Of a stretch of DNA of 64,000 nucleotides, positions 1 through 64,000 are shown piece after piece; position 1 is the first letter of the stretch, and each line of letters opens with the position of its first letter. The notes below the pieces were generated by a model. That model ran no database searches, had not been told where the DNA came from, and saw nothing but the letters and a program-made list of their open reading frames with translations. The translations under genes were made by a program, and so were the position numbers. The stretch is from Sphingobacterium paucimobilis HER1398 (GTDB lineage: Bacteria; Bacteroidota; Bacteroidia; Sphingobacteriales; Sphingobacteriaceae). The stretch covers positions 62,001 to 126,000 of the forward strand of contig NZ_ATDL01000012.1 of assembly GCF_000416985.1 (NCBI RefSeq), written 5' to 3'.

Positions 1-1063
1 ATTCAATTATTGATAATACGTCTTTGATATCTTGATTTCTAGACATCCGAATCGTATAATTTTTGTCTTCCCAATCACGCCCTACATAGTCGATCTCTGC
101 ATTGTACCATCTTGCTAAAGAGGCCATGATTTCTTTAATGTTGCGATCTTTAAATATAAAGTAGTTGTCCTTCCATGCAATTTCAGTCTCGATATCAAAT
201 GGAGAAATAGCGATATCACCTGGATGTATCTTGGCCTTCTGTCCCGGTTTGATTTTAGAATTGACAGAAGGGGTCTTAATCTCGACGCTTCCTTCGATCA
301 GTGCGACAGAAGCAATGTCATCATAAGCAGATAGGTTAAATGAGGTGCCTAGAACCTGAATATCAAAACCTTTAGCTTGAACAATAAAAGGCTTGTTCTC
401 ATCCTTGCTCACCTCAAAATACACCTCGCCTTGAGCTTTCACGATACGTTTTCCATTTTGAAAAGCAGATGGAAAAGTCAATGTACTACCTGCGTTAAGC
501 CAGGCCTTGGTACCATCGGCCAGCACAATGCTGTATTTACCTCCCATTGGCGTAGTTAATGTATTCCACTCCGCAGTTGCCTGTTCCTCATCCATAGCTT
601 GATATGCATATTCCAACTCTCCCTCTGCGTTTCTCGAAATAATGACTCCTGATTTTTCATAAGCTTCTCCTTCTGTAAGGCCAGTAAGATCAAACCGAGT
701 ACCGTCCCCCAGTTCCAAAACAGCCACATCTCCTCCTGGAGTCAAAACATCTTTTGGCAGGGAGATTTGTTCCTTATTATCAAAAAAACTCCAGCCCCAG
801 AAACCCAAAAAGCCAACAATGGCTACAGCAGCGGCGTATCTAACTACCACTTTAAAATTGATAGTCTTACGTGCTCCCATTTTTGATTCTACACCAGCAA
901 GGATATTAGATTTCCTTTCCTCTTTGTTTCCTAACCTGGTCTCATCCCATTCTTGAGAGTCAAAAGCTTCGAAAAAATGTTGGTTTACAATATCTTCCTC
1001 CTCGGGTGTATTTTCATTCCTCAGGACATTCTTGATATAATGTAATAGGGGTTTTCTTTTCAC
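1..1063 (-). CDS. FecR-family anti-sigma factor, C-terminus off the left edge
   Basis: The translation reads as a FecR-type transmembrane anti-sigma factor. It has an N-terminal cytoplasmic part, one membrane segment (VVVRYAAAVAIVGFLGFWGW), and then the periplasmic FecR domain with TPMGGKYSIVLADGTKAWLN and the GEVYFEV motif typical of the family. The frame is open to the left edge, so the extreme C-terminus is missing. The start is a GTG at 1061-1063: an in-frame TAA lies one codon upstream and no ATG occurs in the first 50 codons. It follows the sigma gene at 1132-1695 by about 70 bp on the same strand, the usual sigma-then-FecR order. By family knowledge it holds the ECF sigma factor until a TonB-dependent transducer is loaded. 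That receptor is presumably encoded further left. Confidence 0.93.
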   Translation of the reverse strand, partial: MKRKPLLHYIKNVLRNENTPEEEDIVNQHFFEAFDSQEWDETRLGNKEERKSNILAGVESKMGARKTINFKVVVRYAAAVAIVGFLGFWGWSFFDNKEQISLPKDVLTPGGDVAVLELGDGTRFDLTGLTEGEAYEKSGVIISRNAEGELEYAYQAMDEEQATAEWNTLTTPMGGKYSIVLADGTKAWLNAGSTLTFPSAFQNGKRIVKAQGEVYFEVSKDENKPFIVQAKGFDIQVLGTSFNLSAYDDIASVALIEGSVEIKTPSVNSKIKPGQKAKIHPGDIAISPFDIETEIAWKDNYFIFKDRNIKEIMASLARWYNAEIDYVGRDWEDKNYTIRMSRNQDIKDVLSIIE

Positions 1064-1131
1064 TTCTTAATAGCTTATTTATACAGGAGAGTCCGTATCC
1101 CCTATCATCCCCTAAAGCAATTGTGAAAAAA

Positions 1132-1695
1132 TTAGAAAAAAAGCAAAAATAATGTTTTACCAATACCGCTGCGAATACGCCGAAGGGCAATAGTCAGCTG
1201 GTTTTCAACTGTTTTCGTGGAAATACTTAATTTATCAGCAATATCTTTATGACTAAGGTGTTGCTCCCTACTGAGAAGGTATACCTCACGACATCGCTCA
1301 GGCAGCCCTTCTACGATGTCTTCAACACATCTCAACAGTTCTTTATAGGCCAACATGTTATGGGGATCATATCGTTCTATATCCACCATTTCTTTGTCTC
1401 TATGGAGACTCCCCCGCTGCAATTGGATTTTCACCTGACGGTATACACCGTATCGCGTAGAAGCAAATAGGTACGCTTTCAGAGAATGGTTCATATCAAG
1501 GCCATCCCTGTTATTCCATATCCGGATAAAAATATCCTGTACAATATCCTCACACAACAACAAATCATCAAGCGCAGTGGCTGCCATTTTATACATTCCT
1601 TCCCAATAACGATCAATAATAGCTTTCAAAGCCCGTTCTTCGCCGTGCTTTAGAAAAACCAATAACTGGTCGTCGGAATAATCGGAAAAAGACAT
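1132..1695 (-). CDS. ECF RNA polymerase sigma-70 factor (Bacteroidetes expansion type)
   Basis: A 187-residue ECF sigma factor. Region 2 is near residues 20-90 (AIIDRYWEGMYKMA, CEDIVQDIFIRIWNNR). Region 4 is at about 125-180 (GLPERCREVYLLSREQHLSHKDIADKLSISTKTVENQL), a normal helix-turn-helix. The length matches the family. It is followed on the same strand by a FecR-type anti-sigma gene, so the pair should control a SusC/D locus to the left of the window. The ATG at 1695 is kept because region 2 begins soon after it. The role is inferred from family and context; the target promoter is not visible here. Confidence 0.95.
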   Translation of the reverse strand: MSFSDYSDDQLLVFLKHGEERALKAIIDRYWEGMYKMAATALDDLLLCEDIVQDIFIRIWNNRDGLDMNHSLKAYLFASTRYGVYRQVKIQLQRGSLHRDKEMVDIERYDPHNMLAYKELLRCVEDIVEGLPERCREVYLLSREQHLSHKDIADKLSISTKTVENQLTIALRRIRSGIGKTLFLLFF

Positions 1696-1788
1696 ATTAA
1701 CTAGCTTGCTATGGTATAAAATGGTTAACTGAAAGGAAAGGTAGCAGTTTAAACGTAAAAAGAAAAATAATTATCAAACTATACAAAA

Positions 1789-1820
1789 AGCCACAAATAG
1801 ACATACCGTCTATTGTGGCT
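1789..1820 (-). terminator. Rho-independent terminator of the fructan operon
   Basis: AGCCACAAATAGAC (1789-1802) pairs with GTCTATTGTGGCT (1808-1820) with one bulged A. Read on the minus strand it is followed by TTTTTG. It lies directly after the last gene of the fructan locus (stop at 1842). Confidence 0.8.
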
Positions 1821-1841
1821 CTTCTAAACACTTATTTTCAA

Positions 1842-3470
1842 CTATTTGTAAACAGACTTCATGTCATATGTCTCTAAGGAAATAATTTCTGCATCCTTAC
1901 CGTGGGACTTTACAAAAACATGATCGCTATTTTTTAATGTAGGATATGTCCCGATAGAAACACACTGTCTATCATTTACAAAAACCTCCACTATACTTTT
2001 ATCAATGAATATCCGCAGTTCAACCGCTTCGTCTTTATCGATAAATACATTAGCCGTTTCCGTTACCCGTGGCGTGACATCGTCTGCTAAAGAGCCGTTG
2101 GAATTATCCAAGGCAATAGAACTAAAACGGCCTCTTCCATTCTTAATATCTCTTTCGGGAAATCCACCATTTTTATAGAACATAATCCGAGTATACTCCT
2201 TTTTATCAGGAGAAGACAATACATTAAGCTCAATAAAATTAGATTTTTTCATATCCACCTTCATTACAATTTCTTTGGCAGAACCTGTTCCTTGTTTCAT
2301 TTCAACAAATTCATTCGCTGGCAAATTAATACCGGATGCTGTCTGCTTATTATAGCGCAAGGACTGTAGAGCTTCTACTGGTCGTTGATTTAATTTTCCT
2401 TTATCATCCAACGACAATACCCTTGGCAAAGTCATCGCCTGGATCAGGTTCCCTTCATGGATTCTTTTCCCAGAATTCATATTAAAAAGAACGACCACAT
2501 CACCATTTTGATCAGGATATGCTGACGGCGCATGCACCCCGCCAAATCCTACAGGCCCATGATTGAAATGCCCTCCGTCCGTTACGACAAATTTATGTCG
2601 CTTAGTATCATAATCCCCTATCAGATACTTACCTCCCGTCATATGACTAAAGTGAAGAAAAACATACTTTCCTGATTTGCCAATAGGCATAAAATAAGGA
2701 CAAGCACCATCATCACCGACAAAGGAATACATATCATTTTCGATAAATTCGTGCATATACTCCCAACTATTCAGATCGTGTGAGCGAAACAAAAAGTTTG
2801 CACGGATATTCTTACCACCTGGACCATCTGGTCGTGTACCAGCCAACACCGTATAGTATACCCCATCTTGTTTCCATATATTGGGATCAAAGACGTTGTA
2901 AGGAAGCTTTTCTCCAGGCTTTGGCATAGCAATAACTGGACTTTGAGGAGTTTTATCCCAATTCAACAGTAATGGGTCTGAAGAGATTGCCACCATCGTA
3001 CCTGCCTTAGTTCCATGGTACATCGCAATCACACGGTCTTTCTCAACGAAAGTCGCTCCTGAATAAACCTTCTCCTCTGGGTCTGGATATATAGCATAAG
3101 GTAAGTCTTTCCAGTGTACCAGGTCTTTACTGACAGCATGCCCCCAGTGCTGCCTTGGGTCTTCAGGCGGATAAGCTTGGTAAAATAAGTGCCAGTTGCC
3201 GTTCCAATAGCTTAATCCGTTGGGATCATTCAGCTTACCCTCTGGATTAATGTAATGGAAGGTTGGCCTTAACGCATTCGCTTCTTGTGCGCTCCTCGCC
3301 GCAGCAAACCTCTTCATGAGTGGATTATCTGTCAACTGTTTATCGTCTAAACTTTTCACCCCTTCGAATCTGAAATAAGGAACTTTAGATTTCAGCTTAT
3401 CTTGCGCCGTGCCTGTAAAAGCTATTCCCATCATGGAAAGAGCTAATAAAAATAGTTTTCTCTTCATCAT
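1842..3470 (-). CDS. Exported glycoside hydrolase family 32 protein with altered active site
   Basis: A 542-residue GH32 protein with a signal peptide (cleavage near TGTAQ). The five-blade propeller starts with the nucleophile motif LNDPNG (D82), followed by HWGHAVSKDLVHW. The beta-sandwich C-terminus contains KSIVEVFVNDRQ. Two hallmark motifs differ from canonical levanases and invertases. RDP is replaced by FDP (D195 kept, Arg lost). The EC motif that carries the general acid/base is GACPYF, so the expected Glu is Ala256. It may belong to a divergent GH32 subgroup with another acid residue, or be a binding-only protein. It abuts the SusD stop codon with no gap and is the last gene of the fructan operon. 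The second GH32 at 8.5-10 kb has the full catalytic set. Confidence 0.9.
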   Translation of the reverse strand: MMKRKLFLLALSMMGIAFTGTAQDKLKSKVPYFRFEGVKSLDDKQLTDNPLMKRFAAARSAQEANALRPTFHYINPEGKLNDPNGLSYWNGNWHLFYQAYPPEDPRQHWGHAVSKDLVHWKDLPYAIYPDPEEKVYSGATFVEKDRVIAMYHGTKAGTMVAISSDPLLLNWDKTPQSPVIAMPKPGEKLPYNVFDPNIWKQDGVYYTVLAGTRPDGPGGKNIRANFLFRSHDLNSWEYMHEFIENDMYSFVGDDGACPYFMPIGKSGKYVFLHFSHMTGGKYLIGDYDTKRHKFVVTDGGHFNHGPVGFGGVHAPSAYPDQNGDVVVLFNMNSGKRIHEGNLIQAMTLPRVLSLDDKGKLNQRPVEALQSLRYNKQTASGINLPANEFVEMKQGTGSAKEIVMKVDMKKSNFIELNVLSSPDKKEYTRIMFYKNGGFPERDIKNGRGRFSSIALDNSNGSLADDVTPRVTETANVFIDKDEAVELRIFIDKSIVEVFVNDRQCVSIGTYPTLKNSDHVFVKSHGKDAEIISLETYDMKSVYK

Positions 3471-5171
3471 CTACTTATAGTTTACATTTTGTATATACAG
3501 GTTCTTACTCCAATTGATCTGTGCCTGTGGTATAGGAAGATACTCGTGCATTTTCGCCGTAAACTTACTTTGTTCATTATACAAATTAGGCATTCTTACT
3601 TTCTCTTTCTCAAAATAGCTATTCATCGTCTCCGCAGCAATGCCCCATCGTACTAAGTCGAAGAATCTTGAATTCTCCATCGCCATCTCTACTCTTCTCT
3701 CGTAACGTAATGCTTTTATTGCATTCTCTTTCGTCAATATGAAATTTGTTCCAGTTTGATAGGGTTGTACGTTATAATTCAATCGATAGTTTGTATTCTC
3801 ATCCTTCAGTAGCGCTTTGCTATCGTTCGCCCGAACGCGGAGCAAATTAATCAAATCTATCCCTTCCTGCAATCGATCCAGCTCAATCAAAGCCTCTGCC
3901 CTAAACAGCATAACGTCTGCAAAGCGCATCTCTATTCTATTTTTACTATTGCCACGAAACGAGCCGTCTATCTTATAGCAGTCGCAATCTCTTGATACAT
4001 TTTCTTTCAGCGAATGGAAATATCCATATACGGCTGGAACCCGACTCCAGCTATTCGTATATATTTCATTCTGATTATACTTCCATGGCATTCCTGGGCG
4101 TGCGACTGTATGATCCAGTCTAGGATCGAAGGTATCTGTCGTAAAACTATACAACGAATTATTAAAGTCATCCCATGATGGTGTTCCGTCAGCTTTTGTC
4201 TTAAAAGCATTTACAAGATTATGTGAAGGTTTATGAAAATCACAACATCCCATTCCCTGAGGTGCTGTTACATAATAGCCTTTATCCGTTCTTCCTGCTG
4301 TCCCTACACCATCATCAGTAGAAAACTGAACAGCAAAAATAGATTCTTTACCGTTCTCGGATTCATACAAGAAGTTACGGGCGTAATCGCTTTCCAAACC
4401 ATAAGTCGAACTCATAATAGGTTCTGTCGCGTCAACAACCTCCTGCAATAATGCTTTATTGATCTCGATCACTTGATGATTATCATCTTGAACATAGGCT
4501 TGATACAACCTCGTCTTCGCATAATAGGCATATGCTGCGTACTTGTTCGCTCGACCTATTTGATTCTGTTGTGGAGGCAGCAGATCGATCGATTTTTTAA
4601 AATCCGTAGCGATAAGATCCCACAGCTCTTGATCTGTATACTCTCTATTGGATACTTTCTCATAATCATCTACAGCAGTATCATCTGTAATATAAGGTAT
4701 ATATTTAAACAGCATCTTTAACTTAAGATACCAGTAGCCACGGATAAAATACATTTCTCCCAAACGGGAATTGTAGCTATTATCTACAGTAGGATCCAAT
4801 TTCTTCAAAGCCTTGATGGCTTCATTTGAGCGTCTTATACCTACATAGATTCTAAACCAAAGGCCATCGATAGCGCTATTGTTCAATAATAACAACTGTG
4901 GATTTTCCAACTGATTATAATTGCCGACGTCTGTAAGGTTATTTCCTCCTTTATACGAGTCGTCGGAACGCACATTGCCATAGGGCCACAAACTGAATGG
5001 GTAATTGTAGTGGTCATTACCTAAGCTGGAATATGCCGCTATCACTAGTGCATCAGCATCTTTGAATGTAGTGATCTGATCCGGACTCAAAACGCCTTGC
5101 GCAGGGATATCAAGTTCTTGCCTACAGGCGATGAACAGTAAACAAAAAAACAAATATTTAACACTTTTCAT
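3471..5171 (-). CDS. SusD/RagB-family glycan-binding lipoprotein (fructan locus)
   Basis: A 566-residue SusD-like protein. The signal peptide ends in a lipobox with Cys16 (LLFIAC), so it should be an outer-surface lipoprotein. The TPR-rich N-terminal half contains LGEMYFIRGYWYLKL, and the C-terminal half has the SusD signatures RFADVMLFRAEALIEL and ALRYERRVEMAMENSRFFDLVRWG. It starts 4 bp after the SusC stop. By family knowledge it forms the lid of the SusC transporter and binds the oligosaccharide. The two GH32 genes and the fructokinase point to a fructan ligand (levan or inulin type), which the sequence alone cannot settle. Confidence 0.95.
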   Translation of the reverse strand: MKSVKYLFFCLLFIACRQELDIPAQGVLSPDQITTFKDADALVIAAYSSLGNDHYNYPFSLWPYGNVRSDDSYKGGNNLTDVGNYNQLENPQLLLLNNSAIDGLWFRIYVGIRRSNEAIKALKKLDPTVDNSYNSRLGEMYFIRGYWYLKLKMLFKYIPYITDDTAVDDYEKVSNREYTDQELWDLIATDFKKSIDLLPPQQNQIGRANKYAAYAYYAKTRLYQAYVQDDNHQVIEINKALLQEVVDATEPIMSSTYGLESDYARNFLYESENGKESIFAVQFSTDDGVGTAGRTDKGYYVTAPQGMGCCDFHKPSHNLVNAFKTKADGTPSWDDFNNSLYSFTTDTFDPRLDHTVARPGMPWKYNQNEIYTNSWSRVPAVYGYFHSLKENVSRDCDCYKIDGSFRGNSKNRIEMRFADVMLFRAEALIELDRLQEGIDLINLLRVRANDSKALLKDENTNYRLNYNVQPYQTGTNFILTKENAIKALRYERRVEMAMENSRFFDLVRWGIAAETMNSYFEKEKVRMPNLYNEQSKFTAKMHEYLPIPQAQINWSKNLYIQNVNYK

Positions 5172-5175
5172 AAGT

Positions 5176-8100
5176 CTAAAATTTAAGGTTAACGCCTCCC
5201 GTAATTACTAGAGGATTGGGATATCCCAAAGCAGGTGATTCTGGATCCATACCGGTAAAAGAGCTGTTCTTATAAAGAATACCCAAGTTGTCACCGTTTA
5301 CATAAAAACGAACAGACTTTAAGCTATACTTTCCTATTGTCAGGTTTTTTTGAAGCGTATACCCCAATTGCATATTCCGAAGTTTCATATAGGATCCATT
5401 CTCGATCAAGTACGTTGACATTCTTCCTTCATCGTTTCTATTTAACATAGAGACAGCCGGAATAGTCGAATTCGAATTTTCAGGTGACCATGCGTCTAAT
5501 AGCCTTTTCCCTTTATTAGAATTGGTATTAGTCACCGCCCAAAAATCTGTCCATATCTTAGTTTCATTATGAATATCAATTCCACTTATCCCCTGCAAAA
5601 ACAGAGAAAAATCAAAATTACCATAGTTTACACCGAGGTTAAAACCATATGTAAAATCCGGAAGCGGAACTCCTATCCAGGTACGGTCATAGTCGTTGAT
5701 GATACCGTCATTATTCAAATCTTTGTATCGTATTCTGCCAACACCTTTACCATTCTGCGTCCCGTGATTAGAAACTTCATCTTCATTTTGGAAGATACCA
5801 TCGGCTACATAACCATAAAAAGATCCCAGTGTTCTTCCAAGAATATTTTGGTCTATACGTGCATCACCACCATACGAATTAATGACCTCCACAGGAAGTT
5901 TTGTCACTTTGTTCTTGACGAAATCGATGTTAAAGCTGCTATTTATAGTCAGCTTATCATTCACCACGGTTCTATTTCCCAGTGCTAATTCTAATCCCTT
6001 ATTTTGCAAGGAAGCACCATTAAGCCAACGTCCGCCTCCTTCTCCTAATACCGCTAGATATCCTGGCTTCAACAAAATATCCTTCGTGTCCTTAATGTAG
6101 TAATCTATCGAACCAAATAACATTTGATTGCGAAGCGAAAAGTCCAATCCTATATTAGATTGGGTTGTCGATTCCCATCTCAAATTTCGATTTCCGGTCT
6201 GTGTCTGCACATAACCACTTGGCAATGTACCAGAACCTGCCCCAGTGATATCGTAGGAAGTGGTGTTATAATTAACCGAATATATATCAAAGATGGCATG
6301 GTCATCGATTTCTTGATTACCTGTTATCCCCCATCCATAACGCAGTTTCAATTCGTCGAACAGATTAAGCTTTTTCATAAAGCCCTCTTCACTGATTCTC
6401 CAACCGACCGAGAAAGCGGGGAATGTTCCGAACTTATTATTCTCACCAAATCGCGACGAACCATCATGTCGGATAGTCACAGAAGCCATGTACCTATCAT
6501 TAAAAACATAATTTACCTTGCCAAAATAAGAAAGCAGAGAATAGCGTAAGCCACTCCCGCCATTATCTTTGAGACCGGTACCAGCATCAAGGTACATAAA
6601 TTCAGGGTTGACATTGACATAGTCTTCACGGGAGCCAAAGAAAGTAGAGTATCTGCTCTTAAATAGTTCCATGCCCACTAAAGCGTCCAAACTGTGTACA
6701 TCTGCAAATTTTTTAGTAAAATTTAATGTATTGGACCATGTTGTTTTTAGATCATGCCATTGACGGGTATTGACTTTATTGAGTGGATTTACCAAATATC
6801 CGGAAGTATAGGCCTTCTGCCAATTACGAATATAATCTTGACCGTAGTCAATACCAAAATTGGTTCGGAACACTAAAGGCTTGATCACATTCATCTCTGC
6901 AAACACATTTCCAAACATGCGGATATAATGATCCCTATTCTGTTTATTGTCTTCTATTATTCTCGCCGGATTATGTCTATCATTCATACTGCCGTAAGGT
7001 CCACCCCAGCCGATTCCATCTACCGTATGTACTGGAATCATAGGCGCAGCCTGTATGGACTCATTGATAGGCACAGAGCCTCCTTCATTAAGATAGGTTA
7101 TACTAAAATTCTCTCCCACCTTAATAGCATTATCAAGGAGATTATAATCCGAGTTAAAACGAAGAGATGTCCTTGAAAAGCTACTTTTCTTGACCAAACC
7201 ATCATTTGCAAAATAGCCAAGGCTGAATAGTGACGAACCGGTTTCTGATCCTCGAGATACACTTGCATCATAATTCTGCGTCAAACCGGTTTGTGTGATC
7301 TCATCAAACCAATCCGTATCTGCAGTCCTCATCGTCTCTTCGGGATCTAGAAATTCCTTTATCTGCAGATTATCTAAAACGTAATTTGTTCCCTCTTTGT
7401 GATAAGTAAACTGAAAAGGGAGGTTTAAGGCGTTAGGATCGGCCCCATTCGAAGTCTGTGCTTTAAACAACGTCTCCGCATATTCTTGTGTATTGAGCAT
7501 TTTCATTTTACTCGTGTACTTAGAAGCTGCCACATAAGAATTAGCATCAACTTGAGTAACGCCCTTCTTTCCCCTCTTGGTAGTGATGATAATGACCCCA
7601 TTAGCGGCTCTTGATCCATAGATACTTGCCGCACTGGCATCTTTCAGCACCTGCATGCTTTCGATGTCGAGTTGATTTATACTATGCAACCCGACTTTTG
7701 AAGGGACACCATCTATGATATATAGTGGATTGTTATCATTTAAGGTTCCGATCCCTCTGATCCTTACGGTCGCCGCCCCGCGTGGAGAACCATTGGATGT
7801 AATATACACACCAGGAACTTTGCCCTGAAGAGATTTCATTGCGTTTCCAGTCGATTGTTGATTCAAATCTTTCATGTCTACGACATGCACAGCGCCTGTT
7901 ATATCTTTCTTACGCTCTGATTTGTAACCTGTCACAACGACATCTTCTATAGTCTGTAGGTCTTCTTCCATATCAAGTGTCAAAAACTGCTCTGTTGACA
8001 CCTTGATCTCCTTAGGAAGATATCCGACAGATTTAAAGACCAGAACAGTCCCAATTTCTATCTCCACCTTAAATGTACCGTCTATAGTTGTAGCACCCAA

Positions 8101-8400
8101 GCTTTGCCCTGAACTCTTGACCGTAATACTTACTCCGGTTAGAGGCGATTTGTCAACCTCCCGCAGTACTTTACCACTGATTTTTATCTTTTTTTGCGTT
8201 ACAGGGTTATGTTCAATGGGAGCTTCGTATGCTTTCCAAAAGGTATTGGCAGCATATGTGTGATTTCCCAAGACCATCAAAAGAGGAAGAAATATCCCCT
8301 TGCTAAAGGAGCGATTCTTCGATGACTTAATAGAGGAGCCTCCCTTAGGACTACGCAATAGGTGTCCTGTAGGCATAAAATGCTTTTTAATTTTTATCAT
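5176..8400 (-). CDS. SusC/RagA-family TonB-linked outer-membrane transporter (fructan locus)
   Basis: A 1074-residue SusC-like receptor. After a long leader (about 50 residues, ending near NHTYAAN) comes a carboxypeptidase-D regulatory-like domain (about 70-150), a TonB box region and plug (GAVHVVDMKDL to GVIIITTKRGKKG, about 165-280), and a 22-strand barrel to the C-terminal Phe. There is no N-terminal STN domain, unlike the other two SusC proteins in the window. That fits a locus controlled by the divergent HTCS-like sensor rather than by sigma/FecR. It is separated from the upstream GH32 gene by a strong intercistronic hairpin. Its role is to import fructo-oligosaccharides, inferred from the operon. 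Confidence 0.95.
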   Translation of the reverse strand: MIKIKKHFMPTGHLLRSPKGGSSIKSSKNRSFSKGIFLPLLMVLGNHTYAANTFWKAYEAPIEHNPVTQKKIKISGKVLREVDKSPLTGVSITVKSSGQSLGATTIDGTFKVEIEIGTVLVFKSVGYLPKEIKVSTEQFLTLDMEEDLQTIEDVVVTGYKSERKKDITGAVHVVDMKDLNQQSTGNAMKSLQGKVPGVYITSNGSPRGAATVRIRGIGTLNDNNPLYIIDGVPSKVGLHSINQLDIESMQVLKDASAASIYGSRAANGVIIITTKRGKKGVTQVDANSYVAASKYTSKMKMLNTQEYAETLFKAQTSNGADPNALNLPFQFTYHKEGTNYVLDNLQIKEFLDPEETMRTADTDWFDEITQTGLTQNYDASVSRGSETGSSLFSLGYFANDGLVKKSSFSRTSLRFNSDYNLLDNAIKVGENFSITYLNEGGSVPINESIQAAPMIPVHTVDGIGWGGPYGSMNDRHNPARIIEDNKQNRDHYIRMFGNVFAEMNVIKPLVFRTNFGIDYGQDYIRNWQKAYTSGYLVNPLNKVNTRQWHDLKTTWSNTLNFTKKFADVHSLDALVGMELFKSRYSTFFGSREDYVNVNPEFMYLDAGTGLKDNGGSGLRYSLLSYFGKVNYVFNDRYMASVTIRHDGSSRFGENNKFGTFPAFSVGWRISEEGFMKKLNLFDELKLRYGWGITGNQEIDDHAIFDIYSVNYNTTSYDITGAGSGTLPSGYVQTQTGNRNLRWESTTQSNIGLDFSLRNQMLFGSIDYYIKDTKDILLKPGYLAVLGEGGGRWLNGASLQNKGLELALGNRTVVNDKLTINSSFNIDFVKNKVTKLPVEVINSYGGDARIDQNILGRTLGSFYGYVADGIFQNEDEVSNHGTQNGKGVGRIRYKDLNNDGIINDYDRTWIGVPLPDFTYGFNLGVNYGNFDFSLFLQGISGIDIHNETKIWTDFWAVTNTNSNKGKRLLDAWSPENSNSTIPAVSMLNRNDEGRMSTYLIENGSYMKLRNMQLGYTLQKNLTIGKYSLKSVRFYVNGDNLGILYKNSSFTGMDPESPALGYPNPLVITGGVNLKF

Positions 8401-8424
8401 AATACAGGCATTTAAAATTATAAC

Positions 8425-8467
8425 GTCTTCCTCCTTATCCTTATGGAATCAGGATAAAGAGGAAGAC
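8425..8467 (-). other. Intercistronic hairpin between GH32 and susC-like genes
   Basis: GTCTTCCTC (8425-8433) pairs with GAGGAAGAC (8459-8467), and after a 1x1 mismatch TTATCCT (8435-8441) pairs with AGGATAA (8451-8457). The loop is 9 nt. There is no run of T after it on the minus strand, so it looks like a processing or mRNA-stabilising structure rather than a terminator. It could raise SusC/D levels relative to the catabolic genes upstream. Confidence 0.6.
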
Positions 8468-8477
8468 TAAAAATTGA

Positions 8478-9956
8478 TTACTTTACATATCGATAAAGAT
8501 TCATATTTCCTGGATTGATAGAAAAGCTAGTCTTCACGCTATCAAAATCAGCCTCATTGAAAAATACAGAGGTAATGGTGACCAATCCTTCATTCACAAA
8601 GACTTCTGCAGAAGTTTTATCCAGATAGATATCCAGGTTACACCTGCCGTCACCTATTGGACTTTCAGCCAACATCTTTTTCGCAAAGTCTTTATGAAAG
8701 CTAATCAACCCACCTTCCGATCTATTCAGCGCAAAATACCCAGATTTCTTACTGTAGTGTAGGCTCAAAGCCTCGCCAATTGAATTTTCAAAGACTACCC
8801 TAAAATCCTCACTTAGGTCAACTCCCTTGAAGCTCAATTTCAAGGCGTTATTAAATCCTTTGATATCTAGACTATGAGTAGACCTTAAACGATTTGCTTC
8901 TGCCTTTAGATTTTTTTGATAACCTGCTATAGGGAAGCTTGTCAGATAGTTTTTACCCTGTACCTCAACAATTTTTAAATCCCGCACCGTAGTCATTGCA
9001 CTTCTCCATTTTTCAGTTGGCACCGCATTGGCATACAACCAATTGCTCATCCATCCTATAAATAAGTGTTTATTTCCGACATTACTCCAAGTTACCCCCG
9101 CATAATTGTCTGTACCCCAATCCAGCCATCGTGTTTCCTTATCATGAGGCTTAAAAGTCGTTCCATCAAAATCACCTAGAAAATACTGAGTTCCACTGCC
9201 GCCGTTAGGTCCTCCTGGGTTAACACTAACAATGAGCACCCACACATCTTTTGTTCCCGATTTCATGCTAATTAAATCTGGGCATTCCCAGACTCCGCCA
9301 TGCGCACCATAACCTTCTCCAAAATCACTCAGCTTATCCCATTTTTTTAGATCTTTGGAACCATAAAAACCTATTTTCTGTCCTTCTGTTATACTCATTA
9401 TCCAGGTTTTACTAGCCTCGTGCCAGATAACCTTCGGATCTCTGAACGCTTTAATTCCAGGGTTGTCAAGTACGGGGTTATTCGCATACTTTGCCCAAGT
9501 GCGTCCGTTATCGGTACTGTAAGCCAAGCTTTGCGTTTGGAAACGCTTACGTTTTCCGTCTTCCTGTGTTTCATAGTTGGAGGTATAAAAAGCGATCATA
9601 GCATTCTTTCCAAACCCGGCTACATTGTCTTTGTCTATAATAGCACTTCCCGAAAAGATAGTTCCTAGTGAGTCCGGATATAGCGCTATTTCTCGATGCT
9701 CCCAATCAACAAGATCCTTGCTCACTGCATGTCCCCAGTGCATAGGACCCCATTTCGAACTATTGGGATTATGTTGATAGAAGAGATGATACAAACCTTC
9801 GTGATACACCATGCCATTGGGATCATTCATCCAATGCTGTTCGGGCGTAAAATGATATACAGGTCTGAATTTCTCGGGATTATCGGTCTGTGCACTCAAT
9901 CGAAGTGTGGCCAATAATAACAGCGCAGCTACTTTTATACTTTTCCTTTTCATCAT
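8478..9956 (-). CDS. Exported GH32 fructan hydrolase (levanase/inulinase/sucrase type)
   Basis: A 492-residue GH32 enzyme with a signal peptide ending near LRLSAQ. The catalytic residues are all present: nucleophile D45 in WMNDPNG, D173 in FRDPK, and acid/base E224 in WECPDL. The C-terminal beta-sandwich carries the usual EVFVNEG motif. The longest frame begins with TTG at 9959; the ATG at 9956 is preferred. It should release fructose from beta-fructans or sucrose in the periplasm or at the surface. It lies 20 bp after the fructokinase gene and precedes the SusC/D pair in the same operon. Linkage preference (beta-2,1 or beta-2,6) cannot be read from the sequence. Confidence 0.95.
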   Translation of the reverse strand: MMKRKSIKVAALLLLATLRLSAQTDNPEKFRPVYHFTPEQHWMNDPNGMVYHEGLYHLFYQHNPNSSKWGPMHWGHAVSKDLVDWEHREIALYPDSLGTIFSGSAIIDKDNVAGFGKNAMIAFYTSNYETQEDGKRKRFQTQSLAYSTDNGRTWAKYANNPVLDNPGIKAFRDPKVIWHEASKTWIMSITEGQKIGFYGSKDLKKWDKLSDFGEGYGAHGGVWECPDLISMKSGTKDVWVLIVSVNPGGPNGGSGTQYFLGDFDGTTFKPHDKETRWLDWGTDNYAGVTWSNVGNKHLFIGWMSNWLYANAVPTEKWRSAMTTVRDLKIVEVQGKNYLTSFPIAGYQKNLKAEANRLRSTHSLDIKGFNNALKLSFKGVDLSEDFRVVFENSIGEALSLHYSKKSGYFALNRSEGGLISFHKDFAKKMLAESPIGDGRCNLDIYLDKTSAEVFVNEGLVTITSVFFNEADFDSVKTSFSINPGNMNLYRYVK

Positions 9957-9976
9957 CAATTTATGTTATAACTTTA

Positions 9977-10855
9977 CTAATTACCAATTTCATCGCAACT
10001 ATAGTCGGGACAGCCCCCTTTTTTACTCGATACCAGACCTGCTAACGCAATAGCATAATCCATGGAACTCGCTATGCTATCCCCTGATATCCTACGTGTC
10101 AGAAAACCTGCTAAAAAGGAATCACCACTCCCTATCGTATCTACTACCTCAACAGATTTAGCTTCTCGAAACACATGATCTAACGTATCCTTAGCTTTAT
10201 ACAACGCTCCTTTTTCGCCTAAAGTCAATATCGTTTCCTTGATATCAAAAAGATCCATCAGGCTGTTGAGCTGAGCATCAATATCGATATTTCCTATCCC
10301 GGCCCAGTCTGAGATCAACAGCAATTCCTCTTCATTTAATTTCAAGACATCAACATAAGGCAGTATATCGAATAGCAGATACTTTGAATAATAGGGCTTA
10401 CGGAGATTGACATCAAATACTCTCGTCGCTGTGGTATTCTTCAAAAAATACATCACAGTATCCCTCGATACAATATTTCTAAATACTAGACTCCCAAAAA
10501 CTAAGTAATCGACATCTCGCCATGTGCTATCTTCCTGAGGGATATCGATAAAATCCCATGCTGTCGGAAAAACAATATCATACTTCACCGAATTGGTATC
10601 ATCGTAATAAACATTGACTCGAGAAGTCGCTTTTTCATGGTCAATCTGAACCTGCGAGGTATCCATTTCGTATCGTTTCAAGAACGCCAAAATTTCGTGC
10701 CCATCTTCATCATTGCCAATGCGGCTCAACATACTTACCGATACATTTAATCTATTTAGGTGATACGCTACATTAAATGGCGCTCCACCTATCATCCTTC
10801 CTGAAGGTATCATATCCCATAATACCTCTCCGATACACAACACTTTTTTATCCAT
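9977..10855 (-). CDS. PfkB-family fructokinase
   Basis: A 292-residue ribokinase/PfkB-family sugar kinase. The N-terminal substrate-binding region has GGAPFNVAYHLNRL and SRIGNDEDGHEIL. The C-terminal signature DTIGSGDSFLAGF carries the catalytic base D245 and the anion hole. The neighbours (hexose porter 1 bp upstream, fructan hydrolase downstream) make fructose the likely substrate, giving fructose 6-phosphate in the cytoplasm. The length matches bacterial fructokinases. Other PfkB substrates are possible but less likely in this operon. Confidence 0.93.
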   Translation of the reverse strand: MDKKVLCIGEVLWDMIPSGRMIGGAPFNVAYHLNRLNVSVSMLSRIGNDEDGHEILAFLKRYEMDTSQVQIDHEKATSRVNVYYDDTNSVKYDIVFPTAWDFIDIPQEDSTWRDVDYLVFGSLVFRNIVSRDTVMYFLKNTTATRVFDVNLRKPYYSKYLLFDILPYVDVLKLNEEELLLISDWAGIGNIDIDAQLNSLMDLFDIKETILTLGEKGALYKAKDTLDHVFREAKSVEVVDTIGSGDSFLAGFLTRRISGDSIASSMDYAIALAGLVSSKKGGCPDYSCDEIGN

Positions 10856-10856
10856 A

Positions 10857-12194
10857 CTAATCTTTGTCCATCTGAATACGTTCCAAACTCATTCCTTTTG
10901 TTTCAGGCATCAATTTCAATGTATATATCAATTGGAACACCATACATACTGCAAAAATCATAAAGGTATATCCTCCACCTATACGCTCCGTCAAAATAGG
11001 GAATGCAAATGTTATCACTGCTGCCAATACCCAATGTGTCAGACTTCCTAATGTTTGTCCTTTTGCTCGCACTTCATTTGGAAATATCTCGGATATAAAC
11101 ACCCAAATCACCGCCCCTTGGGAGAAGGCGAAAAATGCGATAAAGAGCATCAACAACATGACGATGATATTACCGTTCGCTAAAATACCATTATCGCCAT
11201 TTGCTAAAGCAAAGAATGATAAAGAAACTAAAAAAAGCGTCGCTATCAACCCTAGACTGCCTATTAGCATAAGCTTCTTACGACCGTATTTATCAATTAC
11301 ATTAATAGCAAGCAAAGTGAAAATAAAGTTGACCGTACCTATACCTATCGTAGACAACAAGGAACTCTCTGCTCCTAATCCAGCAAGCTCAAAAACACGA
11401 GGTGCGTAGTATATAATTGCATTTATACCAGCCAATTGATTAAAACAGGCAAATAGAACAGCGAGAATAATAGGCCGTGCATACTTCTTCTGAAATAAAG
11501 CCTCTGTGCCAGTCTGCTTACTGCTGGATTGCTCTTTAATGCGTACAAAATCAGACTCATAACTGACCTCACTTACCATCTTTAATATGCCTTTTACCCT
11601 CGCGTCGTCACCAGTTTTAAGCCAAAGCCATCTCGGACTTTCGGGCAATAGTGGAATCAAGATCAAAAACAACAATGCAGGAACAGCCATTACTCCCAAC
11701 ATCCAACGCCAAGCCTCTTCTCCCATACCAGCGAGAAAATAATTGCTCACATAAGCACACACTATACCCAACACAATATTGAACTGAAACATACCGACCA
11801 ACTTGCCCCGCTTATCCGCTGGAGCTAGCTCTGAAATGTAAATCGGTCCGACAATCGAAGAGATACCGACCCCGACACCACCCAAAAACCGAAACACCAT
11901 AAACAAAGGCCAAGATTGGGCAAAGGCTGTCAACAATGACGATACAAGATACAAGACGGCAACAATGTATAAGGTGTTTTTACGTCCGAATCTATCCGAG
12001 GGCACTCCGCCTATCAATGCTCCAAGCACCGTGCCGATCAAAGCTATAGACATGGTGAAGCCATGTTGTTGGGAACTTAAATCCCAAAAATGCTGGATGT
12101 CCTTTTCCCCTCCTGAAATCACTGCAGTATCAAAACCGAATAAGAATCCACCAAGGGCAATAATAAAGGTCCAAAAATTGATTTTGTTGTTCAT
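10857..12194 (-). CDS. MFS sugar porter (sugar:H+ symporter)
   Basis: A 445-residue major-facilitator protein of the sugar-porter family with 12 predicted membrane segments. Family motifs seen are GGFLFGFDTAVISGG in TM1, DRFGRKN between TM2 and TM3, PESPRWLWL after TM6, DKYGRKKL between TM8 and TM9, and PETKG at the C-terminus. It is the first gene of the fructan operon, 1 bp before the fructokinase gene, so it probably carries fructose released in the periplasm across the inner membrane. It is divergent from the HTCS-like regulator across a 335-bp gap. Confidence 0.94.
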   Translation of the reverse strand: MNNKINFWTFIIALGGFLFGFDTAVISGGEKDIQHFWDLSSQQHGFTMSIALIGTVLGALIGGVPSDRFGRKNTLYIVAVLYLVSSLLTAFAQSWPLFMVFRFLGGVGVGISSIVGPIYISELAPADKRGKLVGMFQFNIVLGIVCAYVSNYFLAGMGEEAWRWMLGVMAVPALLFLILIPLLPESPRWLWLKTGDDARVKGILKMVSEVSYESDFVRIKEQSSSKQTGTEALFQKKYARPIILAVLFACFNQLAGINAIIYYAPRVFELAGLGAESSLLSTIGIGTVNFIFTLLAINVIDKYGRKKLMLIGSLGLIATLFLVSLSFFALANGDNGILANGNIIVMLLMLFIAFFAFSQGAVIWVFISEIFPNEVRAKGQTLGSLTHWVLAAVITFAFPILTERIGGGYTFMIFAVCMVFQLIYTLKLMPETKGMSLERIQMDKD

Positions 12195-12529
12195 ATAATT
12201 ATTTATAGTATTAAGACCATCAGGACAAAAACAAACAGATTATTATTCATCATAATAGGTCATTTTATTCTTCATAACACAGCCAGACAGCACGAATACA
12301 TAGTTTATACTATTATGATTGTAAAAACATCTGGCATTTGATGTTTATAATTGTCATACCAAAATTAGAAGAGAATACCATCAAAGAACAGCAATACTGA
12401 AACTATAACTAGCAGTTTTGTCAACTCTATACAAAAAATATAAAAACCTAAAAGATAGACTATTAAAAAACATCGATATAATTTTATATTACAATTTTGT
12501 ACTTTCGAGTTTACATAAATACCAATCGA
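12195..12529. promoter_or_regulatory. Divergent regulatory region between fructan operon and its sensor
   Basis: This is a 335-bp AT-rich gap with no gene. For the minus strand, CAAAATTA at 12360-12367 reads TAATTTTG, a perfect TAnnTTTG -7 element, but I see no -33 element at normal spacing. An imperfect dyad spans 12314-12356 (ACATC...GATGT core with flanking ATGA/TCAT) and is a candidate operator. For the plus strand, TACTTTCG at 12500-12507 is a one-mismatch -7 element 22 bp before the sensor ATG. The binding sites of the AraC domain are not otherwise evident. Confidence 0.45.
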
Positions 12530-15232
12530 ATGAACCTCAACTGGATTTGTCGTCTTTCACTTTTTAGTTTTTTTCTTTTAATAGGATGTACAGATTCTAA
12601 AAAGAATCAATCCTACCATATAGTTTTCTCACAGTGTGTGCTTGATGATGCCTGGCGGAAAGAGATGCTGGAGGAAATGCAAAGGGAACTGTCTTTTTAT
12701 CCCCATGTTGACTTTACCCTTTACGATGCAGATGGCAGTAGTGCAAAACAGATCCAACAGATCGAGCATATCTTGCAGAAGCCAATAGATTTATTAATCG
12801 TGAGTCCCAATGAATCAGAACCATTGGCACCTGTTGTGGATCGCACCTATAGACAGGGAGTCCCGGTTATCGTAGTAGATCGCAAGACTTCAACCGAACA
12901 CTACAACTCCTATGTAGGTGCTAACAACTACCAGGTTGGTAAACTTGCATCATTAGTCATTACACAAGATAACACAGACAATAACCTAAGAGGCAAGGTT
13001 ATATACATAACAGGACTCACGAATTCATCAGCATCTATAGAGCGTGAAAAAGGATTCACTGATGGTTTGAAAGAATATATATCAAACGACAACCTCATTC
13101 GTCTTGTAGGAAATTGGCAACCAGAATCAGCGCCGACAGCCTTACGAAATCTAGATCGACACACGATTGAACAGGCGGACTATATTTTTTGCTTCAATGA
13201 TCCTATGGCATTTGCATGCAGTCAGTATCTAGATTCCCTACAATTGGCCAACAAACCGCGTATAATAGGAGTAGATGGGCTATATGGACCGAAAAACGGA
13301 CTGAATCATGTCATCAACAAATCCCTCTTTGCCACCATACACTACCCCACAGGAGGTAAAGAAACTATCCGTACCGCTATGGCGATATTAACAAAGCAGG
13401 AATATCAACGGAATATAGACCTGGGCACGATGATTATCGATAGCCAAAATGTTCATTTATTGAATGATCTGGAAAAAAAAGTCAGCGACCAATATGCAGA
13501 TATAGACAGGCAACAGATTATTTTGAATAAACTAAAAGGAATCAACAAATTAGAATCCATCAAATCAAACTTTTTCTTAGTCCTACTTATATTTTCTATT
13601 ATAGCGCTGGGACTGATCCTATACATACTAAGGAATCTAAAAACGTCAAAAGCCACTATCTCAAAAAATAATGAGACGATAAGTGCACAAAACGAAAAAC
13701 TGGAAAATCTGTACAGCGAACTCAGTGACAACTTTAGAGAAAAACAAAATCTCTTTAAAAACCTCACCTATAGCCTAAGCAATCCGCTCGCTCTACAAAA
13801 TGCGCTCCTCAAAGACCTAAATAAAAAAGGATATAGTTACAGTATTGAACAGACCCGTAATATCAATAATCTACAAAACACGACAAACAGGCTTCACAAT
13901 ATTTTCCAGGACATAAAGAATCTGGAAAACATCCATAAAAATGAAAATCTGCATGTAGAGGAGACTGACTTCGGGGAATTACTCCGTAATGCCTTGTATA
14001 GCTTGAACAGTTTACTCGTTGAAAAAAGGATAAACTTCAAGGTGGAAAATCATATGGATCATAACCATATCCTGATCAGCAAAGTATGGATGGAACGGGC
14101 ATTATTTAATTTCATTGAGTTTTTGATAAAGAACATGCCTGAAGAAGGGTCCCTCCGATTCAAACTATCCAATACGATCAATGAACGAAGAATAAGCTTC
14201 CAGGCCATCGCTGGACCGTTTAGTTCTTCTGCGCTTGACAGATCCAAACTCCAAGAAGAGTTACGTCTAGGCGTCAGCATCTCCTTCTTTCAAGATGTTA
14301 TAAAACAGCACTTGGGAGAGATCAATTTCGATTTTGATCATAATTTTATCACTTTCGACATTGCATTTTCCCAACTCGAACTAAAAGACGAGCTGGTCAA
14401 TGATAATGAAGCTGATCCCTATCTCGCACAGCTAACAACCCCCACAGTGAGGGAGAACTTTCTCCGCGAAAAACCCAGTCTTATATATATCGACAACGAC
14501 CCCGACTGGCAGGCTTTAATCTACGATACATTTCACAACAGCTACAACGTACTGCCAGCACATTCTTTTCATGAAGCTAAAGACCTCTTGAAGACCTATG
14601 CTGTTGAAGTCATCATAGGTGAATATGTTATAAATCAGACTCCGTACACGAATTTCCTGAAAGTACTGCAAGACAGCTCTGAGTATAATAACATTCCATT
14701 TATCATGTTTAGCACCAATGATGCAGCTCAAGAAGAAGCCTACGATACCGGATGTGATCTTTTTATACACAAAAGCACCAGCATACAATTGCTACACAAA
14801 GCGACAAATAACGTTTTAACACAACGACGTCGACTGATCTATAAACTACAGCATTTCGGACCGAAAGATATACAACTGATAGAAAACAGTAATGAAAGAG
14901 AAAATTATCGGCCATTCGTAAAAGAAGTGAAACGAGTCATGGAAGAACATATAGCAGACAATACATTTACCATAAGTGATCTTGCAAAGAGGTTCAACCT
15001 TTCTAGAGTACATTTTTACAATCGCTTCAACGAAGCCTTTGAAACATCTCCTGCGGATTACCTACTTAATCTGAGACTAAAAAAGGCAATGAATTTACTC
15101 CTTACTCCTTTAACAATCTCCGAGATAGCATTTCAATGTGGATTTTCGTCACCAGGCTATTTTACAAAAGTGTTTTCACAAAAGTATCACCAAAGTCCAA
15201 AAGCTTACCAACGCATGCACAGCAAAAGGTAA
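12530..15232 (+). CDS. HTCS-like sensor/regulator: periplasmic binding + degenerate kinase + degenerate receiver + AraC
   Basis: A 900-residue protein counted from the ATG at 12530; a TTG 33 bp upstream would only add residues before the signal sequence. Order: lipoprotein-like signal (Cys20), LacI/RbsB-type sugar-binding domain (about 30-315), TM segment (346-367), coiled coil, dimerisation-like helices (about 400-465), ATPase-like region (480-615), receiver (650-763), AraC DNA-binding domain (785-898). The phospho-accepting His is Tyr414 (LTYSLSNPL against ISHEFRTPL), the N-box Asn and DNGxG motif are absent, and the receiver Asp is Glu698. D655, D657 and K748 of the receiver remain. It likely senses fructose, as the related B. 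thetaiotaomicron fructan HTCS does (family knowledge), and activates the divergent operon, probably without phosphotransfer (inference). Confidence 0.93.
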   Translation: MNLNWICRLSLFSFFLLIGCTDSKKNQSYHIVFSQCVLDDAWRKEMLEEMQRELSFYPHVDFTLYDADGSSAKQIQQIEHILQKPIDLLIVSPNESEPLAPVVDRTYRQGVPVIVVDRKTSTEHYNSYVGANNYQVGKLASLVITQDNTDNNLRGKVIYITGLTNSSASIEREKGFTDGLKEYISNDNLIRLVGNWQPESAPTALRNLDRHTIEQADYIFCFNDPMAFACSQYLDSLQLANKPRIIGVDGLYGPKNGLNHVINKSLFATIHYPTGGKETIRTAMAILTKQEYQRNIDLGTMIIDSQNVHLLNDLEKKVSDQYADIDRQQIILNKLKGINKLESIKSNFFLVLLIFSIIALGLILYILRNLKTSKATISKNNETISAQNEKLENLYSELSDNFREKQNLFKNLTYSLSNPLALQNALLKDLNKKGYSYSIEQTRNINNLQNTTNRLHNIFQDIKNLENIHKNENLHVEETDFGELLRNALYSLNSLLVEKRINFKVENHMDHNHILISKVWMERALFNFIEFLIKNMPEEGSLRFKLSNTINERRISFQAIAGPFSSSALDRSKLQEELRLGVSISFFQDVIKQHLGEINFDFDHNFITFDIAFSQLELKDELVNDNEADPYLAQLTTPTVRENFLREKPSLIYIDNDPDWQALIYDTFHNSYNVLPAHSFHEAKDLLKTYAVEVIIGEYVINQTPYTNFLKVLQDSSEYNNIPFIMFSTNDAAQEEAYDTGCDLFIHKSTSIQLLHKATNNVLTQRRRLIYKLQHFGPKDIQLIENSNERENYRPFVKEVKRVMEEHIADNTFTISDLAKRFNLSRVHFYNRFNEAFETSPADYLLNLRLKKAMNLLLTPLTISEIAFQCGFSSPGYFTKVFSQKYHQSPKAYQRMHSKR

Positions 15233-15241
15233 ATATAAAAA

Positions 15242-15273
15242 AGGCCATAGGCGCAACATTGCTCCTATGGCCT
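15242..15273. terminator. Bidirectional terminator
   Basis: AGGCCATAGG (15242-15251) pairs perfectly with CCTATGGCCT (15264-15273). It sits between the convergent ends of the sensor gene and the hydrolase gene. A-rich sequence precedes it, giving a U-tract for the minus-strand transcript. Confidence 0.8.
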
Positions 15274-15295
15274 CTAATGACAATTGCCCTGTTGC

Positions 15296-16312
15296 CTAAG
15301 GTTCGAATATAATTTTGTAAGCTCCTTTATTAGTTAGATCCTTATTGTTGTACACCCGTTCTCCCCCATCGATACGCCAATTCCTTACATTAGGTTGTCC
15401 GTATACCAAATGTGAACTACTGTGTCCCGCTTCAGGAACATCTTGTATCTTCCAGTTAAACTCAAATCCTTTGGCTTTTGCCAGATTCTGCCCCATAATG
15501 AAATAATTCCATCCTCTTTCATGGCGATGTTTGCCTTGGAGCAAAGCTACCGCATTCTCAGGTGTCCCTTCTTTCATCAATTCCGTATCATTGGTTCCTA
15601 CAAGAATTACAAGATTTCGCTTAAAGAAAGCTTTTAACCGATCGTCTGTAGCAAATGGCGTATTTTTAAAAGAAAAAGGCCAACCTGAAGGATCTGCTGA
15701 CAATCCATTAGGTGAGATCAAATCCTCCGCCATCGGATAGGTATAGTTTCCAGGATTTCCAGCTACCGCAACACCTACCCGCGCATGCGGCATCATCAAC
15801 AGATAACGATGTACAAATTGCCCGCCAGCAGAGTGTCCAAACATATCATACGTAGCCGCTGTACTCCCTGTACATTCTTTAAAGTAATCAAAAAGGTGTT
15901 CAATCATTTGATAAGTCCATTTCTCTTCTGGCTTAAGGACAAACTCCTTAGCTGTCTCAGAGACTCCTCCAAATTGATAATCATTCTCTAAATAACCATT
16001 CTTATGGACAAACTGAGGAGCTAAGACAATAAATCCGTGCTCCTCTGCAAGATTCCGCCATACTCCCCGCTGTACCAAGCCACTCCGCTCTGCGCCGTGC
16101 ATAGAGAAAAGAACCTTCATCTTCTTTATATTTCCCCTCGAGGGAATATAATAAAATAATGAAATCGGTTTATCGCTCAAAGGTGCATAGCCACTATACT
16201 CTATCACCCCACCTCCACGCTTAAATGGATTATCTTTTCCTTTTTGAGCAAATACTGCCGTTCCCATAAATACCAGCAGCAATAAACTGGTCAAAAAAAC
16301 TTTATTTTTCAT
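15296..16312 (-). CDS. Secreted alpha/beta hydrolase (PHB depolymerase/feruloyl esterase-like)
   Basis: A 338-residue exported protein from the ATG at 16312; the longer frame starts with TTG. The signal peptide ends near GTAVFAQ. The alpha/beta-hydrolase triad is visible: Ser161 in FGHSAGG, Asp242 in VGTNDTE and His297 in PEAGHSS. An HG oxyanion motif is in FSMHGAE. The fold resembles LpqC/PHB-depolymerase and feruloyl-esterase relatives. It is a paralogue of the next gene (16383-17423) with the same block order. It lies downstream of a SusC/D locus, so it may cleave esters of the imported substrate outside the cytoplasm. The substrate is not known. Confidence 0.85.
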   Translation of the reverse strand: MKNKVFLTSLLLLVFMGTAVFAQKGKDNPFKRGGGVIEYSGYAPLSDKPISLFYYIPSRGNIKKMKVLFSMHGAERSGLVQRGVWRNLAEEHGFIVLAPQFVHKNGYLENDYQFGGVSETAKEFVLKPEEKWTYQMIEHLFDYFKECTGSTAATYDMFGHSAGGQFVHRYLLMMPHARVGVAVAGNPGNYTYPMAEDLISPNGLSADPSGWPFSFKNTPFATDDRLKAFFKRNLVILVGTNDTELMKEGTPENAVALLQGKHRHERGWNYFIMGQNLAKAKGFEFNWKIQDVPEAGHSSSHLVYGQPNVRNWRIDGGERVYNNKDLTNKGAYKIIFEP

Positions 16313-16382
16313 TTTATTATCTTTCAATCGTTGATGAGCATCAATGCAAAAAACATCCAGTGCTCATTTAATCTTATATTTT

Positions 16383-17423
16383 TCAATTAAAAAGCAGATT
16401 AAAAGCGGCATTAGGACCTAACTTTGTGATATCTGCCGCATTAGAAACTACTCCGCCATATACCATCCTTAGAGACGAGTGTGTTCCGTCTACCACTTCA
16501 GCTTTCTGAAAAGCTATGGGAGCCTGCATTTCTCCCGCTATACGTAAGCTCTCTTCATAAAAAAAACGACCTCGATCCAGGCGATGTTTTCCCTGAGCAT
16601 TGGCAGGAGCATCCCTTGGAAGGCTTGAATCATTCTCGTCTATATCCAATTGTCCCAATTGTATATAGAGTTTCTTAGCAAAGTATTTCTTAAGGTAATT
16701 TTCATCGCTCATAGGGCTCCCATACACGGCATTGGGCCAACCGTAGGTCTTATTGTCTGTACCCGTAATTCCATTCAAGTAAGGAAATGTCCACCCACCA
16801 GGATTCGCTGCGACAGCCTTATCGACGCGAGCGTCTGGCATTGCTAATAAAAACCGATGCACAAATTGCCCTCCTGCCGAATGACCAAACATATGATAAG
16901 AAATCGCTTTACTATCTGTTTCCTTTTTATAGTAGTCAAACAGCGCTTCTATTGTTTGATAGGTCCATTTATCTGGTGCGTTAGCTATCGTAAAACTTGT
17001 ATTGGTAAACACCCCACCAAACTGATATTCGTTCTCACTGTAATAAGCTTTAGCATACTGCGGTGCAATGACTACAAACCCGTTAGCTTCCGCTAGGTAC
17101 TTCCATGCATTCCGTTGTATTGTTCCGTCTCTTTCCGCACCATGCATAGAAAATAAAACAGGCATATTATCTATATTTCCTGTCGTAGGAATATAGTAAT
17201 AGACGGTGATTGGCTTATTGGACAAAGGTTCATACCCTTTATAGGTAAAAGAGCCCTCACCGCGTTTCAGGAAGACACCGTCCTTCGGTATTTTGGATGG
17301 AGGCGGTATAGGAGGTTCAGGTGTTTCAGACGACTTACAACCGCTCCAAAGACCGATAAAAACGATCATAAACAGCTTAAGCATAGCGACACGAACATTC
17401 CCTACTCTAATTTTCTTTTGCAT
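16383..17423 (-). CDS. Lipoprotein alpha/beta hydrolase, paralogue of the 15.3-16.3 kb gene
   Basis: About 346 residues from the ATG at 17423. A further ATG at 17459 lengthens the leader, and one at 17384 would still keep the lipobox WSGC. After a Pro-rich spacer the catalytic domain repeats the blocks of its neighbour: LFSMHGAERDG, HMFGHSAGGQFVHR (nucleophile Ser), GQLDIDEND (Asp region) and DGTHSSLRMVYG (His). It is probably a surface or periplasmic esterase tethered by lipid, while the paralogue appears soluble. The pair follows the BACON/FISUMP lipoprotein gene but is separated from it by a strong hairpin, so expression may be partly independent. Confidence 0.85.
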   Translation of the reverse strand: MQKKIRVGNVRVAMLKLFMIVFIGLWSGCKSSETPEPPIPPPSKIPKDGVFLKRGEGSFTYKGYEPLSNKPITVYYYIPTTGNIDNMPVLFSMHGAERDGTIQRNAWKYLAEANGFVVIAPQYAKAYYSENEYQFGGVFTNTSFTIANAPDKWTYQTIEALFDYYKKETDSKAISYHMFGHSAGGQFVHRFLLAMPDARVDKAVAANPGGWTFPYLNGITGTDNKTYGWPNAVYGSPMSDENYLKKYFAKKLYIQLGQLDIDENDSSLPRDAPANAQGKHRLDRGRFFYEESLRIAGEMQAPIAFQKAEVVDGTHSSLRMVYGGVVSNAADITKLGPNAAFNLLFN

Positions 17424-17478
17424 AAGATATACTATTTTAACACACACGCTCTTTAACATTTCTTTGATCCATAAGATA

Positions 17479-17508
17479 AGCAGACGCTATGGAAAAATAG
17501 CGTCTGCT
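17479..17508 (-). terminator. Hairpin between lipoprotein and hydrolase genes
   Basis: AGCAGACGCTAT (17479-17490) and ATAGCGTCTGCT (17497-17508) form a perfect 12-bp stem with a GGAAAA loop. The T-run after it on the minus strand is weak (TATCTTATGG), so it may attenuate rather than fully stop transcription into the hydrolase genes. Confidence 0.6.
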
Positions 17509-17516
17509 TGCGAAAC

Positions 17517-19262
17517 TTAACTATCGCTATCTGTTATCTTTATAGCGCCTGCATTCAAACTGCGTATGCTCGAGTTTCTATACATCGCTTGAGAAGACTG
17601 AATACCATTCATATGGAATAGCTTATTATTGTTCACATCCTTAAATGATCGTGTCAAGTACCAAGCACCATTCGCATTTCCAAAAGCTGCCCATGCTGTA
17701 TTTCCACTTTTATAACTTCCGTTCGGTGCGTTAAATCCAGTAATGTTATCATCTTGATCAGGTGTAAAGCCAATAGATGTATTCTCGTCATACATTACAA
17801 AATTTCGCAACCGAGACAATCTCGATAGATAATCCCGTAGTTTGGTCGCTTCCTGTACCGTCGGCACCAGCCAGCCCTCAGGCGAAATATTGTCCGCTAT
17901 GACATCATCTTCATTTACTAAACCAGCTTCCGCTACCGTATTAAATCCACCTATCGCCAAATACGCATAAAGGAAACCAAACCGTTCCCGGTTTGTAATA
18001 GCCCCAGCCGCAGTCGAAGCACCATTGTTGTACCCGTTGATATGATAATTAGGATTCATAAAACTACTGTTTAGATTGGTAGGTATACCTTGGAAATTTT
18101 TGTTCTGATTGTAATACATCGTATTCAAGTTCTTGCCCATCCAATACTGAGTGCCGATTTTGACAATGGGATAGATTTGTGTTTCACTATTCCGAACATC
18201 CTCTATCACATGTGGTACTACCGTAGTCTGCTTACTGTCAGGAATCACATCGGTTCCCATCCCCACATCACCAGGCATATATATGGTTGTCACTGGAGTA
18301 GCTTCACTACCTGCCACGTAGCCGGATATGGTATTCCCACCGATATTAAAGGAAACTGTTCCACCGTGTACCGCACCTGTTGGTGCCGCATAATTATAGG
18401 TCAGATCTTTCAGATCTTTATTCTCCAGGACAACCTGTGCTACATATCCTTTATTGATATAAACGACATCATTTTCCACCGGATATACCACGACAGCTTG
18501 TGCATTGACCTTGTCTACCCCCCTCAAAAATTCCTTTGTAATTTGGGCGACTTGCTTATTACCATCCATCACCTTGTATACACTGGAAGCTGTAAAATCA
18601 GGTATCTCGATAATATAAGGTGTCATACCACCTTTCCCCTGATAAAGATTAATAAATGACGTAACCGACTCTCCCGATACACGACGCTTTGCGGTAACCG
18701 TGATTAGCGCTTGCTTTGCGGTAGTCAACTCATTTATTTTTACATTTAAATTTATTTTATCTCCCTCTGTCAATATGGACAACCAACTTGCGGTTCCTTC
18801 CTCCTGTGTCACGGCTATATCTGTAAGATCTTCAAAGTTTGTAATAGTAACCTGCGCAGAAGAGTTGAGGTAACGTACTGGCACATACGTTTGGGATAGA
18901 TCCACGCCACCTTCTTTATCTTGCGTTACGATAATCTTTTGAGTGTAATTCCCACTACTGATCACGATATAGGAAGAACGAGACTGGTCCGTATTATTAC
19001 CATCTACATACACATACATTGATGAGCGTCCAGGGACGATCTCATGTGTTAACCACGTATCTTGTGAAGGGGAGTATACATGCCATCCATTACTTTTTTC
19101 GTTCACAGGAATTTCCAGCAAAGTAGACTGTCCTGATTTGTTAAAGTTTAACTCTATATTATCAAGCTGTACCTCCTCTATATTAATAGTTTCTTTTTTA
19201 CAAGACAGCAAAGTACATCCACACAAAAAGAGGATAACGAAGTAAAAAATATTATTTTTCAT
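17517..19262 (-). CDS. BACON / FISUMP-domain surface lipoprotein
   Basis: About 581 residues from the ATG at 19262, which places a lipoprotein signal (FLCGCTLLSC) at the N-terminus; the longer frame adds a non-signal extension. The N-terminal half reads as BACON-like beta repeats (GWHVYSPSQDTWLT, QKIIVTQDK, SWLSILTEGDKINLNV). The C-terminal half matches the Fibrobacter succinogenes major paralogous domain pattern (IGTQYWMGKNLNTMYYN, NISPEGWLVPTVQEATKL). It follows SusD in the operon, the position where Bacteroidota encode extra surface glycan-binding proteins. The ligand is unknown. Confidence 0.82.
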   Translation of the reverse strand: MKNNIFYFVILFLCGCTLLSCKKETINIEEVQLDNIELNFNKSGQSTLLEIPVNEKSNGWHVYSPSQDTWLTHEIVPGRSSMYVYVDGNNTDQSRSSYIVISSGNYTQKIIVTQDKEGGVDLSQTYVPVRYLNSSAQVTITNFEDLTDIAVTQEEGTASWLSILTEGDKINLNVKINELTTAKQALITVTAKRRVSGESVTSFINLYQGKGGMTPYIIEIPDFTASSVYKVMDGNKQVAQITKEFLRGVDKVNAQAVVVYPVENDVVYINKGYVAQVVLENKDLKDLTYNYAAPTGAVHGGTVSFNIGGNTISGYVAGSEATPVTTIYMPGDVGMGTDVIPDSKQTTVVPHVIEDVRNSETQIYPIVKIGTQYWMGKNLNTMYYNQNKNFQGIPTNLNSSFMNPNYHINGYNNGASTAAGAITNRERFGFLYAYLAIGGFNTVAEAGLVNEDDVIADNISPEGWLVPTVQEATKLRDYLSRLSRLRNFVMYDENTSIGFTPDQDDNITGFNAPNGSYKSGNTAWAAFGNANGAWYLTRSFKDVNNNKLFHMNGIQSSQAMYRNSSIRSLNAGAIKITDSDS

Positions 19263-19368
19263 CTGTTTATTTTTTATTGTGATGAAGCTATAGACTTGTC
19301 TTGTACACACGCTGTTCATTGCAGCAAACACGTAACAGATAAGTCTTAATCATTTCATAAACTGGTTT

Positions 19369-20940
19369 TTAATCGATTCTATTATATACATCATCGTAGC
19401 TTTCATAGCCCACGGTTTGCTGATCACGAATTGCAGGATTAGCTTCCAACTCATTCAAGGGTATAGGATAGATCACCTGCGCGCGAGCATTAGTCTTTGT
19501 TCCGTAACCGAAAGCAATGGTTATTTTATTGGCATTTTCCAACAGCTCAGGCCGTTTTAACGTTTCACCGCGTCTGAAATAATCCCAGAAAGTATGGCCT
19601 TCCAGCATCAATTCCCGACGTCTTTCTTCATAAACTAATCGTTTACATTGATCCACATCCGAAGTCTTAAAATCAGTATCTTGAACTCGAGCTGTACGTA
19701 TCAAGTTGTAATAAGATTGCGCATTACTGATATCATCCTTATTCAAATAAGCCTCGGCCAAATTCAGGTATATTTCAGGCAATCTTACCACTGGCAGATT
19801 GTATACCGAATGGTATGATTCACCTACATATTTTCGGTATCCCTTATAATCCTTATTTGCAATTCCCAAATCGCAAACAAGGTATCCCCGAACATCCTCT
19901 ATCCCATTGACCGTATTTTTCAAAAAGCTCACCGTGGCCGGCATCAAACCATACGCTGCATATCCTAAATTCTGAGAGACCTGTCCATCATTGGGTGCGC
20001 CAGGGTTGTTATAAGTAGGCTTACGTACCAGCGAATTCAAAGAATTACTTCCTATATGATCCGTCAGGCTATAAGTCAATTCCCAAATATTCTCCGAATT
20101 GAAAGGCTTATAATAGGTCGTCTTATAACTGTTATAGGGGATCAAATTAAAACTAGACTGTCCCACACGCAAAGCTTCCTCTCCCATTTCAATAACGTCA
20201 TCCCACTTATTCATGTACATATACACTCGACTTAACAACGTACAGGTAGCCACGTAATTGATACGTCCACCAATTGCAGCTTTGTTTTTCAGCAAGTCCT
20301 TTGCTTTTATAAACTCATTTTCGATATAGGTATAGGTCTCCAAAGCAGTCTTTCTGCGCACCTCATGTTTATAGATATTATTGACCATATCCATATTCTC
20401 GACAAGAGGTACGCCCCAAGAAAACTGTTCCCCATATTCTGAACCTCCAGGAACCGAGAAACGAGGAGGATAGGCAAACAGTCGCATCAGATCAAAGTAA
20501 GCCAACGCCCGCAAAGCAGTAGCCTCCCCCAGTATGGTCTCTTTTTCTTCTAGGCTTAGCCCCTCCGTTTTGTCTATATTTTCAACAAGTGTAGTTGCGG
20601 TACGAATTGCACCGTAAATTGTTATCCACATACCAGGTCCTGCACCGCTCGCACTGGTAGATTCAGAATACCTGTTCTCTCTTTCGAAGGAATTGCCACT
20701 GGACAACCGAACAAAGAAATCCATTCCTTTTGCACCCTCATAGGCATACATATTTCGGCCATAGTACGCATCTTTCGTAAAAGAGTCATAGATTCCATTC
20801 AACAATGCATGTATTCCTTCTGGTTTAGTCAGTATATCTTCGTCATGATCTGTATACGATTCTTTGTCCAAGAATTTCGTGCATGAAGATGTTGACCATA
20901 GAAAGAGACACAATAAGCTATATGTAATAATATATTTCAT
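19369..20940 (-). CDS. SusD/RagB-family lipoprotein (second SusCD pair)
   Basis: A 523-residue SusD-like protein with lipobox Cys20 (WSTSSC). Family blocks include GEATALRALAYFDLMRLFAYPP in the TPR half and VVRLPEIYLNLAEAYLNK and YEERRRELMLEGHTFWDYFRRGE in the C-terminal half. It starts 19 bp after the SusC stop. It is the surface ligand-binding partner of that SusC. The substrate is not indicated by any glycoside hydrolase; the only enzymes nearby are two esterase-like hydrolases. Confidence 0.95.
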   Translation of the reverse strand: MKYIITYSLLCLFLWSTSSCTKFLDKESYTDHDEDILTKPEGIHALLNGIYDSFTKDAYYGRNMYAYEGAKGMDFFVRLSSGNSFERENRYSESTSASGAGPGMWITIYGAIRTATTLVENIDKTEGLSLEEKETILGEATALRALAYFDLMRLFAYPPRFSVPGGSEYGEQFSWGVPLVENMDMVNNIYKHEVRRKTALETYTYIENEFIKAKDLLKNKAAIGGRINYVATCTLLSRVYMYMNKWDDVIEMGEEALRVGQSSFNLIPYNSYKTTYYKPFNSENIWELTYSLTDHIGSNSLNSLVRKPTYNNPGAPNDGQVSQNLGYAAYGLMPATVSFLKNTVNGIEDVRGYLVCDLGIANKDYKGYRKYVGESYHSVYNLPVVRLPEIYLNLAEAYLNKDDISNAQSYYNLIRTARVQDTDFKTSDVDQCKRLVYEERRRELMLEGHTFWDYFRRGETLKRPELLENANKITIAFGYGTKTNARAQVIYPIPLNELEANPAIRDQQTVGYESYDDVYNRID

Positions 20941-20959
20941 GATTTATGGCTCTATATAT

Positions 20960-23900
20960 TTAAAAATTCATATTTAGTCCTACTGTAGTTGTTGTAGCAG
21001 TGGGATACTTCGCAGGCACCACAAAACCATCCATTTGAAGATCCGGATCATATCCTTTCAAAGCCGTAGCGACCCATAGGTTTTCTACCTGGCTATACAG
21101 CGACAGATTGCTGATTCCAAGCTTTCTAAATGTGCTGGGCGCAAAAGCATAAGACAACTTTATATTCTTCAATTTCAAATAGTCTCCCTTGTACAAGTGT
21201 CTAGAAGATCCACCAGGCGACAGTTGTCCATTAATGCGAATCCGACTCGTGGCATAAGGATTATCCGGTGTCCATCGATCGAGTTGGGAGATATCTGCAT
21301 TGTAATCCATAGATTGACCATCAATACCCGTTCTCGAACTCTTTCTTCCGTCAAAAACCTGATGTCCCCAGCCAAATGTCATTAATGCCGACAGTTCCCA
21401 TCCTTGATAATTCAAGAAATTACTAAATCCCCCTGTAGCTGTAGGAATACCTTTTCCAAGTACACGACGCGATGAGGGGTAATCATTGTTTGCAATAATC
21501 TTATTGCCCAAGTTATCATAAGCATAATAAAGAAGCTGTCCTGTATGTCTATTGATACCAGCAAACTCACTCATATACCAAGAACTGACACTCTCTCCAT
21601 TGCGCTGGATATGTGTACCTATAATATCCTGCTCCAATCCATAATACTTTGAGTTCAGTGTAGCAAGATTGAGCTTGGTATTCCATTTGATTTGCTTATC
21701 AATCAAACGAGCCTCGACATCCATTTCGAATCCACGATTGACAATCCCTGCGGAAGTATTCATTAAGATGGAATTATAACCGGACACTTTAGACACCAGC
21801 ACGTCCTGAAGGAGATCTGAAGACTTACGCTGATAGTATTCTGCAGTTATTTTCACTTTATCCTTAAACATCCCTAAATCCACCCCTACATTGTAGATTT
21901 TATTCTTTTCCCAACTCAGATCATACGTACCTCGGTATGTTTGGGACAATGCATGCTCCGAATTGTATCTTCCAGCTCCATTAAACAAGCTACGCCAGCT
22001 GTAATAGCTTGTAGGAAGCGTACCGTTATAACCATAACTCGCTTTGAATTTAATGTTGTTGAAGATGGGAGTTATGGTCTTGATGAATGCCCATGGCTCG
22101 TTCGTAATTCGATAAGCTCCGGAGATGGACCAAAAGTTGCCCATACGGTGTTCTGGCGAAAATCGAGAAGAATGATCTTGCCTAAACGATCCTCCTATAA
22201 AATATCTGTATCGATACGAGTAGTCCAACTTAGACACAATGGATACTTGAGAATAATCATAGCCACTTCCAGCCCAGCCAGACAGTTCCGCTCCTGTTGA
22301 CAAGACCGGTTTATCATCATTCATAAAGTTCACCGCAGAAACCGAAGTCCACTCTTGCTTGAAATCAACAAGTTCAAATGCTGCTAAAGCATTAAAACGA
22401 TGTCTATTATTGATTGTATAGTTAAAGTTAAGCGTATTCTTATTGGTCAACTTTATCCTTCTCGAATTGTAGTTGGTCAAATCCCCATTGGCTCCGTATC
22501 CCGAGCCGAACTCTCTACCGAAATAATCTATGCGACGTCCCGTGATGTAGTATTGGGAAATATCACTTTTAAAATCCAACCAAGGCTTAATATTCACCCT
22601 TACCCAACCCGAGGTCAAAAGACTGAATTGCGGCCTTTCACGAATATTGTCATAGGCACTGGCAATAGGATTATGGCTACCGTTAAGTAAATTATTTGGA
22701 AAGCTAAAGTTATAAGATCCATCAGAAAGATAAGCCGGCACAACAGAAGGCAATAACAAGGCCGCATAGTGAGGCATATTGTACGATGTTCCAGCAGTTA
22801 ATGGGCCACTTTGGTCTGTAGCACTGATCGTACTATTCAAACCCCAATTTATTAATTTCTTACGATCATCAGCACTCAGATTGAACCGCATAGAATAGCG
22901 TTGCAACGCACTGTTAAGAATGATCCCCTGTTGATCCAAATAACCTAATGAAAGAAAATATTTAAGACTAGAACTACCTCCGGACATCGAGAAATCATAT
23001 TGCTGAAATCGAGCTGTCCGTGTGATCTCGTCGTACCAATCCGTATGGGGCAATTTATCCCTATCGGCTCCCCAATAGTCATAATACTGTGTAGTACCAT
23101 CAGGCTGTGGGATAGCGTAGTAATTATTAAATGCTTGACGAGCCATCTTCTCCCATTGATAGAAGTTTTTCCCTCCAAGGAAGAATCCCAATTTATTATG
23201 GTAGAGATTATCTAGATTCTCTTTAAAATTCCCTTCTTGCTGCTGTACCAGTTGATGAAGTTGCCCTTCTGTCCACAATTCCATGTACTGCTCTGATGTA
23301 ACAAACTCAGGCTTGACCGCTGAAAATATATTCGATACCCCTCCTTGTACAGCGACATTGTACCTTATGCGATCCGCAGCTGTCCCTTGTTTAGTCGTAA
23401 TCACGATTACGCCATTAGCACCTTGAGATCCATACAGCGAAGCTGAGGCAGCGTCTTTGAGAATAGTCACACTGGCTATGTCTGAAGGGTTCAGAGTCGC
23501 CATAGGACTGGATACTGCACCACTATGACCAGTCGTATTGTCTTGATCAAACACTACTCCATCAATCACATACAACGGTTGACTTGAAGAACTCATAGAT
23601 CCGAAACCACGGAGCCGAACTTCTGCTATATCTCCCGGTTGACCCGAGCTAGACACCGCCAAGCCGGGCACTAGTCCACCGAGGGCATTTTCAAATGAGC
23701 CAACGGGACGTCCGGCAATATCCTCCGTCTTAAGCACTTTAGCTGACCCCGTGTAAAGATCCCAATTAATGTCACCATACCCCGTGACAACCACCTCATT
23801 GATTCTATTTTCCAAGGTGGTCATAATGACATCAATTTTAGTACGCTTATTTATCTCTATCACCTGGGCCTTCATACCCAGATAGCTATAGCTCAATTTG

Positions 23901-24451
23901 CCTCCAGACTTATCCGATGCAATTTTGATGATATAAGCACCAGCTCTATCGGTCAAAACAGCATTGCTCGTTCCTTCTTCTCGAACACTCACACCAAATA
24001 AGGCATTTTTATTCTCGTCTACCACCAGCCCTTTGATCTCTATCTCCTTTTGTACAGCCGAGCGAGGAGCCCCTATATGATCGTTTCTATCCGCTTCTTT
24101 TCCGACAACCTCAATAGCGATAGATTTGCCCTTGATATGATAGGTCAACGATCTAGGTCCCAATAGTTCATCTAATGTCTGAATCAGAGTCTGATCTTTT
24201 AGAGAAACGCTCACTGGATTTACTCTATCGACCTCTGCATCACCATAGACAAAGGTATATCCACTTTGCCTGCTCAGCTCGACGAGCACTTTTTTTAGTG
24301 GCATTTTTTTTACTGTCAGATTTATGCGCTGTGCATTTGCTTCTGCAAAAGCCGCCATCAATGACATTAAAAATAAAAATAAGGTTAACTTCATGTAATA
24401 AACATACTTAGCTATTAAAAATCTGTTTTTACATAGTCCTTTATTGTTCAT
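20960..24451 (-). CDS. SusC-family TonB-dependent transducer with STN domain
   Basis: A 1163-residue SusC-like receptor. After the signal (about residues 1-40, LMSLMAAFAEANAQ) there is an STN domain (about 45-110: KKVLVELSRQSGYTFVYGD), a carboxypeptidase-regulatory-like domain (about 140-215), the plug (GDINWDLYTGSAKVL to GVIVITTKQG) and the beta-barrel. STN is the hallmark of receptors that signal through a FecR anti-sigma, and the sigma/FecR pair lies immediately upstream on the same strand. The start could also be the internal ATG 57 bp downstream (MKLTLFLFLMSLM). Confidence 0.95.
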   Translation of the reverse strand: MNNKGLCKNRFLIAKYVYYMKLTLFLFLMSLMAAFAEANAQRINLTVKKMPLKKVLVELSRQSGYTFVYGDAEVDRVNPVSVSLKDQTLIQTLDELLGPRSLTYHIKGKSIAIEVVGKEADRNDHIGAPRSAVQKEIEIKGLVVDENKNALFGVSVREEGTSNAVLTDRAGAYIIKIASDKSGGKLSYSYLGMKAQVIEINKRTKIDVIMTTLENRINEVVVTGYGDINWDLYTGSAKVLKTEDIAGRPVGSFENALGGLVPGLAVSSSGQPGDIAEVRLRGFGSMSSSSQPLYVIDGVVFDQDNTTGHSGAVSSPMATLNPSDIASVTILKDAASASLYGSQGANGVIVITTKQGTAADRIRYNVAVQGGVSNIFSAVKPEFVTSEQYMELWTEGQLHQLVQQQEGNFKENLDNLYHNKLGFFLGGKNFYQWEKMARQAFNNYYAIPQPDGTTQYYDYWGADRDKLPHTDWYDEITRTARFQQYDFSMSGGSSSLKYFLSLGYLDQQGIILNSALQRYSMRFNLSADDRKKLINWGLNSTISATDQSGPLTAGTSYNMPHYAALLLPSVVPAYLSDGSYNFSFPNNLLNGSHNPIASAYDNIRERPQFSLLTSGWVRVNIKPWLDFKSDISQYYITGRRIDYFGREFGSGYGANGDLTNYNSRRIKLTNKNTLNFNYTINNRHRFNALAAFELVDFKQEWTSVSAVNFMNDDKPVLSTGAELSGWAGSGYDYSQVSIVSKLDYSYRYRYFIGGSFRQDHSSRFSPEHRMGNFWSISGAYRITNEPWAFIKTITPIFNNIKFKASYGYNGTLPTSYYSWRSLFNGAGRYNSEHALSQTYRGTYDLSWEKNKIYNVGVDLGMFKDKVKITAEYYQRKSSDLLQDVLVSKVSGYNSILMNTSAGIVNRGFEMDVEARLIDKQIKWNTKLNLATLNSKYYGLEQDIIGTHIQRNGESVSSWYMSEFAGINRHTGQLLYYAYDNLGNKIIANNDYPSSRRVLGKGIPTATGGFSNFLNYQGWELSALMTFGWGHQVFDGRKSSRTGIDGQSMDYNADISQLDRWTPDNPYATSRIRINGQLSPGGSSRHLYKGDYLKLKNIKLSYAFAPSTFRKLGISNLSLYSQVENLWVATALKGYDPDLQMDGFVVPAKYPTATTTTVGLNMNF

Positions 24452-24518
24452 GGTTTATAACATATTCATAAGTGAACAATACAGACTATCTCCCTGTTTA
24501 TGAAACACAAAAAGAAGC

Positions 24519-24640
24519 TTGCGCCATACTTCCGGAATGTTTAAGTTTGTATTATTCGGTTAATAAAAATGGATTATGCTCCGCTTTTGTTCCGACACAC
24601 TGTCCGCGGTGTCTTCAGCACCGCGACAGTTCTAAACTGC
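24519..24640 (+). ncRNA. Possible antisense small RNA in the FecR-SusC gap (second locus)
   Basis: In the 207-bp gap between fecR and susC the plus strand carries TTG (24519-24521), a 20-bp spacer and a perfect TAnnTTTG element TAAGTTTG (24542-24549). About 50 bp downstream is a GC-rich hairpin: CTGT-c-CGCGGTG (24600-24611) pairs with CACCGCGACAG (24618-24628). A second small stem, CAGTT-cta-AACTG, follows. A transcript here would be antisense to the susC leader, as are the DonS-type PUL sRNAs of Bacteroides. There is no clear T-run after the hairpin, so the 3' end is uncertain. Confidence 0.35.
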
Positions 24641-24658
24641 CAAGAACAAGTTTCTATT

Positions 24659-25816
24659 TTATTTCTTTACAGCAGTCACCCTCCTTCCTTCTATACGAAA
24701 CTGTACATCTGTCTTTAATGCTATCGCATCCAACACTGTAGCCAATGTCGCATCCCGCGGGATGACAGCCGACAGCTTCTGTCTATTAAATGTTGACATA
24801 TCGACATCAACATCGTACCAACGTTCGAGTTGTTTGGCAAACAACCCTAATTCTTGATCATGTACAACATACAGGCCTTCTTTCCAAGAAACAATCTCCG
24901 TGATATCCACTTGCTGTACCTTCATCCTTCCCTGAGGTGCAATCTGAACCTGATCCCCAGGCTTCAACACCAACTCCTCACCTGTCTGTGCATGTGTCAC
25001 GCGTACACTTCCCTCGCTCAATGTCGTTATCACTCGCCCGTTATCTCGGTAAGCATTGACATTAAAATGAGTACCCAGCACTTCGATTCTTTGATTATCG
25101 CTTTCCACAATGAAAGGTCTATTTCTTTCCTTAGCGACTTCTAAATATACTTCTCCCCGTACGGACAGCTTACGTTCTTTATTATCGAATACCACGGGAT
25201 AGCTGATCTCAGAATCTGCATTCAGCCAAGCCTGCGTACCATCTGGCAAACTTACTCTAAACTGCCCCCCTTTTGGCGTACGCAGAATCAGGCGTTCCGA
25301 ATTACCAACAGCAGCCAACAAAGTCCCATCGGCGTACTGTACCACATCCTCCTTATTGACAATCCCCAATGCACTACTATCCAACACAATCGTACGATCG
25401 TCATCCAGAATCAATACAGCTCGATCAGTCCCAGGAGCAATATCTACAGCCGTCGCGACCGATAAATCGGAAGAAGAGTCATAAAACCTCCAATAACCTA
25501 AACCGACCAACACGCATAAAAAGACCGCAGCTATACGCAACCACTGCTGTTGAGATAACCGATACACCTTTTTCACTTCTTTTTCCTCCTGTCTGACTAC
25601 TGCATTCAGTTTAGTCGCGTTACGCTCCAACATGGAAGAAATATAGTCCGGATCTGTGCTATCTGAATCCCTATCGTCTAATACTTGTCTTATACGATCA
25701 TCAAGTTCAGTTTCTCCGTTCGTTTCTTCTTCAAAGAATGACAACAAACGCTGCAACTCTTCACGACTGATATCACCGCTTAGGTAACGTTCAAATAAAG
25801 TACTTTTGTTCTCCAA
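24659..25816 (-). CDS. FecR-family anti-sigma factor
   Basis: A 385-residue FecR protein. It has a cytoplasmic N-terminal region, one TM segment (RIAAVFLCVLVGLGYWRFY, near 93-111), and a periplasmic FecR domain with TPKGGQFRVSLPDGTQAWLN, GEVYLEVAKE and the DUF4974-like C-terminus (LERWYDVDVDMS). The start codon is TTG at 25814-25816: an in-frame TAA lies upstream and no ATG occurs before the TM. It lies between the ECF sigma gene and the STN-containing susC, and should couple that receptor to the sigma factor. Confidence 0.95.
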   Translation of the reverse strand: MENKSTLFERYLSGDISREELQRLLSFFEEETNGETELDDRIRQVLDDRDSDSTDPDYISSMLERNATKLNAVVRQEEKEVKKVYRLSQQQWLRIAAVFLCVLVGLGYWRFYDSSSDLSVATAVDIAPGTDRAVLILDDDRTIVLDSSALGIVNKEDVVQYADGTLLAAVGNSERLILRTPKGGQFRVSLPDGTQAWLNADSEISYPVVFDNKERKLSVRGEVYLEVAKERNRPFIVESDNQRIEVLGTHFNVNAYRDNGRVITTLSEGSVRVTHAQTGEELVLKPGDQVQIAPQGRMKVQQVDITEIVSWKEGLYVVHDQELGLFAKQLERWYDVDVDMSTFNRQKLSAVIPRDATLATVLDAIALKTDVQFRIEGRRVTAVKK

Positions 25817-25892
25817 TTTATAATTCGTTTATAGTGTAGTCGTAACGAATTGGAAAACTCTCGGCTCTGAAAGAAAAAAAAAATGAAAATTA

Positions 25893-26489
25893 TTATTTAA
25901 GATACAGGCTGATCAACAAGAGGTATAAAAGATGAGAATATTTGCCTTGTAATTGTTGCTTGAAAAACTCTGAAGATCGTGCCATGTGATCCTTTATCGT
26001 TGACATAGAAACCTCAAAATATGCAGCAGCTTCAGCATAAGATTTACCTTCTATTTTGATCATACGGAATACCTTTTGACGTTGTGGGGGTAGTTGTGCA
26101 ACAAGTGATTCCAATAACGCTGCATTTTCTTTATCTTCTAACACTGCTTCGATATGTTCGTATGAAAAAGATGCCCAATGAACCAACTCCTCCTGTAAAG
26201 CTTTATCTCTCGACGCCTTCCGATAAAAATCGATCACTTTGTGCCTTACAATCGTAAACAGATAGGCTTTCAGGGACTGTACCCCTTCAAGACTTTCACG
26301 TTGAACCCATAACGCAGTAAATACGTCCTGATGTATCTCCTCCACCTGCTCAGGGATACGAACCAATTGGTGTAATTTTCGTGCCATGAGTCTACCATAT
26401 GCTTCATAAATACGGTCAAATGCCTTCACATCTCCCAGCTGTAAAGTCACTAAAAGCATTTTTTCCTCTTCTATAGAAAGCGTAACCAT
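25893..26489 (-). CDS. ECF RNA polymerase sigma-70 factor
   Basis: A 198-residue ECF sigma factor. Region 2 is visible in AFDRIYEAYGRLMARKLHQL and VEEIHQDVFTALWVQRE. Region 4 is in AQLPPQRQKVFRMIKIEGKSYAEAAAYFEVSMSTIKDH. A hydrophobic C-terminal tail (LLYLLLISLYLK) is typical of the Bacteroidetes subgroup. It heads the second SusCD locus and is followed by its FecR partner after about 75 bp. Target promoters are expected in the FecR-SusC gap but cannot be identified by eye. Confidence 0.95.
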   Translation of the reverse strand: MVTLSIEEEKMLLVTLQLGDVKAFDRIYEAYGRLMARKLHQLVRIPEQVEEIHQDVFTALWVQRESLEGVQSLKAYLFTIVRHKVIDFYRKASRDKALQEELVHWASFSYEHIEAVLEDKENAALLESLVAQLPPQRQKVFRMIKIEGKSYAEAAAYFEVSMSTIKDHMARSSEFFKQQLQGKYSHLLYLLLISLYLK

Positions 26490-26883
26490 GGTATAAACAA
26501 TTGGCCAGTTGGCAACGAATTAAAGAAAACTTTTAAATAAAGTCAAATAAATTAACGTAAAAAAGAATACACTCAATCCTATTCCATTTTTTCATTCCAT
26601 CAACCATCGCACAAAATAATGAAATAAAGAACACCGATTAAATAACAAAATCAGGATATTAATTCCATTTCTAACGTTTTTTCAATGGCAAAGAACTAGC
26701 TAAACAAAAACTTTAACCAAGCTGCATCTATTTAAAACAAAAACTTTATATAAACAAACTAAAGCATTGACAAACAATATATATTTCTTTAAAAGAAAAC
26801 ACAAAACAACAAGCATTACGAATTTAACAATTTGTATTCTTCACGGGTATCTTAGGTTTGAACCGTATTTTCTCTAAATTTGT
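26490..26883. promoter_or_regulatory. AT-rich gap with promoter of the Vsr-like gene
   Basis: A 394-bp gap, very AT-rich, with no gene. A perfect TAnnTTTG element, TAAATTTG, lies at 26875-26882 on the plus strand, immediately before the first ATG of the downstream gene. I see no -33 element at normal distance; a TTTG occurs at 26857-26860, only 14 bp upstream. Nothing else stands out. Confidence 0.5.
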
Positions 26884-27366
26884 ATGATGCACAATTATGA
26901 TGATGAAGATCGAATAATGGTTCCGCGATTTGAGGAGTCCGCGGGTTTCTATACTACTGGTAAACGTAGTAAGATGATGTCCAAAATGAAAAGCAAGCAC
27001 TCCAAACCCGAGGTCCTATTAAGACGTGCTTTATGGGCAAAGAATATTCGTTTCCGCATCCACGACAACACCCTACCCGGACACCCTGATATCGTAATCA
27101 AGAAATATAAGTTAGCGATATTTGTCGATGGTGAGTTTTGGCATGGCTTCGAATGGAAAAAAAACCGAGAGCAAATCAAATCCAACCGCTTGTTTTGGAT
27201 TCCGAAGATCGAACGAAATATGCAGAAAGATGAGCGTGTAAACCGTGCGCTTAGAGAGATGAACTATACTGTGTTTCGCTTTTGGTCACGAGATATTTTA
27301 AAGAATTTGCCAACAGTACTCCACCAAATCGAACTGTTCCTGGAAACGAGAAAGCTATGGAGATAA
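26884..27366 (+). CDS. Vsr-like (very short patch repair) endonuclease
   Basis: A 160-residue protein of the Vsr/DUF559-like nuclease fold. The family core is clear: MSKMKSKHSKPEVLLRRAL, LPGHPDIVIKKYKLAIFVDGEFWHG (the PD...xxK-like Asp in PDIV, and His in FWHG) and FWIPKIERNMQKDERVNRALR. The Cys/His residues that bind structural zinc in E. coli Vsr are not conserved (GCFWHHHHC becomes GEFWHGFEW). A -7 element ends one base before the first ATG, so translation may really start at the ATG at 26917 (MVPRFEESAG). No cytosine methyltransferase is adjacent. It may nick at T:G mismatches or act as a solitary nuclease. Confidence 0.85.
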   Translation: MMHNYDDEDRIMVPRFEESAGFYTTGKRSKMMSKMKSKHSKPEVLLRRALWAKNIRFRIHDNTLPGHPDIVIKKYKLAIFVDGEFWHGFEWKKNREQIKSNRLFWIPKIERNMQKDERVNRALREMNYTVFRFWSRDILKNLPTVLHQIELFLETRKLWR

Positions 27367-27425
27367 CGCAGTCCCCATAGCCCTTATGTTCACAAAAACA
27401 GAACATGTAATATACCTACCAGAAA

Positions 27426-27638
27426 CTAGTAGGGCAATTCCTCACAATTATACCCCAGCTCCACTAAAAGTTCAATAATAGCAGCAGCTTTTGATGTCGG
27501 TGTGTCCACCCGAAATATATTGTCACAGTCTTCGAGATCGAAGTTCCATCTTGCATCTGGAAGCTGTTCTTCCAAATAAGGTTTCAGTGTCTGAATATCC
27601 TGATCGCTCTCTACCGAGGTAGCAAATATATAAATCAT
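27426..27638 (-). CDS. Small conserved protein, probable ferredoxin-like (HMA-like) fold
   Basis: A 70-residue protein: MIYIFATSVESDQDIQTL at the start, then WNFDLEDCDNIFRVDT and a C-terminal helix with LVELGYNCEELPY. The pattern (strand, helix, WxFDLEDxDxxLRV, helix) recalls small Bacteroidota proteins with an HMA-like ferredoxin fold but without the CxxC metal motif. It lies 22 bp after the ECF sigma gene on the same strand and probably belongs to that operon. The function is unknown. Confidence 0.75.
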   Translation of the reverse strand: MIYIFATSVESDQDIQTLKPYLEEQLPDARWNFDLEDCDNIFRVDTPTSKAAAIIELLVELGYNCEELPY

Positions 27639-27659
27639 AATGATAGCGTATTTTTATAT

Positions 27660-28226
27660 CTAATAAAACATAAGGTCTTTATACAGTGTGTATAGTCTTT
27701 TTCGAAGATGCTTAACAGCATAGTGCTTCCGGGACAAGAGGGTATTAAGAGGGATATCCAAACTCATCGCCACTTCCTTAACAGGCATTCGCTCTATCTC
27801 CGTCAATTCGAATGCTTCCCGCTGTTCTATCGGTAATTCAGAAAGCCCACTCTCGAGTTCCTTCCACACCAAAGAACGCAGGTACACCAATTCTGGAGTT
27901 GGGCTACGCTCGCCAAATAAGATATCTGAAAATTCTTCTAGAATTTCTCCTTCATCATCGTGCGAAAGTAACGGCATGGCCACCTCACGCTTCTTCTTAC
28001 CCTTATTAATAATAACATTCCGTGCTACACGATACAACCAAGCCGAAACCTGCTCGATAGGCGTCAAGTTAGCATCAATAGTCCTTACCAGTTGGTAGAA
28101 AACATCTTGAAGAATATCTTCAGCGTCCTCTGTATTAGAGACACGCTTTTGAATAAAGGAGCGCAATTTGGGCTGCTGCTCTCTAACGAGCCGGTCAACA
28201 TCAATCTTCTTTCCTGGTTCCGTCAT
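27660..28226 (-). CDS. ECF RNA polymerase sigma factor in a small-membrane-protein operon
   Basis: A 188-residue ECF sigma factor from the ATG at 28226. Region 2 reads LRSFIQKRVSNTEDAEDILQDVFYQLVRT and ends with VSAWLYRVARNVIINKGKKK. Region 4 reads LSELPIEQREAFELTEIERMPVKEVAMSLDIPLNTLLSRK. Its start overlaps the end of the upstream small membrane protein gene by 26 bp, suggesting translational coupling. Unlike the other three sigma genes it has no FecR partner, so the small membrane protein or the 70-residue downstream protein may be the regulator (inference). Confidence 0.93.
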   Translation of the reverse strand: MTEPGKKIDVDRLVREQQPKLRSFIQKRVSNTEDAEDILQDVFYQLVRTIDANLTPIEQVSAWLYRVARNVIINKGKKKREVAMPLLSHDDEGEILEEFSDILFGERSPTPELVYLRSLVWKELESGLSELPIEQREAFELTEIERMPVKEVAMSLDIPLNTLLSRKHYAVKHLRKRLYTLYKDLMFY

Positions 28227-28575
28227 CTTGTGTTGTATCAAAATGATCTGCTCCGAAAGGATATCCGAAACCAAATTTCCGTCGCTTACAAATAAACTCT
28301 TTACGTTGTTCTGCAGTCATACTGGCCCATTTTTCCGACATTGCTCCGCCTTTCATGGCACCAAAACCAGGACCGCATCCTTTGCCTCGCCCTCCACCGA
28401 AGCGGCCAAAAAGCAGACGTGCCAGCGCAAACAGACCCAGTGCCTGCCAAAAGTTAATCGAAGTGAGTCCGAATATTTCTGGAATCAACAGATTCCACAA
28501 TACCATGATGACACCACTCAAAGCAGCCATGCAGGCTATGCCTAATAAGGCAAATTTTATTTTTCTTAATTTCAT
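28201..28575 (-). CDS. Small Gly-rich inner-membrane protein in the sigma operon
   Basis: A 124-residue protein with two predicted TM segments (FALLGIACMAALSGVIMVLW; INFWQALGLFALARLLFG), followed by a Gly/Arg-rich stretch (GRFGGGRGKGCGPG) and a charged helix (MSEKWASMTAEQRKEF). The layout matches small Bacteroidota membrane proteins encoded beside ECF sigma factors. Its 3' end overlaps the sigma gene start. It may sense envelope or metal conditions, but no catalytic motif is present, and its role is inferred from position only. Confidence 0.8.
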   Translation of the reverse strand: MKLRKIKFALLGIACMAALSGVIMVLWNLLIPEIFGLTSINFWQALGLFALARLLFGRFGGGRGKGCGPGFGAMKGGAMSEKWASMTAEQRKEFICKRRKFGFGYPFGADHFDTTQDDGTRKED

Positions 28576-28582
28576 ATTATTT

Positions 28583-28590
28583 CAAAATTA
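28583..28590 (-). promoter_or_regulatory. -7 element for the small-membrane-protein/sigma operon
   Basis: CAAAATTA on the plus strand reads TAATTTTG on the minus strand, a perfect Bacteroidota -7 element, 7 bp before the ATG at 28575. No clear -33 element is seen. Confidence 0.5.
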
Positions 28591-28750
28591 TCCCGTGTTA
28601 CTTTTACAGAGCCCTCTATAAATGTAGACAATCTAGTGTTGAAAATATTTTAGATAAATTTCACTTTTTTTCCCGAACAGCATATTTTTTTCTATTTTCT
28701 GTATAATTCTCATTTTTTTAAGACAAGGATTAATGGCATATTTGTAAGGT

Positions 28751-29053
28751 ATGAACGTAACAAACTACTTTATAACGGCACTATCCGTCTCCTTGCTAAC
28801 GGCATGTAACAGCGGTCAACAAGAGCAGATTCTAGAGCAACTGGACAAGAAATCCGCTCGTGAAGTGACTTTGAAAACAGTGACGCAAGGAGATTCGGTA
28901 TTGCATATCACAAGCCAACATATTTGGTACAATGGCGAGCAGATTGCTTCAAAAAATGATACCATCAAGACTCTTGCGGCCCCAAATACATGGGATGGCA
29001 TTGATTCTACGAAGACCCTGAGTAAAGTTCCCATCTATGTAACTGTACAATAA
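28751..29053 (+). CDS. Small lipoprotein, first gene of a YgiB/YgiC-like cassette
   Basis: A 100-residue protein with a lipobox (SVSLLTAC), so probably a periplasmic lipoprotein of about 82 residues. I recognise no domain. It overlaps the next gene by one base (TAATG), as that gene does with the third, so the three are likely co-translated. A near-consensus -7 element, CATATTTG (28737-28744), lies just before the ATG. The function is unknown; co-translation suggests it works with the YgiB-like and YgiC-like proteins. Confidence 0.8.
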   Translation: MNVTNYFITALSVSLLTACNSGQQEQILEQLDKKSAREVTLKTVTQGDSVLHITSQHIWYNGEQIASKNDTIKTLAAPNTWDGIDSTKTLSKVPIYVTVQ

Positions 29054-29421
29054 TGAGAAAACCTTCAGCAAAAAACATTCAATTGGTATTGATCACTTCT
29101 GTATTGGCTTCTTGCGCACAGCCACAAGCTAAAGTGGAAGACAAGCAACGAGTCTATATGCGAGCAGATTCTACAGCAGCTTATACGGAGGTCACGGACA
29201 ACTACCGACCTGGACACGGTACAGGTGGTGGCATGGGCTCTTCCTTATTGTGGTTTATGGCATTCAGGCATATGGGTGGTGTATTAGGTTATGCAAACAA
29301 CAACTTGCATCCACAATCCGTTTCCGGAACTAATGCAGCCAAAGCTGCTGCCTTTAAAGCTCAGCGAGGCGGCTTTGGAAAAAGTGCAACCACGACGCCT
29401 AGAGCATCAGCAGGATCATAA
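29053..29421 (+). CDS. YgiB/DUF1190-like lipoprotein
   Basis: A 122-residue lipoprotein (lipobox VLASC). The central Gly-rich segment with an aromatic-Met patch (TGGGMGSSLLWFMAFRHMGG) and the Thr/Ser/Ala-rich tail with RGGFGKSATTT resemble E. coli YgiB (DUF1190), which has a similar Met/Gly patch and RGGFG tail. It is followed with a one-base overlap by a YgiC-like gene, as in the ygiBC order of enterobacteria. The cellular role of YgiB is poorly known; it is linked to the outer membrane or envelope (family knowledge). Confidence 0.72.
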   Translation: MRKPSAKNIQLVLITSVLASCAQPQAKVEDKQRVYMRADSTAAYTEVTDNYRPGHGTGGGMGSSLLWFMAFRHMGGVLGYANNNLHPQSVSGTNAAKAAAFKAQRGGFGKSATTTPRASAGS

Positions 29422-30563
29422 TGCGGACAAATAAATTACGGATAGATCCTAACTGGAAATCCCGATTAGAATCTATAGGTTATGGTTACCACACACTAGA
29501 TAATGTTCCTTATTGGGTCGATGATTACTATTATGAGATCAGTGCCAAAGAGGCCGATTTAATATACAAAGCTACGAATGAGCTATGGTCAATGTGTCTA
29601 GAAGCGGTCGAGTACATTATCAAAAATAAGTTATACCAACGCTTTCATATCCCTCCTTATATCATACATCATATCGAGCGTACTTGGGAAGATGATGCCC
29701 CCTCTTTATATGGTCGATTCGACTTTGCCTACGACAAGGCGAATGGCGCTTTGAAAATGTTGGAGTTCAATGCCGACACACCCACCTCGCTATTTGAGAC
29801 AGGAATAGTACAATGGTACTGGAAGAAACATTATTTTCCAGAATTAACAGATCAATTCAACAGTATTCATGAGCAGCTCATAAACAGTTGGGGCGAGCTG
29901 GCACCGTATTTAAAAGGCGATATACTTCACTTTGCCTGTAGTAAGGAAACCTTAGAGGATCTAACCAATGTCGAATATTTAAGAGACACCGCCATTCAAG
30001 CAGGGTTACAGACTAAGCTAATCTATATGGATGATATTGGCTGGACCGGGCGTAATTTTGCAGATCTCGAAGGTGATCCTATACAATCCATTTTCAAGTT
30101 GTATCCCTGGGAATGGATGACGCGTGAAGAGTTTGGTGTACACATCATCAACGATCTAAACCAGGCCCAATGGATCGAACCTTCCTGGAAAATGCTATTG
30201 TCCAACAAAGCAATATTACCTATTCTTTGGGAGCTATTTCCTAATCATTCCCACCTGTTAGCCTCCTATTTTGACAGACCTCAGCACCTGCAGCATTTTG
30301 TAAAAAAACCCATCCTTGCGCGCGAAGGAGCCAATGTGGAGATGTACTATGACAAACAGATGATTTACGCGACAGACGGAGAATATGGTGAAGAAGGATT
30401 TATCTATCAAGAACTAGCGACATTGCACCGCGAAGAAACGGGATTCTCCATTATTGGCAGTTGGCTTATTGGGCAAGAGTCCTGCGGTATCTCTTTCAGG
30501 GAGTCCGATATGCCTATTACCACAGATCAAAGCCGGTTTATACCGCATATCATCAGGCATTAA
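29421..30563 (+). CDS. Glutathionylspermidine synthase-family (YgiC/YjfC-like) ATP-grasp protein
   Basis: A 380-residue protein of the Gsp-synthase-like ATP-grasp family. Visible family blocks are LYGRFDFAYDKANGALKMLEFNADTPTSLFE (N-terminal half), YPWEWMTREEFG, LLSNKAILPILWELFPNH and the ATP-grasp stretch KKPILAREGANVEMY, ending with WLIGQESCGISFRESD. It lacks the amidase domain of bifunctional GspSA. The family is thought to form peptide-like bonds to an amine, but for YgiC-type members the substrate is unknown, and synthesis of glutathionylspermidine should not be assumed. It is the last gene of the three-gene cassette. Confidence 0.9.
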   Translation: MRTNKLRIDPNWKSRLESIGYGYHTLDNVPYWVDDYYYEISAKEADLIYKATNELWSMCLEAVEYIIKNKLYQRFHIPPYIIHHIERTWEDDAPSLYGRFDFAYDKANGALKMLEFNADTPTSLFETGIVQWYWKKHYFPELTDQFNSIHEQLINSWGELAPYLKGDILHFACSKETLEDLTNVEYLRDTAIQAGLQTKLIYMDDIGWTGRNFADLEGDPIQSIFKLYPWEWMTREEFGVHIINDLNQAQWIEPSWKMLLSNKAILPILWELFPNHSHLLASYFDRPQHLQHFVKKPILAREGANVEMYYDKQMIYATDGEYGEEGFIYQELATLHREETGFSIIGSWLIGQESCGISFRESDMPITTDQSRFIPHIIRH

Positions 30564-30570
30564 AAAAATA

Positions 30571-30600
30571 AAGAGCGCTCATCGTCGATGTAGCGCTCTT
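30571..30600. terminator. Bidirectional terminator
   Basis: AAGAGCGCT (30571-30579) pairs with AGCGCTCTT (30592-30600) between convergent genes. An A-run on the left and T-rich sequence on the right serve both directions. Confidence 0.85.
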
Positions 30601-30622
30601 ATTCTAATTGATAAAAATAATA

Positions 30623-31657
30623 CTAAATTCTATTAATTTTCAAAACCGTATTCCCATTCTCCACAGGTTCTCCTTTCTTACCGGCTCCCTTGTTGGTCAC
30701 ATAGATAGCACGTGATGCCGGATCCAAAGTAATCGTATTAGGCAATCCCTTGGTCGCAATACGCTCTACCACCTGATAGCTGTCTGTATTAATAACCGCT
30801 ACCTCCTGCTTATTCCGATTAGCTGTATACAACAGTTTACTTTTTTCATCATAGACCAGTCCTATAGGTGATGAATCATAACCTAAATAAACCTTCTGTA
30901 GGATATCACCTGTATTACCATCCACTATCGTTACGTTGTTATCATTAGACTGACTTACAAATAAGCGATTACCCGCCTTATCCAACGCAATATTTAGAGG
31001 ACAGTAAGACCATGTTTTAAACTGACCTTCCAAGTTTCCAGACTCACTGTTATAGACGAGAATACTCCCCTCCATTGTATTAGCATCTGTACCGTATACC
31101 TTGCCACGTTGAGGATCAACATTGAGACCAAGAAGATAAGCATCTGATTTATCAAATGATCCTAAGTAAGTATTCGTCTTTCCATCGATCTCCCAAATAG
31201 AAGGATTACCATGATCCGATACATACACCTTGTCTCTTACCTCATCTACGGCTATTTCCCGAATTTTAGCTTTGGCTTTCCCACTGGATATCACTTGTTG
31301 CTTTTTACTCTTTAGATCCACAGCAGACACAGCATCCTGCAAGGAATGTCCAACATACAGCGTTTGCGTCTTATTGTTCAGAGCGATAGCAAATGGAAGG
31401 TATTTTCCCAACGAAATAGAATCCTGTATAGCAAGACTCTTCCCATCTAAAACATATATAAAGTTTTCGGCCTCTTTATTAAATCCCTTCTGTGGTCCTG
31501 CCACGTAGACAAGGTTATTAGTGGGATTATATACCAATTGATAAAGTTCATTAGGCAGTTTTTGCGCCTGCTCAATTTTAAAATTAGCATTATTCTCTTG
31601 ACCAAACGCAAGAACTGAAGCGAATGCCATCGTCGCACCTAAAAGTATCTGTTTCAT
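30623..31657 (-). CDS. YncE-like secreted beta-propeller protein
   Basis: A 344-residue exported protein with a signal peptide ending LAFGQ. Seven repeating blocks of the YncE/NHL type are visible (for example NLVYVAGPQ, TLYVGHSLQDAVSAVDL, KVYVSDHGNPSIWEIDG, RLFVSQSNDNNVTIVDGNTGDILQ, LLYTANRNKQEVAVINTD, AIYVTNKGAGKKG). The fold should be a seven-bladed propeller. No catalytic residues are evident. It stands alone between the terminator and a divergent lipoprotein gene. E. coli YncE is a periplasmic DNA-binding propeller; whether this protein binds DNA is unknown. Confidence 0.88.
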   Translation of the reverse strand: MKQILLGATMAFASVLAFGQENNANFKIEQAQKLPNELYQLVYNPTNNLVYVAGPQKGFNKEAENFIYVLDGKSLAIQDSISLGKYLPFAIALNNKTQTLYVGHSLQDAVSAVDLKSKKQQVISSGKAKAKIREIAVDEVRDKVYVSDHGNPSIWEIDGKTNTYLGSFDKSDAYLLGLNVDPQRGKVYGTDANTMEGSILVYNSESGNLEGQFKTWSYCPLNIALDKAGNRLFVSQSNDNNVTIVDGNTGDILQKVYLGYDSSPIGLVYDEKSKLLYTANRNKQEVAVINTDSYQVVERIATKGLPNTITLDPASRAIYVTNKGAGKKGEPVENGNTVLKINRI

Positions 31658-31767
31658 ATTTTATAAAATAGTTTATTTAGATAAATTATAAACAAGTCTT
31701 TATTAGAGGAGTTGCTCAACCTTTTAATTTCCGAAGTAAAGAATTATTTTAATCCACTTTCAATCTC

Positions 31768-31797
31768 TTGTGGCTATAAATTAAAACACTAAATTTG
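31768..31797 (+). promoter_or_regulatory. Consensus Bacteroidota promoter
   Basis: TTG (31768-31770), a 19-bp spacer and TAAATTTG (31790-31797) match the TTG/TAnnTTTG consensus, 19 bp before the ATG of the small lipoprotein gene. This is one of the cleanest promoters in the window. Confidence 0.75.
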
Positions 31798-31816
31798 GTT
31801 TTACTTTTATACATTT

Positions 31817-32113
31817 ATGTTCAGATCCATACGATATCTCACTTTCATTACGGTTTTTTTTTCTTGCGGTGCAAAACACGAAGAGAAAAATATCCAATGG
31901 TACCACGCTCAGGTCATAGAACAGTTAGAACCTCAAGGAGACTCGGTCTATCGGGTACAGATTGGCATCATGGCATCTTCATTCTGGCTGACAACAGATA
32001 CAAAACACTTTTCCAAACATCTATCCCTATTAGAAAATAGCTTGACAAATCGAAAAGCACTAGATATAGGTGTAGAAAATGGAAGTAACAAGATAATCTT
32101 GATCAAGAAATAA
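31817..32113 (+). CDS. Small lipoprotein of unknown function
   Basis: A 98-residue protein with a lipoprotein signal (YLTFITVFFSCGAK). The mature part has QWYHAQVIEQLEPQGDSVYRVQIGIMASSFWLTTDTKHF, likely a small beta-rich domain. I do not recognise the family. A consensus promoter precedes it. It lies 58 bp before the SDR gene on the same strand and may be co-transcribed with it. Confidence 0.78.
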   Translation: MFRSIRYLTFITVFFSCGAKHEEKNIQWYHAQVIEQLEPQGDSVYRVQIGIMASSFWLTTDTKHFSKHLSLLENSLTNRKALDIGVENGSNKIILIKK

Positions 32114-32171
32114 ATCAGGTTTGATCACAACGATATCAGATCAAACAAACTGAAAACTCATTTAGAAGGGA

Positions 32172-32867
32172 ATGGATAAAAAGACCTATTTAATTTTTGG
32201 AATCAGCAAGGGATTAGGGAAAGCAATAGCTCAAAAGCTACCGAATAAAGAAGATACGGTATTTGGAATTTCAAGAAGCAAACCGGCCTACCTGGATCAA
32301 CAGAAAAACATGCAATGGATAGCAGCTGATTTATCAGCACCCAGCGTAGCCACTCAGCTATTAAAAGAAAAGATCCAAGATCAAAAGATAGACTATTTTA
32401 TCTACAATGTGGGAATTTGGGAAGAGCTCGCCTTCTCTTCTGACTACGACTTCCAACATGTACCCGAAAGCGAAATCATTACTATTATTAATACGAATAT
32501 CACCTCTTGCCTATTGATCGTCCAATCGATTATTGACAACCTCAAGCGGTCTCCTAATGCCAAAGTTATCTTTATCGGTTCGACATGGGGACTCGACAAT
32601 CATAAGGGTAAAGAAGTTGTATTCTCTGCTACCAAATTTGCCTTGAGAGGCATTGTACATGCGCTACGCGAAAATCTTCGCACCTACAGGGTTGGAGTAT
32701 CTATCTTGAATCTGGGGTATCTAGCAACACTGCCCAATGAATCCGAGAATAAAGATCTCATCCCACTAGAAGATGTCATCGCTGCACTTCGCTTTGTAAC
32801 GACCACCTCCAACTCCAGTTGTGTGAAAGAAATCAATATGCCAGCTATGGAGGACGATAACATGTAA
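32172..32867 (+). CDS. Short-chain dehydrogenase/reductase-like protein lacking the catalytic Tyr
   Basis: A 231-residue classical-type SDR. The dinucleotide-binding loop is GISKGLG (residues 10-16), followed by AADLS (about 51-55) and YNVG (78-81, the NNAG equivalent). The active-site Ser137 (FIGSTWG) and Lys155 are in place, but the residue expected to be the catalytic Tyr is Phe151 (VVFSATKFA instead of xxYSATKFA). A single base change (TAC to TTC) would explain it. It may be an inactive or regulatory SDR, or use another residue. Its substrate is unknown. Confidence 0.9.
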   Translation: MDKKTYLIFGISKGLGKAIAQKLPNKEDTVFGISRSKPAYLDQQKNMQWIAADLSAPSVATQLLKEKIQDQKIDYFIYNVGIWEELAFSSDYDFQHVPESEIITIINTNITSCLLIVQSIIDNLKRSPNAKVIFIGSTWGLDNHKGKEVVFSATKFALRGIVHALRENLRTYRVGVSILNLGYLATLPNESENKDLIPLEDVIAALRFVTTTSNSSCVKEINMPAMEDDNM

Positions 32868-32869
32868 AA

Positions 32870-32897
32870 AAGGGGTGTCTTTTGCAAGACCCCCCTT
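32870..32897. terminator. Bidirectional terminator
   Basis: AAGGGGTGTCTT (32870-32881) pairs with AAGACCCCCCTT (32886-32897) with one mismatch and a TTGC loop, between the convergent SDR and EEP genes. Confidence 0.8.
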
Positions 32898-32901
32898 CAT
32901 A

Positions 32902-33714
32902 TTACCAAGTAACAATTAAATCCGCTAGGATCGGTAAATGATCCAAATCATTTAAATGGGTAAATGGAGCAGATACATTCATAATCTTAATGTTGCTGCT
33001 CGTTACGATATTATCGATACTCCTATTGGGTACCGCTCCGACCCGACCTTCAGCAGCATTCGTACCTGCCGCAGTTGCAAACCAGCCTTGTGCATCCCCA
33101 TTCGCCATATTAAAGCCAGCTTCTTTAAACTTCAACTGTACTTTGTCTACAGCATTCATGTCGCCCATACAAATAAAATATTCATGCTTCTTTAATTCTG
33201 CCAATAGCGCATCCATGGAACTATTATGCCATTCCTTCTGCCAAGGAATATGTGATGATATAATCGTAATGATCTTATCACCTATTTTTAAATCACCCAA
33301 CACCGCATAATAATCTCCATCCCATTTCTCCTGACGAATGTTTGTTAAGGAATAATTTGTAGCGATACCATTGTATATCCATCTGTTCTCCTTGCCGAAA
33401 TAGACATTTTGATAAAATGGTTTTAACAACTCCGCCGCCGCATTCACGGTACTGTCTTTATCAAAATATGTATTCCATTCATTGACTGCAAAAATATCAA
33501 GTCCCTGTTGAGCGATCCAGCTTTTCCACCGAAACAACTCAGCACGCATCATTTTACCCTCTCCCTGGAAACCACCTAATCGTCCTTGATTAAAATGCCC
33601 AATATTATATACCCCCACCTTAATACGTAGGGGCAAGTTGTCCGGCAACTGTCCAAATGCAGTAGCACAAGTCAACGCCAAAAGTCCAAACAATCCTGTA
33701 ACTCTCTTTATCAT
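32902..33714 (-). CDS. Secreted endonuclease/exonuclease/phosphatase (EEP) family enzyme
   Basis: About 270 residues from the ATG at 33714; the longer frame would overlap the upstream gene and hide the signal peptide (LFGLLALTCATAFGQ). EEP-family catalytic blocks are GVYNIGHF (Asn), FAVNEWNTYF (Glu), ISSHIPW (His), GDMNAVD (Asp/Asn), RSIDNIVTS and LDHLPILADL (Asp-His). The family includes DNase I-like nucleases, phosphodiesterases and sphingomyelinases. It is the last gene of the third SusCD locus. Export and context suggest it attacks an extracellular phosphodiester; which one is open. Confidence 0.88.
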   Translation of the reverse strand: MIKRVTGLFGLLALTCATAFGQLPDNLPLRIKVGVYNIGHFNQGRLGGFQGEGKMMRAELFRWKSWIAQQGLDIFAVNEWNTYFDKDSTVNAAAELLKPFYQNVYFGKENRWIYNGIATNYSLTNIRQEKWDGDYYAVLGDLKIGDKIITIISSHIPWQKEWHNSSMDALLAELKKHEYFICMGDMNAVDKVQLKFKEAGFNMANGDAQGWFATAAGTNAAEGRVGAVPNRSIDNIVTSSNIKIMNVSAPFTHLNDLDHLPILADLIVTW

Positions 33715-33718
33715 TTTT

Positions 33719-35890
33719 CTATTTATTATAACGAATTGCCAAATAACCGATCCCAGTCGTAGTGGCGACAGACAATGGTTCACTCGCATAACTATTTCCG
33801 TCTGATGCCAAGTTTCTCTCCACTACAAGCCTAAGGTACACCTTTTCTTTTCCTAATAAGGCCAGTGGAAGCTTCACATTAATATTCTTATAACCTGGCA
33901 ATTGATGTATGTTCGTATTTGCCCATAGGGGTGCATCAGGTACCGTATAGCTTTTTATTTTGGTCCAAGCACCATCCATATTTCCATGCTCCGACCATTC
34001 TACTTTCCAGTAACGTGGCGCACCCTTACCAGTTCCTCCAACGTGGTTATTTACGGTAAACTGCATAGAAAGCTGATTGGTATTGATTCCCAAAGTAGAA
34101 AAATCTACCACAAAGCCTTCGCCTCTATCCTTTTCATAATTCCACCAAGTATTGTTCGCTACAATAGTTGCATTTGTTACAGCGCCCTTACCATCCGAAT
34201 TGGTCGTCGCTTCCGTATTCTGCTTGCTACCGGCGCTGGTCAACACCCCATTTCCATATTGGTTTGTGTTTCCTATGTTTTCCTTACCCACAGGGCCTAA
34301 ATAGCTGTTATCAGAGCTTCGGCTCAGATTCACCGTATTCGTAGAAAAACTTATACTTCCATTATTACCAAAGGTCGGCAAAGCTATTCCATTCACAATA
34401 TTCGGATACTGATACTCGGTAAGCAACTCTGAAAAACCACTATTCAGCGCAGTACTGATCTTAATATCCTCCTTCGCCAAGTGCCGGATTTGATAACGGC
34501 CTATATTGCCATAATCTTGCTCAGAAGCTGCATCCTGATACTCAAATCGTGTAAACTTCTCATGCACAATAATACCAGAGATCGTTCCCGACCCAGCAGG
34601 CAACATACTACCATCTCTACGGTATGTCGTACGTGTGTTGGTTAGTGTAAAGAAATCATCTCCGTTTTTATCCCGCATCAACAACGGATACTTACCAATA
34701 CGATCAGCCGAAAACAGAGTTGAATATCCTTCATTGATCGGCGTAAAAGATCCTTTCCGAATAGGAAACTCCACATCCTTCAATGTCACAAAGGTATAGA
34801 TATCGTCATCCGTCAAGTCGCCAACATACTTCTGTTTGACGGCAATCTGAGCAGCAGAACCTTCCTCCTGCTTCATCACCATCATCGAGGTAACCCCTGT
34901 CAACGTATACCGATTGGGATTCGACTCCCGCTCTACACCAACGCCCTTCAATAAGATCTGCACCTTACTGTATCTTTTAAAAATATTATCTGCAGGCGTA
35001 CTCGTCAAAATACGAAAACCATATCGTCCGTCCTCACTTTGTACATATACCGTGCGGTCATTTTCTGCGTAATTGATCTTCGTAGGTGTTGTTTGGGGTA
35101 CATCTCCTACGTTAGGATTTCCTGCCTCACTCACGACATGGCCTTCTATAAACAAGTCAGAAGTTATTTTCTCTCCCGCCCAAATCCGGATTTCCGGAAA
35201 ATCAGCCTGCGTTCCGAACATATTTTGCGCATTTGCCTGTAGAAGATACAACGTAGAAACCTGTTCCATATCCCATCCATCTTTATATGAAAGACGAATC
35301 TGTACACTTCGCAGTTCCGTCTGCGAAGTATTCGGCTTTACGGTGAAGCTAAAATTTTCCGTACTCTTATCATAAGCAAAATCTGTATTAACCCAAGGCT
35401 CTACATCTGGAGATGGATATACGACCGCTATCGTGATATCTTCCAATGGAATATTGGTATTCAGCTTACCCACTACCTGTCCACCATCTCCCAGCACAGT
35501 CGTGTTCAATGTTGGAAAATTCAGTGCAGGTTGTACCGCCCCACTCTGTTTAACCATTACCGTATCATAGCGTTCGCTTTCAGGAGCATATAGAGCGACC
35601 AAGGATTTACGAGGAAAACCATCGTTAGCCTCGTAATCCAACATGAAGCTGGTATCTCCTTTCATTTTATTACTATTCAGCTTTAACCACTCCTGTTCCG
35701 CTGGCAACATCACCTCAAAGTTTCCGCTGGACAACACGTTGACTTCCAATTGGCCAGCCGTTGCTGGTATGGTATATTCTTTCTTTGCAGCTCCTAATTC
35801 CGAAAACCGGAGATATTCTGCATCATCCTTTTTGCAAGCAAACACGATCATCAGCAAGCAAAAAACACCGATATATTGTAATTTGACCAT
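33719..35890 (-). CDS. BACON + DUF5689-type surface lipoprotein
   Basis: A 723-residue lipoprotein (lipobox IVFAC). N-terminal BACON-like repeats run to about residue 220 (VNVLSSGNFEVMLPAEQEWLKL, VMVKQSGA). A DUF5689-type domain follows (about 230-480: LFIEGHVVSEAGNPNVGD, TVYVQSEDGRYGFRIL, YSKVQILLKG, GSGTISGIIVHEKF). A C-terminal jelly-roll-like domain ends with ATTTGIGYLAIRYNK. It is a paralogue of the next gene (35908-38319) with the same architecture. Such proteins commonly accompany SusCD and EEP enzymes in Bacteroidota; a ligand-binding or scaffold role is inferred. Confidence 0.85.
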   Translation of the reverse strand: MVKLQYIGVFCLLMIVFACKKDDAEYLRFSELGAAKKEYTIPATAGQLEVNVLSSGNFEVMLPAEQEWLKLNSNKMKGDTSFMLDYEANDGFPRKSLVALYAPESERYDTVMVKQSGAVQPALNFPTLNTTVLGDGGQVVGKLNTNIPLEDITIAVVYPSPDVEPWVNTDFAYDKSTENFSFTVKPNTSQTELRSVQIRLSYKDGWDMEQVSTLYLLQANAQNMFGTQADFPEIRIWAGEKITSDLFIEGHVVSEAGNPNVGDVPQTTPTKINYAENDRTVYVQSEDGRYGFRILTSTPADNIFKRYSKVQILLKGVGVERESNPNRYTLTGVTSMMVMKQEEGSAAQIAVKQKYVGDLTDDDIYTFVTLKDVEFPIRKGSFTPINEGYSTLFSADRIGKYPLLMRDKNGDDFFTLTNTRTTYRRDGSMLPAGSGTISGIIVHEKFTRFEYQDAASEQDYGNIGRYQIRHLAKEDIKISTALNSGFSELLTEYQYPNIVNGIALPTFGNNGSISFSTNTVNLSRSSDNSYLGPVGKENIGNTNQYGNGVLTSAGSKQNTEATTNSDGKGAVTNATIVANNTWWNYEKDRGEGFVVDFSTLGINTNQLSMQFTVNNHVGGTGKGAPRYWKVEWSEHGNMDGAWTKIKSYTVPDAPLWANTNIHQLPGYKNINVKLPLALLGKEKVYLRLVVERNLASDGNSYASEPLSVATTTGIGYLAIRYNK

Positions 35891-35907
35891 TTTTCTATCT
35901 TGAATTT

Positions 35908-38319
35908 TTAAGGTATATATTTAACTGCTACTGCTCCTAGACGCACCGTAACAATTCCCAAGTCGGCTGTAATCCGCCCAGTCTCGGCACCATTTGGACT
36001 ATCCTCACCACAGACATCCTTTTGAGCCTGTAACTTGACAAATACATTCGGTTTGTTCAACAATTCACTAGGCAGTTTGAATGTAAATGTATTTAAACCA
36101 TTCGCCGTATACATATGATTCAGTCCCCAGCCTGCCAACGGACGTATACCATACGTTGAGTTCGGCATAACCGTGTAATTGATTCCATCTAGAGAATAAG
36201 CGATCTGCCAATACGTAGGCACGTGCAATGTAGCAGCATTTCCTGACCCTCCACCTTGACTGAAGTTGAGAAGTAAACGTTGTGCATTGATCCCACTGGT
36301 TGAAAATTTGAATACAAAACCCTCCCCAATATTCGTAGAAGTGTTCCACCACTTCGTATTATATTGTGCTGCAGAGCTGGGCACTGCTTTAGAGCTATTA
36401 TCCGTATGGTAGATTGGGTGGGCACCTAGCGAAGACGGAGCTCCGGGTACCGTACAGCTCATCTCTCCCTGACCAACAGCCGGACGGATTTTGTCCCCAT
36501 CTTTCTGAATTGGGACACTAGCTGACAGATTGCTTGGATTCATCCATTTCCACTCGACCAATGTTTTAGCTTTTTCTGCTTCATTGAGTTTAATATCAGA
36601 TTGTGTGACAGGTCGAATGGAGTAACGACCGATTTCCCCCTCTCCATAGCCATACTTTAGCAATTTGTGGTGTACGATAATACCAGAGAATGTACCTGAA
36701 CCGGTAGGCAGTGTACTACGACTCCATGAAGTCGCCACATTTACCACGGCTTTGAGACTTCCCCCTTGATCATCATAAATAGCTGTAGGCACCGCATCTA
36801 CATATGGTCCACTGGTACCTTGTGGGTTCCAAGGGGTGAAAATACCGGCATAGCCCATGTTAACATTGACATAACTGCCATAAGGAACCGATATACTCGT
36901 ATTCTTTAAACTGACATAGGTGTACATATCACTGTCGTTTAGTTCAGCGATTGCTTTATACCTTGTCGGTATACTCGCAGCAGTTCCTGCTTCCGATTTC
37001 ACGATCGCACTTGCAGTCAATCCTTTGATTGTATAACGTGTAGGATTAGACTCCTTAACCAATACCAGGCCATCTACCGATAGTGCCACTTTGCTATAAC
37101 GCTTCAATGTATTCGCATTCTTTGTTGCAAATTTCAATCGTAAACCCGAATTTCCCTGTTGATTTTGTACATAAGCTGTCTTAGGCGCTTCATCATAATC
37201 AATCGCGTTAAACGCTTTATTGGGATTGACATCCATATTCGTATTTCCCGCGTCGGAAATCACAAAAGCCTCTAATACCTGAAGAGGTGTATGGAGTATA
37301 ACTTCGCCTGTAGCTGTGGGAATCAGTGCTTTCAAATCCTCCATGGTCAAATATTCAAAATCATCTGCTGACTGTTCGACAGGATGTACCAGGTTGATAT
37401 AATTGATTCCATTGTTGTCATACTTCAATCGCACCTGTGCAGTTCGCTTCTCGCCCGAATCGTTTGCACGAACCGCTATCATCAACAAGCTATCGTTAGC
37501 CAATTCCACTCTCTCGATCCAACCGCTGCCTTGTTCATAGGTTATCTCATGCTCAAAATCAGGAAACAATGCGCCGACGTTCCCCTTTACGATCACCGTA
37601 TCTATTTTAGCACTGCGGGTTAATAGCGACAACGGTTTACGAGGTACTAAAACAGGCTCCTGTAAAGATTGATCAACATCTGCAAATACCGTATACTCTT
37701 TGTCAAATCCATCAATGACGGTTAGGTATACCCTAGCTGTACGATTCCGTCCAGCGTTATTCTCCAGCGCTTTAAATTGAAACCCATTGTCCGTAAACGA
37801 AGCCTCTGTGATCCACTTCTCCGATGTCTCATCATCATAAAGATAATCTATCTTAATATTCTTGATGTTCGACTTCAAGTCGTTTACAATAGGGAGATTA
37901 ATCTGGAAAGGATTTCTCGTAATTGTATACTTTGATTTTGAAAAACGGAAAGCCGCATTCAATCCCGCTTGTATAATCTTTACTTCCTGTTTCTCTTTTC
38001 CTTTTGAGATCACCAAGGTCGCTGATCGAGATACCCCAAAATTCTGGGAATAGGAAAACAAGATATCAGAGTTCCCTGTTCCGGACAGACGATCCAGGGC
38101 CAGCCAATCTGCTTCTTCTTTGACAGCAACACTCCAGTCACCATCCGAATACACCATTATCTTCGTTTTGCCTTCGGGAGCCTCCAGGTGCATTTCGTTG
38201 GTATTAACAGACAACGAAAGGTCCAGCTCAAACTTTCTTTCACATCCCATCAAAAGTGTTAAAAGAAGGAGCGCCATACTCCTATAGGAAAGCATGCTAT
38301 ATATTATTATCTTATTCAT
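35908..38319 (-). CDS. BACON + DUF5689-type surface lipoprotein, larger paralogue
   Basis: An 803-residue lipoprotein (lipobox LLMGC). About three BACON-like repeats occupy residues 30-320 (DGDWSVAVKEEADWLALD, KEKQEVKIIQAGL). A DUF5689-type domain follows (LQVLEAFVISDAGNTNMDVNP, TAYVQNQQGNSGLRLKF, YSKVALSVDGLVLVKESNPTRYTIKG), with a C-terminal jelly-roll-like domain (YWQIAYSLDGINYTV). The two paralogues share the block ESNPxRYTxxGxT almost unchanged. It lies between the two EEP/paralogue genes, all on one strand with gaps of 17-26 bp, so they form one operon. Confidence 0.85.
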   Translation of the reverse strand: MNKIIIYSMLSYRSMALLLLTLLMGCERKFELDLSLSVNTNEMHLEAPEGKTKIMVYSDGDWSVAVKEEADWLALDRLSGTGNSDILFSYSQNFGVSRSATLVISKGKEKQEVKIIQAGLNAAFRFSKSKYTITRNPFQINLPIVNDLKSNIKNIKIDYLYDDETSEKWITEASFTDNGFQFKALENNAGRNRTARVYLTVIDGFDKEYTVFADVDQSLQEPVLVPRKPLSLLTRSAKIDTVIVKGNVGALFPDFEHEITYEQGSGWIERVELANDSLLMIAVRANDSGEKRTAQVRLKYDNNGINYINLVHPVEQSADDFEYLTMEDLKALIPTATGEVILHTPLQVLEAFVISDAGNTNMDVNPNKAFNAIDYDEAPKTAYVQNQQGNSGLRLKFATKNANTLKRYSKVALSVDGLVLVKESNPTRYTIKGLTASAIVKSEAGTAASIPTRYKAIAELNDSDMYTYVSLKNTSISVPYGSYVNVNMGYAGIFTPWNPQGTSGPYVDAVPTAIYDDQGGSLKAVVNVATSWSRSTLPTGSGTFSGIIVHHKLLKYGYGEGEIGRYSIRPVTQSDIKLNEAEKAKTLVEWKWMNPSNLSASVPIQKDGDKIRPAVGQGEMSCTVPGAPSSLGAHPIYHTDNSSKAVPSSAAQYNTKWWNTSTNIGEGFVFKFSTSGINAQRLLLNFSQGGGSGNAATLHVPTYWQIAYSLDGINYTVMPNSTYGIRPLAGWGLNHMYTANGLNTFTFKLPSELLNKPNVFVKLQAQKDVCGEDSPNGAETGRITADLGIVTVRLGAVAVKYIP

Positions 38320-38345
38320 TTTTGTATTATTCGAGCGTTAAAATA

Positions 38346-39242
38346 CTAGAGTAGTAAATGAAACATCATAGGTGGATGATCCGAATACACCTTGGTAAAC
38401 TCATCATATATCGGCATCGCTTTAGTAACTCGCTTCAATACCGGTTCTGTTCCGAATATAAAGTCGATTCGTCTTCCAGGATATTGAAAATCATACTTTG
38501 CACTACCATCCTCCTTGTAACCATGCAGGTAGTGGATCGCATCAATATACCCCGCTCCCATAATCTCGTCAGTCGCCCAGTAGTTATTGGTCGTTACAGC
38601 GGGATCATAATCACGACGGGATACCGAGTTAAAATCTCCCATAAAAATCCATTCCTTCTCTTCCGTAAATTTTCGGATAGTGCTATCCAGTACCACCTTG
38701 GCCTCCTGTAACCGGTAGTCGTTACCCAGGTTGTCCCCGACTGTCTTCCAATACGCCTGTGGCCAAAAATGAGTAACCACAATATTCAGATCGGTATCTT
38801 TAAGGCGGGCAAATATCGCTCCGTGAGACACATGCAATGTGATTCTACGACGCGACTCTATGGGATACTTAGAGGTTAAAGCTACAGGATAATTATCAGT
38901 AGATTTCAAATTAGTAATCACATAATTGTGTCCATAGCGTTTAGCTAATTTTTCTAAATCTCGTTGATTAAAACCATTGACTTCCTGTAAGGCCAAGATA
39001 TCCGGTTCTTGGGATTTAATCCATTCCACAAACTTATTATAATTGTTTGCTTTATCATTTTTCATCCCTTCCAAGATGTTATAACTGATGACCTTTAAGG
39101 TGTCGGGCAATACCAGTTCCTCGGGTTCGGGCTCCTCTATGATAGGCTCAGTTTCTTCCTTGCTCTTGCACGATACCATAACCAAGACAGTCATTGCAAG
39201 GGCAAATAACCCCACTCGACAAGACCATCTGAAACTTTTCAT
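38346..39242 (-). CDS. Lipoprotein endonuclease/exonuclease/phosphatase (EEP) family enzyme
   Basis: About 298 residues from the ATG at 39242, which gives a lipoprotein signal (MTVLVMVSC); the longer frame overlaps the SusD gene. Catalytic EEP blocks are VISYNILEG (Asn), LALQEVNGF (Glu), VVTHFWP (His), FMGDFNSV (Asp/Asn), RIDFIFG and YSDHPPMMF (Asp-His). All expected catalytic residues are present. It lies directly after SusD. Together with the second EEP gene at the operon end, it suggests the locus handles phosphodiester substrates such as DNA, RNA or phospholipid head groups (inference). Confidence 0.9.
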   Translation of the reverse strand: MKSFRWSCRVGLFALAMTVLVMVSCKSKEETEPIIEEPEPEELVLPDTLKVISYNILEGMKNDKANNYNKFVEWIKSQEPDILALQEVNGFNQRDLEKLAKRYGHNYVITNLKSTDNYPVALTSKYPIESRRRITLHVSHGAIFARLKDTDLNIVVTHFWPQAYWKTVGDNLGNDYRLQEAKVVLDSTIRKFTEEKEWIFMGDFNSVSRRDYDPAVTTNNYWATDEIMGAGYIDAIHYLHGYKEDGSAKYDFQYPGRRIDFIFGTEPVLKRVTKAMPIYDEFTKVYSDHPPMMFHLLL

Positions 39243-39255
39243 TTTTATATGTGTA

Positions 39256-40734
39256 TTAACCTTTTCCATAAAATTCGTAAGCTTTATTATCCAAATTATT
39301 ACCTGATTTTACAACTTCGATATCCGGTATAGGATAGTACTCGTGGCAAGGCAGCATATTAGTTTTCAATGCTGCATAATCCGTATAATCATACGTTGTC
39401 TGGTACCAAATCCCCCAACGCACCAAATCGTATTTACGCTGGTACTCGCCCAACAGTTCGCGTCCTCTTTCCTTTTGTATCTCCTCGCGCAGCAAGTCCC
39501 AGTTTTTAAATTCATACAATGGCAATCCAGCTCTGCTACGGACCATATTCAAATATTTAATAGCAGTAGTCTGATCCCGCAACTCCAGATAATTCTCTGC
39601 CTGCATCAACAATGCATCAGCGTATCGAAATACGCGCTGATTATTACCATCCGCAACATTATACATATTGTACGTCCAGAACTTAGTTCCTAACCAGGGC
39701 CTTGTAGCTGTACTCTTGAATGCGACACCCTTGTAATCCCAAGCTAGATTCAGATTTGTCCTCAGATCTTCACCTCCGCGACGCATCACACTCTGAAAGA
39801 AAAAATTGTTAGGACGGAGTGGTGACCACGTTGTCGCATTCGTACCTAACTCCGGAATCTCTACACCGTCATAGATAGCACCTGTACTCCGAGGAGGCAT
39901 ACATATCGCTCCTGAGTTTGTCGTCACCTGTAACCCTGTTTCCGAATAGGTATATTGAATTTCAAAGATAGATTCTAAGATATTCTTGTTCTTCAATGCG
40001 ATATCTTCAAGTGGATATTTGTTAAAGTCACCGTAGATGGCTTCCAATTTGTCCATAGCGTCTTTCGCTACGTCCCATTTTTTATTCCATTGTGCAAGCT
40101 TACCGATCAACATCCATCCCATAGCAGCTCCAGAGCGATTGCCTGGGACATCATTGGTACGTATTTGTGGCAGATAAGGTACATATTCCTGCAATTCCGA
40201 AATCAGGTAATCCCGAGTAGCGGATGCGGGCATCCTTCCCATCTTAGAAACCCGATCCAAGACCTCAGCGTTAGCAACATCCTCCGTGTAAAAAGGCACA
40301 TCACCAAACGTCGATGTCAAGAACCAATAATAATACGCACGCATAACCATCCCCTCGGCCAACAATCTATTTTTAGTTTCTTGAGCCAAAGGAGAGCGTT
40401 TAATACCCTCGATAATAGAATTGCTATACATTACCCCCCTATACCCCAGCGTCCACATATTCTGTCCAAACCGAGGTTGCGCAGGAGATATATCCAATTG
40501 AGCATCCAGCGTTCCCGATGCGATATACATCAGATCACTGACCCCTTCCGTTGCAATCAGGTAAGTATAAGTGTAAATAGTTTTTAGGGGAATATATGTA
40601 GAGTTAAGTCCCGAAATACACTGGGCCTCTGTCAAATAGTAATTATCTGTATTGACAAATGAGGTCGGTTCTTCCTCGATGGAACACCCCGTCCAGAGTA
40701 GACTGCTTAGAAAAAATATAAATAAACGTTTCAT
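39256..40734 (-). CDS. SusD/RagB-family lipoprotein (third SusCD pair)
   Basis: A 492-residue SusD-like protein with lipobox Cys17 (LLWTGC). Family blocks are RLLAEGMVMRAYYYWFLTSTFGDVPFY in the TPR half and VFRYADALLMQAENYLELRD and IQKERGRELLGEYQRKYDLVRWG near the C-terminus. It is preceded by SusC (17 bp gap) and followed by an EEP enzyme. It is the substrate-binding lid of the paired SusC. Confidence 0.95.
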   Translation of the reverse strand: MKRLFIFFLSSLLWTGCSIEEEPTSFVNTDNYYLTEAQCISGLNSTYIPLKTIYTYTYLIATEGVSDLMYIASGTLDAQLDISPAQPRFGQNMWTLGYRGVMYSNSIIEGIKRSPLAQETKNRLLAEGMVMRAYYYWFLTSTFGDVPFYTEDVANAEVLDRVSKMGRMPASATRDYLISELQEYVPYLPQIRTNDVPGNRSGAAMGWMLIGKLAQWNKKWDVAKDAMDKLEAIYGDFNKYPLEDIALKNKNILESIFEIQYTYSETGLQVTTNSGAICMPPRSTGAIYDGVEIPELGTNATTWSPLRPNNFFFQSVMRRGGEDLRTNLNLAWDYKGVAFKSTATRPWLGTKFWTYNMYNVADGNNQRVFRYADALLMQAENYLELRDQTTAIKYLNMVRSRAGLPLYEFKNWDLLREEIQKERGRELLGEYQRKYDLVRWGIWYQTTYDYTDYAALKTNMLPCHEYYPIPDIEVVKSGNNLDNKAYEFYGKG

Positions 40735-40751
40735 TTATAAACCTTTTTGAT

Positions 40752-43700
40752 TTAATACCTAATTTGAATACTGCCCACAATAGTACGAGGCTTAGGGTAA
40801 GCTCCGATATCTATCCTTCTTAACGTCGAGGTACCACTGGACGAAGAGACATCTGGATCAAATCCATTATATTTCTTCCAAACAAATAGATTCTCCCCGG
40901 CTAGGCCAAACTGTACATCCCGAAGCTTCTTATTAGTCCATTTGGCCAAATCCAATGTATATCCCACAGAAACACTCTTGAGTCTCAAAAAACTAGCATC
41001 ATAAACCATGCGACTGGATGCTATATTATCGACCGATCCGGCCCTCGGTAAATCCGAATTTGGGTTACGGACAGGATGCCAAGCATCTAACATGTAGGCA
41101 TATTGATTGGCAAAGTTGCTCCCATTTCCCATCCATTGTTCAGAGATGTTATAAATCTTACCACCCAAGGAATAATTTAGAAAAACACCAAGTGTCCACT
41201 TGTCATATCTAAAATTGTTTTGCAAGCCTCCATGCACGAGTGGATCTGCATTTCCAAGATAGATAAGGTCATTCTCATTGAATATGCCGTCATGGTTAGA
41301 ATCGATATAGCGTGCAGATCCCAAGCGATATTGCTGAGCCGAAGCAGAGACATAGGCTTTGGTCACCTTATTCCTATCGATTTCTTCCTGAGATTTCCAT
41401 GTCCCAGCATATTGAAATCCCCACAATGCATTCAAGGGATAATCTTTAACATACCCATACATCATGTAGCCATTATTACCAGCTGCGGTATAAGCGCTCA
41501 CATAACCGTAATGTCCAATGTCGTCCACCTTTTGTTTATTGTGAGAGATAGAAAATGAACTGGTCCACGAAAATTTGTCCTTTTGAATATTACGTGTTTC
41601 TATGCTGAACTCCAGACCGCGATTGGATGTCTTACCGACATTAGCAAAGCGGGTTGCATATCCAGTCTGCGTAGGCGTCTGTACATCGAGTAAAAGATCT
41701 TTCGTATAAGACAGGTATGCTTCAAAAGTCATACTCACCTTATTGTTAAACAGCGCGATATCCGTAGCAATATTGTACATATCTGTTTTCTCCCAGGACA
41801 GCTCTTCCGACGCTAAGCGAGAGGGATAGAATGCAACGGGTTGCGAACCGTTAAAAAGATAGCCACTGGTAGACGATGAGAGAGCGGCTAGAGATCTGTA
41901 CGAGGAGATACCGTCGTTACCAGTACGCCCCCCACTGGCACGTACAGAGAAATCATTGATCCATTTCGAATCTTTTAAAAAGTCCTCGTTACTTACAGTC
42001 CATTTTAAAGCTGCCGAAGGGAAAAATGCCCACTTTTCATTCTTTGCAAAGTTAGAGGCACCATCTCTACGACCTGTTACCGTAAGATAATACTTGCTTT
42101 TATAGTTGTAATTTGCGCGTGCCAAATAAGACATTGATGTCTTTGCCGTATTTCCAGATCCCCCCACATAGTTTTCTTTATCTGGAATAGCATTCATATT
42201 ATTCCAAAGAATCGCATCGGATTGATAGCCTTCGCCTCGTAAGGTTAGATTATCATCTGTAATTTTCTGACCAACAAAACCGGCCGTAAAATCCAAATGG
42301 TGCACATCATCCCATTTTTTCAAGTAGTTCAATGTCGTCTGACTCATCAAGTTACTCTGCGTATATTCTCCTCTATAAGCCGTGCCCCCTTCATTATCCG
42401 CTTTGGCAGGCAGACTGCCCGGTTCATATTGAAAAGTATGACGTCCGTAAGAATAGTACGTCAGTTGCGAATTCACTTTTAGATTTTTTATCGGTTCGAT
42501 CTCAATGTATCCTGTATTCGTTATCCCGTCATGTTTGATATTATTGATCATATCCGAATCAAGTATCGAACGTGGCGAGTTAAACTTTTGTCCCGAATAC
42601 CAAAGATCATTAAAGTTGTCATAGACCTTGATCATTGGATTCAAGTAGATGGCACCGTTCCACCAATTTGTTCCTCCGATAGTCACCAAGTTTTTATTCT
42701 CGTCCCGTTTGGTATAGCTATATTTCAAACCCACTTTCATCCAAGGAAAAAGTTGATAATCAAGATTCAGTCTTCCTGTAAAACGTCCCAATCCGCTCTC
42801 TTGGATAATCCCTTGCGTATTATCGTATGCTATCGATGCATAATAGCTACTCTTGTTGCGCCCGCCAGACAGCGACAGATTGTGCGTATGATATGGTGCT
42901 ATACGGGTTATTTCACCAACCCAGTCCGTACCTTTGCCCAATGCATTGGGATCGGGGTAAGGATAGGCAGACATTGGAGAGTTAATAGTGATATCCCCGT
43001 AAGGATCAGCTGATGTAAACAAAGCGTAATCATTGCGATACTGAGCATACTGTGCTGCGTTCATGATATCCAATTTTCTAGGCAACTGAGACAACCCCAC
43101 CGTACTGCGCAGCGTAATATTGTCTTTCCCCGATTTACCTTGTTTAGTCGTCACGATAATAACACCATTACTTCCACGTGTTCCGTATATTGCTGTAGCA
43201 GAAGCATCCTTTAGAACCGAGATAGCTTCGATATCTGAGGTATTGATGTCAGTCAAGCTACTTACCGCATCCATAACCCCATCGACTACGATAAGTGGCT
43301 CATTGCTTGCTGTTATCGAGCGTGTACCGCGTATACGTATCGAGGTCGTAGCACCAGGTTCACCAGTGGTCGCTGTAAATTCAGCTCCCGGTACACGTCC
43401 CTGTAGCGCCAAATCCACAGAAAGTACAGGAGCATCCTTCACATCGTCCATTTTTATATTAACGACCGATCCTGTCAAATCCTTTTTCTTGACTTGACCA
43501 TACCCAATGACCACTGCTTCGTCCATATCCGTGATCTTTTCTACCATCACGACCTTCAGTTCTTCCGCACTAGTCACATTGATTTCCTTTTTATCAAATC
43601 CCAAAAGAGAAAACTCCAATACCGCTGGCAATTTCACCTCGAGGTTAAAAGCACCTGCTTCGTCCGTGCGCGTTGTTTTACCATTGGATTTGTCACGTAC

Positions 43701-44171
43701 TGTGACGTTAGCCAATACAGCACCTGTTGTCATTCGAATCGTCCCTTTCAACAACTGTTGCTGCTGCTTTCTCTCAGCAATAGGTATTAGATTATTTTTC
43801 TGAGATTCTTGTCTTGGCAGCAATACGATACTACGATCCTTACGTTTGAATTCGAGTTCATAGGGTACCAGCAGTTGCCGCAGCAGATCCAGTGCCTCGA
43901 TATCAATCAGTTCAACATGGGCAATGGTATTATTAGGGAGTATCCCTTGTGCATAAAACACAGTATAACCGCTACGTTTTTCAAAATCTTTTAATAGAGT
44001 GGCCAGGCGAACATTCTTCCCTTTTAGCGTAATCTTTTGCCCAAAGGTACTCGCACTAAGGTGCATGGAGGCAACTAAAATCAGAATCCATGTCAATTTC
44101 ATATACAATGGAATTTTCAGTTTAGGTAAGTTAAAGGCATAGCCCGCCCCTAACCTTTTTTTTTCATACAT
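40752..44171 (-). CDS. SusC-family TonB-dependent transducer with STN domain (third pair)
   Basis: A 1139-residue SusC-like receptor. The signal sequence (about 20-45, MKLTWILILVASMHLSASTFGQK) is followed by an STN domain (about 46-115: LATLLKDFEKRSGYTVFYA), a carboxypeptidase-regulatory-like domain (about 140-210), the plug (IGYGQVKKKDLTGSVVNI to GVIIVTTKQGKSG) and a barrel ending in IQIRY. The STN domain fits control by the adjacent sigma/FecR pair. The first ATG (44171) gives a long leader; the internal ATG at residue 24 is an alternative. Confidence 0.95.
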   Translation of the reverse strand: MYEKKRLGAGYAFNLPKLKIPLYMKLTWILILVASMHLSASTFGQKITLKGKNVRLATLLKDFEKRSGYTVFYAQGILPNNTIAHVELIDIEALDLLRQLLVPYELEFKRKDRSIVLLPRQESQKNNLIPIAERKQQQQLLKGTIRMTTGAVLANVTVRDKSNGKTTRTDEAGAFNLEVKLPAVLEFSLLGFDKKEINVTSAEELKVVMVEKITDMDEAVVIGYGQVKKKDLTGSVVNIKMDDVKDAPVLSVDLALQGRVPGAEFTATTGEPGATTSIRIRGTRSITASNEPLIVVDGVMDAVSSLTDINTSDIEAISVLKDASATAIYGTRGSNGVIIVTTKQGKSGKDNITLRSTVGLSQLPRKLDIMNAAQYAQYRNDYALFTSADPYGDITINSPMSAYPYPDPNALGKGTDWVGEITRIAPYHTHNLSLSGGRNKSSYYASIAYDNTQGIIQESGLGRFTGRLNLDYQLFPWMKVGLKYSYTKRDENKNLVTIGGTNWWNGAIYLNPMIKVYDNFNDLWYSGQKFNSPRSILDSDMINNIKHDGITNTGYIEIEPIKNLKVNSQLTYYSYGRHTFQYEPGSLPAKADNEGGTAYRGEYTQSNLMSQTTLNYLKKWDDVHHLDFTAGFVGQKITDDNLTLRGEGYQSDAILWNNMNAIPDKENYVGGSGNTAKTSMSYLARANYNYKSKYYLTVTGRRDGASNFAKNEKWAFFPSAALKWTVSNEDFLKDSKWINDFSVRASGGRTGNDGISSYRSLAALSSSTSGYLFNGSQPVAFYPSRLASEELSWEKTDMYNIATDIALFNNKVSMTFEAYLSYTKDLLLDVQTPTQTGYATRFANVGKTSNRGLEFSIETRNIQKDKFSWTSSFSISHNKQKVDDIGHYGYVSAYTAAGNNGYMMYGYVKDYPLNALWGFQYAGTWKSQEEIDRNKVTKAYVSASAQQYRLGSARYIDSNHDGIFNENDLIYLGNADPLVHGGLQNNFRYDKWTLGVFLNYSLGGKIYNISEQWMGNGSNFANQYAYMLDAWHPVRNPNSDLPRAGSVDNIASSRMVYDASFLRLKSVSVGYTLDLAKWTNKKLRDVQFGLAGENLFVWKKYNGFDPDVSSSSGTSTLRRIDIGAYPKPRTIVGSIQIRY

Positions 44172-44271
44172 TTGTTAATAGGTTGAGATTAATAATACAT
44201 TCAGTTTCAATCCAAAAATGCCTTTGGGCATATCATCCGGCAGGGACGGCTCCAACGTTCCTGCTTTTTTA
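44167..44271 (+). ncRNA. Candidate antisense small RNA with its own promoter and terminator
   Basis: On the plus strand a perfect TAnnTTTG element, TACATTTG (44167-44174), predicts a start near 44181. A small stem, ATGCC-tttg-GGCAT (44218-44231), follows. Then comes a strong intrinsic terminator: GCAGGGACG (44240-44248) pairs with CGTTCCTGC (44256-44264) followed by TTTTTT (44265-44270). The transcript of about 90 nt would be antisense to the susC leader in the fecR-susC gap, the place where DonS-type PUL sRNAs lie in Bacteroides. No -33 element is evident. The terminator has no other plus-strand gene to serve. Confidence 0.5.
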
Positions 44272-44292
44272 TATGCGAAGGCTTGTGTAGCC

Positions 44293-45486
44293 TTATTTCA
44301 TGACAGTTATCCTCCTTCCCTGCACTTTAAATGTTACTAGGTCGGTCCACTCTATTAATTGTAACAATTGTTCAAATTTTTCAAATCTTGATATACTTCC
44401 CGAATATCTCACCTGAGACATATCCCCCTCAAAATCCACCTCCACATCATACCATCGGGCTATTTCTGCCATTACCTCGTAGATGGACACATTGTCGAAG
44501 GCAAACTTGCCTGAACGCCAAGCCATACTATAAGAAGGGTCTACAGATTGTACGGTATTGGTTCCTGTCGATGTCGAGTACACAGCCTGTTCTGAAGGTC
44601 TCAAAACACGGGTTCCAGAGGTGCCCTCATAGTGCATCGCTACCTTGCCTTCTATCAGGGTTGTCTTATACGTCAAGCCGTAGGTATTTACATTAAATTG
44701 GGTTCCTAATACTTCTATTTTTTGCTTTCCACTACATACGTAGAAAGGAACGAACTTATCTCCGTTCATCTGTTTGGCTACTTCAAAATAGGCCTCCCCT
44801 TCCAACTCTATCATTCTACCGCCCTTCGCAAATTTTAAAGGATATCTCATTTTTGTAGCAGCGTTCAACCACACTTTAGAGCCATCAGGCAATGTCAGGT
44901 TATACTCTCCGCCACGGGGAGTTACGATGGTATTGTACTTCTCTTTCTGTACTCCAGCATGATCAGTATAGGCATAACTAATACTGCCATCTGCTTTTTT
45001 AAAGATATGAAGACCTCTGTCAGCTATAATCGTATCCGATGTAATCTGATCCAGCTCAATAAAACTGCCATCCTCAAATTGAATCCTTGCTTTATTGCTC
45101 GCTGGCACAATGACATCACTTGTTTCCATAGAAATACGATCTTCTACCTTCTGCTCCATTCCGTACCACCATAACGTAGAAGCGACTCCAATCAGAAACA
45201 ACACCGCCGCCGCCGAAATTTGTCGCCAATATCTCCTAAAAAATGATTTATGATAAAGCAATGTAGACTCCAATCGGGGATCATTGGAAATCTTTTCGAA
45301 AACACGAGATTGAACCAATTCATCTCCTATATAGAAAGGAGGTTCAAATTCATCATCCCATGTCTCTTCGAGTAATCGCTGCCCTTCCTCGGTCTGGAGA
45401 AATAGACGTAAGCGTTCGAGGCTATTTATATCGATCGTTCCCTCCCGATATTGTTTGACCAATGTATATAGTTCTTTCTTATCCAA
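44293..45486 (-). CDS. FecR-family anti-sigma factor
   Basis: A 397-residue FecR protein. It has a cytoplasmic N-terminus, one TM segment (ISAAAVLFLIGVASTLWWYG, near 90-109), a FecR domain (TPRGGEYNLTLPDGSKVWLN, LEGEAYFEVAKQ), and a C-terminal DUF4974-like part (VSIYEVMAEIARWYDVEVDFEG). The start codon is TTG at 45484-45486, since a TGA lies three codons upstream and there is no early ATG. It lies between the ECF sigma gene and STN-type susC and should relay the receptor signal. Confidence 0.95.
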   Translation of the reverse strand: MDKKELYTLVKQYREGTIDINSLERLRLFLQTEEGQRLLEETWDDEFEPPFYIGDELVQSRVFEKISNDPRLESTLLYHKSFFRRYWRQISAAAVLFLIGVASTLWWYGMEQKVEDRISMETSDVIVPASNKARIQFEDGSFIELDQITSDTIIADRGLHIFKKADGSISYAYTDHAGVQKEKYNTIVTPRGGEYNLTLPDGSKVWLNAATKMRYPLKFAKGGRMIELEGEAYFEVAKQMNGDKFVPFYVCSGKQKIEVLGTQFNVNTYGLTYKTTLIEGKVAMHYEGTSGTRVLRPSEQAVYSTSTGTNTVQSVDPSYSMAWRSGKFAFDNVSIYEVMAEIARWYDVEVDFEGDMSQVRYSGSISRFEKFEQLLQLIEWTDLVTFKVQGRRITVMK

Positions 45487-45574
45487 TCGTTGTCAATTTT
45501 AATCTATAAACGAAAGTCAAAAAGAAATGTACTAGTCTATAGCACTTCTTTTTTCAAAAAAATGACAAATACGA

Positions 45575-46141
45575 TTAGAAAAGAAAAAAATAGATTTTTT
45601 GTAGCTTAAGACGAACCAATTTTGTTGCTACTTGTAAATGATTTTTAACAGTATGGCGGGAAATGCCCATACTATCCGCGATTTCTTGCTGTGGCTCATC
45701 ATCGAGTTTAAATCGGCGATAGATTTCCTGCTGCTGTGGAGGCAAGGTTGCGATGATTTGCTGGAGGATACAGTTCAGCTCACCAAAATTTATTTTTTGC
45801 TCTAAATGCAAAGAAATAGAAGACCATTCCAAGGATGCTTCCTTGACAGTCTTCTCCCCACTTATCTTTTTCCTAAAGAAGGATATACACAGACGCTTGG
45901 TAATAATGTACAAATAGGGATACAGGTCTTTAGAACTATGGATCTTATCACGATGCAAAAACAGCAACGTAAAAGCCTCTTGACTAATATCCTCCGCATC
46001 TTCTCGTTCCGCACCTTTACTCAAAGCATAACGAAATATTATTGGAAAATAGAAATCAAAAGCTTTTTGGAAGGCCTTAGGATCTCCCCGCATAAAATCT
46101 TCAAAATCAACACCTTCTAAAATACCATTCATTACTTCCAT
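45575..46141 (-). CDS. ECF RNA polymerase sigma-70 factor
   Basis: A 188-residue ECF sigma factor. Region 2 is in AFDFYFPIIFRYALSKGAEREDAEDISQEAFTLLF and LYPYLYIITKRLCISFFRK. Region 4 is in ATLPPQQQEIYRRFKLDDEPQQEIADSMGISRHTVKNHL. It heads the third SusCD locus; FecR follows after about 90 bp. A BACON-like lipoprotein gene lies upstream on the same strand. Confidence 0.95.
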   Translation of the reverse strand: MEVMNGILEGVDFEDFMRGDPKAFQKAFDFYFPIIFRYALSKGAEREDAEDISQEAFTLLFLHRDKIHSSKDLYPYLYIITKRLCISFFRKKISGEKTVKEASLEWSSISLHLEQKINFGELNCILQQIIATLPPQQQEIYRRFKLDDEPQQEIADSMGISRHTVKNHLQVATKLVRLKLQKIYFFLF

Positions 46142-46231
46142 TGTGTAATATCAGATGACCTACCGTTTGTACAAACTAAGTGAATTTGTATATCCTTCAA
46201 GTTACTTAATGATTAACAAATTGTTGCGTTA

Positions 46232-47242
46232 CTATTTCTTAACAGGTGTAAACTGATCGGTGATATATAGATTGATATTATCAATAAAAACTCGATTACC
46301 AGACTCTTCCTGCTGATCTCCCGTCATAAACTGCAACTGTATTGTGGATGCTGTAGGGTTGAGATTGGGCTTCTTCACGACAAATTCAAACTGGGAACCT
46401 TCCCACATCGTACTTAACAATAAAGCAGATTGATAGTCATAATAGGCCAGTGTGACAACTTTACTAGTCTCCCCGTTTTCGAATTCCGCACCCACCAATT
46501 TAACAGTAAGCTTGTCTTTATCCTTTAGTCCTGCTTTAGAAATATATCCAACAGCATCAAAGGTCAATAGCAATAAACTATCTTTTTCTAAACCAGGATA
46601 TATTGGTGATGATAAATTGACGCCTTGATCGGCAGCCCCCAACAGCATATAACCATTCATCCCCAGCGTAGATGCTGTATTTGAACTGGTCCAGCCGATT
46701 TGCTTCTGTGTTGCAGTCCATTGGGCCATAGGAGTAGCTTTACTCAGGTCCAGAGGTGACCCCGAACCATATTTAAGCCAAGCAAAATTTTCCTCCACAC
46801 GCATATTATACCCTTGGTTCAAGCGAATGAATACACCAGAATAGGTATCATCATTATTGAGATTGAGCACACCGACACGTTTTTTATAGATCTTTTCCAT
46901 TGGTAACACGTCCAAAATAACACGCGACTTGTTTGTTCCGGCAATAGCCTCTATCTTATCGACCTTCACCCAGTTATTCACCTCATTGGTTTCAAAGGAA
47001 AGCTTTAATGGAGAATTACTCGCTACGTATATCGTATCCAATCCTCCCTCCGCTGTCCATTTCAATTGACCAACTTTTTCTTCGAATCCTTCTGTCTCGG
47101 ATACTTGTATTCCATCCACAAGCTCCCCTTTCTCATTGTTTTTATCACAAGAAGAAAACGTACAAACCATACCGATAAAAACACATAACGGCACAAAAGG
47201 CATGCGTTTTGATCCAGTTCTTTTTAAAATAATTGATTTCAT
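46232..47242 (-). CDS. BACON-like surface lipoprotein upstream of the third sigma gene
   Basis: About 336 residues from the ATG at 47242. The longer frame starts on top of a -7 element at 47302-47309, so it is unlikely. Lipobox CTFSSC. An N-terminal BACON-like domain (LKWTAEGGLDTIYVASNSPLKLSFETNE, GVFIRLNQGYNM) is followed by a jelly-roll-like C-terminal domain (TLGMNGYMLLGAADQGVNLSS, RVFIDNINLYI). It resembles the C-terminal parts of the DUF5689 proteins of the same locus in layout. Probably a surface binding protein of the third locus; the ligand is unknown. Confidence 0.78.
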   Translation of the reverse strand: MKSIILKRTGSKRMPFVPLCVFIGMVCTFSSCDKNNEKGELVDGIQVSETEGFEEKVGQLKWTAEGGLDTIYVASNSPLKLSFETNEVNNWVKVDKIEAIAGTNKSRVILDVLPMEKIYKKRVGVLNLNNDDTYSGVFIRLNQGYNMRVEENFAWLKYGSGSPLDLSKATPMAQWTATQKQIGWTSSNTASTLGMNGYMLLGAADQGVNLSSPIYPGLEKDSLLLLTFDAVGYISKAGLKDKDKLTVKLVGAEFENGETSKVVTLAYYDYQSALLLSTMWEGSQFEFVVKKPNLNPTASTIQLQFMTGDQQEESGNRVFIDNINLYITDQFTPVKK

Positions 47243-47301
47243 ATTTTTCGCTAATTTTCTGTCGAGTGGACCGCCCCAGTAGTCAGAAATTAGTAAAAAC
47301 A

Positions 47302-47309
47302 CAAAATTA
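47302..47309 (-). promoter_or_regulatory. -7 element for the BACON-like lipoprotein gene
   Basis: CAAAATTA on the plus strand reads TAATTTTG on the minus strand, a perfect TAnnTTTG, 60 bp before the ATG at 47242. It supports the shorter start. No -33 element is evident. Confidence 0.5.
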
Positions 47310-47329
47310 TCCTTTTTAATCGATGCTTA

Positions 47330-47361
47330 AGTTAAGTTAATATGAATTTTTCAACTTAACT
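47330..47361 (-). terminator. Weak hairpin after the 47.5-48.0 kb gene
   Basis: AGTTAAGTT (47330-47338) pairs with AACTTAACT (47353-47361) with a 14-nt loop. AT-rich and without a good T-run on the minus strand, so only a possible terminator. Confidence 0.35.
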
Positions 47362-47498
47362 CCTAAAGCTTTTAACATGTAATACGTGATGTTACAAGGT
47401 CTAATTTGATTACTTACTATCTATTGGAATCTAAAATAACACTTTATCCCAAAACTAACAAATAAAGTTTTTGCTCCAATTTTTCTATTCCATAAGTC

Positions 47499-47990
47499 TT
47501 AAGAGTCGGAGTACGCTTGCAGATCGCTTTTCACCATGATATGAAAGCGAAATTGGTTACCTAGCTCTAGAATTTTGTGCTTGATTATTTCCCTACTATC
47601 ATTATCATGTAACTGCTTATCAAGATAGGCAAGACACTCCAAGATGGGTTGAGAGAGCGTAGAATTGATTGCTTTTGCCTCTATAAATTGATCAATAGGA
47701 AACGACTCCTCATCACCTATCAAAAGCTGAGCACCTCCTGATGCAGAAGGGAATAACCGATAACAAGTCAAGTAGATACCCAAGAGCAAGGGGGTGGAGC
47801 GTTCTTCCACTTCATAAATATGACCATGTTCCTGTTGACACAAATAAAATGCCCGCTCTAGGTCACCGAAGCTTTCATTTTGATGGGTCAACAGGTCGCA
47901 TACTCTCTTCGTCTTTATGATGGAATTGGTAATAGCTTCCTCTTTGAAAAGGAAAGTAATGTTTGAATCGAAGAATATGCTCATGGTCAT
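47499..47990 (-). CDS. Protein of unknown function with a TTACGG-N4-CCGTAA operator
   Basis: A 163-residue protein, predicted soluble and mainly helical, with no signal peptide (MSIFFDSNITFLFKEEAITN at the start; an ATG two codons downstream is equally possible). I do not recognise the family. It is preceded by a perfect -7 element and a palindrome that also precedes the gene at 51197. The two genes flank the TPR-kinase/response-regulator/peptide cluster and point outwards. It is therefore a likely target of that two-component system (inference). Confidence 0.72.
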   Translation of the reverse strand: MTMSIFFDSNITFLFKEEAITNSIIKTKRVCDLLTHQNESFGDLERAFYLCQQEHGHIYEVEERSTPLLLGIYLTCYRLFPSASGGAQLLIGDEESFPIDQFIEAKAINSTLSQPILECLAYLDKQLHDNDSREIIKHKILELGNQFRFHIMVKSDLQAYSDS

Positions 47991-48058
47991 CCTGCTGTGT
48001 TTGCGTGTAAGCCGTGCTTTCTAAAATACGAATGTACTATACAGCCTGATTACGCTGA

Positions 48059-48103
48059 CAAAAGTAAACAGAAGAATAAACCAAAATTTACGGGAAACCG
48101 TAA
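48059..48103 (-). promoter_or_regulatory. Promoter with TTACGG-N4-CCGTAA operator (copy 1)
   Basis: Read on the minus strand: TTACGGTTTCCCGTAA, then ATTTTG, then the -7 element TACTTTTG (plus positions 48059-48066). The gap between palindrome (48088-48103) and -7 element is 21 bp, so the palindrome covers the -33 position where an activator would sit. The same layout with a 20-bp gap occurs upstream of the gene at 51197. Confidence 0.65.
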
Positions 48104-48157
48104 AACCATTTTTTTATTTCTAGTGGTAGAAAAAAACGGGGCAAAAGGAGCAAAACG

Positions 48158-48823
48158 CTAAATCAAACCGATATCTTTACAGTAAGCCACTAACTGTTCA
48201 TTTTTAGAAAATCCCAGTAGCTCCTTCATCAAACCCAAACGTTTCTCAATACTGCTCAATCCTGAAGGCTTTATATCGCGCTCTTGGAGGTAGTGTGGAA
48301 TATTTTTCTGCAATATCCCTTCGGCGAGTAGCGATACAATATTGACATCCAAAGTACTGAAATCATGCGAATTTCTATTCCGTATGGCCTGCTTTATATC
48401 TGGAGACTGATAGTTACGGCCATCGGACAACGCATGCAACGCTTCTTTCAAATGCTGTGCATCTCTCCTAGCTTTGCGCACATACCCATTTATGCCATAC
48501 CGATTGAACAGTTCCTCGATAACACTGCTGCGATTCTCCGCAGAAAATACAATAATCTTAATATCAGGCTGTACTTTTTTTACTTCTTTGATCAACTCTA
48601 CTCCTCCTCCAATACGCTGTTCGTTATAATCAGCTTCGAAGGACAGATCCGTGATCAATAGATCATAAGGTTCATCATCACGTAGTGCATTGCGCACCCA
48701 ACTCAAGGCATCGTCACAATAGTAGACATATTTAGTATCTATTATTCCTACTTCATGAAGTGTTTTTTGAACCGAAATATTCGCTATTTCGTGGTCTTCT
48801 GCAATTAGTACTTTTTTAAACAT
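48158..48823 (-). CDS. Response regulator, receiver + LuxR-like HTH
   Basis: A 221-residue response regulator. Receiver: acidic pair AEDHE near residue 10, phosphoacceptor D59 in LLITDLSFEAD, Ser/Thr and Lys positions in VFSAENR and GYVRKARRD. The C-terminal part (about 155-215) is a divergent LuxR/FixJ-type helix-turn-helix (LDVNIVSLLAEGILQKNIPHYLQER, PSGLSSIEKRLGLMKELL). It starts 13 bp after the stop of the TPR kinase gene. It probably binds the palindrome found at 48088-48103 and 51149-51164 (inference). Confidence 0.92.
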   Translation of the reverse strand: MFKKVLIAEDHEIANISVQKTLHEVGIIDTKYVYYCDDALSWVRNALRDDEPYDLLITDLSFEADYNEQRIGGGVELIKEVKKVQPDIKIIVFSAENRSSVIEELFNRYGINGYVRKARRDAQHLKEALHALSDGRNYQSPDIKQAIRNRNSHDFSTLDVNIVSLLAEGILQKNIPHYLQERDIKPSGLSSIEKRLGLMKELLGFSKNEQLVAYCKDIGLI

Positions 48824-48836
48824 AATGATTGCTATT

Positions 48837-50543
48837 TCAAAGGATCGGAATCGATATATACACTTTCAGTCCCTCCCCTCGCTCACTCACAAATTTAATG
48901 CTGCCATTTATATTTTCCATACGGGTTCCCGTATTATTCAACCCATTCCCTTTTGAAAAGTTTTCGGACAAACCTACTCCATTATCATTATAAAAGACAT
49001 TTAAAGCACCTTCTAAGCGATCAAAGCGCAATACCACACGATCCGCCCCACTATGCTTACGCATATTAACCATAAGCTCTTGCAATGTGTGCTCCAGTTC
49101 ATTTTTGATATTTTGAGGAATCGCCGCCCAAAGTTCAGCTTCATTACCGGCCATAATGACTTGACGGCTTTCGTTTGCGTAAGAACGTAACATCTCACCT
49201 AAGGACTCATGATATGGCGTTTCGTTTGCTGTTGCCACCTCTTCTACCTCGTACGAAATATCCCTCGACTTTTCGTACATGCTTTCCAATCGATCCAAAA
49301 TCCCTTCTCTATCGATGTCTTCCCTATTTTCAATCTCTGTCATTACCCGATACAACCCATTGGCCACCACATCGTGCACCTTTCTTGATGTTTTGAGCTG
49401 ACTGGCTTTTATTTTGTTATTAGCTTCCAAAAGAAGACGCTGCTTACGCCGCTTGTACCAAAAGAGACTAAAGACAGTAATCAATGCAAATACAACTATG
49501 ATGGACCAAGTCAATAGATGCTGCATATTAATTCTGTACAATTTGTCATTAACTTCATTCTGGAGTTTTAGGTTATCCGCTTTATTTTTTTCAACTTCAT
49601 ACCGAATTAAAGCAAACTGATTTTTTGCATTAGATCGCACAAGCTGTATACTGTCCGATAGCTCTCCATAGGCTTTAAAATAATCCTTAGATACCTTTTC
49701 GGGACTAAGCGTTATTAATTTCTTGAAGGCATCCAGGCGATCATCTACACTATTTATTTCTATTGCAATTTTATTCCTCTCCTGTGCATAGAACAATGCG
49801 GAATCCGAATCCAAGCCCTCATAATACAACGCAAGATAAGCGTAGCTTGAATTTATTCCCCACCTATCATCTAGACGCCTACGAATCGCTAATGCTTCTT
49901 TCAAATCCGATAAGGCATCATAGTCTGGGTCAAGTTTCGTTCGTTGGAAAGCATAATTCGTTAAAGACCGAGCATATTCTTTTTGATCTTTATTCTCACT
50001 GTGCAGTATATCTTCATATATTTCTAAAGCCTCCTGCTCCTTTCCGATCATTGATAAGGCTCTAGCTTTGTTATTCAAGAATACTTTAGTATTCATTGTA
50101 TCCGTTGAATAATGAATCGCCATATCGTAAAACTCAATAGCTCTTTCGTAATCTTTCAGCTCTCCAGTAACGTTACCGAGATTGTTATAATTGGTACTTA
50201 AATATACTTTATGTTTTACTTTGCTCGTATCCAGATAGGTTCCTGCTTCCAAAGACAATTCTTGTGACGTAAGATAATCGCCAACATCTCGGACCGTAAT
50301 AGCCATTTGAATCAAACAATTAGCAGTATTGAGACTATCATGGGCCTCCGAAGCCAAATTTTTTATTTGTTCAAACTCAGCAAAGGCGCTATCTAATTTG
50401 CCTTTGTCCAAATAGGCAAAAGCATGTTCATAGTAACTTCTGAGGTCTAGCTTTACATCATCGGGAATCTTTTTCTTCTTTGCTGTACAGGCTAGAAAGA
50501 CAATAAAAACCAAAAATAATTTCGTAATCCTCAAAACATTCAA
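48837..50543 (-). CDS. TPR-containing lipoprotein histidine kinase (HisKA_3 type)
   Basis: A 568-residue sensor kinase. The lipoprotein-like signal has Cys19 (VFLACTAKKKK). About five TPR repeats lie outside the membrane (residues 35-290), then a coiled coil and one TM segment (TWSIIVVFALITVFSLFWY, 345-363). The HisKA_3-like dimerisation region carries His390 (SRKVHDVVANGLYRVM), and the HATPase domain has the N box (LQELMVNMRKHS), DNGVG and GNGLNNTGTRMENINGS. All catalytic motifs are intact. The start codon is TTG at 50541-50543, right after an in-frame TAA. TPR sensor domains of this type are thought to bind peptides; a 60-residue exported peptide gene lies just upstream. Confidence 0.93.
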   Translation of the reverse strand: MNVLRITKLFLVFIVFLACTAKKKKIPDDVKLDLRSYYEHAFAYLDKGKLDSAFAEFEQIKNLASEAHDSLNTANCLIQMAITVRDVGDYLTSQELSLEAGTYLDTSKVKHKVYLSTNYNNLGNVTGELKDYERAIEFYDMAIHYSTDTMNTKVFLNNKARALSMIGKEQEALEIYEDILHSENKDQKEYARSLTNYAFQRTKLDPDYDALSDLKEALAIRRRLDDRWGINSSYAYLALYYEGLDSDSALFYAQERNKIAIEINSVDDRLDAFKKLITLSPEKVSKDYFKAYGELSDSIQLVRSNAKNQFALIRYEVEKNKADNLKLQNEVNDKLYRINMQHLLTWSIIVVFALITVFSLFWYKRRKQRLLLEANNKIKASQLKTSRKVHDVVANGLYRVMTEIENREDIDREGILDRLESMYEKSRDISYEVEEVATANETPYHESLGEMLRSYANESRQVIMAGNEAELWAAIPQNIKNELEHTLQELMVNMRKHSGADRVVLRFDRLEGALNVFYNDNGVGLSENFSKGNGLNNTGTRMENINGSIKFVSERGEGLKVYISIPIL

Positions 50544-50570
50544 TTATGCCCTGAATCTACGAAAAAGTAA

Positions 50571-50601
50571 AATATAAGACGGTATAGAACCGTCTTATAT
50601 T
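50571..50601 (-). terminator. Terminator of the exported-peptide gene
   Basis: AATATAAGACGGT (50571-50583) and ACCGTCTTATATT (50589-50601) form a perfect 13-bp stem with an ATAGA loop, right after the stop codon of the 60-residue gene and 28 bp before the kinase start. Kinase expression may therefore depend on read-through. Confidence 0.8.
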
Positions 50602-50602
50602 T

Positions 50603-50785
50603 TTAGGCTGTACGTTTTAGGGGTAACATTCTAGGGATCGGTGGACGTACAGTACCAGTATCACCACCTTTTGGATCTTCTTTTTTCTTTTTTACAATGA
50701 TATTTTCTACAGGTTCACTTGTTTTAACAGTTGAATGTAACGACAAGGTACTTGCCATAAATAATGCAATAATTAAATGCCACAT
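50603..50785 (-). CDS. Small exported peptide (60 residues) upstream of the TPR kinase
   Basis: The frame encodes a signal peptide (MWHLIIALFMASTLSLHS) followed by a short mature part with a tetra-lysine (NIIVKKKKEDPKGGDTG) and a Pro/Arg-rich tail (TVRPPIPRMLPLKRTA). The tail recalls the start of DUF3244-type small exported proteins of Bacteroidota (GxxxVRPPR), but the stop and a strong terminator follow at once, so it is complete as it stands. It has a long structured 5' leader. Its position beside a TPR sensor kinase suggests a signal or accessory peptide (inference). No experimentally known family is recognised. Confidence 0.62.
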   Translation of the reverse strand: MWHLIIALFMASTLSLHSTVKTSEPVENIIVKKKKEDPKGGDTGTVRPPIPRMLPLKRTA

Positions 50786-51148
50786 AGGTCAAAAAATTTA
50801 AAAGTCTAAAAACAGGTAGGTCCAGTGCTTCATGCACGAGATTGCTACAGTTGTCTTCAGAAGGCCTTCTGAATTTTTTGGGAAGTGGGACATATAGTGC
50901 GGAAGACAAAACTGCTTCCCAAACCGGTTTATATTTTCCGCCCTATATGTTTTCGAGAATCAACAGGGGCAAGTCAAAACTAGTATCAACTTGCCATTAG
51001 CGCTGATTCACGAAGCAAACATAATTACCACAACAATCTAAAAATCAAACAATTCCACTATTTCCAATACTTCTTTGGATATTCCTATATAACCATTGAT
51101 TTTCCGAAAATTCCAATCAAATGCGGCGCACGAGAAAAACAACAGCAG
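50786..51148 (-). promoter_or_regulatory. Structured leader region of the exported-peptide gene
   Basis: No gene is seen here. On the minus strand a perfect -7 element TAGTTTTG lies at 50975-50982, giving a leader of roughly 180 nt. Within it two long complementary pairs are interleaved. 50877-50885 pairs with 50915-50923 (TTTGGGAAG/CTTCCCAAA, 9 bp perfect). 50890-50904 pairs with 50936-50950 (14 of 15). A perfect 18-bp palindrome lies at 50856-50873, followed on the plus strand by TTTTTT. The two long stems cannot easily coexist, so a switch is possible. Confidence 0.5.
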
Positions 51149-51192
51149 TTACGGTTTTCCGTAAATTCTGATAAACGAGGACATTAACTTTG
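51149..51192 (+). promoter_or_regulatory. Promoter with TTACGG-N4-CCGTAA operator (copy 2)
   Basis: TTACGGTTTTCCGTAA (51149-51164) is followed by ATTCTG, and 20 bp after the palindrome by the perfect -7 element TAACTTTG (51185-51192), 4 bp before the ATG at 51197. There is no -33 TTG. The layout repeats that at 48059-48103, suggesting a common activator. Confidence 0.68.
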
Positions 51193-51196
51193 TTAT

Positions 51197-51733
51197 ATGT
51201 TTGAGCTATTTAAAGAAGCAGTGAGGTCTGCTTATCTAACGAAGAAAAAGAATGGAGAGCTTCCCTACGATGAACTGGAGAAGCCATCACCTGGTGATTT
51301 ACGAAACCTATTTCTCTTGCTAATGGCACAGGGATTGTCCCAGCACGATCAAGAGACGCTTTTACGTTTCTTTATGTATAATGGTGAGTATGCTGAGTTA
51401 GACACACACATACGTAAGTATGATTTGGATAAATTTAGGCCACTCAGAAATTATATTCTCGGAATTACTTCTAACCCGTCCGAGGACGTCGTTAAAATGT
51501 TGGCTATATTAATAGATTTCCAACCCCGACCTTATCGTCAATGGCGAGAGGGATATTTAGCGAAAAGCACCGTACAAACGGAAAAGAAGGAAAACAAAAA
51601 CAGACTGCAACAAAACCTGCCATCAAAACCTCTTACCAGAAGCTCCAATATTTCTGTTCGAAATGGTCTCAAACTATTGGTGTCATTGGGCATATTATCA
51701 ACCGTAGCAGCTGTATTTATTGCTAAAGATTAA
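51197..51733 (+). CDS. Protein of unknown function with C-terminal TM segment, possibly truncated by a stop
   Basis: A 178-residue protein. The helical N-terminal part (FKEAVRSAYLTKKKNGELPYDELEKPSPGDLRNLFLLLMAQ) is followed by a basic linker and one TM segment near the C-terminus (NGLKLLVSLGILSTVAAVFIA). I do not recognise the family. The stop TAA at 51731-51733 is followed by 47 further in-frame sense codons to a second TAA at 51875-51877, just before a terminator. The gene may thus once have encoded about 226 residues with a C-terminal domain beyond the membrane. It has the operator shared with the 47.5-48 kb gene. Confidence 0.75.
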   Translation: MFELFKEAVRSAYLTKKKNGELPYDELEKPSPGDLRNLFLLLMAQGLSQHDQETLLRFFMYNGEYAELDTHIRKYDLDKFRPLRNYILGITSNPSEDVVKMLAILIDFQPRPYRQWREGYLAKSTVQTEKKENKNRLQQNLPSKPLTRSSNISVRNGLKLLVSLGILSTVAAVFIAKD

Positions 51734-51877
51734 GACCTATTTATAAAAGACAATACGCTGATAATACCGGAAGAAAACTTCGTTACTAGTGTATCTCCTC
51801 ATGGTCCTAAGGCGGGTCTGTTGTCGCTATTTAGATCTCATGGCCAAAACTGGCTTTATAGACTCAACGACAAATAA
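51734..51877 (+). pseudogene. In-frame extension beyond the stop codon of the preceding gene
   Basis: Forty-seven codons continue in the frame of the preceding gene after its TAA, reading DLFIKDNTLIIPEENF, then PHGPKAGLLSLFRSHG and finally QNWLYRLNDK. They end 3 bp before a terminator stem, and there is no other gene up to it. The composition is protein-like. It is either the detached end of a gene broken by a nonsense mutation or a chance open frame. Confidence 0.4.
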
Positions 51878-51880
51878 AAA

Positions 51881-51900
51881 AGCCATCTATCAAGATGGCT
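51881..51900. terminator. Bidirectional terminator
   Basis: AGCCATCT (51881-51888) and AGATGGCT (51893-51900) with an ATCA loop, flanked by AAAAAA and TTCCTATTT, between convergent genes. Confidence 0.8.
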
Positions 51901-51930
51901 TTCCTATTTAGAACACTAATTATAAATGGC

Positions 51931-53172
51931 TTAGATATGATCCAAGACCACTAAACTCTTCTTAATGACTTCGACAGCTTCCAAAAGCTGTTTTTCAGAA
52001 ATAACCAATGGCGGAGCAAATCTAATTTTATCGCCATGAGTCGGTTTTGCCAATAGCCCATTTTTCATCAACTCGATACAGAGGTGCTGAGCCGCATCCG
52101 GATTACTATGGTTAATGACCAACGCATTTAAAAGTCCCTTGCCCCGTACCTCTTGGATATATTTGTGGTTTAGTTTCTCAAGTTCAGTTCTGAATAACTC
52201 TCCCAACAGCTGAGACTTATTGGCCAAATCTTCATTTTTCAGAACATCCAATGCCGCAATAGCGACCGCACAGGCCAACGGATTTCCACCATAGGTAGAC
52301 CCATGTTCGCCTGCCTTGATACAAAGCATAATCGCATCATCCGCAAGTACTGCAGAGATCGGTAATACACCACCGCTTAACGCTTTGCCCAAAATCAAGA
52401 TATCTGCCCGAACCCCTTCGTGATCACAAGCCAACATCTTTCCAGTACGCGCCAATCCTGTTTGGATTTCGTCCGCTATAAACAATACATTATTATCTTT
52501 ACAAATCTTATAACTAGACGACAGGTATCCAGCATCAGGTACGTATACACCAGCTTCGCCCTGAATTGGCTCAACCAACATAGCGACAACATTTGGATCT
52601 TTTACCGCCTCCTCCAAAGCCTTCAAGTCATTGTACGGAATCGTCACATAACCAGAGACAAATGGGCCAAATCCTCCTTTTGCAGTATCGTCTGTACTAA
52701 AGGAAATAACATTGATCGTACGTCCGTGAAAGTTTCCTTCTACGGTAATAATTTTAGCCTGATTTTCCGAGACGCCTTTTACTTCATATCCCCATTTACG
52801 AGCTAATTTTAATGCAGTCTCGACAGCCTCCACTCCAGTATTCATTGGCAACACCTTATCGTAGCCAAAATAGGCCGTGATATATTCCGTGTATCCCGCC
52901 ATCTTATCACTGTGAAACGCACGCGAAGTCAATGTCAACTGTTGCGCCTGCTCTGTTAGGGCTTTAATAATATCTGGATGACAATGTCCTTGATTTACTG
53001 CTGAATATCCAGACAGGAAATCAAAATATTCCTTTCCTTCTACGTCCCATACTTTGGCTCCCAGTCCCTTGGACAACACCACAGGCAACGGATGATAGTT
53101 ATGCGCACCGTGTTTTTCTTCGACCTCAATATAAGAAGCTGTCTTTTCCGGAATTTGATAATTGTGATACAT
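51931..53172 (-). CDS. rocD: Ornithine--oxo-acid aminotransferase
   Basis: A 413-residue class-III PLP aminotransferase. Ornithine-aminotransferase blocks are seen throughout: [113 protein letters not shown] and [20 protein letters not shown] with the PLP Lys. It converts ornithine and 2-oxoglutarate to glutamate semialdehyde and glutamate in arginine/ornithine catabolism. It is a single-gene unit. The length fits the family. Confidence 0.96.
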
Positions 53173-53359
53173 AAGTTTATTTTTGTTTTATCTCTCCGAT
53201 CAGCAGAGCCTGACACAGAGAACATTCAAATTACTGTTTTCCCAAAGCTAGAAAAATATTCTCGCACCAAAAAGCCTAACCTCCAAATCAATAAAAGGTT
53301 AATAAAAAACAGAATTCCACAAGAATTTATTCAAAAATCAAGAAAGAATGGCAGCTATA

Positions 53360-53662
53360 TCAGAGGTTTCGCGAGCGCATTTCCAAATTCACGATAATAT
53401 CTCTTTTCTTTCCTTCGATGAGGCCGAGATCACCCGCTACAAATACGCCTTTGGCGCCTGTCTGCATATTCCTTATACCGTACACCGTTGATTCGTCTCC
53501 TGGATCGGTAGCTCCCTCATACCGGTATAAATAATCAATAATATAGCCATCAGCCTCATCCAACAAATAGTCAAAATGGATGTTATAGTCAATTGTATAT
53601 CCTTTTTCGCTCAATTTTTTTAACGCGATGCTAGCCGATTCATAGTTAAATATAGTTTCCAT
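53360..53662 (-). CDS. Small conserved Bacteroidota protein
   Basis: A 100-residue protein (KKLSEKGYTIDYNIHFDYL, then YIIDYLYRYEGATDPGDESTVYGIRN and GAKGVFVAGDLGL). The pattern of a GYTxDFN helix-strand start followed by YRxEGxTxPxDxxxxYAI and GxKGVxVxxxG is shared by small Bacteroidota proteins sometimes labelled phosphoribosylpyrophosphate synthetase. That label does not fit the size, since PRPP synthetase has about 310 residues, and no PRPP-binding motif is seen. The function is unknown. It is a single-gene unit. Confidence 0.8.
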   Translation of the reverse strand: METIFNYESASIALKKLSEKGYTIDYNIHFDYLLDEADGYIIDYLYRYEGATDPGDESTVYGIRNMQTGAKGVFVAGDLGLIEGKKRDIIVNLEMRSRNL

Positions 53663-53939
53663 AAATAAATTTGCTTATAAATTTCCATGTACTGTTACAC
53701 ACTATATAACAAATGAGCTTTCAATCTGTTTTTTACGTGGCATCAAAATCTTCCGCTAGTCTCCTACTGGTATAAAATCCATACGCTCATCAAGTCGTCA
53801 GCCAGAACTAAGCAGCGATAATCTGAGCATTACTACTTAAAACGTTAAAATAATTAAAAATCAATAATATAACTTGCTTAATTAAAAGTTATATAATATA
53901 TTCGACTTATATATGTTTGATTTTTAGCACTTTATTATA
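53663..53939. other. AT-rich gap, no gene
   Basis: No convincing gene. The last 100 bp are strongly AT-rich. A TAnnTTTG match (TATGTTTG, 53912-53919, plus strand) lies 20 bp before the ATG of the small HTH remnant; no -33 element is evident. Confidence 0.4.
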
Positions 53940-54140
53940 ATGAAACATTAAACGCAACGTTTAACAGTTTATCCTTCCGACCTTCAACGGATTACAGGTC
54001 GCAGCGAGCGTACTTGCCAGCGCATCATAAACAAGATCAAGGATATGTTCGGATTAGGCAAACAACAGTTGGTCACTGTACATCAGGCTTCCGAATACTT
54101 GGGTATCCCGATGTCCGATATGTACCACTTTATTCGTTAA
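53940..54140 (+). pseudogene. Small helix-turn-helix protein with a stop at codon 4
   Basis: From the ATG at 53940 the frame reads MKH, stop (TAA at 53949-53951), then continues for 62 codons as TQRLTVYPSDLQRITG, RSERTCQRIINKIKDMFG and HQASEYLGIPMSDMYHFIR before a TAA at 54138-54140. The downstream part has the layout of small Bacteroidota HTH proteins (YPxDLQRITGRSERTxxR, then VxxASEYLGI), so it is a real former or still-expressed gene. There is no ATG, GTG or TTG between the stop and this conserved block. A sense-to-stop change such as CAA to TAA is the simplest cause. Confidence 0.65.
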
Positions 54141-54424
54141 GACTTTCTCTGGCAATTTGCCACCATTGATTATTTCTCCCACTCTTACTGCCCTAGTTCA
54201 GGACAACTTATTACGTGCCCCTCATCTCGTGCATCTCCATTGTGAACATCCTTTTCTATCCCTTTGAATAACGACAAAAGCGACAAATCTGTCAAGTCCG
54301 ACAGAACCGTCAAAAACGCCAACACTTACCTCAAGCCATAATATCTTTACATTGTCACTCGGGAAATGGTACCACCCAACGTCGACAAATAGTTATTATT
54401 TATTAATTTTTAAAGACCAAAGAA
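54141..54424. promoter_or_regulatory. Gap upstream of the HU-like gene
   Basis: No gene. It contains CTGTC-aagtc-CGACAG (around 54289-54304), within a run of GACAAA/CGACAAA-like words (54267-54300), and a near-consensus -7 element TATCTTTA (54342-54349) about 80 bp before the HU-like ATG. Confidence 0.35.
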
Positions 54425-54811
54425 ATGGCAATTAAATTCAATGTTAGAGAAATAGGAAAACCAGGCGATGCCAATGGACCTAAAAAATTTTATGCAAAAC
54501 CAGTCCATACTGGTGAGATCACCCTCGAAGAACTATCGGCGGATATTTCACATGCTTCATCGATCACACAGGCAGATGTGTACGCAGTACTGCAGAGTTT
54601 GATCCGCGAGATCCCACGTAATATCTCCAGAGGTTACATCGTCCGTTTGGGAGAGATGGGCTCTTTCCGCCTGTCGACCAAAAGCTTGGGAAGTGACCTG
54701 GCAGACGAGGTCAACAGCAGCAATATCACAAATGCAAAATTGCTCTTCTATGCAGGGAGACAGATCAGAAACGTAATGCAGACCTTAACTTTCAAGAAAA
54801 ACGGAACTTAA
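54425..54811 (+). CDS. HU-family DNA-binding protein (Bacteroidota HU-like)
   Basis: A 128-residue HU/IHF-fold protein. It is longer than classical HU (about 90) with an N-terminal extension (MAIKFNVREIGKPGDANGPKKFYAKPV), then TGEITLEELSADISHASSITQADVYAVLQSLIREIPRNISRGYIVRLGEMGSF in pieces typical of the Bacteroidota HU-like (viral histone-like) group, and a C-terminal RQIRNVMQTLTFKK. It binds DNA as a dimer by family knowledge. The gene is monocistronic with a strong terminator. A remnant small HTH gene lies 285 bp upstream. Confidence 0.93.
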   Translation: MAIKFNVREIGKPGDANGPKKFYAKPVHTGEITLEELSADISHASSITQADVYAVLQSLIREIPRNISRGYIVRLGEMGSFRLSTKSLGSDLADEVNSSNITNAKLLFYAGRQIRNVMQTLTFKKNGT

Positions 54812-54834
54812 GTTCAAATTAGCTTCACATTCAT

Positions 54835-54866
54835 AAAGCCGGTAACTCCTCGATGTTACCGGCTTT
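54835..54866 (+). terminator. Terminator of the HU-like gene
   Basis: AAAGCCGGTAAC (54835-54846) and GTTACCGGCTTT (54855-54866), a perfect 12-bp stem followed by TTTT. Confidence 0.92.
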
Positions 54867-54870
54867 TTTT

Positions 54871-54980
54871 ACGTCTTTTTCGCCCAAACTCAACACGTAC
54901 TCTTTCCAAAGAGCACGTGTTGAGTTCTGAAAGTGTACGTGTGCACTTTAAAATTCAACACGTTGACTTTTGAAAACGTC
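54871..54980. repeat. Phased ACGT-core array with a long inverted repeat
   Basis: ACGTCT, ACACGT, ACGTGT, ACGTGT and ACACGT begin at 54871, 54893, 54915, 54937 and 54958, that is every 21-22 bp (two helical turns); AACGTC follows at 54975. Copies 2 and 3 lie within a 19-bp inverted repeat (54887-54905 against 54908-54926, one mismatch, 2-bp centre). The segment around copy 2 recurs imperfectly around copy 5 (16 of 22, 66 bp apart). No gene overlaps. It is probably a protein-binding array. Confidence 0.5.
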
Positions 54981-55158
54981 GACATCTCTAAAAACACGGT
55001 ATTTCTCAAAGTAAAGCTGCGCTTTTTGTAGCTTATTTTTTCACTTGGGTTAAAAAAACAATGGTTATACCAGAAGAAATATCCTTCCTTATTACCATTT
55101 ACAACAAATCAGTATTTTCCTCCGATTATTTACAGGATATTTTGCCGACTATAAGCAT

Positions 55159-55166
55159 TACCTTTG
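55159..55166 (+). promoter_or_regulatory. -7 element of the mazG gene
   Basis: TACCTTTG is a perfect TAnnTTTG, 21 bp before the ATG at 55188. It supports that start over the TTG at 55164. Confidence 0.6.
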
Positions 55167-55187
55167 TATCAGCAAAAAAGAATATTT

Positions 55188-55997
55188 ATGGCACAACCGA
55201 TTCCTTCAACAGGACATACCCCAGCAGAAGCATTTACGAGACTTTTAACCGTAATGGATACCTTGCGGATTGATTGCCCCTGGGATAGAAAACAAACCAT
55301 GGAGAGCCTACGCCATCTTACCATCGAAGAGATGTACGAACTGGCAGACGCAATCTTGGATGAGGATATCGACGAGATCAAGAAAGAACTTGGAGATCTC
55401 ATGATGCACTTGGTGTTCTATGCCAAGATTGCGGACGAGCAACAGGCTTTTGATATTACGGATGTGCTCAACAATGTATGCGATAAATTAATACATAGAC
55501 ACCCCCATATCTACGCCGAAACAAAGGTAAACGACGACGAGGATGTTAAGAACAATTGGGAGCAGATTAAATTAGCAGAAGGCAATCGCTCGGTCTTATC
55601 GGGCGTCCCTAAAACACTACCTGCTTTGGTAAAAGCTTATCGCATACAGGACAAAGTCCGAGGTGTAGGTTTTGACTGGGAAGACAAAGCCGAGGTATGG
55701 AATAAGGTAGAGGAAGAACTGCAAGAATTCAAGCAGGAATTTGATCTGGAGAACAGTCAGGTTATCAATCAAGAACGTGCAGAACAAGAGTTTGGCGATC
55801 TTCTTTTTTCCTTGATCAACTATGCACGCCATATGGGAATCAATCCGGAAAATGCCTTAGAAAAAACCAACAAAAAGTTTATCCGTAGATTCAACTATCT
55901 GGAGCAACGCGCAGCAGAAAACGGACAAAAGCTCGCTGATATGAACCTGAATGAGATGGACTTATATTGGAACGAAGCCAAATCAAAAGGTCTATAA
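55188..55997 (+). CDS. mazG: Nucleoside triphosphate pyrophosphohydrolase MazG
   Basis: A 269-residue protein from the ATG at 55188; the longer frame begins with TTG inside the -7 element. It has two MazG-type domains. The first carries CPWDRKQTMESLRHLTIEEMYELADAI with the EExxE metal site and KKELGDLMMHLVFYAKIA. The second (about 160-260) has VEEELQEFKQEF and ERAEQEFGDLLFSLINYARHMG. It hydrolyses NTPs to NMP and pyrophosphate, a house-cleaning role. The gene is followed 59 bp later by trpS with its own -7 element. Confidence 0.95.
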   Translation: MAQPIPSTGHTPAEAFTRLLTVMDTLRIDCPWDRKQTMESLRHLTIEEMYELADAILDEDIDEIKKELGDLMMHLVFYAKIADEQQAFDITDVLNNVCDKLIHRHPHIYAETKVNDDEDVKNNWEQIKLAEGNRSVLSGVPKTLPALVKAYRIQDKVRGVGFDWEDKAEVWNKVEEELQEFKQEFDLENSQVINQERAEQEFGDLLFSLINYARHMGINPENALEKTNKKFIRRFNYLEQRAAENGQKLADMNLNEMDLYWNEAKSKGL

Positions 55998-56042
55998 GAG
56001 CCGAAATATCTAAAGTTAAAATAAAATAAAGGAATAATTCCG

Positions 56043-56050
56043 TAATTTTG
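56043..56050 (+). promoter_or_regulatory. -7 element of the trpS gene
   Basis: TAATTTTG is a perfect TAnnTTTG ending 6 bp before the ATG at 56057, so the mRNA would have almost no leader. No -33 TTG is evident. Confidence 0.5.
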
Positions 56051-56056
56051 CCATAT

Positions 56057-57055
56057 ATGGAGACAGTCGTTAGCGGTATCAGAAGTACCGGAAAATTACA
56101 TTTAGGAAACTACTACGGAGCATTGAGTAATTTTGTGAAAATGCAAAATGAATATAACTGCTTCTTTTTTATAGCCGATTTACATTCACTCACTACGCAC
56201 CCTACACCTCAAGATCTGCACGCGACTGTTCGCAATGTAGTCATCGAGTATTTAGCAGCGGGGATCGATCCGGAGAAATCAACCATATACGTTCAGTCTG
56301 ATGTCCCTGAGGTAGCCGAGCTTTACCTTTATATGAATATGAATGCCTATCTAGGCGAACTCGAGCGTTCCACGTCTTTCAAGGATAAGGTTCGTTCTAA
56401 CCCCGACAATGTCAATGCAGGGTTGTTGACCTACCCCGTATTGATGGCCTGTGACATCCTCTTGCACCATGGTACAAAAGTGCCCGTAGGAAAAGACCAA
56501 GAACAGCACTTGGAAATGACCAGGACATTTGGTAATCGTTTTAATCACTTGTACCAGGTTGATTATTTCAAGGAAGCATTTGCTTTCTCCTACTCGGACA
56601 AGCTGGTCAAAGTACCGGGATTAAGTGGACAGGGCAAAATGGGCAAATCCAATGGGGAAGCCGATTGTATCTACCTTTCCGACAGCCCAGAGGTAATACG
56701 AAAGAAGATCATGCGTGCGGTATCGGATTCAGGCCCTACCGAACCTAATCAGGCGAAACCCGAATCGATACAGAATCTTTTTGATCTGATGAATGTGGTT
56801 TCAGCACCGGATACGGTTGCTCATTTTGACGATCTATACAACAAATGCGAAATACGTTATGGCGATTTCAAAAAACAATTGGCCGAAGATATGGTTATTG
56901 CTACAGAGCCTGTTCGATCGCGTATAGCAGATATTTCCAATGATGAAGACTACATCAAGCGTGTTGTTAAAATGGGAGCCGAAAAAGCACAAGCAAGTGC
57001 TCAGAAGACCCTCAAAGAAGTTAGGGAGATTATAGGTTTAAAGAAGCTGTACTAA
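56057..57055 (+). CDS. trpS: Tryptophanyl-tRNA synthetase
   Basis: A 332-residue class-I aminoacyl-tRNA synthetase from the ATG at 56057; the earlier TTG at 56048 lies in the -7 element. The HIGH-like motif is in TGKLHLGNYYGAL and the KMSKS-like motif is GKMGKSNGE. TrpRS-specific blocks are IADLHSLTTHP, LTYPVLMACDILLHHGTKVPVGKDQEQHLEMTR and the C-terminal KTLKEVREIIGL. It charges tRNA-Trp. The length is normal for bacterial TrpRS. Confidence 0.97.
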   Translation: METVVSGIRSTGKLHLGNYYGALSNFVKMQNEYNCFFFIADLHSLTTHPTPQDLHATVRNVVIEYLAAGIDPEKSTIYVQSDVPEVAELYLYMNMNAYLGELERSTSFKDKVRSNPDNVNAGLLTYPVLMACDILLHHGTKVPVGKDQEQHLEMTRTFGNRFNHLYQVDYFKEAFAFSYSDKLVKVPGLSGQGKMGKSNGEADCIYLSDSPEVIRKKIMRAVSDSGPTEPNQAKPESIQNLFDLMNVVSAPDTVAHFDDLYNKCEIRYGDFKKQLAEDMVIATEPVRSRIADISNDEDYIKRVVKMGAEKAQASAQKTLKEVREIIGLKKLY

Positions 57056-57102
57056 TTTAGCGGTAACTTTTTATTTCTTTACGTTTAATTTTTACTAGAA
57101 CT

Positions 57103-57723
57103 ATGCATATAGCAATTGTTGGAAATATTGGAGCAGGAAAGACAACATTGACCAAGCTACTGGCACACCACCTCAATTTTGAACCTCAGTTTGAGACAGT
57201 GGATGACAACCCTTATTTGGAAGACTTTTATAGTGACATGAAGCGATGGGCCTTCAATCTGCAGATATTCTTCCTGAATAGTCGCTTCCGCCATATCGTC
57301 GAGTTACAGCGCAAAGAAATAAATATGATTCAGGATCGTACGATCTATGAGGACGCCTATATCTTTGCGGAAAACCTCTATGACATGGGATTGATGAGCG
57401 CTCGGGATTTCGAAAACTACAGCAATATATTCCAAAGCATTATTCATTACATCAAACCACCAGATCTTTTGATATATCTGAAAGCATCTGTACCGACCCT
57501 AGTAAACAATATACAGACAAGGGGACGTGATTACGAATCGGGAATCCGCTTGGATTACTTATCCAAACTGAATGACAAATATGAAAAATGGATAAACAAC
57601 TATACCGACGGAAAGTTGCTTATACTGGACAAGGACAATCTAGACTTTGCAAACAAACCGGAAGATCTTGGCGATATTATTCAGAAAATCGATGCCGAGC
57701 TCTATGGACTGTTTAAAAAATAA
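57103..57723 (+). CDS. Deoxynucleoside kinase
   Basis: A 206-residue dNK-family kinase. The P-loop is GNIGAGKTTL (residues 7-16). It also has FETVDDNPYLEDFY, the DRT/ERS-like motif IQDRTIYEDAYIFAENL, and a lid region with IQTRGRDYESGIRLDYL. It phosphorylates deoxynucleosides in salvage; deoxyadenosine, deoxyguanosine or deoxycytidine preference cannot be read here. It is a single gene between trpS and a terminator. Confidence 0.94.
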   Translation: MHIAIVGNIGAGKTTLTKLLAHHLNFEPQFETVDDNPYLEDFYSDMKRWAFNLQIFFLNSRFRHIVELQRKEINMIQDRTIYEDAYIFAENLYDMGLMSARDFENYSNIFQSIIHYIKPPDLLIYLKASVPTLVNNIQTRGRDYESGIRLDYLSKLNDKYEKWINNYTDGKLLILDKDNLDFANKPEDLGDIIQKIDAELYGLFKK

Positions 57724-57747
57724 GTTTATGAACTCCTCGATATAAGG

Positions 57748-57782
57748 ACGTCTTTGTATGATCGACAGACATACAAAGACGT
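57748..57782 (+). terminator. Terminator of the deoxynucleoside kinase gene
   Basis: ACGTCTTTGTATG (57748-57760) and CATACAAAGACGT (57770-57782), a perfect 13-bp stem with T-run after it. Confidence 0.9.
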
Positions 57783-57796
57783 TTTTTTATTTTTAA

Positions 57797-57949
57797 CAAA
57801 GGTATTTTAAAAACAGTAGTGTTTTTCATACCTTTGTACCGTAAACACAAAATCGCATTATATGTAATAACTGATTTCTTCTCTATTTCAATTCTAGTGC
57901 TCTCCCCAGAGAGAATGCTACTTTATTTTAACTTTTAAAAGAAGAAATC
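57797..57949 (+). promoter_or_regulatory. Promoter and attenuator-like leader of the ABC-F gene
   Basis: The -7 element TACCTTTG (57829-57836) lies within an inverted repeat, CAAAGGTAT (57797-57805)/ATACCTTTG (57828-57836). The leader of about 110 nt contains a start-stop mini-ORF, ATGTAA (57862-57867). Five bases later TGATTTCTTCT (57872-57882) is perfectly complementary to AGAAGAAATCA (57940-57950), which covers the RBS-like purines and the A of the ATG. A GC-richer hairpin (57900-57913, CTCTC/GAGAG) lies between. A ribosome held on the mini-ORF would free the ABC-F start. This layout fits translational attenuation. Confidence 0.55.
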
Positions 57950-59539
57950 ATGCTTATTGTACAAAATGTATCCTATACATTTCCGAATAAATCTATTGCA
58001 TTCGAAAATATTAGTTTTCGATTGGCGCCACAAGAAAAAACCGCATTAGTAGGGAATAATGGAGTCGGAAAATCGACCTTATTACAGCTTATTTCAGGCA
58101 ACGTATCCCCTTCTATTGGTGAAATACATATAAATGGAAGTTTCTATTTTGTCCCTCAACTTTTTGGTCAATATAATCATCTCAGCATAGCAGAAGCACT
58201 GGGGATACACGACAAACTGAATGCGCTTGATCGTATTCTCCAAGGCAGTATTGATGAAAAGGATTACAACGCACTGGACGACGACTGGACGATAGAAGAC
58301 CGTTGCAACCAGGCTTTAGAAAGCTGGGGATTAACGGATATAGATCTGCGATCGCCCATGCTTGGTCTCAGCGGCGGTCAAAAGACGAAAGTATTCCTGG
58401 CAGGGATAGATATCCTACAGCCGGAATTGGTCCTGTTGGACGAGCCATCCAATCACCTCGACACCGCAAGCCGCACCCGTCTCTATGATTACATACAGAA
58501 CAGTACCAAGACATTCCTGGTCGTCAGTCACGACCGTACGCTCTTGGAACTACTGGATGTCACCTTGGAGATGACTCCACATGGGGTAAAACGATATGGT
58601 GGCAACCACAGTTTTTATCTCGAACAGAAAGCAATACAGTTAAATGCACTGACGGACGACATTGACGCAAAAGAAAAGGAATTACGAAAAGCAAAATTAA
58701 AGGAAAGAGAAACTGCCGAACGGCAGAACCGACTAGATGCTCGTGGACAGCGCAAGCAGGAAAAAGCAGGAATATCTCGAATCATGATGAACACGCTTAA
58801 AAACAAAGCGGAGAACAGCACATCTAAATTAAAAGCGGTACACCAAACAAAGATCTCTGATATCGCAAACGATCTGGGTACTCTACGTTCATCTGTCTCC
58901 GATTTGGACAAAATGAAATTCGATTTCCAAGATACCAAGATACATGAGGGCAAGGTACTGTTCGACGCAAAGGATATACAGGTTCAATTGAAAAATGGGG
59001 CGTCTTTGTGGTCCAAACCGCTAAGCGTACAAATAAGAGCAGGCCAACGTATAGCCATACAAGGAAGTAACGGCAGTGGAAAGACGACATTGCTCCGACT
59101 TATCCTCGGTCAAGCACAAGCCCAGCAAGGGGTATGCAACCGTTACTTTGAATATGCTGTGTATATAGATCAGGAGTATTCACTGCTAAACAACGATCTA
59201 ACACTATTCGAGCAAGCTCAACAGTTCAATACGACAGGCCTGCTGCCTTCGGAAATAAATACGCGATTGAAACGTTTCCTTTTTCAACCAGACGACTGGA
59301 CAAAACCCGTCCGTGTGCTGAGCGGAGGCGAACGACTCCGGTTGACACTATGCTGTATGACAGTTCGCCCAGACGCGCCTGATATGATCGTTTTAGATGA
59401 GCCGACCAATAATCTGGACCTTCAAAACGTACAGATCTTGGTTAATGCGATCAATTCTTACAAAGGGACATTAATTGTCGTATCGCACGATTCTTATTTT
59501 TTAAAAGACATACATATTGAAGATGCGATAGAACTGTAA
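57950..59539 (+). CDS. ABC-F family ATPase (ribosome-associated)
   Basis: A 529-residue ABC-F protein without membrane segments. The first ATPase domain has Walker A GNNGVGKSTL (about 36-45), signature LGLSGGQKTK and Walker B LVLLDEPSNHLD. A charged linker of about 80 residues follows (KEKELRKAKLKERETAERQNRLDARGQRKQ in part). The second domain has GSNGSGKTTLL, LSGGERLRL and VLDEPTNNLD. Family members act on the ribosome, several of them protecting it from antibiotics; resistance cannot be claimed from sequence alone. Its attenuator-like leader is what one would expect for an antibiotic-inducible member. The nucleotide-binding motifs are all intact. Confidence 0.93.
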   Translation: MLIVQNVSYTFPNKSIAFENISFRLAPQEKTALVGNNGVGKSTLLQLISGNVSPSIGEIHINGSFYFVPQLFGQYNHLSIAEALGIHDKLNALDRILQGSIDEKDYNALDDDWTIEDRCNQALESWGLTDIDLRSPMLGLSGGQKTKVFLAGIDILQPELVLLDEPSNHLDTASRTRLYDYIQNSTKTFLVVSHDRTLLELLDVTLEMTPHGVKRYGGNHSFYLEQKAIQLNALTDDIDAKEKELRKAKLKERETAERQNRLDARGQRKQEKAGISRIMMNTLKNKAENSTSKLKAVHQTKISDIANDLGTLRSSVSDLDKMKFDFQDTKIHEGKVLFDAKDIQVQLKNGASLWSKPLSVQIRAGQRIAIQGSNGSGKTTLLRLILGQAQAQQGVCNRYFEYAVYIDQEYSLLNNDLTLFEQAQQFNTTGLLPSEINTRLKRFLFQPDDWTKPVRVLSGGERLRLTLCCMTVRPDAPDMIVLDEPTNNLDLQNVQILVNAINSYKGTLIVVSHDSYFLKDIHIEDAIEL

Positions 59540-59644
59540 AAGGGTAAAATTTTGCGATGTGGAAATCTATAAAAATGTGCAAAACCTAGATTCCTATTGT
59601 CTCATTTATTGCTTATTTTCGTGTCAACTAATACAACAAGATGA

Positions 59645-62600
59645 ATGGAGCTAACTAAGCTTGAAATCAAAGGTTTTAAAAGTTTTGGTGATAAAATCAC
59701 AATAAATTTTAACGAGGGCGTAACGGCTATTGTAGGGCCCAACGGTTGTGGAAAGTCCAATGTCGTGGACGCCATACGTTGGGTGCTGGGCGAGCAAAGT
59801 ACAAAAACACTACGCTCGGAAAAAATGGAGAATATTATCTTCAATGGTACAAAAAACCGTAAACCAGCAAACCTTGCCGAAGTTTCGTTAACTTTTGATA
59901 ACAATAAAAATGTCCTGCCTACAGAGTTTACTACGGTCACTATCACACGCAAACTCTATAGAACAGGAGAAAGTGAATATAGACTCAACGATGTCAAGTG
60001 CCGTCTGAAGGACATCACTGACCTATTCCTCGATACCGGGATAGGTGCAGACACCTACTCTATTATCGAGCTCAAGATGATCGATGAGATTATCGCAAAT
60101 AAAGACAACTCCAGACGCAATCTATTTGAAGAGGCTTCGGGTATCTCCAAATATAAAGTTCGAAAAAAACAGACGCTGAGTAAGCTGAAGGAAACTGAAG
60201 CAGACCTGTCTCGGGTGGACGATTTATTATACGAGATTACGAAAAATCTAAAATCGCTAGAGAATCAGGCAAAGAAAGCCGACAAATACTTCTTATTAAA
60301 AGAGGAATACAAACAGGCCAGTATCGGTCTGGCGTATTATAGGTTGGACAACTTTAGCTCCGACTTGACCTCTCTGACGGAAAAAGAGAAAGGTCTGGCA
60401 CAATCGCTACAAACGACAATCGAGCAAATCGACAGCAAGGAGAAGGAATTACGATCCGGGCGAGAGGAGATTTTGGTGAAAGAGAAAAGTCTCTCCACAC
60501 AACAAAAGACTACCCACGAGTTCCAGAACAAGATCCGTATCTACGAATCCGAGAAAAAGATAAAAAATGAGCGTCTTCATCATCTTCAGGAGCGCGATGC
60601 TCGAATTCAGACCGAACAAAACTTGGATAAACAACAGTTGAGCCATGTCGATTCGACCTTAAAAAGATTGAATGAAGAGCTTTATGAAGAGCAGGCCAAA
60701 CTCGATGTTTATCAAGACGATATACAGAAAAACAAGACGGAGGTCGAAGAGCTTCGAGGACAACAGCAAACCGCTAAAAATAAGTTGGACCGCTTTGCGG
60801 AGGAAAACAATGAATTACAGAACAATATCTACAAGGTAGAAAAAGATATTGCTGTATTCAACATACAGAAAGAATCCCTGGAGCAGGAATCTCTTCGCAA
60901 TATCACAGATGCGAGCAGCAAAGCAGAGGAACTCAATCAATTCAACCTTGCTGTGGATGATCTACAGTCAAAAGTAGATGCGCAACAAGAGTTATATGAG
61001 CAAGCTCTCGATCAAGAAAATCAGCTCAACGATAAAATACAGGCCGCTGAGATCAAGTTAAATCAAGCAAAAGATGAGCTTAGCAAAGAGTCTCGTCTGG
61101 TCGATGCCAAGCAAAATGAGTACAACCTTACCAAATCATTGGTAGACAACTTGGAAGGCTTTCCGGAATCTATAAAGTTTTTGCGCAAAAATGCAGGTTG
61201 GGGCAAGTCCTATCCCCTATTTTCTGACATCTTATTCTGCCAAGAAGAGTACCGTGTAGCCATTGAAAACTATCTTGAGTCTGTCATGAACCACTATGTG
61301 GTAGACACACAACAAGATGCCATCCAGGCGATCAATCTACTTAGTGACTCAGCAAGAGGAAGGGCTAATTTTTTCGTCCTGGATTCCGTGCTGCCTACTA
61401 CCGTAGCCTCGACTACGGTACCTGACCATATGGTACCTGCGATGCAGGTGGTCAAAGTGGACAAGAAATATGAGAAGCTATGTGTCGAATTACTCAAGAA
61501 TGTCTACCTACTGCATGCCGATGATGTTAAATCTATCGAAACCGCATTACCTAGTTCTGATGCTGTTGTGCTGCACCACGAAGGTAAGTTCAACAAACAT
61601 AAATTGGGTATCAGTGGAGGCTCTGTTGGACTTTTTGAGGGTAAGCGTATCGGTCGAGCGAAGAACCTGGAAAATCTTGCCAAAGAAATAAAGACACTCA
61701 ATGAGCATATTGAGCAGTTACAAAATGTCGAGCAGGATCAGATCGAATTGATCGCCTCATTAAAACGTCAATCGCAGAAAGAAGTGATCGACGAACTGCG
61801 CATACAGCTCGCACGTCTGCAAAATGAATGGACTTCGGTAAAGACCAAACAAGAGCAGTACCAAGCCTTTATCGCCAACTCACAAAACAGGAAGGCGGAT
61901 ATCGAGGCACGGCTTGCTCAGATAGCGGACGACCTGAATAAAGCTGAACCCGAATTAAAGATATTAAAAGTAGAAAGCGAAGAACGCCAAAAGCAGGCGC
62001 AAGATCTACAGGCAGCATTTCAGGAACTGAATGAGCTTTTGACGGAGAAGTCTACTGAGTACAATCAGGAGAATATCCGCCTGCACCAACAACAGAACAA
62101 GGTCGCCGGTATACAAAAGGATCTGGAATACCGGGAAAGCCAAAAAGAAGCGCTGGAAGAACGTATCAACAAAAACTCGGCTGAACAAGAGCAGATAAAA
62201 GTGGACATGAAAGATGCGCTCACTTTTACAGATAGTAATGATGATGATCTAAAAGAACTGTACGAGCAAAAAGAATCTCTTGAAAAGGCATTGCATGAGA
62301 TGGAGGAAGTATTCTATTCGTTCCGTAAACATCTGAATGATCTGGAAGAGGAAGTAAGCAACTTGCGTAAAGCCAAGGATCAGTATGATTTCCTAATCAC
62401 AGAGATCAAAGATAAAAAGACGGATTTGCAGATTGAGCTCAACAGCTTAAAAGAACGCCTTGCTGTGGAATTCGGCATTGATATCAAAGAGCTACTCGAG
62501 GGAGAGATGCCAGAGATCACACAATCGCACGAAGAGTTGGGCTCCTTGTGTACACGTCTGAAAAAACAATTGGATGAATTTGGAAGTATCAATCCTATGG

Positions 62601-63184
62601 CTAAAGAAGCCTATGACGAAATCACAGAAAGATTCAATTTCATCACCAAAGAGAAAAATGACCTAGTAGAGGCCAAAGACTCCTTGTTGTCCACTATTCA
62701 GGAAATAGATGACAGTGCTAACGATAAGTTCATGAATGCCTTTACAGCAGTCAGAGAGAATTTCATTCGTGTATTCCGTTCGTTGTTTAATGAAGAAGAC
62801 AGCTGTGACCTTATCCTCAGTGACCCCAAGAATCCTCTGGAATCGGATATCGATATTATAGCACGGCCTAAAGGAAAGCGTCCGCTATCCATTAATCAGC
62901 TTTCGGGAGGTGAAAAGACACTTACCTCTACCGCTTTATTATTCTCGCTATACCTCCTTAAGCCTGCACCATTCTGTATATTCGATGAGGTAGATGCGCC
63001 ATTGGACGATACAAATATTGATAAATTCAATAATATTATACGAGAGTTCTCCAACCAATCTCAGTTTATCGTCGTGTCGCACAATAAGCGTACAATAGCC
63101 AGTACAGATATTATATATGGCGTGACGATGGTGGAGCAAGGTATCTCACGTGTCGTCCCAGTTGACTTGAGAGACGTCGCATAG
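59645..63184 (+). CDS. smc: Chromosome segregation protein SMC
   Basis: A 1179-residue SMC protein. The N-terminal head has Walker A GPNGCGKSN (about 31-39) and the QSTKTLRSEKMENIIFNGT stretch. Two long coiled coils (about 170-510 and 670-1010) flank the hinge (about 515-660). The C-terminal head has signature LSGGEKTLTSTALL and Walker B FCIFDEVDAPLDDTN. It organises and condenses the chromosome with ScpAB, which are not in the window. The length fits the family. It starts 105 bp after the ABC-F gene; TATTTTCG about 25 bp upstream is a near-consensus -7 element. Confidence 0.97.
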   Translation: MELTKLEIKGFKSFGDKITINFNEGVTAIVGPNGCGKSNVVDAIRWVLGEQSTKTLRSEKMENIIFNGTKNRKPANLAEVSLTFDNNKNVLPTEFTTVTITRKLYRTGESEYRLNDVKCRLKDITDLFLDTGIGADTYSIIELKMIDEIIANKDNSRRNLFEEASGISKYKVRKKQTLSKLKETEADLSRVDDLLYEITKNLKSLENQAKKADKYFLLKEEYKQASIGLAYYRLDNFSSDLTSLTEKEKGLAQSLQTTIEQIDSKEKELRSGREEILVKEKSLSTQQKTTHEFQNKIRIYESEKKIKNERLHHLQERDARIQTEQNLDKQQLSHVDSTLKRLNEELYEEQAKLDVYQDDIQKNKTEVEELRGQQQTAKNKLDRFAEENNELQNNIYKVEKDIAVFNIQKESLEQESLRNITDASSKAEELNQFNLAVDDLQSKVDAQQELYEQALDQENQLNDKIQAAEIKLNQAKDELSKESRLVDAKQNEYNLTKSLVDNLEGFPESIKFLRKNAGWGKSYPLFSDILFCQEEYRVAIENYLESVMNHYVVDTQQDAIQAINLLSDSARGRANFFVLDSVLPTTVASTTVPDHMVPAMQVVKVDKKYEKLCVELLKNVYLLHADDVKSIETALPSSDAVVLHHEGKFNKHKLGISGGSVGLFEGKRIGRAKNLENLAKEIKTLNEHIEQLQNVEQDQIELIASLKRQSQKEVIDELRIQLARLQNEWTSVKTKQEQYQAFIANSQNRKADIEARLAQIADDLNKAEPELKILKVESEERQKQAQDLQAAFQELNELLTEKSTEYNQENIRLHQQQNKVAGIQKDLEYRESQKEALEERINKNSAEQEQIKVDMKDALTFTDSNDDDLKELYEQKESLEKALHEMEEVFYSFRKHLNDLEEEVSNLRKAKDQYDFLITEIKDKKTDLQIELNSLKERLAVEFGIDIKELLEGEMPEITQSHEELGSLCTRLKKQLDEFGSINPMAKEAYDEITERFNFITKEKNDLVEAKDSLLSTIQEIDDSANDKFMNAFTAVRENFIRVFRSLFNEEDSCDLILSDPKNPLESDIDIIARPKGKRPLSINQLSGGEKTLTSTALLFSLYLLKPAPFCIFDEVDAPLDDTNIDKFNNIIREFSNQSQFIVVSHNKRTIASTDIIYGVTMVEQGISRVVPVDLRDVA

Positions 63185-63210
63185 TCTTAAATTGACACAT
63201 TAAAATAATG

Positions 63211-63242
63211 AATCCCGATAGCAATAGAAGCTTATCGGGATT
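63211..63242 (+). terminator. Terminator of smc
   Basis: AATCCCGATA (63211-63220) and TATCGGGATT (63233-63242) followed by TTTTT. Confidence 0.9.
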
Positions 63243-63272
63243 TTTTTGCACCAAACTTTTTATCGGATCATA

Positions 63273-63290
63273 TGTTCTATTTATAGAACA
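63273..63290. promoter_or_regulatory. Perfect palindrome before the coiled-coil protein gene
   Basis: TGTTCTAT-TT-ATAGAACA, perfect 8-bp arms, centred about 23 bp before the ATG at 63305. It may be an operator or a leader hairpin. No -7 element of the usual form is seen. Confidence 0.4.
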
Positions 63291-63304
63291 ATAGAAAACG
63301 AGCT

Positions 63305-63598
63305 ATGGATAAATTAAAAAAATTCGAGTTGATGGAAAAAATAACACGCGAACTGGAAGACTTACGTCATAGTCAACAGGCGGTGTTGGAGAAGATTGGG
63401 AAAATCGAAGTGGACAATATAGAACTTGGTGATAAGATGATCGAGTCTAAGGTACCTGACATCTATCAACGCACATCCGACAATGCTGACGCTATCCGAG
63501 AAATACTTGAAGACTTCCAGCAAAAGACAGAAGAGTTTGGAGACAAAAACAACGTGGACAAACTCAAAGAGCAGGATGCTATCAACAAACTTAAATAA
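63305..63598 (+). CDS. Small coiled-coil protein of unknown function
   Basis: A 97-residue acidic, highly charged protein predicted to be almost all helix and coiled coil (MDKLKKFELMEKITRELEDLRHSQQAVLEKIGKIEVDN, then IREILEDFQQKTEEF in the second half). No signal peptide or known domain. It lies between two terminators, so it is monocistronic, with a perfect palindrome just upstream. The function is unknown. Confidence 0.8.
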   Translation: MDKLKKFELMEKITRELEDLRHSQQAVLEKIGKIEVDNIELGDKMIESKVPDIYQRTSDNADAIREILEDFQQKTEEFGDKNNVDKLKEQDAINKLK

Positions 63599-63634
63599 AC
63601 AGAGGCGATTCTTACCACAAGAATCGCCTCTGTT
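63598..63634. terminator. Bidirectional terminator
   Basis: AACAGAGGCGATTCTT (63598-63613) and AAGAATCGCCTCTGTT (63619-63634), a perfect 16-bp stem with an ACCAC loop, between convergent genes. Confidence 0.93.
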
Positions 63635-63658
63635 ATTTATTCCATAACAGAACGTATA

Positions 63659-64000
63659 CTACCAAATAATGATACGCTTATCTTTGGGCACATACATTTT
63701 GTCTCCCTCTTTAGTACCCCAAGCCTCGTGAAATCCATTGAGGTTGATGATGGGACCAAAAGCACGATACTGCGCCGGTGAATGTGGATCTGTTTTTACT
63801 TGATTGACCACGAACTCATCTGTCGTCTTGGTTCTCCATATCGTAGCCCACGACAAGAAAAATCGCTGCTCTGGCGTAAAACCATCAATTTTACCTGGAT
63901 TCCCTTTGTCCTTTAAATACATTTTCATCGCATCAAAAGCTACGGAAGAACCGCCTAAGTCACCGATATTCTCTCCTAAGGTGAATCTACCGTTTACAAA
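63659..64000 (-). CDS. Peptidase M13 (neprilysin-like) C-terminus, runs off the right edge
   Basis: The last 113 codons are present. They carry the M13 signature VNGRFTLGENIGDLGG, whose Glu is the third zinc ligand and whose Asp is conserved in the GENxxDxGG motif, followed by GFTPEQRFFLSWATIWR, TDPHSPAQYRAFGPIINLNGFHEAWG and a final IIW. In Bacteroidota these are large exported metallopeptidases of about 670-690 residues. The HExxH zinc site and the signal peptide lie outside the window. Confidence 0.93.
   Translation of the reverse strand, partial: FVNGRFTLGENIGDLGGSSVAFDAMKMYLKDKGNPGKIDGFTPEQRFFLSWATIWRTKTTDEFVVNQVKTDPHSPAQYRAFGPIINLNGFHEAWGTKEGDKMYVPKDKRIIIW

Follow-up and report, generated by a model that had tools for sequence, protein, structure and literature searches.

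Results

Within a 64,000-nucleotide stretch of the Sphingobacterium paucimobilis HER1398 genome (hereafter the window), a TPR histidine kinase, a response regulator and a small peptide are encoded between two outward-facing genes that are each preceded by the same palindrome, raising the question whether the regulator acts on both of these flanking genes. The sequence-only reading had proposed that each palindrome, with ATTyTG behind it and a TAnnTTTG -7 element at a fixed distance, forms an activator-dependent promoter controlled by that regulator. On the minus strand, the palindrome TTACGGTTTCCCGTAA (48088..48103, an exact match) lies upstream of the 163-aa target gene O1 (47499..47990, minus strand) and is followed by ATTTTG and, 21 bp from the palindrome, by the -7 element TACTTTTG (48059..48066, assigned by sequence and pattern match). 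On the plus strand, the palindrome TTACGGTTTTCCGTAA (51149..51164, also exact) is followed by ATTCTG and, at 20 bp, by TAACTTTG (51185..51192), which ends 4 nt before the ATG of O2 (51197..51733, plus strand), a gene for an orphan single-pass membrane protein of 178 aa. Positions and spacings are as had been proposed, and an exact search of the window found no other copy, in agreement with the search by eye. Allowing two mismatches gave four palindromes in the window against 1.78 expected, which is chance level, so that a palindrome that loose carries no signal. ATTyTG stands behind both palindromes of the window but is not a general feature: the palindrome before O2 is followed by ATTCCG in many relatives, and elsewhere in the genus genomes this stretch varies.

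The predicted operator and promoter keep a nearly fixed geometry across genomes

The complete 5.1-Mb genome contains five exact copies of TTACGG-N4-CCGTAA and none of the reversed control pattern; the genome-wide scatter that had been named as an objection to the operator was not seen. Further operators in this genome carry one mismatch. At three mismatches the search gave 18 matches against 4 for the control, and therefore only the six matches with at most one mismatch and the 20-bp O2 site were used; seven target promoters are predicted. Across 93 genomes of the genus, 236 palindromes were counted against 24 for the reversed control, and the palindrome with TAnnTTTG at 17-25 bp occurred in 60 of the 93 genomes (control, 0/93); the geometric search of 399 family genomes gave two matches for the control. 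Among 115 distinct sites in the stretches fetched, most of which had been picked via the 17-25 bp pattern that frames the count, the palindrome stands 21 bp from the -7 element in 92, 20 bp in 18, 22 bp in 3, and 18 and 15 bp in one each, so that 110 of the 115 have a spacing of 20-21 bp. Outside the family the module was found in 6 of 248 sampled genomes of the class, in two families, and all 13 sites there were at exactly 21 bp, although 17-25 bp were allowed. This makes the promoter code of a Bacteroidota two-component system readable, and candidate regulons can be listed from sequence.

The module follows the response regulator

The regulator (48158..48823, minus strand) has a receiver domain (PF00072, E 1.1e-10) in which D59 and K117 are invariant among 30 orthologues, as expected of a receiver with a phospho-acceptor Asp. 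The LuxR/GerE HTH model of Pfam gave no match to its sequence; in the structure model (pLDDT 91), helices 157-217 form a C-terminal four-helix HTH. In a PDB search with this model the best match was RcsB (E 4.8e-13, 23% identity), and RcsB, LiaR, VraR and DesR were matched over their full length. These results bear out the designation as a LuxR-like response regulator, with a receiver and a NarL/LuxR fold, while the RcsB equivalog itself (NCBIfam PRK10840) was not reached, the score being 55.6 bits against a cut-off of 235.

Of the 399 family genomes, 167 have both the module and a regulator orthologue (E <= 1e-30, at most seven candidates scored per genome), 26 have the regulator without the exact geometric module, 14 have only the module, and 192 have neither (Fisher 2e-65, uncorrected for kinship). 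Module and regulator occur in the same 11 of 25 genera of the family, and genus genomes with the regulator carry 3.31 palindromes on average (n=64) vs 0.83 without it (n=29). The motif also adjoins the orthologues, as the proposal implied: when 80 loci from named genomes were centred on the regulator, 60 had a geometric module within about 5 kb. The association is incomplete, in that a palindrome follows the regulator by no more than 2 kb in only 24 of 41 genus loci, the window included. Because the palindrome is not scattered over the genome, the module lies beside the orthologues and its occurrence tracks the regulator, a regulator-controlled, activator-type promoter is the best reading; co-occurrence, adjacency, geometry and the NarL/LuxR fold agree, and on these sequence comparisons the reading is well supported.

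A TPR kinase is preceded by a peptide gene and a terminator-like hairpin

The kinase (48837..50543, minus strand) has the parts that the name TPR histidine kinase had implied: a lipoprotein-like signal at the N-terminus, a TPR region (Pfam TPR_12, 2e-16), one internal TM (about 338-365), a His box KVHDVVANGLY at 390 and a HATPase domain, whose Pfam score (HATPase_c, 25.0 bits) is just under the cut-off of 26.4; TM and His box were assigned from sequence. The TPR region is N-terminal to the TM and is placed in the periplasm by topology prediction.

Upstream of the kinase lies the gene for a 60-aa peptide (50603..50785, minus strand) with a hydrophobic N-terminus and GGDTG..RPPIP towards the C-terminus. 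Its family comprises 57 distinct peptides of 43-71 aa, collected only behind the leaders described below, with an ATG start, 30-95 aa and a hydrophobic start required, so that selection accounts in part for the hydrophobic start of the family, but not for its C-terminal motif. Many members lack a basic residue close to their start; from its hydrophobicity, the peptide is predicted to be exported or membrane-anchored. A hairpin with a 14-bp stem and a T run (50570..50602, minus strand), resembling an intrinsic terminator, separates the peptide gene from the kinase gene. Such a hairpin follows 40 of the 57 peptide genes, vs 13 of 400 random windows, and is absent after 17 by the criterion used.

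A covarying RNA leader stands before the peptide gene

The peptide gene is preceded by a structured RNA leader (model R1, 50792..50954, minus strand) that is made of helix P1, a possible pseudoknot (GGGAAG/CTTCCC), a central hairpin TTCAGAAGGCCTTCTGAA (50856..50873, minus strand), helix P3 and a U-rich tail. In genus alignment A1, which holds 39 of 43 leaders (excluded were two antisense readings and two diverged leaders, L082 and L092; the window's own copy was entered by its coordinates), 22 pairs were changed on both sides vs 13.4 +- 1.7 in shuffles, and 85 cells vs 32 +- 4. The cross-genus set A2 was aligned by fitting it to the model and has 21 rows, one of which is an antisense match in L279; it gave 27 pairs and 111 cells vs 17.4 and 44. 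P1 and P3 covary in both the genus and the cross-genus sets; the pseudoknot strands showed no covariation. The central hairpin covaries in other genera, its pairing being kept in TCAGAAGGCCTTCTGA, TAAGAAGCGCTTCTTA and TCAGAGGGCCCTCTGA with both-side changes in five of seven pairs.

In 32 of the 41 genus loci the leader core was found where expected, and an RNA search with stricter filters found the leader in 180 of 399 family genomes, in 11 of 25 genera. The RNA model was also applied to 23 of the 80 named loci; leader, kinase and regulator extend to Chryseobacterium and Filimonas. The leader starts 2060-2218 bp before the regulator in all 20 cross-genus loci. A constant distance of 2.1 kb is refuted by three of the 23 named loci, with 2821-3173 bp. 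Three family genomes (G021, G036, G059) have a shorter match of 115-130 nt far from the regulator, and in another (G031) the match is on the other side of it.

As in riboswitches, a conserved, covarying leader lies upstream of one gene class. Among 4227 Rfam models, five gave weak matches (E <= 5) in positions 47000-52000 of the window, none of them over the leader; 11 of the 20 cross-genus loci together gave only a tRNA at gathering thresholds, and three Chryseobacterium and one Filimonas loci of the 23 named gave no match at E <= 1. Flavo-1 and Pedo-repair RNAs bear Rfam numbers (PMC2864571), so these scans should have covered both. We regard the leader as a new candidate structured RNA, proposed from sequence covariation, and with it the cassette gains a covarying leader that lacks an Rfam 15 match wherever its loci were scanned, as well as an orphan micropeptide family, both placed before one kinase.

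The leader and operon appear to be transcribed from a promoter with the -7 element TATGTTTG (51016..51023, minus strand), and TTTG at 51046-51049 fits its -33 element. Upstream lies an array of GGAA direct repeats (51050..51120, minus strand), which in the genus are mostly 9 or 11 bp apart and in the window are less regular; 32 loci contain 198 GGAA vs 21.5 in single-letter shuffles, and 17 TTCC. The comparison at sequence level thus establishes, besides the motif, its geometry, the regulator link, the helices, the peptide family and the terminator, a common gene order: O2 in one direction, and in the other, from the operator, array and promoter between them, the leader, peptide, terminator, kinase, regulator, a second operator and variable genes.

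Predicted target genes are diverse

The claim that the output has no known function stood for the two flanking genes, while some other outputs belong to named families. O1 has no Pfam or NCBIfam match, and five further loci have a relative of it behind the same module, in one case a 58-aa fragment. Of 27 aligned O2 proteins, 19 are longer, with 288-447 aa, and carry a C-terminal domain; Pfam searches of 27 members gave only matches to single members (best E 0.001, low-complexity-like or unrelated models), and the O2 structure model was poor (pLDDT 63), with no PDB match at E <= 0.001. The O2 ATG stands 4-5 nt after the -7 element in 28 of 28 O2 genes with the module (sequences of 27 compared), and the mRNA is apparently leaderless and would start at the ATG. 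Only 21 of the 33 genus loci that have O2, and only 4 of the 19 from other genera, show an exact palindrome before this gene.

Discussion

We consider it probable that the window contains one copy of a signalling cassette that is conserved in Bacteroidota and works as the activator circuit set out here, for which we infer the binding partners, the direction of control, the signal and the roles of peptide and RNA. The promoter with the upstream phased GGAA array would give the structured leader and the small exported or membrane-anchored peptide and then meet the terminator, and read-through would yield the TPR sensor kinase and the NarL/LuxR-type regulator. The phosphorylated regulator would bind TTACGG-N4-CCGTAA as a dimer and act as a class-II activator from a site centred near -41.5. 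The Bacteroidota -7 element lies at -12 to -5 (PMC6847099), and with a 21-bp spacer the palindrome is predicted at about -49 to -34, in place of the -33 element, which is the position of a class-II activator. The targets would be the divergent O2 and lineage-variable gene sets. The peptide would most likely act on the periplasmic TPR domain as a ligand or brake, the leader RNA would set peptide and kinase expression, and the GGAA array may mediate feedback by the same regulator. A more far-reaching reading is possible but doubtful, namely a Gram-negative peptide-TPR circuit in which an exported micropeptide from a short, terminated and riboswitch-like transcript, read via its conserved GG[DE]xG..PP tail, would act through the periplasmic TPR kinase on a regulon of leaderless and accessory promoters, with one rigid operator-promoter code in several Bacteroidota families.

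Other readings of the same features have to be weighed. The palindrome might be bound by some other transcription factor that is only carried along with the cassette, and the 14 of 399 genomes that have the module without a regulator orthologue would fit this; it is nonetheless improbable, as the only recurring genes in the regions compared, to which the comparison was limited, are O2, peptide, kinase and regulator, and the module follows the regulator over 11 genera. If the regulator were instead a repressor blocking polymerase, an overlap of the palindrome with the -33 region would be natural, but the palindrome leaves no room for the TTTG -33 element expected at a repressed promoter, and a spacing fixed to one helical face looks like that needed for sigma/polymerase contact; we hold repression to be quite unlikely. 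It is very improbable that the leader is no regulatory RNA, the central palindrome and the array being DNA sites of a further regulator and the helices incidental. Of 33 genus loci in which a similar sequence was found, 32 have an identical palindrome core, as a DNA site would, and its invariance in A1 arises because rows were selected for the exact core; P1 and P3 covary, however, and the compensated changes in cross-genus loci speak against an invariant DNA site at the central hairpin.

Whether the regulon is dedicated to anti-phage defence is a matter of the target genes. Behind the operator C21:7297 of the same genome, which has one mismatch, lie genes for a membrane protein, for a KAP NTPase that PADLOC matched as PDC-S49 (2.2e-68) and for a reverse transcriptase matched as Drt3a (7.7e-106). 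In relatives, PLD, SNase, HsdR-N, GmrSD and Cas6 genes are found behind operators, as is an HNH-like gene that scored below the Pfam cut-off. At 1e-10, PADLOC family names account for about 15 of the 135 operator-driven genes, or for 25 should each model have matched a separate gene, vs about 8 of 104 random genes among the best 25 of 38 families; with no count of genes having any match the comparison is rough, and there is no clear excess. Removal of near-duplicates and of 29 O2 genes had reduced 190 operator-driven genes to these 135, and none of the 104 controls was dropped, with a minimum length of 60 aa for operator genes and 80 aa for controls. Pfam found PLDc_2 in 7, SNase in 6 and HSDR_N in 6 of the 135, counts inflated by relatives since redundancy was reduced only at 80% identity, and none of these among the best 25 families by count in the controls, a ranking whose last entries have a count of 1. 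Many operator-driven genes, moreover, resemble lipoproteins or membrane proteins. A dedicated defence regulon is therefore not supported, and we think it unlikely.

The activator circuit can be set beside known systems. The regulator shares its receiver and four-helix HTH with the NarL/LuxR regulators RcsB, LiaR/VraR and DesR; RcsB is the closest solved structure, but the identity to it is 23%, the score is far below the cut-off of the RcsB model, and partner kinase, operator and leader differ. Class-II CRP-type promoters have an activator site centred near -41.5 that overlaps the -35 region. The cassette site, predicted near -41.5, similarly overlaps the -33 region, but in a Bacteroidota sigma-A promoter with TAnnTTTG, 20-21 bp from the site. 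MgrB is a small membrane protein that regulates the sensor kinase PhoQ; like it, the peptide is a protein of about 50 aa that has a single hydrophobic stretch and is predicted to contact the sensor domain of the kinase, but its sequence is different, its C-terminus is Pro-rich and it is encoded within the kinase operon, downstream of a structured leader.

In the known RRNPP systems, which belong to Gram-positive bacteria, peptides are taken up again by the cell and read in the cytoplasm. As in the RRNPP and Rap-Phr peptide-TPR signalling systems (PMC3601957), a TPR sensor here adjoins a gene for a small, putatively exported peptide. Where RRNPP receptors have a cytoplasmic TPR with an HTH or phosphatase, however, the TPR of the cassette precedes the TM, is predicted by topology to be periplasmic and is fused to a histidine kinase, which makes it possible to test directly for the use of a periplasmic peptide-TPR pair by Gram-negative bacteria. 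The Downstream-peptide and glnA RNA motifs, whose ligand is glutamine, are conserved structured leaders directly before a very small ORF. The cassette leader likewise stands directly 5' of a conserved very small ORF, but in another phylum and with no Rfam match at the loci scanned. Both motifs are listed in PMC2864571. Titles and opening lines of abstracts among the matches listed, mostly from the open literature, contained no description of the cassette, and we regard it as new, a variant of a two-component system together with a new candidate structured RNA. Beyond what the sequence-only reading contained, the comparison brought to light the structured leader, the phased array of GGAA repeats, the terminator behind the peptide gene, a target whose mRNA is apparently leaderless, and an occurrence that extends past one cluster.

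Palindrome and -7 element stand at a nearly fixed distance

The sequence-only reading had reported the palindrome TTACGG-N4-CCGTAA and a -7 element, TAnnTTTG, ahead of two genes, O1 (163 aa, 47499-47990, minus strand) and the orphan membrane protein gene O2, and the sequence does have the two palindromes and the two -7 elements at the positions claimed. The genome-wide search that it had proposed gave five exact palindromes in the HER1398 genome (5.1 Mb, 22 contigs) versus none for the reversed pattern used as a control. In the genus (Sphingobacterium, judging by its named relatives), 93 genomes yielded 236 copies and 24 of the control, and 60 of the 93 carry the palindrome 17-25 bp from TAnnTTTG (hereafter the module), an arrangement that the control never gave. 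The spacer, counted at 115 distinct sites readable with their flanks, is 21 bp in 92, 20 bp in 18 and 22 bp in three, with one site each at 18 and 15 bp. Chance is excluded as the origin of this geometry.

The -7 element of Flavobacterium johnsoniae spans -12 to -5 (PMC6847099); placed accordingly, a palindrome at 21 bp would cover -49 to -34, centred at -41.5. A separate -33 element would have no space beside it. Class-II activators occupy sites at just this position, and activation is the better reading of what the regulator does at the predicted operators.

The module occurs together with the response regulator

We surveyed 399 genomes of the family (93 from the genus, 306 others), calling the regulator (48158-48823, minus strand, in the window) at E <= 1e-30. 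It was found in 193 genomes and the module in 181; both were present in 167, the regulator alone in 26, the module alone in 14 and neither in 192 (Fisher 2e-65, kinship not removed), and both are confined to the identical 11 of 25 genera. Outside the family the module was detected in six of 248 sampled class genomes, from two families, with 21-bp spacing at all 13 sites. The presence of the motif near orthologues, a check raised by the sequence-only reading, was borne out in named genomes: in 60 of 80 stretches of ~10 kb around the regulator, the -7 element lies 19-23 bp from a palindrome. In Chryseobacterium the module lies downstream of the regulator at all nine loci found; at the single Filimonas locus the exact palindrome was not found. 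One genome, G001, has an internal stop codon in the regulator gene and no module. The predicted link between regulator and operator is likely. The 14 genomes with a module and no regulator orthologue at this threshold (for example G062 and locus L171) possibly hold a regulator that has diverged, or what is left of a regulon.

The regulator consists of a receiver (PF00072) and an HTH domain to which a Pfam search gave no name. Its structure model (pLDDT 91) aligns over the full length with RcsB, LiaR, VraR and DesR. Assignment as RcsB itself was rejected because it fails NCBIfam's own cut-off.

A widespread cassette and its membrane protein O2

We fetched 40 genus regions around regulators, some of them second copies from one genome. 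Their typical arrangement is O2 and then, in the divergent direction, leader RNA, peptide, TPR kinase and regulator. O2 is present in 33, adjoined by the exact palindrome in 21 of these. With the window included (41 loci), the leader core is in the expected position in 32, and in 24 a palindrome follows within 2 kb past the regulator; the genes beyond it vary from species to species. All 20 regions from ten other genera contain kinase, regulator, leader and peptide ORF, and 19 contain O2, with the exact palindrome ahead of it in four. The cassette is real and widespread, and we found no description of it in the literature searched. At one locus (L072, G054:C1:2637000-2652000) a single regulator is preceded by three tandem kinase genes, all belonging to this family.

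O2 gave no coherent match in a Pfam search. Its conserved N-terminal helical domain is followed by a variable linker and one transmembrane segment, and 19 of 27 aligned members (288-447 aa) add a C-terminal part (consensus CMCW...VWYSKINNEVEFFT), which is absent from the window copy (51197-51733, plus strand) and its nearest relatives (178-192 aa). TAnnTTTG ends 4-5 nt before the ATG in all 28 O2 genes with the module (sequences of 27 read), a distance at which the mRNA should start at the ATG or within a few bases of it. Leaderless mRNAs make up just 5.5% in F. psychrophilum (PMC9723704).

The DNA separating the O2 operator from the leader promoter contains 198 GGAA copies across 32 loci; shuffling of single letters gives 21.5. 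Most copies are 9, 11, 18, 20, 29, 31, 38 or 40 bp apart, a 9+11 bp alternation of about two helical turns. In many relatives the CGGAA within the O2 palindrome keeps step with this array. The same regulator would likely bind direct repeats in the array and inverted repeats at its predicted targets.

Leader RNA and peptide

The leader occupies ~165 nt upstream of the peptide gene and matched no Rfam 15 family. In an alignment of 39 leaders, 38 of them from within the genus and one from a different genus, two-sided changes affect all 14 drawn pairs of stem P1 and seven of eight inner P3 pairs. The whole structure has 22 such pairs versus 13.4 +- 1.7 when shuffled and 10-15 when slid, and 85 double-change cells versus 32 +- 4 and 17-29. 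Most rows do not form the outer P1 pairs (paired P1 cells, 64%), and the window copy and its nearest kin have a longer P1. A cross-genus alignment, itself fitted to the RNA model, shows double changes in 27 of 33 pairs and 111 cells (shuffles, 17.4 and 44), including five of seven central-hairpin pairs. GGGAAG (20/20) and CTTCCC (19/20) are retained in the cross-genus leaders, where they show no covariation; they could form a pseudoknot with P1.

The RNA model matches 180 of the 399 family genomes, in 11 of 25 genera, with two copies in eight genomes and one in the others. Named matches include nine in Chryseobacterium (E 2.6e-13 to 2.9e-7) and one in Filimonas (2.1e-9); a class-wide sample of 257 genomes gave two, our own and one of another family. 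The leader starts 2060-2218 bp upstream of the regulator at all 20 cross-genus loci, and 2046-2242 bp upstream at 20 of 23 named loci (2821-3173 bp at the other three). Shortened matches (115-130 nt) far from a regulator in G021:C15, G036:C1 and G059:C1 possibly represent a second use of the RNA.

The 57 distinct peptides (43-71 aa) begin ~10 nt or less from the leader end and share a hydrophobic start; their middle part is free. A GG[DEQ]-type motif lies toward the C-terminus in 46, and 45 have a Pro-rich end with at least three Pro among the last 14 residues; two Chryseobacterium peptides end in GETGQILPPKK. A hairpin with a T run lies within 230 nt 3' of 40 of the 57 peptide genes, versus 13 of 400 random windows, which suggests that transcripts often stop after leader and peptide, with kinase and regulator presumably expressed by read-through.

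Predicted regulon

The predicted regulon of HER1398 comprises six sites with at most one mismatch, plus the O2 site with its 20-bp spacing. Besides O1 and O2, the targets would be a lipocalin-like lipoprotein (site at C14:5414), a 194-aa gene ~280 nt downstream that resembles those for ECF sigma factors (C14:39447), a protein of 144 aa, probably secreted, with a Schlafen AlbA_2 gene behind it (C21:7542), a lipoprotein-like protein of 186 aa whose end is rich in Cys (C21:25180), and an operon (L007, C21:3113-7206; site at C21:7297) for a 295-aa membrane protein, a KAP NTPase (PADLOC PDC-S49) and a Drt3a-like reverse transcriptase. The one mismatch of this last site is in its -7 element. Rough PADLOC counts showed no clear excess of defence genes among the predicted targets over random genes. 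Predicted targets in relatives include PLD, SNase, DUF4236, HsdR-N, DUF805/GYF_2, DUF4407 and DUF3892, as well as single Cas6, GmrSD and DUF6119 genes. At L140 (G003:C35), the Cas6 gene lies ~130 nt downstream of a module with 20-bp spacing.
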